From an uncultured delta proteobacterium (GTDB lineage: Bacteria; RBG-13-61-14; DRUE01), in contig CAIYYW010000326.1 in NCBI GenBank assembly GCA_903930515.1, positions 1 through 17,071 of the forward strand: a stretch of DNA of 17,071 nt, read 5' to 3'. Position 1 is the stretch's first letter; every line of letters starts with the position of its first letter. Below the pieces are notes generated by a model. That model did not search any database. It was not told the origin of the DNA and was given only the letters and a program-made list of their open reading frames with translations. Positions 1-17,071 of this stretch are shown piece by piece. A program made the translations under genes and the position numbers.

Positions 1-53
1 ATGAAATTATAAAAATAATAATAGAGGAAAATGATAAAATATGAATTTAATTT

Positions 54-75
54 CTCTGCGCATCTGTGGTGAAAA
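54..75 (+). repeat. 22-nt direct repeat, copy 1 (upstream of GxxExxY gene)
   Basis: This copy reads CTCTGCGCAT then CTGTGGTGAAAA. It matches 530-551 in the same orientation with three differences, and 14318-14339 more loosely. Copies 1 and 2 bracket the GxxExxY gene and lie in AT-rich DNA unlike the rest of the window. No function is known to me. Confidence 0.7.
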
Positions 76-88
76 AAAGGGATTTTAG

Positions 89-460
89 ATGGAAGAAAAC
101 GAAATAACGGGCAAGATTATCGGGGCCGCGATTGAGGTGCATCGGCACCTTGGACCGGGGTTGATGGAGTCGGTTTATGAGGAATGCTTATCCCAGGAGC
201 TGAAACTGAATGGCCTTTCTTTTGAAAGGCAAAAGGTTCTTCCGGTGGAGTATAAGGGAGCCAAACTTGATTGCGGCTACCGGCTTGATTTGGTGGTTGA
301 GCAGAAGGTAGTCGTAGAAATAAAGGCTGTAGAAAAACTGATGCCGGTTTACACTGCGCAGGTCTTGACCTATCTTAAACTTAGCGGCTTGAAATTAGGG
401 TTATTGATAAATTTCAATGTTCCGGTTATAAGAGACGGAATTAAAAGGCTTATCTTATAG
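89..460 (+). CDS. GxxExxY protein (PD-(D/E)XK nuclease-like fold)
   Basis: This 123-residue protein belongs to the GxxExxY family, small proteins of unknown role that are widespread in environmental bacteria and related to PD-(D/E)XK nucleases. The naming motif is visible as G24-L-M-E27-S-V-Y30. A nuclease-like core follows: D67 in the stretch GYRLDLVV, E77-I-K79 and a later Gln (Q91 in TAQVLTYLK). This is the D...ExK...Q pattern of that superfamily, so the catalytic residues look intact. The ATG follows AAGGGAT at a suitable distance. The gene and its flanks are richer in A+T than the purA gene next door, and 22-nt direct repeats lie on either side, which suggests a later insertion. The family assignment is firm; the function is unknown, and nuclease activity is inferred from the motif only. 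Confidence 0.9.
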
Positions 461-529
461 TCAAGAAAAAGGAATAAATTAAAAAGATGTTGAAAAAAAA
501 GAAGAAAAATAATAAAAAAACTCTGTGTC
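461..529. other. A-rich spacer between GxxExxY gene and purA
   Basis: This stretch is almost all A and T, with several A runs on the plus strand, and holds no open reading frame of note. It contrasts sharply with the GC-rich purA gene that follows. I see no hairpin that would make a clear terminator. Confidence 0.6.
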
Positions 530-551
530 CTCTGTGTCTCTGTGGTGAAAA
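530..551 (+). repeat. 22-nt direct repeat, copy 2 (upstream of purA)
   Basis: This copy reads CTCTGTGTCT then CTGTGGTGAAAA. It has the same orientation as copy 1 and differs from it at three positions. It is itself preceded by a partial copy (CTCTGTGTC at 521-529), giving a short tandem. It ends 24 bases before the purA start codon, so any purA promoter must lie in or before it. Confidence 0.7.
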
Positions 552-572
552 TCATATTATTAAAGGAGTTAA

Positions 573-1868
<1,296 letters not shown>

Positions 1869-1874
1869 GGTTGA

Positions 1875-2009
1875 TTGGACCTGCCCCCCATCCTCCGCGA
1901 ACATAGGAATGAAAACATCGTCTTTGACCACTGCCACCTGACGCGGGAGGGAAAACAGGCGATGGCGGAGTTTCTCTCGGGGAACTCTGGCGAACGGCAA
2001 ACCAGGTGA
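1875..2009 (+). pseudogene. C-terminal remnant of an SGNH/GDSL-family hydrolase
   Basis: Reading from TTG at 1875, 44 codons run to TGA at 2007-2009. The translation contains LDLPPILREH and then VFDHCHLTREGKQAMAEFL, which looks like the last block of SGNH/GDSL esterases: the catalytic Asp-x-x-His pair (D18 and H21 of this fragment) followed by L-T-x-E-G and a final helix. The nucleophile Ser, Gly and Asn blocks are missing because purA ends six bases earlier. The frame matches purA, but TGA at 1872-1874 prevents read-through. The 3' side runs into a stem-loop repeat at 2013. The most economical reading is a decayed fragment left by deletion. It is short, so a chance resemblance cannot be excluded. 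Confidence 0.5.
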
Positions 2010-2012
2010 ACG

Positions 2013-2059
2013 ATGCGCGACCGGAATGCCGCGCCACACTGCCAAGCAGTCAAGGTTGC
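2013..2059. repeat. Stem-loop repeat, family A, copy 1
   Basis: An imperfect palindrome (GCGCGACCGG...TGCCGCGC, 2015-2034) is followed by CACACTGCCAAGC. The block resembles 14400-14450, where the same palindrome is perfect and the trailing sequence is similar. It lies between the convergent purA and DUF4911 genes, so it could work as a bidirectional transcription stop, although it has no T run. Its right end overlaps the last few codons and the stop of the DUF4911 gene. Confidence 0.6.
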
Positions 2060-2310
2060 CGGTCCTGCTCATCCGCGATGCTGACCAAATCCCGGGGCTT
2101 GGGGATTTCCCGGATCCCGAATTCCGGGCCGAGGCCTTGCAAGATCAAATTGAGATCCGGTTCCAGGGCCGGCGCGATCAACATTTCAATAATGCCCCGG
2201 TCCGGGTCCAAAGTCCTCACCACCGCCACGCCGTCCTCGCCCTCCAAAATAAAAACCAGCTCGGCGATTTTTTCCGGAGCCAACTGAAAAAATCGGATCA
2301 GGTCTTTCAT
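2050..2310 (-). CDS. DUF4911 domain protein
   Basis: This 86-residue protein resembles the DUF4911 family, small proteins of unknown function. The recognisable core is ELVFILEGEDGVAVVRTLDP followed by GIIEMLIAP. That pattern, a short strand-helix unit ending in a conserved V-R-T-x-D-P, is typical of the family and may form an ACT-like or similar small regulatory fold; the fold is my inference. The ATG overlaps the stop of the upstream aldolase gene by one base (TGATG), so translation is probably coupled and this is the last gene of a five-gene operon. Its final codons fall inside the family A repeat, so the C-terminus may have been altered by arrival of that repeat. No transmembrane segment or signal peptide is seen. 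Confidence 0.7.
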   Translation of the reverse strand: MKDLIRFFQLAPEKIAELVFILEGEDGVAVVRTLDPDRGIIEMLIAPALEPDLNLILQGLGPEFGIREIPKPRDLVSIADEQDRQP

Positions 2311-3287
2311 CAGAGCCAGCCGAAATCCTTAAGCGCCTTCTTGACCCATTCGGATTGCTGAGGAGTGACCCGATCATAGGGAAGACGGACCTGGTTGCTG
2401 ATGGGAATACCCTTGAGCCGGAGCGCCTCTTTCAGGAGATGATGAGCCGGCTTGGGGTGATGGATGACCGCGGATGCGGAAGGCGCGTTGAAGCCGTCCA
2501 TAAAGCCGTTTTTGGCCAGATCGTAATCAAGCTCCCGACCGGAGATGAGCGCCGCGCCTCCCCGGCGGATTTTTTCCTGGAGCGCAAAAGCCGCTTCCCA
2601 TCTCTGGTTCTGGCATAACGAGAACAGCTCCGTCACCTCCTCCGGCGCGACCAGGTTGATCGGACAAAAACTTCCCTTCCCGTCCATCTTGCTCCCTTCA
2701 AACAGGAGCAGGCTGGTGCCGATAAAAACCTTGCACTCCTTTCCCGCGCAGAGCTGGGTGGTCTGAAGCATGAAGTCGCGATGGAACCGGGTCAGCTTCA
2801 TTGAATCAACGCCCCGGATTGAAACCAGCTCCGCGATCTCTTCGGGTTTGAGCGAAAGGCCGGTGTTGTCGGGCACATAATATAAAGTGATCTCCAACCC
2901 CGCGTGCTCGGCCAAATATCGGTAATGGCGGAGCGCCTCGGGAAAATCCAGCCCGAAATATGCCGGGAGCGCCGCCAGCACCGAATCGCATCCGGCCCCT
3001 TTCGCCATCCGGCTGAACTCCAATGCCGGCTGGGTGCCGACCGCGATGCAGCCCGCGACCAATGCCGCTTTCCCTTTCACCGTCTCGCCGGCCTTTTTCA
3101 CCACCATCGCCTTTTCCCGGTCCGTGAAATAAGGCCCTTCCCCGTTGCTCCCCAGCACCACCACGCCCGCGACTTTTTTGGAAAGCGCGTATTCCAGTTC
3201 CGCTTCCAACCCGTTCAAATCCAGCTCCCGGTTCTCGGTCAGCGGCGTCAAAATGATCGCGTAATTCCCGTCCGGCAATCTGCTCAC
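2310..3287 (-). CDS. DapA-family (dihydrodipicolinate synthase/NAL) aldolase
   Basis: This 325-residue class I aldolase belongs to the dihydrodipicolinate synthase / N-acetylneuraminate lyase family, which forms a Schiff base between a lysine and pyruvate or a related keto acid. Visible features are the substrate loop GSNGE at residues 46-50 (GTTGE in classical DapA), the YYVP segment at 136-139 holding the catalytic Tyr136, and the Schiff-base lysine K164 in DSMKLT. It is about 30 residues longer than typical DapA. The start is GTG at 3287, preceded by GGAGAG and overlapping the stop of the YHS gene as GTGA. The aminotransferase at the head of the operon would suit diaminopimelate synthesis, but family members also cleave sialic acid, keto-deoxy sugars and hydroxyproline products. 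The altered loop and greater length leave the substrate open, so no gene symbol is given. Confidence 0.88.
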   Translation of the reverse strand: MSRLPDGNYAIILTPLTENRELDLNGLEAELEYALSKKVAGVVVLGSNGEGPYFTDREKAMVVKKAGETVKGKAALVAGCIAVGTQPALEFSRMAKGAGCDSVLAALPAYFGLDFPEALRHYRYLAEHAGLEITLYYVPDNTGLSLKPEEIAELVSIRGVDSMKLTRFHRDFMLQTTQLCAGKECKVFIGTSLLLFEGSKMDGKGSFCPINLVAPEEVTELFSLCQNQRWEAAFALQEKIRRGGAALISGRELDYDLAKNGFMDGFNAPSASAVIHHPKPAHHLLKEALRLKGIPISNQVRLPYDRVTPQQSEWVKKALKDFGWL

Positions 3288-3559
3288 TGTTTCTCTCCCT
3301 GCTCAATCCGTCTCAGATATTCCGACCGGCATTGGTCCGAACAAAAAAAAATGCTCACTCCCCGGCGCTCCAGGCTCAGGGATTTCTTCGGATCCACGAA
3401 CATCCCGCAGACCGGGTCCTGGACCATTTCCGTGGCCGATTCCGCGGAGCGTTTCTTATACGCCGGCTTCTGCTCCGGCTTCCGGATCGGCTTGAACAAG
3501 CTGCGGACGAAAAAATAAGCCAGCGTGGCGATCAGGGCCAGCAAAAATACCTTGCTCAC
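3284..3559 (-). CDS. Small membrane-anchored YHS/TRASH-like domain protein
   Basis: I place the start at GTG 3559, giving 91 residues, because GAGGGAG lies just before it and the protein then begins with a membrane segment (VFLLALIATLAYFFVRS, residues 4-20). An ATG further upstream would lie inside folK. After a basic linker comes a YHS-type domain: DPVCGM with C51, then FFCSDQC with C73 and C77. The C...CxxxC pattern is that of YHS/TRASH metal-binding modules found in copper ATPases and heavy-metal proteins. A metal-sensing or metal-holding role at the inner face of the membrane is therefore plausible but unproven. It starts 10 bases after the folK stop and overlaps the next gene by four bases, so it belongs to the operon, although its link to lysine or folate synthesis is unclear. 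Confidence 0.8.
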   Translation of the reverse strand: MSKVFLLALIATLAYFFVRSLFKPIRKPEQKPAYKKRSAESATEMVQDPVCGMFVDPKKSLSLERRGVSIFFCSDQCRSEYLRRIEQGEKQ

Positions 3560-3569
3560 TTTGGCTCCC

Positions 3570-4067
3570 TCAGAGGATCTCGTCCAGCTTCTTGACCCGG
3601 CCATCATCCTTAAGACCTTCCAGAATCCCCCGGACCGTAATCCCTTGCTCCGGGTCTTTTATCTCTCCCGCGATTTCCGACAGAGGCATCAGCGCGAACC
3701 GTCTCTCCCGCATTCTCGGATGCGGGATTTGAAGCTCCGGCTTCTTCAAGACCATCTCATCCGCGAGCAGAATATCCAGATCAATGGTCCGGGGAAAATT
3801 CTTCTCCCCCAACCGCCGAGTCCTTCCCAGTTCCAGCTCAATCCCCAAAAGCGCCTCCAGCATCGCCTCCGGCTTAAGCCCGCTTTCAACCACCGCCGCC
3901 CCGTTCAAAAACCAGGGCTGATCCGGACCGCCGATCGGGGCGGTCAGATACAGATGAGAACGCGCCCCGACCTTCCCGATATTCTTTTGCTCAAGCAACT
4001 CAAGCGCCCGCCTCAAATATAATTTGGAATCCCCCAGGTTTGATCCCAGGCCCAAATAATATCTCAT
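3570..4067 (-). CDS. folK: 2-amino-4-hydroxy-6-hydroxymethyldihydropteridine pyrophosphokinase
   Basis: FolK transfers pyrophosphate from ATP to 6-hydroxymethyl-7,8-dihydropterin, giving the activated substrate for dihydropteroate synthase in folate synthesis. The 165-residue length fits the family. Signatures are the N-terminal YLGLGSNLGD, the central FPRTIDLDILL with the two magnesium-binding aspartates, and the later IPHPRMRERRFALMPLSEIA. The ATG at 4067 overlaps the stop of the aminotransferase gene as ATGA, so it is likely translated by coupling. No other folate gene (folP, folB) is in the window. The call is firm. Confidence 0.96.
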   Translation of the reverse strand: MRYYLGLGSNLGDSKLYLRRALELLEQKNIGKVGARSHLYLTAPIGGPDQPWFLNGAAVVESGLKPEAMLEALLGIELELGRTRRLGEKNFPRTIDLDILLADEMVLKKPELQIPHPRMRERRFALMPLSEIAGEIKDPEQGITVRGILEGLKDDGRVKKLDEIL

Positions 4068-5230
4068 AAATCCAGTCCCTTCAGCCGATTGACCGCTTCC
4101 TCCATCAGTGACTCCTTCACCACCAGCGCAAACCGGATATATCCCTCCCCCTCCGGGCCATAACCCGACCCGGGAGCAACCACGATCCCGGCCTGGTCCA
4201 AAAGCGCCCCGGCCATCTGCTCCGAGCTGATCCCTTTCGGCGTCTTGACCCAGAAATAAAAAGTCGCCTTCGGCTTCAGATATTTCAGCCCGGCCTGGTC
4301 CAGGGCGTCCGCCAGGAGGTCCCGCCTCCGCTGATACCTTTGGCGCATCTCCCGGATCGCCTGGTCGCCCTGGTCCAAAGCCGCGATCCCCGCGGCCTGC
4401 ACCGCCTGAAAAACCCCGGAGTCAATATTGCTCTTCACCTTGGCCAGGGTGTCTATCGCCTCCTTGGAGCCGACCGCGAACCCGAGCCGCCACCCGGTCA
4501 TATTGAAAGTCTTGGACAGAGAATGAAACTCAATCGCGCATTCCTCCCCGCCCTTCACCTCCAGGATGCTCGGAGACAAATACCCGTCAAAACAAACCTC
4601 GCTGTATGCCGCGTCCTGAACCACCCAGAAATGAGACTTCTTCGCGTAATAAACCGCCTTTTCCAGAAAAGACAAATCGCAGACCGCGCCGGTCGGGTTG
4701 TTGGGGTAATTGAGGAACAGCATTTTAGCGCGCGAGAGAAAGCCCTTCGGGATCGCATCCAAATCCGGCAAAAAACCCAACTCCTCCTTGAGCGGAAAAA
4801 TATAGGACTCGCCTCCCGCGAACAAGGTCCCGATCCGGTAAACCGGGTAGGCCGGGCTGGGAACCAAAGTCAGGTCGCCCGGGTTAAGATACCCGAGCGG
4901 AAAATGAGCGATCCCTTCCTTGCTCCCGATCAAGGCCACCACCTTTTCCGGTCCCACCTTGACCTTAAACCGCCTTTCCATAAACCGGCTTGCGGCCTCG
5001 CGGAAACTCATCATCCCCGCGCTGGTCGGATACTTATGGTTCTCCGGGGCTCGCAGGGCCTGGTCCATCGCTTTTAGGATAAAATCAGGCGTGGCAAAAT
5101 CCGGGTCCCCGATCCCGAAATCAATCAGGTCTTTCCCTTGCTTCTTCGCCTCCGCCTTGATCTGCTCCAGCTTTACAAACGGATATACCGGCAAGCCCTT
5201 GATCTTGTCCGATGGGTCTATCCAAGGCAT
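4064..5230 (-). CDS. Class I/II aminotransferase, LL-diaminopimelate aminotransferase type
   Basis: This is a 388-residue fold-type I PLP enzyme. The PLP lysine is K240 in HSLSKTFNMTGWRLGFAVG, a form typical of LL-diaminopimelate aminotransferases (DapL) and their close relatives. Other hallmarks are NYPNNPTGA at 174-182, D206 and Y209 in the PLP pocket, and a late arginine in GYIRFALV that would bind the substrate carboxylate. DapL makes LL-diaminopimelate directly from tetrahydrodipicolinate and glutamate, bypassing the succinylase route. A DapA-family gene three genes downstream supports this. Aspartate or broad-range aminotransferase activity is possible because this subgroup is often misnamed. 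The ATG follows GGAGG by nine bases; a nearer ATG is out of frame. A promoter lies at 5261-5289. Confidence 0.88.
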   Translation of the reverse strand: MPWIDPSDKIKGLPVYPFVKLEQIKAEAKKQGKDLIDFGIGDPDFATPDFILKAMDQALRAPENHKYPTSAGMMSFREAASRFMERRFKVKVGPEKVVALIGSKEGIAHFPLGYLNPGDLTLVPSPAYPVYRIGTLFAGGESYIFPLKEELGFLPDLDAIPKGFLSRAKMLFLNYPNNPTGAVCDLSFLEKAVYYAKKSHFWVVQDAAYSEVCFDGYLSPSILEVKGGEECAIEFHSLSKTFNMTGWRLGFAVGSKEAIDTLAKVKSNIDSGVFQAVQAAGIAALDQGDQAIREMRQRYQRRRDLLADALDQAGLKYLKPKATFYFWVKTPKGISSEQMAGALLDQAGIVVAPGSGYGPEGEGYIRFALVVKESLMEEAVNRLKGLDL

Positions 5231-5260
5231 TGCATTAAACCTCCATCACCGCTTTTTTCC

Positions 5261-5289
5261 TTTATAACCCGTTTTTCCCCCATTCGCAA
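5261..5289 (-). promoter_or_regulatory. Predicted sigma-70 promoter of the aminotransferase operon
   Basis: On the reverse strand, TTGCGA (5289-5284) and TATAAA (5266-5261) are 17 bases apart, the ideal spacing. Transcription would start near 5254, leaving a leader of about 24 bases with GGAGG before the ATG at 5230. This is too short for a riboswitch. Confidence 0.6.
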
Positions 5290-5326
5290 CCCCGCCCGGA
5301 CACATCTGATTAAAAGAAACGGGTCT

Positions 5327-5345
5327 AGGGGACAGGCGTGTCCTT
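5327..5345. repeat. Short palindrome in the divergent intergenic region
   Basis: GGACA (5330-5334), a four-base loop and TGTCC (5339-5343) form a small hairpin inside AGGGGACAGGCGTGTCCTT. It sits between the divergent aminotransferase and Nif3 genes. A similar GGGACAGG string is part of the large hairpin at 14279-14326, so it may belong to the same broad class of dispersed palindromes. Confidence 0.4.
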
Positions 5346-5377
5346 GCGGCTGGCGATAAATTTGGCAGGCGGCTTTG

Positions 5378-5395
5378 GTCAATTTTCGCTTGACA
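5378..5395 (+). promoter_or_regulatory. Possible -35 element and inverted repeat before the Nif3 gene
   Basis: A perfect TTGACA lies at 5390-5395, 32 bases before the Nif3-family start. It forms the right arm of an inverted repeat (GTCAA, seven bases, TTGAC), which could be an operator. No good -10 box stands at 16-18 bases, so the promoter is incomplete on sequence grounds. Confidence 0.3.
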
Positions 5396-5427
5396 AATTT
5401 TCAATTCAGGAAAAAATGTAAGGAATT

Positions 5428-6180
5428 ATGACGGTTGCAAGAGATAGTATCGTTGAATTTTGCCGGGAATATTTACGGGTGAAGGACTTTGAGGACCATT
5501 GCGTGAACGGCTTGCAAGTGGAAGGCTCGGAAAGCATCGGAAAGATCGTCACCGGGGTGAGCCTGTCGGTTAAGCTGATTGAGGCTGCGGTCCGGAAGAA
5601 CGCGCAAATGATTATGGTCCACCACGGCCTGTTTGAAGGCCAGGTCAAGAAGCCGCCCAGGCTCACCGGGTATTTGAAAAACCGGCTGAAACTTTTGCTC
5701 GCTTATGATTTGAACCTTTGCGGGTTCCATCTCCCGCTTGACGCCCATCCGGAGATTGGAAACAACATCAGCCTTTGCCGGCTGCTCGGGGTGGTCAGGA
5801 ACCGCAAGCCGTATGACATCGGGTTTATGGGAGAGCTCAAAAAGGAGATGGCGTTCAAGGATTTTGTCAGCCTGGTCAACCGGAAATTGGGCGGGAAGGC
5901 TTACGCGCTCAATTCCGGGCTCCGAACGGTGAGAAAGATCGGGATCGTGTCCGGCGGAGCGTCATCCTGGTTTCCCGGCGCGGTGGAAGCGGGGGTTGAG
6001 GTTTTTTTGTGCGGCGAAATCCAGGAGCCGGTCATACGCATGGCCGAGGAATTGAAAGTCAACTTCATCAACGCCGGCCATTACAACACCGAAAAACTCG
6101 GCATCCGGAATCTGGGCAAACTGCTGGCGCGAAAATTCAAGGTGGAAGTGGAGTTTGTGGATATCCCTTGTGAAATCTGA
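5428..6180 (+). CDS. Nif3-like dinuclear metal centre protein (DUF34 family)
   Basis: This 250-residue protein belongs to the Nif3/YbgI (DUF34) family, toroidal hexamers with two metal ions per subunit. The biochemical role is still debated; GTP cyclohydrolase-like and metal-insertion roles have been proposed. Metal ligands are all visible: H65-H66 in MVHHGLFEG, D105 in HLPLDAHPEIGNN, and H218 with E222 in NAGHYNTEKLG. The GGASSWFPGAVEAG loop at 176-189 is also typical. The length matches the short bacterial form without the PII-like insert. The ATG follows AAGGA closely. The gene stands alone, divergent from the aminotransferase operon and convergent with glcF. The family is certain; the function is not. 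Confidence 0.93.
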   Translation: MTVARDSIVEFCREYLRVKDFEDHCVNGLQVEGSESIGKIVTGVSLSVKLIEAAVRKNAQMIMVHHGLFEGQVKKPPRLTGYLKNRLKLLLAYDLNLCGFHLPLDAHPEIGNNISLCRLLGVVRNRKPYDIGFMGELKKEMAFKDFVSLVNRKLGGKAYALNSGLRTVRKIGIVSGGASSWFPGAVEAGVEVFLCGEIQEPVIRMAEELKVNFINAGHYNTEKLGIRNLGKLLARKFKVEVEFVDIPCEI

Positions 6181-6252
6181 TAGGACGATAGCTCAAAACA
6201 CGGCCTGAACATAACGCTGACGCGCGCTTTGTTTCAACTCCGCTCCCCTGCC

Positions 6253-7452
6253 TCAAAATCCATACGCCCTTGCCAGGAGCGAGAGCGGGTGCATAAATTT
6301 TATATTTTTTAGGCCCGATGCCAAATAGGATCGGCAGGATGGGCATTGGCTGATGACGATTTGCGCGCCCGTCGCAACGATGTCTTCCATCTTGCGTGAT
6401 CTGATCTTGGCGGAGAGTTCCTGATAGTTCATAAAAAAGGTCCCGCCGGCGCCGCAGCATCGCTCCGGGAATTCCATCTCCACCAATTCCGCTCCCGGAA
6501 TTTTAGCGAGCAGGGTCCGCGGGGCATCCTTGATGGCTGGTTTCCATCCCCGGTGACAGGGGATATGGTAGGTGAACTTTTCCGGGAAGGATGAAGGCTC
6601 TGCGACCAGGCCGATGCTGTTGAGATAATCCGTGGCCTCCCAGACCTTTTCCGCCAGGGCGATTGCTTTCAGGAGCAGGGGATCATTTTCCAAAAACAGT
6701 TTCAGGTTCTTGGTTTTCAAGGCCCTTCCGCACGAGCTGCAATCCGTTACGATCGCGTCAACCTCCAGGCCCGCGAGGAGTTCAATGTTTTTCCGCGCCA
6801 TCTCTTGCGCGGTTTCCAGGTCGCCCTCGCCTAGGGCCGGGGTTCCACAGCAAACCATCCCCTCCGGGATCACCACCTCAATCCCGTTCCGGCTCAACAC
6901 CCTGACTACATCCTCGGCCGTGTCCGGATGAAAAGTGTTGGCGCCGCAGCCCACATAATAAGCCGCGCGCGCGCGCCTTGGACCCTCGGCCGGGATCACC
7001 CCTTGCCGGATTTCTGAAAAAGGCTTCTCGGCCGGAGCAGGATAGTCGGTCGGGAACAGGCCGGCCCCCTGGGCCAATGCTCCGGCCCGGCTCAGGATGG
7101 TCCCGAACCCGCGCTGTTCCATAAATTTTCTCAAAAGTTTTTTCGTAAGCGGGTTTTGCCGTTTGCCCTGATAAATTTGAGCGCGGGCCGCAACCGCTAT
7201 TTCGTCCCAGGGAATATTGGCCGGACAGGTCTGAACGCAATTGGTGCAGAGCAAACAGCGGTCAATGATCTCCCGGAACCGCTCTCCGGCCGGAAGGGAT
7301 TTTTCCATCAGGCAGGCCCGGGTCAACTCTATCCGCGCGACCGCGCTATGGGTCTCCAGCAGGTCTTCCATAAAAACCGGGCAGGTGGACTGGCAGAACC
7401 TGCAATACGAGCATTTCTGAATCAGGTCCTGATATTTTTTCAAATCCCGCAT
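6253..7452 (-). CDS. GlcF-type iron-sulfur subunit (glycolate/lactate oxidation)
   Basis: This 399-residue protein is of the GlcF type, the electron-carrying partner of a flavin dehydrogenase for glycolate, D-lactate or another 2-hydroxy acid. Two [4Fe-4S] clusters are marked by C14-x2-C17-x2-C20-x3-C24-P and C66-x2-C69-x2-C72-x3-C76-P. Two CCG domains follow, with GMVCCGTPALGEGD, TDCSSCG, YHIPCHRG, ERCCGAGG and SQCPSC. It begins 12 bases after the stop of the GlcD-type gene, so the two are co-transcribed. The GlcE subunit seen in E. coli is absent, as in many two-subunit systems. Substrate cannot be told from sequence, so glcF is not assigned as a symbol. It would dock on the inner membrane and pass electrons to quinone. 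Confidence 0.9.
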   Translation of the reverse strand: MRDLKKYQDLIQKCSYCRFCQSTCPVFMEDLLETHSAVARIELTRACLMEKSLPAGERFREIIDRCLLCTNCVQTCPANIPWDEIAVAARAQIYQGKRQNPLTKKLLRKFMEQRGFGTILSRAGALAQGAGLFPTDYPAPAEKPFSEIRQGVIPAEGPRRARAAYYVGCGANTFHPDTAEDVVRVLSRNGIEVVIPEGMVCCGTPALGEGDLETAQEMARKNIELLAGLEVDAIVTDCSSCGRALKTKNLKLFLENDPLLLKAIALAEKVWEATDYLNSIGLVAEPSSFPEKFTYHIPCHRGWKPAIKDAPRTLLAKIPGAELVEMEFPERCCGAGGTFFMNYQELSAKIRSRKMEDIVATGAQIVISQCPSCRSYLASGLKNIKFMHPLSLLARAYGF

Positions 7453-7464
7453 TTAGCCTGCCGC

Positions 7465-8841
7465 CTAAGTCCAGATTTTTCCCGGGTTAAGTATCCCGCT
7501 GGGATCAAACGCCTGCTTCACCCGCTTCATCAATGCGACCTGGGCCTCCCCGATTTCCCATTTCAGGAACTGGGCCTTGTGCAAGCCGATTCCGTGCTCG
7601 CCGGAGATGGTCCCGCCCAGCTCCAGCCCGGCCTTGATCATCTGCTCCACCGCGATCCCGGCTTTCTTTTCAATCTCTTCGGAAAGCTGCGAGAGCAAAA
7701 TCACCGGATGAATATTGCCGTCCCCGGCGTGCCCGCTCATCCCGATATTCAAGCCCAGGGTCCGGGAAATCTTTTCCACCGCCCGGAACATCTCCGGAAT
7801 CTTGTCGCGCGGCACCGCGATGTCCTCGTTGATCATCCGCTTGAAAACCGACATCAGCACCGGGTTCAAATTCTGACGCGCCTTCCAATAACTCTCCGCC
7901 TCTTTTTCCTCAGCCACCACCTTGACTTCCCGGGCCTTCAGCTCCTGGCAAAGATTTTTCACCCGGAGAGCTTCTTCTTCCACCTGCGCCTCTGATCCGT
8001 CCAACTCAATCAGCAGGAACGCCTCTCCGGAGAGCGGAATCTTGTTGGGGATAAACATATTCATCAGGCCGATCGCTCCCTTGTGCAAGAATTCCAGCTT
8101 GGCCGGAATGGTTCCGGCCGCGATGATCTCCGTGACCAGATTGGCCGCTTGCTCCACAGTCTCGGCCACCACCAGCACGGTCTTGCGCGCAAGCGGGAGC
8201 GGGAGCAGGCGGAGATTGATTTTGGTGATCACTCCCAGGGTGCCTTCCGATCCGGTAAATAAATGGGTGAGATCATATCCGACCGACTGCTTCACGCATT
8301 TGCCGCCCGGATTGATCACTTCTCCGTCCGCAAGCGCGACTTCCAGGCCGAGCACATAGTTGCCGGTGGCGCCGTATTTGACCCCGCGCGGACCTCCGGC
8401 CCGGGTGGCCACATTCCCGCCCAGGGTGCATACTTCCAGGCTCTGCGGGTCGGGCGGATAAAATAATCCTTGCTTCTCCACCGCGTGATGGAAATGACCG
8501 AGCACCACCCCGCTCTCCACTTGCGCGGTCATATTCCCGCGGTTGATCTCAATAATTTTTCGCATCCGCTTCAGGTCAATCACGATCCCGCCTTTGACCG
8601 GGGTGCATCCCGCGGAAAGGCCCGAGCCGGCCCCCCGCGGCGTCACCGGGAGGGAATGATTGAACGCGTATTTCAGGGTTTGGGAAACTTGCTCGGTGGC
8701 TTCGGGAAGGACCACTGCGTCCGGGTCGTGGCTGGCAAAATAATGGGTGGCGTCGCTGGAGTATGCGCGGAGGTCCAGCGGATCGGTTTTGACTTTTTCC
8801 GGACCGATTAACGCGGCTAAATCCCTGCCCAGTCCTTTCAT
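7465..8841 (-). CDS. GlcD-type FAD-linked 2-hydroxy-acid dehydrogenase
   Basis: This 458-residue flavoprotein has an N-terminal FAD_binding_4 (PCMH) domain and a C-terminal FAD-oxidase_C domain, as in glycolate oxidase GlcD and D-lactate dehydrogenases. FAD-contact motifs are PRGAGSGLSAGCTP, DPQSLEVCTLGGNVATRAGG and GSEGTLGVITKINLRL. The C-terminal domain shows SGHAGDGNIHP and SGEHGIGLHKAQFL, with the metal and substrate histidines. The length is normal. The ATG at 8841 has only a modest purine-rich ribosome site (AGGGAAG). It lies 68 bases after the GH95 gene on the same strand, so it may be read from the glycosidase operon or from its own promoter, which I cannot identify. Glycolate and D-lactate are the best-known substrates of relatives. 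Confidence 0.92.
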   Translation of the reverse strand: MKGLGRDLAALIGPEKVKTDPLDLRAYSSDATHYFASHDPDAVVLPEATEQVSQTLKYAFNHSLPVTPRGAGSGLSAGCTPVKGGIVIDLKRMRKIIEINRGNMTAQVESGVVLGHFHHAVEKQGLFYPPDPQSLEVCTLGGNVATRAGGPRGVKYGATGNYVLGLEVALADGEVINPGGKCVKQSVGYDLTHLFTGSEGTLGVITKINLRLLPLPLARKTVLVVAETVEQAANLVTEIIAAGTIPAKLEFLHKGAIGLMNMFIPNKIPLSGEAFLLIELDGSEAQVEEEALRVKNLCQELKAREVKVVAEEKEAESYWKARQNLNPVLMSVFKRMINEDIAVPRDKIPEMFRAVEKISRTLGLNIGMSGHAGDGNIHPVILLSQLSEEIEKKAGIAVEQMIKAGLELGGTISGEHGIGLHKAQFLKWEIGEAQVALMKRVKQAFDPSGILNPGKIWT

Positions 8842-8909
8842 CTTAAATCTTCCCTGCCTCGCTCAGGCCCGCTTAAATTTTGTCTTATACATAGAATGAA
8901 GGAAAAATT

Positions 8910-11357
8910 TTACTCCATAATATATATTTGTCCCGGCTCGGTCGGAAATTCCCAAACCCCCGGGCTCGGGCCGGTGGCCGGGATCGCAATTCCGCCGGTT
9001 GAAACCTTGAAGCCCTTTGCCCCTCGCACCCGGCAGGGTCCTCCCAGGCCGGAGCGGATTTTGGCCCGCTGCAATTTCCCGTTTTGCCATTCCATCTCCA
9101 CTTCAAATCCTCCCCGGGCCTTGAGCCCCTTCACCGAGCCATCGGGCCAGGCCGAAGGCAATGCGGGAAGAAGATGGAGTTCCTTTTGATGCGATTGCAA
9201 AAGCATCTCCACGATCCCGGCGGTGAAGGCGAAATTGCCGTCAATCTGAAAGGGCGGATGCGCGCAGAAGAGGTTGGGATACACGCCGGCCTTTCCCAGG
9301 TTGAACAAACGGCCGGACCAGGCCGGCTTGATGAAATTGTTGATCAGCTTATAGGCGTGATCGCCGTCCAATAGTCTCGCCCACATATTTATCTTCCAGC
9401 CCAGCGACCAGCCGGTGCCCCCGTCTCCGCGGATTTCCAGCGAGCGCTTTGCCGCCTGGAACAGCTCGGGGGTGGAATCTTTCCCGATCTGGTCTCCGGG
9501 ATGAAGGCCATACAGAAAGGATAGATGCCGGTGGGTCGGCTCCGGGTCCTTGAAATCCAGAAACCATTCCTGGAGCGCGCCGGCCGAATTGATCTGGTAG
9601 GGAAAAAGTTTCTGCCGCGCCGAGATCAATCGGTCTCGGAATGCCCGGTCAATGCCGAGAATTTCCGAGGCTTCTATGCAGTTGCTGAACAGGTCCCGGC
9701 AAATGGCCATATCCATGGTGGAGGCCATGCTCACCTCGGCCTGCTTGCCTTCCGGGGTGAGAAAGTTGTGCTCGGGCGAGGTGGAGGGATTGGAGACCAG
9801 ATGACCCTTGCCGTCGTCAATCAGCCAGTCCAGCAAAAATTCCGCGGCCCCCTTCATCACCGGATAGGCTTGCTCGGCGAGAAATTTTTTGTCGCCGGTA
9901 AAGGCGTAATGCTCCCATAAATGCCGGCTGAGCCAGCCCCCGGCCATCGGCCACATCGCCCAGACCGGAGAGCCCTTGCCGTAATCCCCGACCGGCGCGG
10001 ACTGTCTCCAGAGGTCGCTGTTATGATGGGCGACCCATCCGGCCGCTCCGTAATTTATTGCCGCGGTTTTAGCTCCGTTGACCGAGAGCTCCTGGATAAA
10101 TTTCAGGAACGGCAGATGACATTCGGAGAGGTTCGCGGTCTCGGCCGGCCAGTAGTTCATCTCCGCGTTGATGTTGAGGGTGTAATTGCTGCTCCAGGGC
10201 GGCCGGATCAGATCGTTCCAGATCCCCTGCAAATTGGCCGGCTGACCGCCAGGCCGGGAGCTTTCAATGAGCAGATAGCGGCCGTATTGGAATTGCAAAA
10301 CCACCAGGCCGGGATCAGCGGCCCCGATTTTTTCCACGCGCTGATCCGTGGGCAGGTTTTTTGATCCGGCCGGAGATTCCCCCAGGTCCAGTTCAACCCG
10401 CTTGAACAAGCCCTGGTAGTCGGCCAGGTGATCCGCTTTAAGTTGCGGATACTTTTCCCTGCCCGCGGAATCCAGATCTGCGGCCGCGATCGGTCCGGGG
10501 TCTTTGCCGGCCAGGCCGGGCGACTTGTCAAAGCCGTTGAAGCTGGTGGCGGCGCTGATCAAAACCAGCGCCGAGTCCGCATTTTTGATCCGAAGACCGG
10601 AAGGTTCCGCGAAAATTTTGCCGCCCTGGGCGATCACCCTGACCCGGCATTGAAAATTCATCCCTTCCCCGGAATCGTCCTTGGCGTAAACCACCGGGTT
10701 CCTGGCGGTATGATAAATGGGATCGGCGTGGAGCGGGGCTTTGCCGGAAAGGATGAGGGTATCTCCCTGAGCAGAGACCTTGAACCGGAGCGGGCTGTCC
10801 AGGGTGGCGATGAAACTGACTTTCCCCGGACGGCTCGCGCTGATCCGGACCGCAATCACCTGGTCCGGAAAAGAAGAAAAAATTTCGCGCGTGTATTCCA
10901 CCCCGGCGATTTGAAAGCGGGTGAGGGCAATGGCCCGGTTGAGATCCAATTCGCGGTAATAGTCGCCCGCAAGATCTCCGTGCGCGAATTCCAGGTATAA
11001 ATCAGCCATCGGCAGATAGGACTGGGTAAAAGGTCCCTGCATTTGCCTGCTGACCCGGTCCGCCTCTTTATATTTGCCCTCAAATACCAGCTTCCTCACT
11101 TCCGGCAAATATTCCTTGGCGCCCGGATTATTCCAATCCCGCGGCGCGCCCGCCCATAAGCTGTCCTCATTCAACTGCAGTCGCTCCTTGCCCACCCCTC
11201 CGAAAACCATCGCCCCCAGCCTTCCGTTCCCGATCGGCAAAGCTTCCACCCAGCGCCGCGCCGGATGATCGTACCAGAGCCTCAATTCCTGGTCCGCCCT
11301 GGTGGCCGGGGCCATCATCCCAAACGCGAACATCATAATCCAGAATTTGTTTCTCAT
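8910..11357 (-). CDS. Exported GH95 alpha-L-fucosidase
   Basis: I start this protein at ATG 11357 (815 residues) rather than at the ATG 162 bases upstream. GGAGGA precedes 11357, and a signal peptide ([17 protein letters not shown]) begins there. It is a glycoside hydrolase family 95 enzyme, which removes alpha-1,2-linked L-fucose by inversion; some members act on alpha-L-galactosides. Residues matching the Bifidobacterium AfcA active site are present: N395 and N397 in [15 protein letters not shown]529 in TSPEHNF (general acid) and D706 in [11 protein letters not shown]. The family order is also seen: an N-terminal beta-sandwich ([22 protein letters not shown]), an (alpha/alpha)6 barrel and a C-terminal beta domain. 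Its start overlaps the GH43-like stop (ATGA). Activity is likely; the linkage preferred is uncertain. Confidence 0.94.
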
Positions 11358-12316
11358 TTCCGATTCCTCCCGGCCGATTCCCACTTGACCAAGTCCTTGG
11401 AGCGGGAGATCCCGAGCTTGAAATAAGCATCGCCCTCGTGGCCGAAGCCTTGATTTCGGCCGGAGAAGAGGAGGTAGAAGTATCCGTCTTGATCGCGCCG
11501 GTCGGACAGGAACGCGCAATTGGCCTTTTCAATGGTGTTGAATTTTTGCTGCGGAATCTTCAGACGCTGGAACTTTCCGAGGTTCAGCCAATCGTCATCG
11601 GCGTTGCCGTCATCCCGGATGGCGCGGAGCATTGGCAGGTGGCTGCGTTCGGTGGCCAGGAGGAACCATTTGCCGTCAATGTTTATGAACTCCCCGTTTT
11701 CAAACCAGCCGCCCGGGACCGTGCCCAGCCGTTTCCATCCCTCTGGCCCCAGGCCCTCTCCAACCGCCATCATCGGGGTCTGAAACTCCTTCCAGACCAG
11801 ATAGTATTTGTTATTATGGAAAATGATCGCGGCGTCAATTGAACGCTTGCCCGCGGTGAGGTTGGACGCGAGGGGCAAATCCTTTTCCCAGTTTTCCAGG
11901 TCTTTGCTCCTGGCAAAAAAAAGCTGGTTCGGATGATTATCGTCCTCGCCCCAGGAATTGTAAGTCAGGTAGTAGGTATCTCCGATCTGAGAGATATTCG
12001 GCGAGCACATCCCGTCCCAGTTCCCCTCTTCGCCGTTCCAGAGCAAGAGCGGCTCGGAAAAATTTTTGAAATCGGGGGTCTTAACGCCGGAGATATGACA
12101 GCGCATTCCGCCCCGGTCAGAATAAAACGCGGAGAAATAAATATAAAAAGTCCCGTCCTTTTCCGCGACGCAGGAGTCCTTGATGGACCAGTCCCGAAAA
12201 GCATAGATCGGGTTCCGGAGATTTTCATAATCAATGCCCTTCGCGCCGGAGGGCGTGAGCAGAGCGAAAACCAACAGAACCAACGCGCCGCCTGGCAATA
12301 ATTTATTTCGGCTCAT
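11354..12316 (-). CDS. Exported GH43-like five-bladed beta-propeller glycosidase
   Basis: Two ATGs stand in tandem (12319 and 12316). The second is preferred because AGGAGG then lies four bases upstream, giving 320 residues. A hydrophobic signal peptide ([17 protein letters not shown]) precedes the mature protein. Repeated units of the type [29 protein letters not shown] and DGKWFLLAT are the blades of a GH43/GH32-like propeller. Likely catalytic carboxylates are D47 (IKDSCV, base), D161 (SIDAAII, pKa modulator) and E206 or E209 (FENGEF, acid). GH43 members usually cut arabinose, xylose or galactose linkages, but distant relatives differ, so the substrate is open. The stop overlaps the GH95 start, indicating co-translation. 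Confidence 0.8.
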
Positions 12317-12319
12317 CAT

Positions 12320-12434
12320 TCCTCCTTTGCTTCACTCATCCTTTTACCGCAAAGGCAGGGGCGATGCAAAACAATGACAGCGCGCCGGGAATCGGCATTG
12401 GCGCTCCCGGGCCAGATAAAAAACCCGAGCCTGG
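12320..12434. other. Spacer between the GH-A-like and GH43-like genes
   Basis: This 115-base gap on the reverse strand carries an imperfect GC-rich hairpin (GCGCC, 13 bases, GGCGC) and a strong AGGAGG ribosome site next to the GH43 gene. It also contains CTTTGCGGTAAAAGG, which partly resembles the 22-nt repeat family. I see no clear promoter, so the genes are probably co-transcribed. Confidence 0.4.
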
Positions 12435-13712
12435 TCAACGATGGTCTTGGGCAATGGCGTTTTGGTAGGAAAAAAACGCGGGCTTGCGCGTGCCGTCCAG
12501 CCGGACCAATCCCCAATGATTTTCCACCTGCTGCAAACTGCCCGCGGGGATCGCCAGGTCGGTGTCGTCCAGTTTAAAATAGATATAAGCCCGGGCGCCT
12601 TGCTTGGTGGCCCCGGCGACCGAGCTGGAAATATACCGCGCCTGCAAATTTTCGTTCCATCCCAATTCCGCGGGTCCGGAGGGATCTCCGGTTTCCAGGA
12701 TAAAAACCGGTTTCCCCTTTGAGCGGCTGACCGCAAGCTTGACCCCGGCGGTGAGGATCCGATCCATCAGGGGCCTTGGGAAAAGGTAATTGGGATACGA
12801 TCCCAGCCCGAGCGCGTCCATCAAAGGCGACCATCGGTCAAGGTCTTTGATCCAGTCGGGATCGTGGATATTGACATTCATCGTTGATAACGCGGCTGGA
12901 TTCCCGGCTTTGATTCCCAGATACAAAACCCGCAACAACTCGGTCAGGAATTTCTGATCCACCCATGATTTTCCGCAGCGCCAACCGGCAACGGTGGTGT
13001 GAATGTATGTCCAGTTGAGTTCATTCTCGGTGTTCCACCATTCAACCTTGGCCGGCTCCTTGGAATACCGCCGGGCCAGGCCCGCGGAAAATAAATAGAG
13101 ATGCGCCAGATACTGCTCTTTCCCGATTCCGCGGTAGGAGCGGGTTTCTCCGGCAACCCTGGTCTGGCAGGAAAAACCGGGGGCTTCCGGAGAAATTTCA
13201 GGCTGCGGGTTAAAGCCTGATAAAAAAGGAGTGGCCGTGCCGTCTCCGATCAGGGGCAGCGGAGCAATCCCCGCGGCATTAAGCTCCCGGATCAACCGGT
13301 CCGGAATTGACCAGTCAATCCATCCCTGGAACCGGCTTCCGGGTTTTTCCGGAAAGGCATATTCTTCAATCAATTCCGGATGCGCGATTATGAAATCCAG
13401 GGTCAGATCCGTTGCTCCTTTTTCAGCAGGCTTTCCGAATTTTACGGAGCCGCCCTCAAGGCCGGCCAGGCGGGGCTCAACCCAATTCCAGTCCAGCCAG
13501 AACTTGGCGCATCCCGCTCCCAACTCCTTCAGGTCTTGAATCTGGGATTTGAGCGAACGACCGTTTACCTCCGGGGTGAAAACCACGCCGAAGAGGATTT
13601 TATTTTGGAGCGGGTCGGCCTTAATTGATTTTTCCTCGGCCGCGCAGGTCAGGAGCAGGCAGGCTAGCGGAAAAAACCAAGGCCTGATCCTTAGATGAGT
13701 TTGCCTGGGCAT
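12435..13712 (-). CDS. Exported clan GH-A glycosidase-like protein, family not assigned
   Basis: This 425-residue protein has a basic N-terminus and hydrophobic core (PWFFPLACLLLTCAA), so it is exported. The LLTC at 20-23 is a poor lipobox, so lipoprotein status is doubtful. The rest looks like a (beta/alpha)8 barrel of clan GH-A: a strand ILFGVVFT opens it, WWNTENELN (225-233) carries the Asn-Glu pair expected for the acid/base (N230-E231), and VFILETGDP carries a candidate nucleophile, E340. The spacing of the two glutamates, about 110 residues, is reasonable for the clan. I cannot place it in GH5, GH39, GH53 or another family by eye. The ATG has no ribosome site and an in-frame TAA lies just upstream; the promoter position suggests a leaderless message. 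It heads the glycosidase gene group. Confidence 0.7.
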   Translation of the reverse strand: MPRQTHLRIRPWFFPLACLLLTCAAEEKSIKADPLQNKILFGVVFTPEVNGRSLKSQIQDLKELGAGCAKFWLDWNWVEPRLAGLEGGSVKFGKPAEKGATDLTLDFIIAHPELIEEYAFPEKPGSRFQGWIDWSIPDRLIRELNAAGIAPLPLIGDGTATPFLSGFNPQPEISPEAPGFSCQTRVAGETRSYRGIGKEQYLAHLYLFSAGLARRYSKEPAKVEWWNTENELNWTYIHTTVAGWRCGKSWVDQKFLTELLRVLYLGIKAGNPAALSTMNVNIHDPDWIKDLDRWSPLMDALGLGSYPNYLFPRPLMDRILTAGVKLAVSRSKGKPVFILETGDPSGPAELGWNENLQARYISSSVAGATKQGARAYIYFKLDDTDLAIPAGSLQQVENHWGLVRLDGTRKPAFFSYQNAIAQDHR

Positions 13713-13721
13713 TGCGGAAGT

Positions 13722-13749
13722 ATCTTACTGCAAAGGTGGAGGGGGTCAA
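13722..13749 (-). promoter_or_regulatory. Predicted promoter of the glycosidase operon, likely leaderless
   Basis: On the reverse strand, TTGACC (13749-13744) and TAAGAT (13727-13722) are separated by 16 bases. Only nine bases lie between the -10 box and the ATG at 13712, so transcription would begin one to three bases before the start codon. This agrees with the lack of a ribosome binding site. Confidence 0.5.
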
Positions 13750-13772
13750 GAGTATGGAGAGACCCGGGCCAA

Positions 13773-14012
13773 TTACCCGAAATGCTTTTTGGCAAAGGCA
13801 TACCCGGATCCGTTTTTAAGATATTTCTCAAACGCTCTCGCTTTTCGCTCATCTTCAAACCAGATGGCGACCACAATTTTCCAAGGTTGATATTTTGCGG
13901 TATAAGGGGCTTTTCCGGAATTGTGCTCGGCCAGTCGTTGCTTGAGATTTCGGGTTATCCCGACCTATCGTTTTTCCGGATCAGAAAGACTCTTTAATAA
14001 ATAAACATACAC
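13773..14012 (-). pseudogene. GIY-YIG nuclease-domain pseudogene (in-frame TAG)
   Basis: The reverse strand encodes about 80 codons of a short GIY-YIG protein of the UvrC/YhbQ-like kind. VYVYLLKSL matches the GIY part, VGIT followed by NLKQRLAEHNSGKAPYTAKYQPWKIV matches the YIG part and the next helix, and the end FEKYLKNGSGYAFAKKHF is typical of this group. Codon 16 is TAG (13967-13965), exactly where the Tyr of YIG is expected before VGIT, so one substitution from TAT or TAC would explain it. No clear start codon precedes VYVYLL, and the upstream sequence runs into repeat DNA. TAG is used as a normal stop elsewhere in the window (GxxExxY, GlcD-type), so amber recoding is unlikely. I read it as a decayed gene. 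Confidence 0.8.
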
Positions 14013-14067
14013 AGGTCTGTCCGCCCTGCTTCGCCCCCAATTCGTTCTTTTACAACAATGTTCTCTT

Positions 14068-14081
14068 CCGACTAAAGTCGG
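14068..14081. repeat. Short palindrome CCGACTAAAGTCGG
   Basis: Six-base arms flank a two-base centre. The same design, with core GACTTTAGTC, recurs at 17038-17053, in DNA that also contains other repeats. It is probably a member of a small dispersed palindrome family. Confidence 0.5.
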
Positions 14082-14113
14082 GAGCGACCCATCCAATCCG
14101 TGTGATCGGACTT

Positions 14114-14162
14114 GTCCGCCGTAGCCTCTGCTTGCTCGGACAATCTGTCGGCGAAGGCGGAT
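14114..14162. repeat. Imperfect stem-loop, GTCCGCC...GGCGGAT
   Basis: GTCCGCC (14114-14120) can pair with GGCGGAT (14156-14162) if one G-T pair is allowed. Just inside the arms are GTAGC on the left and GCGAA on the right. The same inner motifs occur in the 28-nt repeat at 14569-14596 and 16916-16943, where the arms are different. Confidence 0.5.
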
Positions 14163-14278
14163 TTCAACTTTGAAGCTTACAGAAACAATTACACGCGAGA
14201 ACCTGGCATTTGCCAGCCATTAGATTCAGCAACGCCCATCATCAATCATCAGAGTGATCTTGAGCGCGGGTTGGCAAG

Positions 14279-14326
14279 GGTCGCAGGGACAGGGCGAAGC
14301 CATGCGTCGCCCTGTCCCTTTGCGAC
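14279..14326. repeat. Long near-perfect hairpin
   Basis: AGGGACAGGGCGA (14285-14297) and TCGCCCTGTCCCT (14307-14319) are exact reverse complements with a nine-base loop. The pairing continues outward through GTCGC/GCGAC after a two-base bulge. This is the strongest hairpin noticed in the window. It has no T run after it, and the 22-nt repeat copy 3 overlaps its right arm. Confidence 0.75.
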
Positions 14327-14339
14327 TTTGCGGTGAAAA
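14318..14339 (+). repeat. 22-nt repeat, copy 3
   Basis: This copy reads CTTTGCGACT then TTGCGGTGAAAA and fits a shared pattern with 54-75 and 530-551, including the fixed GGTGAAAA end. It overlaps the right arm of the long hairpin. No gene of the GxxExxY type is next to it. Confidence 0.55.
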
Positions 14340-14399
14340 GATTGGGGTTTGCGTGGTTTAAATTCATCGCGAGCTGGAGGAGCGGACGCAGACTGCGGA

Positions 14400-14450
14400 A
14401 TGCGCGACAAGAATGTCGCGCCCACTGATCTGCAAGCAAGCACGATTACC
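14400..14450. repeat. Stem-loop repeat, family A, copy 2
   Basis: GCGCGACA and TGTCGCGC form a perfect eight-base stem with an AGAA loop (14402-14421). The sequence that follows, CCCACTGATCTGCAAGC, resembles the tail of the copy at 2013-2059. The two copies lie in the same orientation about 12.4 kb apart. Confidence 0.65.
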
Positions 14451-14568
14451 CGAGACTCAACCTCGTTTCTACTTCATTGCTCCAGCGCCTGCGCAAAAAA
14501 AATATTTGCCCTTGAAACAACAAAAGTGGATTTGACGGGAGGGGTGTATTCAGAGCTAGCGCAGCCCC

Positions 14569-14596
14569 TGCTTCGCTCTGACTCGCTACGCAGGGC
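14569..14596 (-). repeat. 28-nt inverted repeat, left copy
   Basis: The reverse complement of this stretch is identical over 28 bases to 16916-16943. The unit itself can fold: CCCTGC pairs with GCAGGG, with GTAGC and GCGAA just inside. It lies 25 bases before the ccsA-like promoter. Confidence 0.85.
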
Positions 14597-14620
14597 AGGC
14601 AAGAGTTTCCGGCGGCACAA

Positions 14621-14649
14621 TTGCCAAACCCTTGCCAATTTTGTATAAT
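14621..14649 (+). promoter_or_regulatory. Near-consensus sigma-70 promoter for the ccsA-like/hemA operon
   Basis: TTGCCA (14621-14626), a 17-base spacer and a perfect TATAAT (14644-14649) make the best promoter in the window. Transcription would start near 14656, giving a leader of about 30 bases with AAAGGA before the ATG at 14687. Confidence 0.8.
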
Positions 14650-14686
14650 CCGGCTCTGGATTTATGCTTAATCAAAGGAAAATAAA

Positions 14687-15490
14687 ATGCTGTTATTAGC
14701 CCAGAGCGTGATCTTTCTAGCCGGCTTAACCGGAATCCTGTTTCTGATCCGGAAACAGTCATCGGTTTTTTTGGTGTCCCGGATCCTGTCCGTCGCCGCC
14801 ATGCTCAGCCAGGCGGCCTGGCTGATCTATGCCGGGTTCTCCTTTCCTTACTCCGTGCTCCTGGACCCCTGGGGGGTGATGGCCGTGTTCATCATCGCCG
14901 TGATTGCGATGTCCTTCTGGGCCGGGAAAAAATATCAGACGCCCCAGGTCCTGATCGGAGCCTTGGTCCTGCTCTCCCTCGCCATCATCCTCGGACGGGT
15001 CTTCTTCCCGGCTCCGGGCAATCTCCCGATCAAGATCACGATGAAACTCGCGCTCCATATCCTGTTCACCTCCGCCGGGTTCGCCATCCTCGCGGTCGGA
15101 TGCGTGGTCGGCATTTTGATCCTGCTCCGCACCCGGATTCTCAAATCAATGGACTGGGCCTTCAAGCCCGAAATCCCATGGCCCTCGCTAACCGCTCTGG
15201 ACAACCTCTTCTTCAAAACCCTCGGCCTCGGAATCCTCCTGCTCTCAGTCGGGATCGGCCTCGGAGCCTGGCTGCTCCCGGGAATGAACCTGAAAGGAAC
15301 CTGGTATGAAGACCCCAAGGTGCTCCTGAGTTCGCTCGGTTGGGGACTTTACGGATGGGTATGGGTCTCGCGAAGACGCCAGGGTTTTTATTCCTGGACC
15401 ATCGTCGCCATCGCCACCCTCGGATATATCTTCATCCTGCTCGGATTCTTCCTCTCCAACTTCATCGCCACCGGGTTCCATCGTTTCTAA
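14687..15490 (+). CDS. CcsA/HemX-like multi-pass membrane protein
   Basis: This 267-residue protein has about eight transmembrane segments (near 2-21, 27-51, 63-80, 88-107, 120-147, 178-197, 212-228 and 236-260). It belongs to the cytochrome c assembly family that includes CcsA and HemX. CcsA-like marks are H124 in ALHILFTSAGFA, the WYEDPK segment at 206-211 in the place of the WxWDPKE motif, and H264 near the C-terminus in TGFHRF. CcsA carries haem across the membrane to cytochrome c; HemX, usually encoded just before hemA, is linked to the level of glutamyl-tRNA reductase. The position directly before hemA fits either. The partial WDP motif and preserved histidines keep a haem-handling role possible. 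Its own promoter is strong. Confidence 0.82.
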   Translation: MLLLAQSVIFLAGLTGILFLIRKQSSVFLVSRILSVAAMLSQAAWLIYAGFSFPYSVLLDPWGVMAVFIIAVIAMSFWAGKKYQTPQVLIGALVLLSLAIILGRVFFPAPGNLPIKITMKLALHILFTSAGFAILAVGCVVGILILLRTRILKSMDWAFKPEIPWPSLTALDNLFFKTLGLGILLLSVGIGLGAWLLPGMNLKGTWYEDPKVLLSSLGWGLYGWVWVSRRRQGFYSWTIVAIATLGYIFILLGFFLSNFIATGFHRF

Positions 15491-15499
15491 GGAGCAAGC

Positions 15500-16903
15500 T
15501 TGAACCAAGAACATCCAAACCACCTGGCTCCCAAAACCACAGCCTCCGAGTGCATCCCGCTGGTGGACTCGCTTCATCTGGCCGGAGTCAACCACCGCAC
15601 CGCTTCCCTGGAAATACGGGAGAAGCTGGCGGTTCCGAAAGGAAAGATCAATGCAGTCCTGAATACTTTAAGCAAAAACCTCGGACTCTCCGAGCTGGTC
15701 ATCATCTCCACCTGCAACCGGACCGAATTCTATTGGGCCTCCGACAAAAAAATCAGCCCCCTGGAATTCCTCCGCGCACTCCCGCTCCTCAATCCCGACA
15801 ACCCCGAGCCGCTCCAGCCCCTGATCTACGCCTATTCCGGAAAAGAAGCCGTCAGTCATCTCTTTGAAGTGACCTCCGGACTGGACTCGCTCGTGCTCGG
15901 AGAAACCCAGGTCTTCGGTCAGGTCAGGAGCGCCTACGAATGTTCGCGCGAAATCGGAATCACCGGCATCGCCCTAAACTTCCTTTTCCAGAAAGCCTTT
16001 GAGACCACCAAAAAGGTGCATAATCAGACTGCACTCCTTTCCCAGAAGGCCTCCATCCCCTCGGTGGCCTTGGAATTCGCCCGGGCCATTTTCGAGGACC
16101 TCTCCGACGCCTTTGTACTCGTGATCGGCACCGGAGAGATCGCGGAAGTCACGGTGGAAGTCTTGAGGAAACGCGGTGTGCGCAAGATGGGCTTCATCAG
16201 CCGGACCGCGGACCGCGCTAAAATCTGGAAGGAGAAGTATCCCAACTCCGAAGTGGCCATCCTGGAAAACCTCTCCAGCCTGCTCTGGAAAGCCGACATC
16301 GTGATCACCTGCACCGAAACCGACCGGCCCATCCTGGGCGCCAAAGAAGTCAGCCAGGCCCTGGACACCAGGCAGAAACGCAACCGCCCCTTCCTGATCC
16401 TCGACCTGGGCATCCCCAGAAATGTCAGCCCCGACCTGAAAAAGCTCGGCCAGGTTTATCTCAAGGATATTGACGACCTCCAGGAAATCATCAACAAGAA
16501 CCAGGCACAACTGGAATTGGAAGTGATCAAAGCCCGCCGGATTATAGAGACCGGCGTCCAGGACTATCTTCAGTTCTGCAAATCAGCCACCGTGGCCTCA
16601 ACCATCAAGGAATTCCGTGCCTTGGCCGAAGAGATCGCCCAAAAGGAACTCAATCGCAGCCTGCGCAAGCTCGGAGAACTATCCCCCGAACAAAAGCAGG
16701 AGCTGGAAATCCTGGTCCACCGCATCCTCGGAAAAGTCCTCCATAATCCCTCCCAGCGACTCCGGCTCGTCGCAAGAGACAACCAGGCACAGCAGGCCAT
16801 CCAATGGGCCAGAATCCTCTTCGGTCTCGATTCGGTGGATCATTCAACCGATCCCGCCGCCTCTCCCGACTCCGCCAGCCCCCATAATAAAAAACCCGAA
16901 TAA
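15500..16903 (+). CDS. hemA: Glutamyl-tRNA reductase
   Basis: HemA reduces glutamyl-tRNA with NADPH to glutamate-1-semialdehyde, the first step of the C5 route to tetrapyrroles. The start is TTG 15500, with AAGGAG five bases before it overlapping the ccsA-like stop. Domain order is normal: a catalytic domain with LHLAGVNHRTASLEIREKLA and nucleophile C72 in ISTCNRTEFYW, then SGLDSLVLGETQVFGQV, an NADPH-binding domain with VIGTGEIAE at 208-216, and a helical dimer domain ending near LRLVARDNQ. At 467 residues it is slightly long because of a roughly 20-residue N-terminal lead and a Ser/Pro-rich tail (STDPAASPDSASPHNKKPE). hemC, a usual partner, does not follow within the window; repeats do. TTG may limit the rate of translation. 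Confidence 0.96.
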   Translation: MNQEHPNHLAPKTTASECIPLVDSLHLAGVNHRTASLEIREKLAVPKGKINAVLNTLSKNLGLSELVIISTCNRTEFYWASDKKISPLEFLRALPLLNPDNPEPLQPLIYAYSGKEAVSHLFEVTSGLDSLVLGETQVFGQVRSAYECSREIGITGIALNFLFQKAFETTKKVHNQTALLSQKASIPSVALEFARAIFEDLSDAFVLVIGTGEIAEVTVEVLRKRGVRKMGFISRTADRAKIWKEKYPNSEVAILENLSSLLWKADIVITCTETDRPILGAKEVSQALDTRQKRNRPFLILDLGIPRNVSPDLKKLGQVYLKDIDDLQEIINKNQAQLELEVIKARRIIETGVQDYLQFCKSATVASTIKEFRALAEEIAQKELNRSLRKLGELSPEQKQELEILVHRILGKVLHNPSQRLRLVARDNQAQQAIQWARILFGLDSVDHSTDPAASPDSASPHNKKPE

Positions 16904-16915
16904 CACTTCTTGCTT

Positions 16916-16943
16916 GCCCTGCGTAGCGAGTCAGAGCGAAGCA
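16916..16943 (+). repeat. 28-nt inverted repeat, right copy
   Basis: This is identical over 28 bases to the reverse complement of 14569-14596. It begins 13 bases after the hemA stop, so the two copies closely bracket the ccsA-like/hemA unit in opposite orientation. Confidence 0.85.
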
Positions 16944-17007
16944 TGGGGGTGGGCGGGACACTCTTGCCTGCGTGCTGCTTCCAATGTGCGAGCGAATTCA
17001 GTCGCGA

Positions 17008-17024
17008 CAAGGGCGCAGCCCTTG
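17008..17024. repeat. Perfect 7-bp hairpin
   Basis: CAAGGGC and GCCCTTG flank a GCA loop. It lies about 105 bases after hemA and may act as a weak terminator or be part of a dispersed repeat. Confidence 0.5.
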
Positions 17025-17037
17025 ACCACTCTGTGCG

Positions 17038-17053
17038 GGCGACTTTAGTCGCC
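17038..17053. repeat. Palindrome GGCGACTTTAGTCGCC
   Basis: Seven-base arms surround TT. The core matches that of the palindrome at 14068-14081, with different outer bases. Confidence 0.55.
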
Positions 17054-17071
17054 ATTTGCTTCTTGAATGTG

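Follow-up and report, generated by a model that had tools for sequence, protein, structure and literature searches.

The purA-proximal locus and its repeat family

The window analysed here (the whole stretch of 17,071 nucleotides) is an entire contig, G000:C326, of a 3.65 Mb MAG in 401 contigs. At its left end a small GxxExxY gene lies between two copies of a repeat ahead of purA, and a third copy stands by itself further along:

54-75, + strand: upstream repeat copy CTCTGCGCATCTGTGGTGAAAA, degenerate, with two units (CTCTGCG CATCTGTG) and then the terminal GGTGAAAA
89-460, + strand: gene for a GxxExxY protein of 123 aa, with matches to TIGR04256 and PF13366
521-551, + strand: downstream repeat array, CTCTGTG-TC-CTCTGTG-T-CTCTGTG and then GTGAAAA, beginning 60 nt past the stop codon
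576-1868, + strand: purA, the adjoining host gene
14318-14339, + strand: third repeat copy CTTTGCGACTTTGCGGTGAAAA, a dispersed solo copy without an adjoining GxxExxY gene

The original prediction described two same-strand 22-nt copies with three differences and a common end, and this description holds: CTCTGCGCATCTGTGGTGAAAA at 54-75 and CTCTGTGTCTCTGTGGTGAAAA at 530-551 lie on one strand, are mismatched at 3 of 22 positions and have TCTGTGGTGAAAA in common. The stretch 530-551 is only part of the downstream copy, whose true extent is 521-551 with three heptamer units. The AT-rich island seen beside GC-rich purA (55.6% GC) is real for the flanks, at 23.9% (1-88) and 25.2% (461-575), while the gene itself, at 44.6%, is only moderately AT-rich. 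The contig ends at window position 1, 53 nt before the first copy, so that the upstream flank of the gene is truncated. By analogy with two other loci (L002 and L167), a longer unit of a '-' and a '+' array (-/+) may have been clipped by the contig end here, leaving the upstream '+' copy as its right half, although no -/+ pair is found near 30 array sites of this genome. In the same window, a 40-nt inverted repeat of the GCCCTGCGTAGCGAGTCAGAGCGAAGCA type, 95% complementary (14565-14604 and 16908-16947), possibly represents another repeat family of the genome.

The idea that the repeat pair marks the ends of a cassette is not supported as it stands, the two copies belonging to a large dispersed family of which the solo copy at 14318-14339 is also a member. 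Indeed, the genome holds 42 matches to CTCTGYGWCTYTGYGGTGAAAA (with at most 3 mismatches) against 0 for the reversed pattern, and the figures for a same-genus genome are 36 and 0. The family is made of about three CTYNGYG heptamers with GGTGAA at the end, and is dispersed across the MAG. The copies of this genome, about 40 besides the three in the window, are rows of CTYTGYG units with GGTGAAAA at the end, and the units within one copy tend towards one variant. The last two units and the tail of the downstream array (22 nt) recur at G000:C5:10875-10896. At the 30 sites compared in this genome, arrays are single or in direct tandem, with no -/+ pairs, so that hairpin mobility is invisible in this lineage. 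The single window array contains no palindrome and has no fold (-0.3 kcal/mol), and a search of the arrays against Rfam matched no known RNA family.

The genome carries two GxxExxY genes, each with arrays within about 150 nt of the gene ends. The second adjoins a NucS_C endonuclease-domain gene (L002 1905-2885, G000:C281) that is bracketed by outward-facing arrays and is possibly a second gene kind inside such a unit. Four-helix-bundle (TIGR02436) genes were considered as further cargo and rejected, the two in this genome being without arrays.

The GxxExxY protein

The unit contains no transposase and the protein has a PD-(D/E)XK core, both as predicted. The window protein scores 161.2 bits against TIGR04256 (cut-off 35) and 155.5 bits against PF13366 (cut-off 22; E=8.7e-46). 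The PD-(D/E)XK active-site residues are D67, E77-x-K79 and Q91xxxY95; among 58 relatives, D67, K79 and Y95 are invariant, and E77 and Q91 are retained in at least 90%. The AlphaFold2 model agrees, giving a confident PD-(D/E)XK fold (pLDDT 95.5). Its best fold match is Cas4 SSO0001 (PDB 4ic1; VIA-align Z 10.0 over 100 residues, rmsd 4.2; Foldseek E 1.7e-3), a protein of 202 aa against the 123 aa of the window protein, and the common fold says little on function. The next matches are restriction enzymes and Holliday-junction resolvases (Hjc) at Z 7-8, a range where common arrangements score. No sequence relatives of the window protein were found among solved structures.

Association of arrays with GxxExxY genes across phyla

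Eighty GxxExxY loci were taken from 84,980 species genomes, and a scan of species genomes confirmed at least 580 GxxExxY coding stretches. The loci come from Chloroflexota, Acidobacteriota, Proteobacteria, Planctomycetota, Bacteroidota, Cyanobacteria, an archaeal bin and others. With an array counted as at least two consecutive CTYNGYG units and a search distance of 300 nt from the gene, arrays are present at 76 of the 80 loci, so that the repeats do flank GxxExxY genes elsewhere, as had been anticipated. In particular, array density reaches 13.8/kb in the 50 nt upstream of the gene and 16.2/kb in the 50 nt downstream, but only about 0.2/kb when measured 1-5 kb away, which makes the local enrichment more than 50-fold, with an orientation bias. 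The distance of an array to the matched coding end is mostly 0-60 nt. At 52 of the 80 loci a '-' array upstream is combined with a '+' array downstream, giving outward-facing inverted repeats and thus making the direct orientation of the window copy a minority form. The original cassette was therefore right in joining gene and repeats in one unit, but not in taking direct repeats as its usual bounds.

The inverted ends can also be detected without reference to the motif. Indeed, when the reverse complement of each left flank is aligned with its own right flank, the median score is 20-21, whereas swapped loci and random windows give 8-11; of 77 loci, 58 score above the 99th percentile of a control set of 1,600 windows. 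The association is reproduced at thirty loci of Desulfuromonadia, where the motif-free test is positive in 20 of 29. The gene and its arrays are one recurrent unit in many phyla.

The two ends of a locus also match each other specifically: in 27 loci no other right end among 75 matches the left end as well as its own does, and the median rank of the own right end is 1. Similarity between ends tracks similarity between proteins, with Mantel r=0.25 for right and 0.22 for left ends (p=0.002, uncorrected for base composition). Where the heptamer is missing, the inverted repeats of the locus are built of other tandem units, such as CTCNGTTG in L156 and L172, ATTCGTG in L177 and TTATCG-type units in G089 and G091, and different unit types go with proteins of different clades. 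Collectively, the matching ends, their co-variation with the protein and the clade-specific unit types suggest a single co-evolving system. The further proposal that the GxxExxY protein acts on the flanking repeat draws indirect support from the co-variation of ends and protein, and the action itself is inferred.

Several local arrangements deserve mention. At L213 (5994-7523) an ORF has an array at its end that is translated as ...HHGDTEARR..., and in-frame arrays of this kind lengthen predicted proteins and give spurious termini. Head-to-tail arrays with near-constant spacing occur in L217 (3245-3739, 240 nt), L219 (2946-3469, 167 nt) and L218 (2640-3084, about 144 nt); those of L217 and L218 adjoin the GxxExxY gene. 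L240 (G039:C3, 940-3949) holds three GxxExxY-sized segments, 94-97% identical, in 3 kb and without CTYNGYG arrays; these are a recent local amplification.

Gene-less arrays and their relation to the gene

Arrays are also scattered away from the gene. Dispersed arrays are found in 28 of 30 GxxExxY genomes, with up to 414 copies, the reversed-pattern control giving 0-4 per genome. Pairs formed by arrays distant from the gene are -/+ in 24 cases and +/- in 8, and gene-less -/+ hairpin pairs reach hundreds per genome. For instance, a short -/+ element of about 70 nt is present at several unrelated sites in G015, and DNA folding compared with shuffles gives z -5.8 and -6.6 for G015 elements and z -10.6 for an element of G099. 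Tandem -/+ units often lie beside the GxxExxY gene, which may come after a degenerate unit (L167, L157, L180).

The number of arrays is linked to the presence of the gene. TIGR04256 scores above cut-off in 144 of 194 Desulfuromonadia genomes, with up to 9 gene copies per genome. Across these 194 genomes, those with the gene have 11.4 arrays on average (median 3) and those lacking it 2.7 (median 1), a difference with a Mann-Whitney p=4e-4, uncorrected for phylogeny. Eight of 47 Desulfuromonadia genomes without a detectable gene still have at least 5 arrays. A phage origin of GxxExxY was considered and rejected, since the family was found in none of 50,697 phage records and in only 8 plasmid records.

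Presence and absence at single sites

At the purA site the gene is absent from both relatives compared. In a same-genus relative (G001) purA is not preceded by a GxxExxY gene, but one unit, CTTTGCGGTGGAAAA, stands at the equivalent place; a same-order relative has neither gene nor repeat unit. Both also differ upstream of purA, so that this is not a clean empty site; the absence expected by the original prediction was seen, but in altered surroundings.

A second site lies at the sbcD-sbcC junction of one Desulfuromonadia genus. The junction is tight and empty in two genomes, G154 and G172. In G091 it contains an array-only element of 236 nt, and in G089 about 1 kb that includes a GxxExxY gene. 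In the class, four more genomes have the gene at this junction, which makes five in all (L213, L217, L159, L160, L178), and the five proteins fall into at least three separate clades. This distribution suggests that the junction was occupied repeatedly, with fast protein evolution as the alternative.

No clean case of target-site duplication or exact excision was found, and movement of gene and repeats as a unit, as originally proposed, is therefore inferred. At the site of the short element, the sequence of G154 is not a simple deletion. Other insertion sites also recur between genomes. A functional theme of the sites, prompted by sbcDC being a hairpin nuclease operon, was dropped because the other recurrent sites adjoin unrelated genes, as judged from the translated flanks. 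Recent precise transposition in G218 was likewise rejected, as the 99.8% identical copies include host-gene sequence and resemble a segmental duplication.

A proposed self-copying element and its alternatives

Association, orientation, co-variation of ends and protein, dispersal, and presence or absence between relatives establish gene and arrays as one recurrent unit. We consider this unit an element organised like REPIN/RAYT with an unrelated nuclease, and place the probability of this reading at about 0.6. The element would consist of a lone small nuclease gene between two tandem-unit arrays, mostly outward-facing and inverted, each array usually with three CTYNGYG-type heptamers and GGTGAA at the end, and gene-less arrays, solo or as short hairpin-capable -/+ pairs, would be its scattered copies over the genome. 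The nuclease may recognise its own array type, as duplex or as hairpin or single-stranded DNA, and may cleave there, after which host repair or replication would copy arrays, or arrays plus gene, to new places or onto existing arrays. Such a mechanism would account for arrays that stand alone, for tandem units next to the gene, and for the occurrence at one site of alleles with the gene and alleles with arrays only. A PD-(D/E)XK enzyme hydrolyses DNA and joins no strands, so that host factors would be needed. We propose that the nuclease works on the arrays and is the driver of their dispersal. Gene and repeats together have the look of an element able to copy itself, present in dozens of bacterial groups.

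Part of the same evidence can be arranged differently. If arrays and REPIN-like hairpins spread independently, GxxExxY could be a homing-type parasite, a PD-(D/E)XK homing endonuclease that colonises arrays by cutting them and is then copied in. The gene does lie within or beside tandem -/+ units that are otherwise without it (L157, L167, L180, G089), the sbcD-sbcC site holds arrays alone in G091 but a gene as well in G089, and arrays persist in some genomes that lack the gene. However, the ends of each locus match mutually and co-vary with the protein, clades differ in unit type, and arrays are fewer where the gene is absent, which leaves this explanation unlikely, though it is the strongest of the rivals. 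A regulatory role of the kind put forward for G. metallireducens, with the arrays as sites of a global IHF/HU-like regulator and GxxExxY genes as frequent regulon members or autoregulated, would fit some arrays that directly precede start codons, but not those past the stop codon, since arrays stand at both gene ends and face outward. Their density falls to about 0.2/kb at 1-5 kb, where other genes lie, and the unit type varies among loci, unlike what one conserved host regulator would give; we regard this role as improbable.

Mobilisation by Y1 (IS200/RAYT) transposases, with GxxExxY as a bystander, is suggested by the RAYT association of REP/REPIN families (PMC2817692, PMC3116915) and by the presence of Y1_Tnp genes in 16 of 17 genomes examined. 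Yet the 79 arrays of G007 occur without any Y1_Tnp match, the 267 of G009 with a single marginal one, and in array-rich genomes arrays bracket only 1 of 30 Y1_Tnp loci (apparently an IS200 copy that landed in a pair) against 76 of 80 GxxExxY loci. With the single window array also lacking a palindrome, this rival is close to refuted. Recurrence of low-complexity CT/TG-rich DNA would be the simplest artefact, as the units are short and degenerate and short two-copy repeats commonly arise by chance; it is refuted by the reversed-pattern controls (0 against 42 and 0 against 36) together with the oriented, more than 50-fold local enrichment.

If the REPIN/RAYT-like reading is true, a nuclease family that is very common but uncharacterised would gain a function, and an equally familiar feature of genomes, a very common intergenic repeat hitherto read as regulatory DNA, would gain an owner. 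Its most far-reaching form, to which we give a little less than even odds, would make GxxExxY the dedicated enzyme of a new phylum-spanning, transposase-free minimal mobile element, in which a lone PD-(D/E)XK nuclease reads the tandem units by a code that links protein and array, and host repair spreads array-only and gene-bearing copies. Should the protein read the array by unit type, the natural diversity would supply ready pairs from which a compact nuclease-DNA specificity code could be mapped.

Comparison with known systems

Similar arrays have been described under another interpretation. In Geobacter metallireducens, repeat classes 1-3 are given as 'predicted global regulator binding sites' (Aklujkar 2009, PMC2700814): class 2 has three tandem TCTCCGTS[Y] repeats and occurs in pairs, one on each strand, with variable spacing, and classes 1 and 3 are other tandem octamer or heptamer arrays. 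By this published description, class 2 is the same kind of array as found here and fits the arrays in G015 and others; the passages on these classes read them as regulator sites and mention no link to GxxExxY. The genome papers of G. bemidjiensis and P. carbinolicus contain further multicopy repeats. Among the papers searched, those that name GxxExxY are, by title and abstract, not about repeats, and the repeat as a sequence string was not found in the literature searched. No link between arrays and GxxExxY was found in the open papers covered, and an earlier claim in subscription papers or preprints is possible.

Among mobile elements, MITEs and their parent insertion sequences likewise have gene-bearing and gene-less copies with identical inverted ends, but the GxxExxY unit has no transposase gene and no target-site duplication was seen. 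Free-standing PD-(D/E)XK homing endonucleases are small lone nuclease genes at a target site, with occupied and empty alleles. The GxxExxY gene has both features in common with them, and differs in carrying its own arrays, of which gene-less copies, up to hundreds, are dispersed elsewhere.

The closest parallel is REPIN/RAYT, in which REP doublets go with REP-associated tyrosine transposases (PMC3116915, PMC2817692). Common to both are a single gene flanked by two inverted repeat copies (52 of 80 loci here, the window copy being direct instead), many gene-less copies that are often hairpin-forming inverted doublets (none turned up in the genome of the window), and a diversity of repeat types that follows the variation of the protein. 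In contrast, the REPIN/RAYT enzyme is a Y1 HUH (IS200-like) transposase and the repeat a GC-rich palindrome headed by GT(A/G)G, whereas here the unit's only gene encodes a PF13366 PD-(D/E)XK nuclease, the repeat is a row of tandem heptamer or octamer units, and GxxExxY is present in several copies per genome, up to 9. As neither a Y1 HUH enzyme nor a palindromic repeat was found in the unit, the element is not filed as a member of REPIN/RAYT. All in all, if the reading holds, it would represent a second, independently evolved REPIN/RAYT lifestyle with an enzyme itself unable to join DNA, thus making the source of its mobility a direct experimental question.
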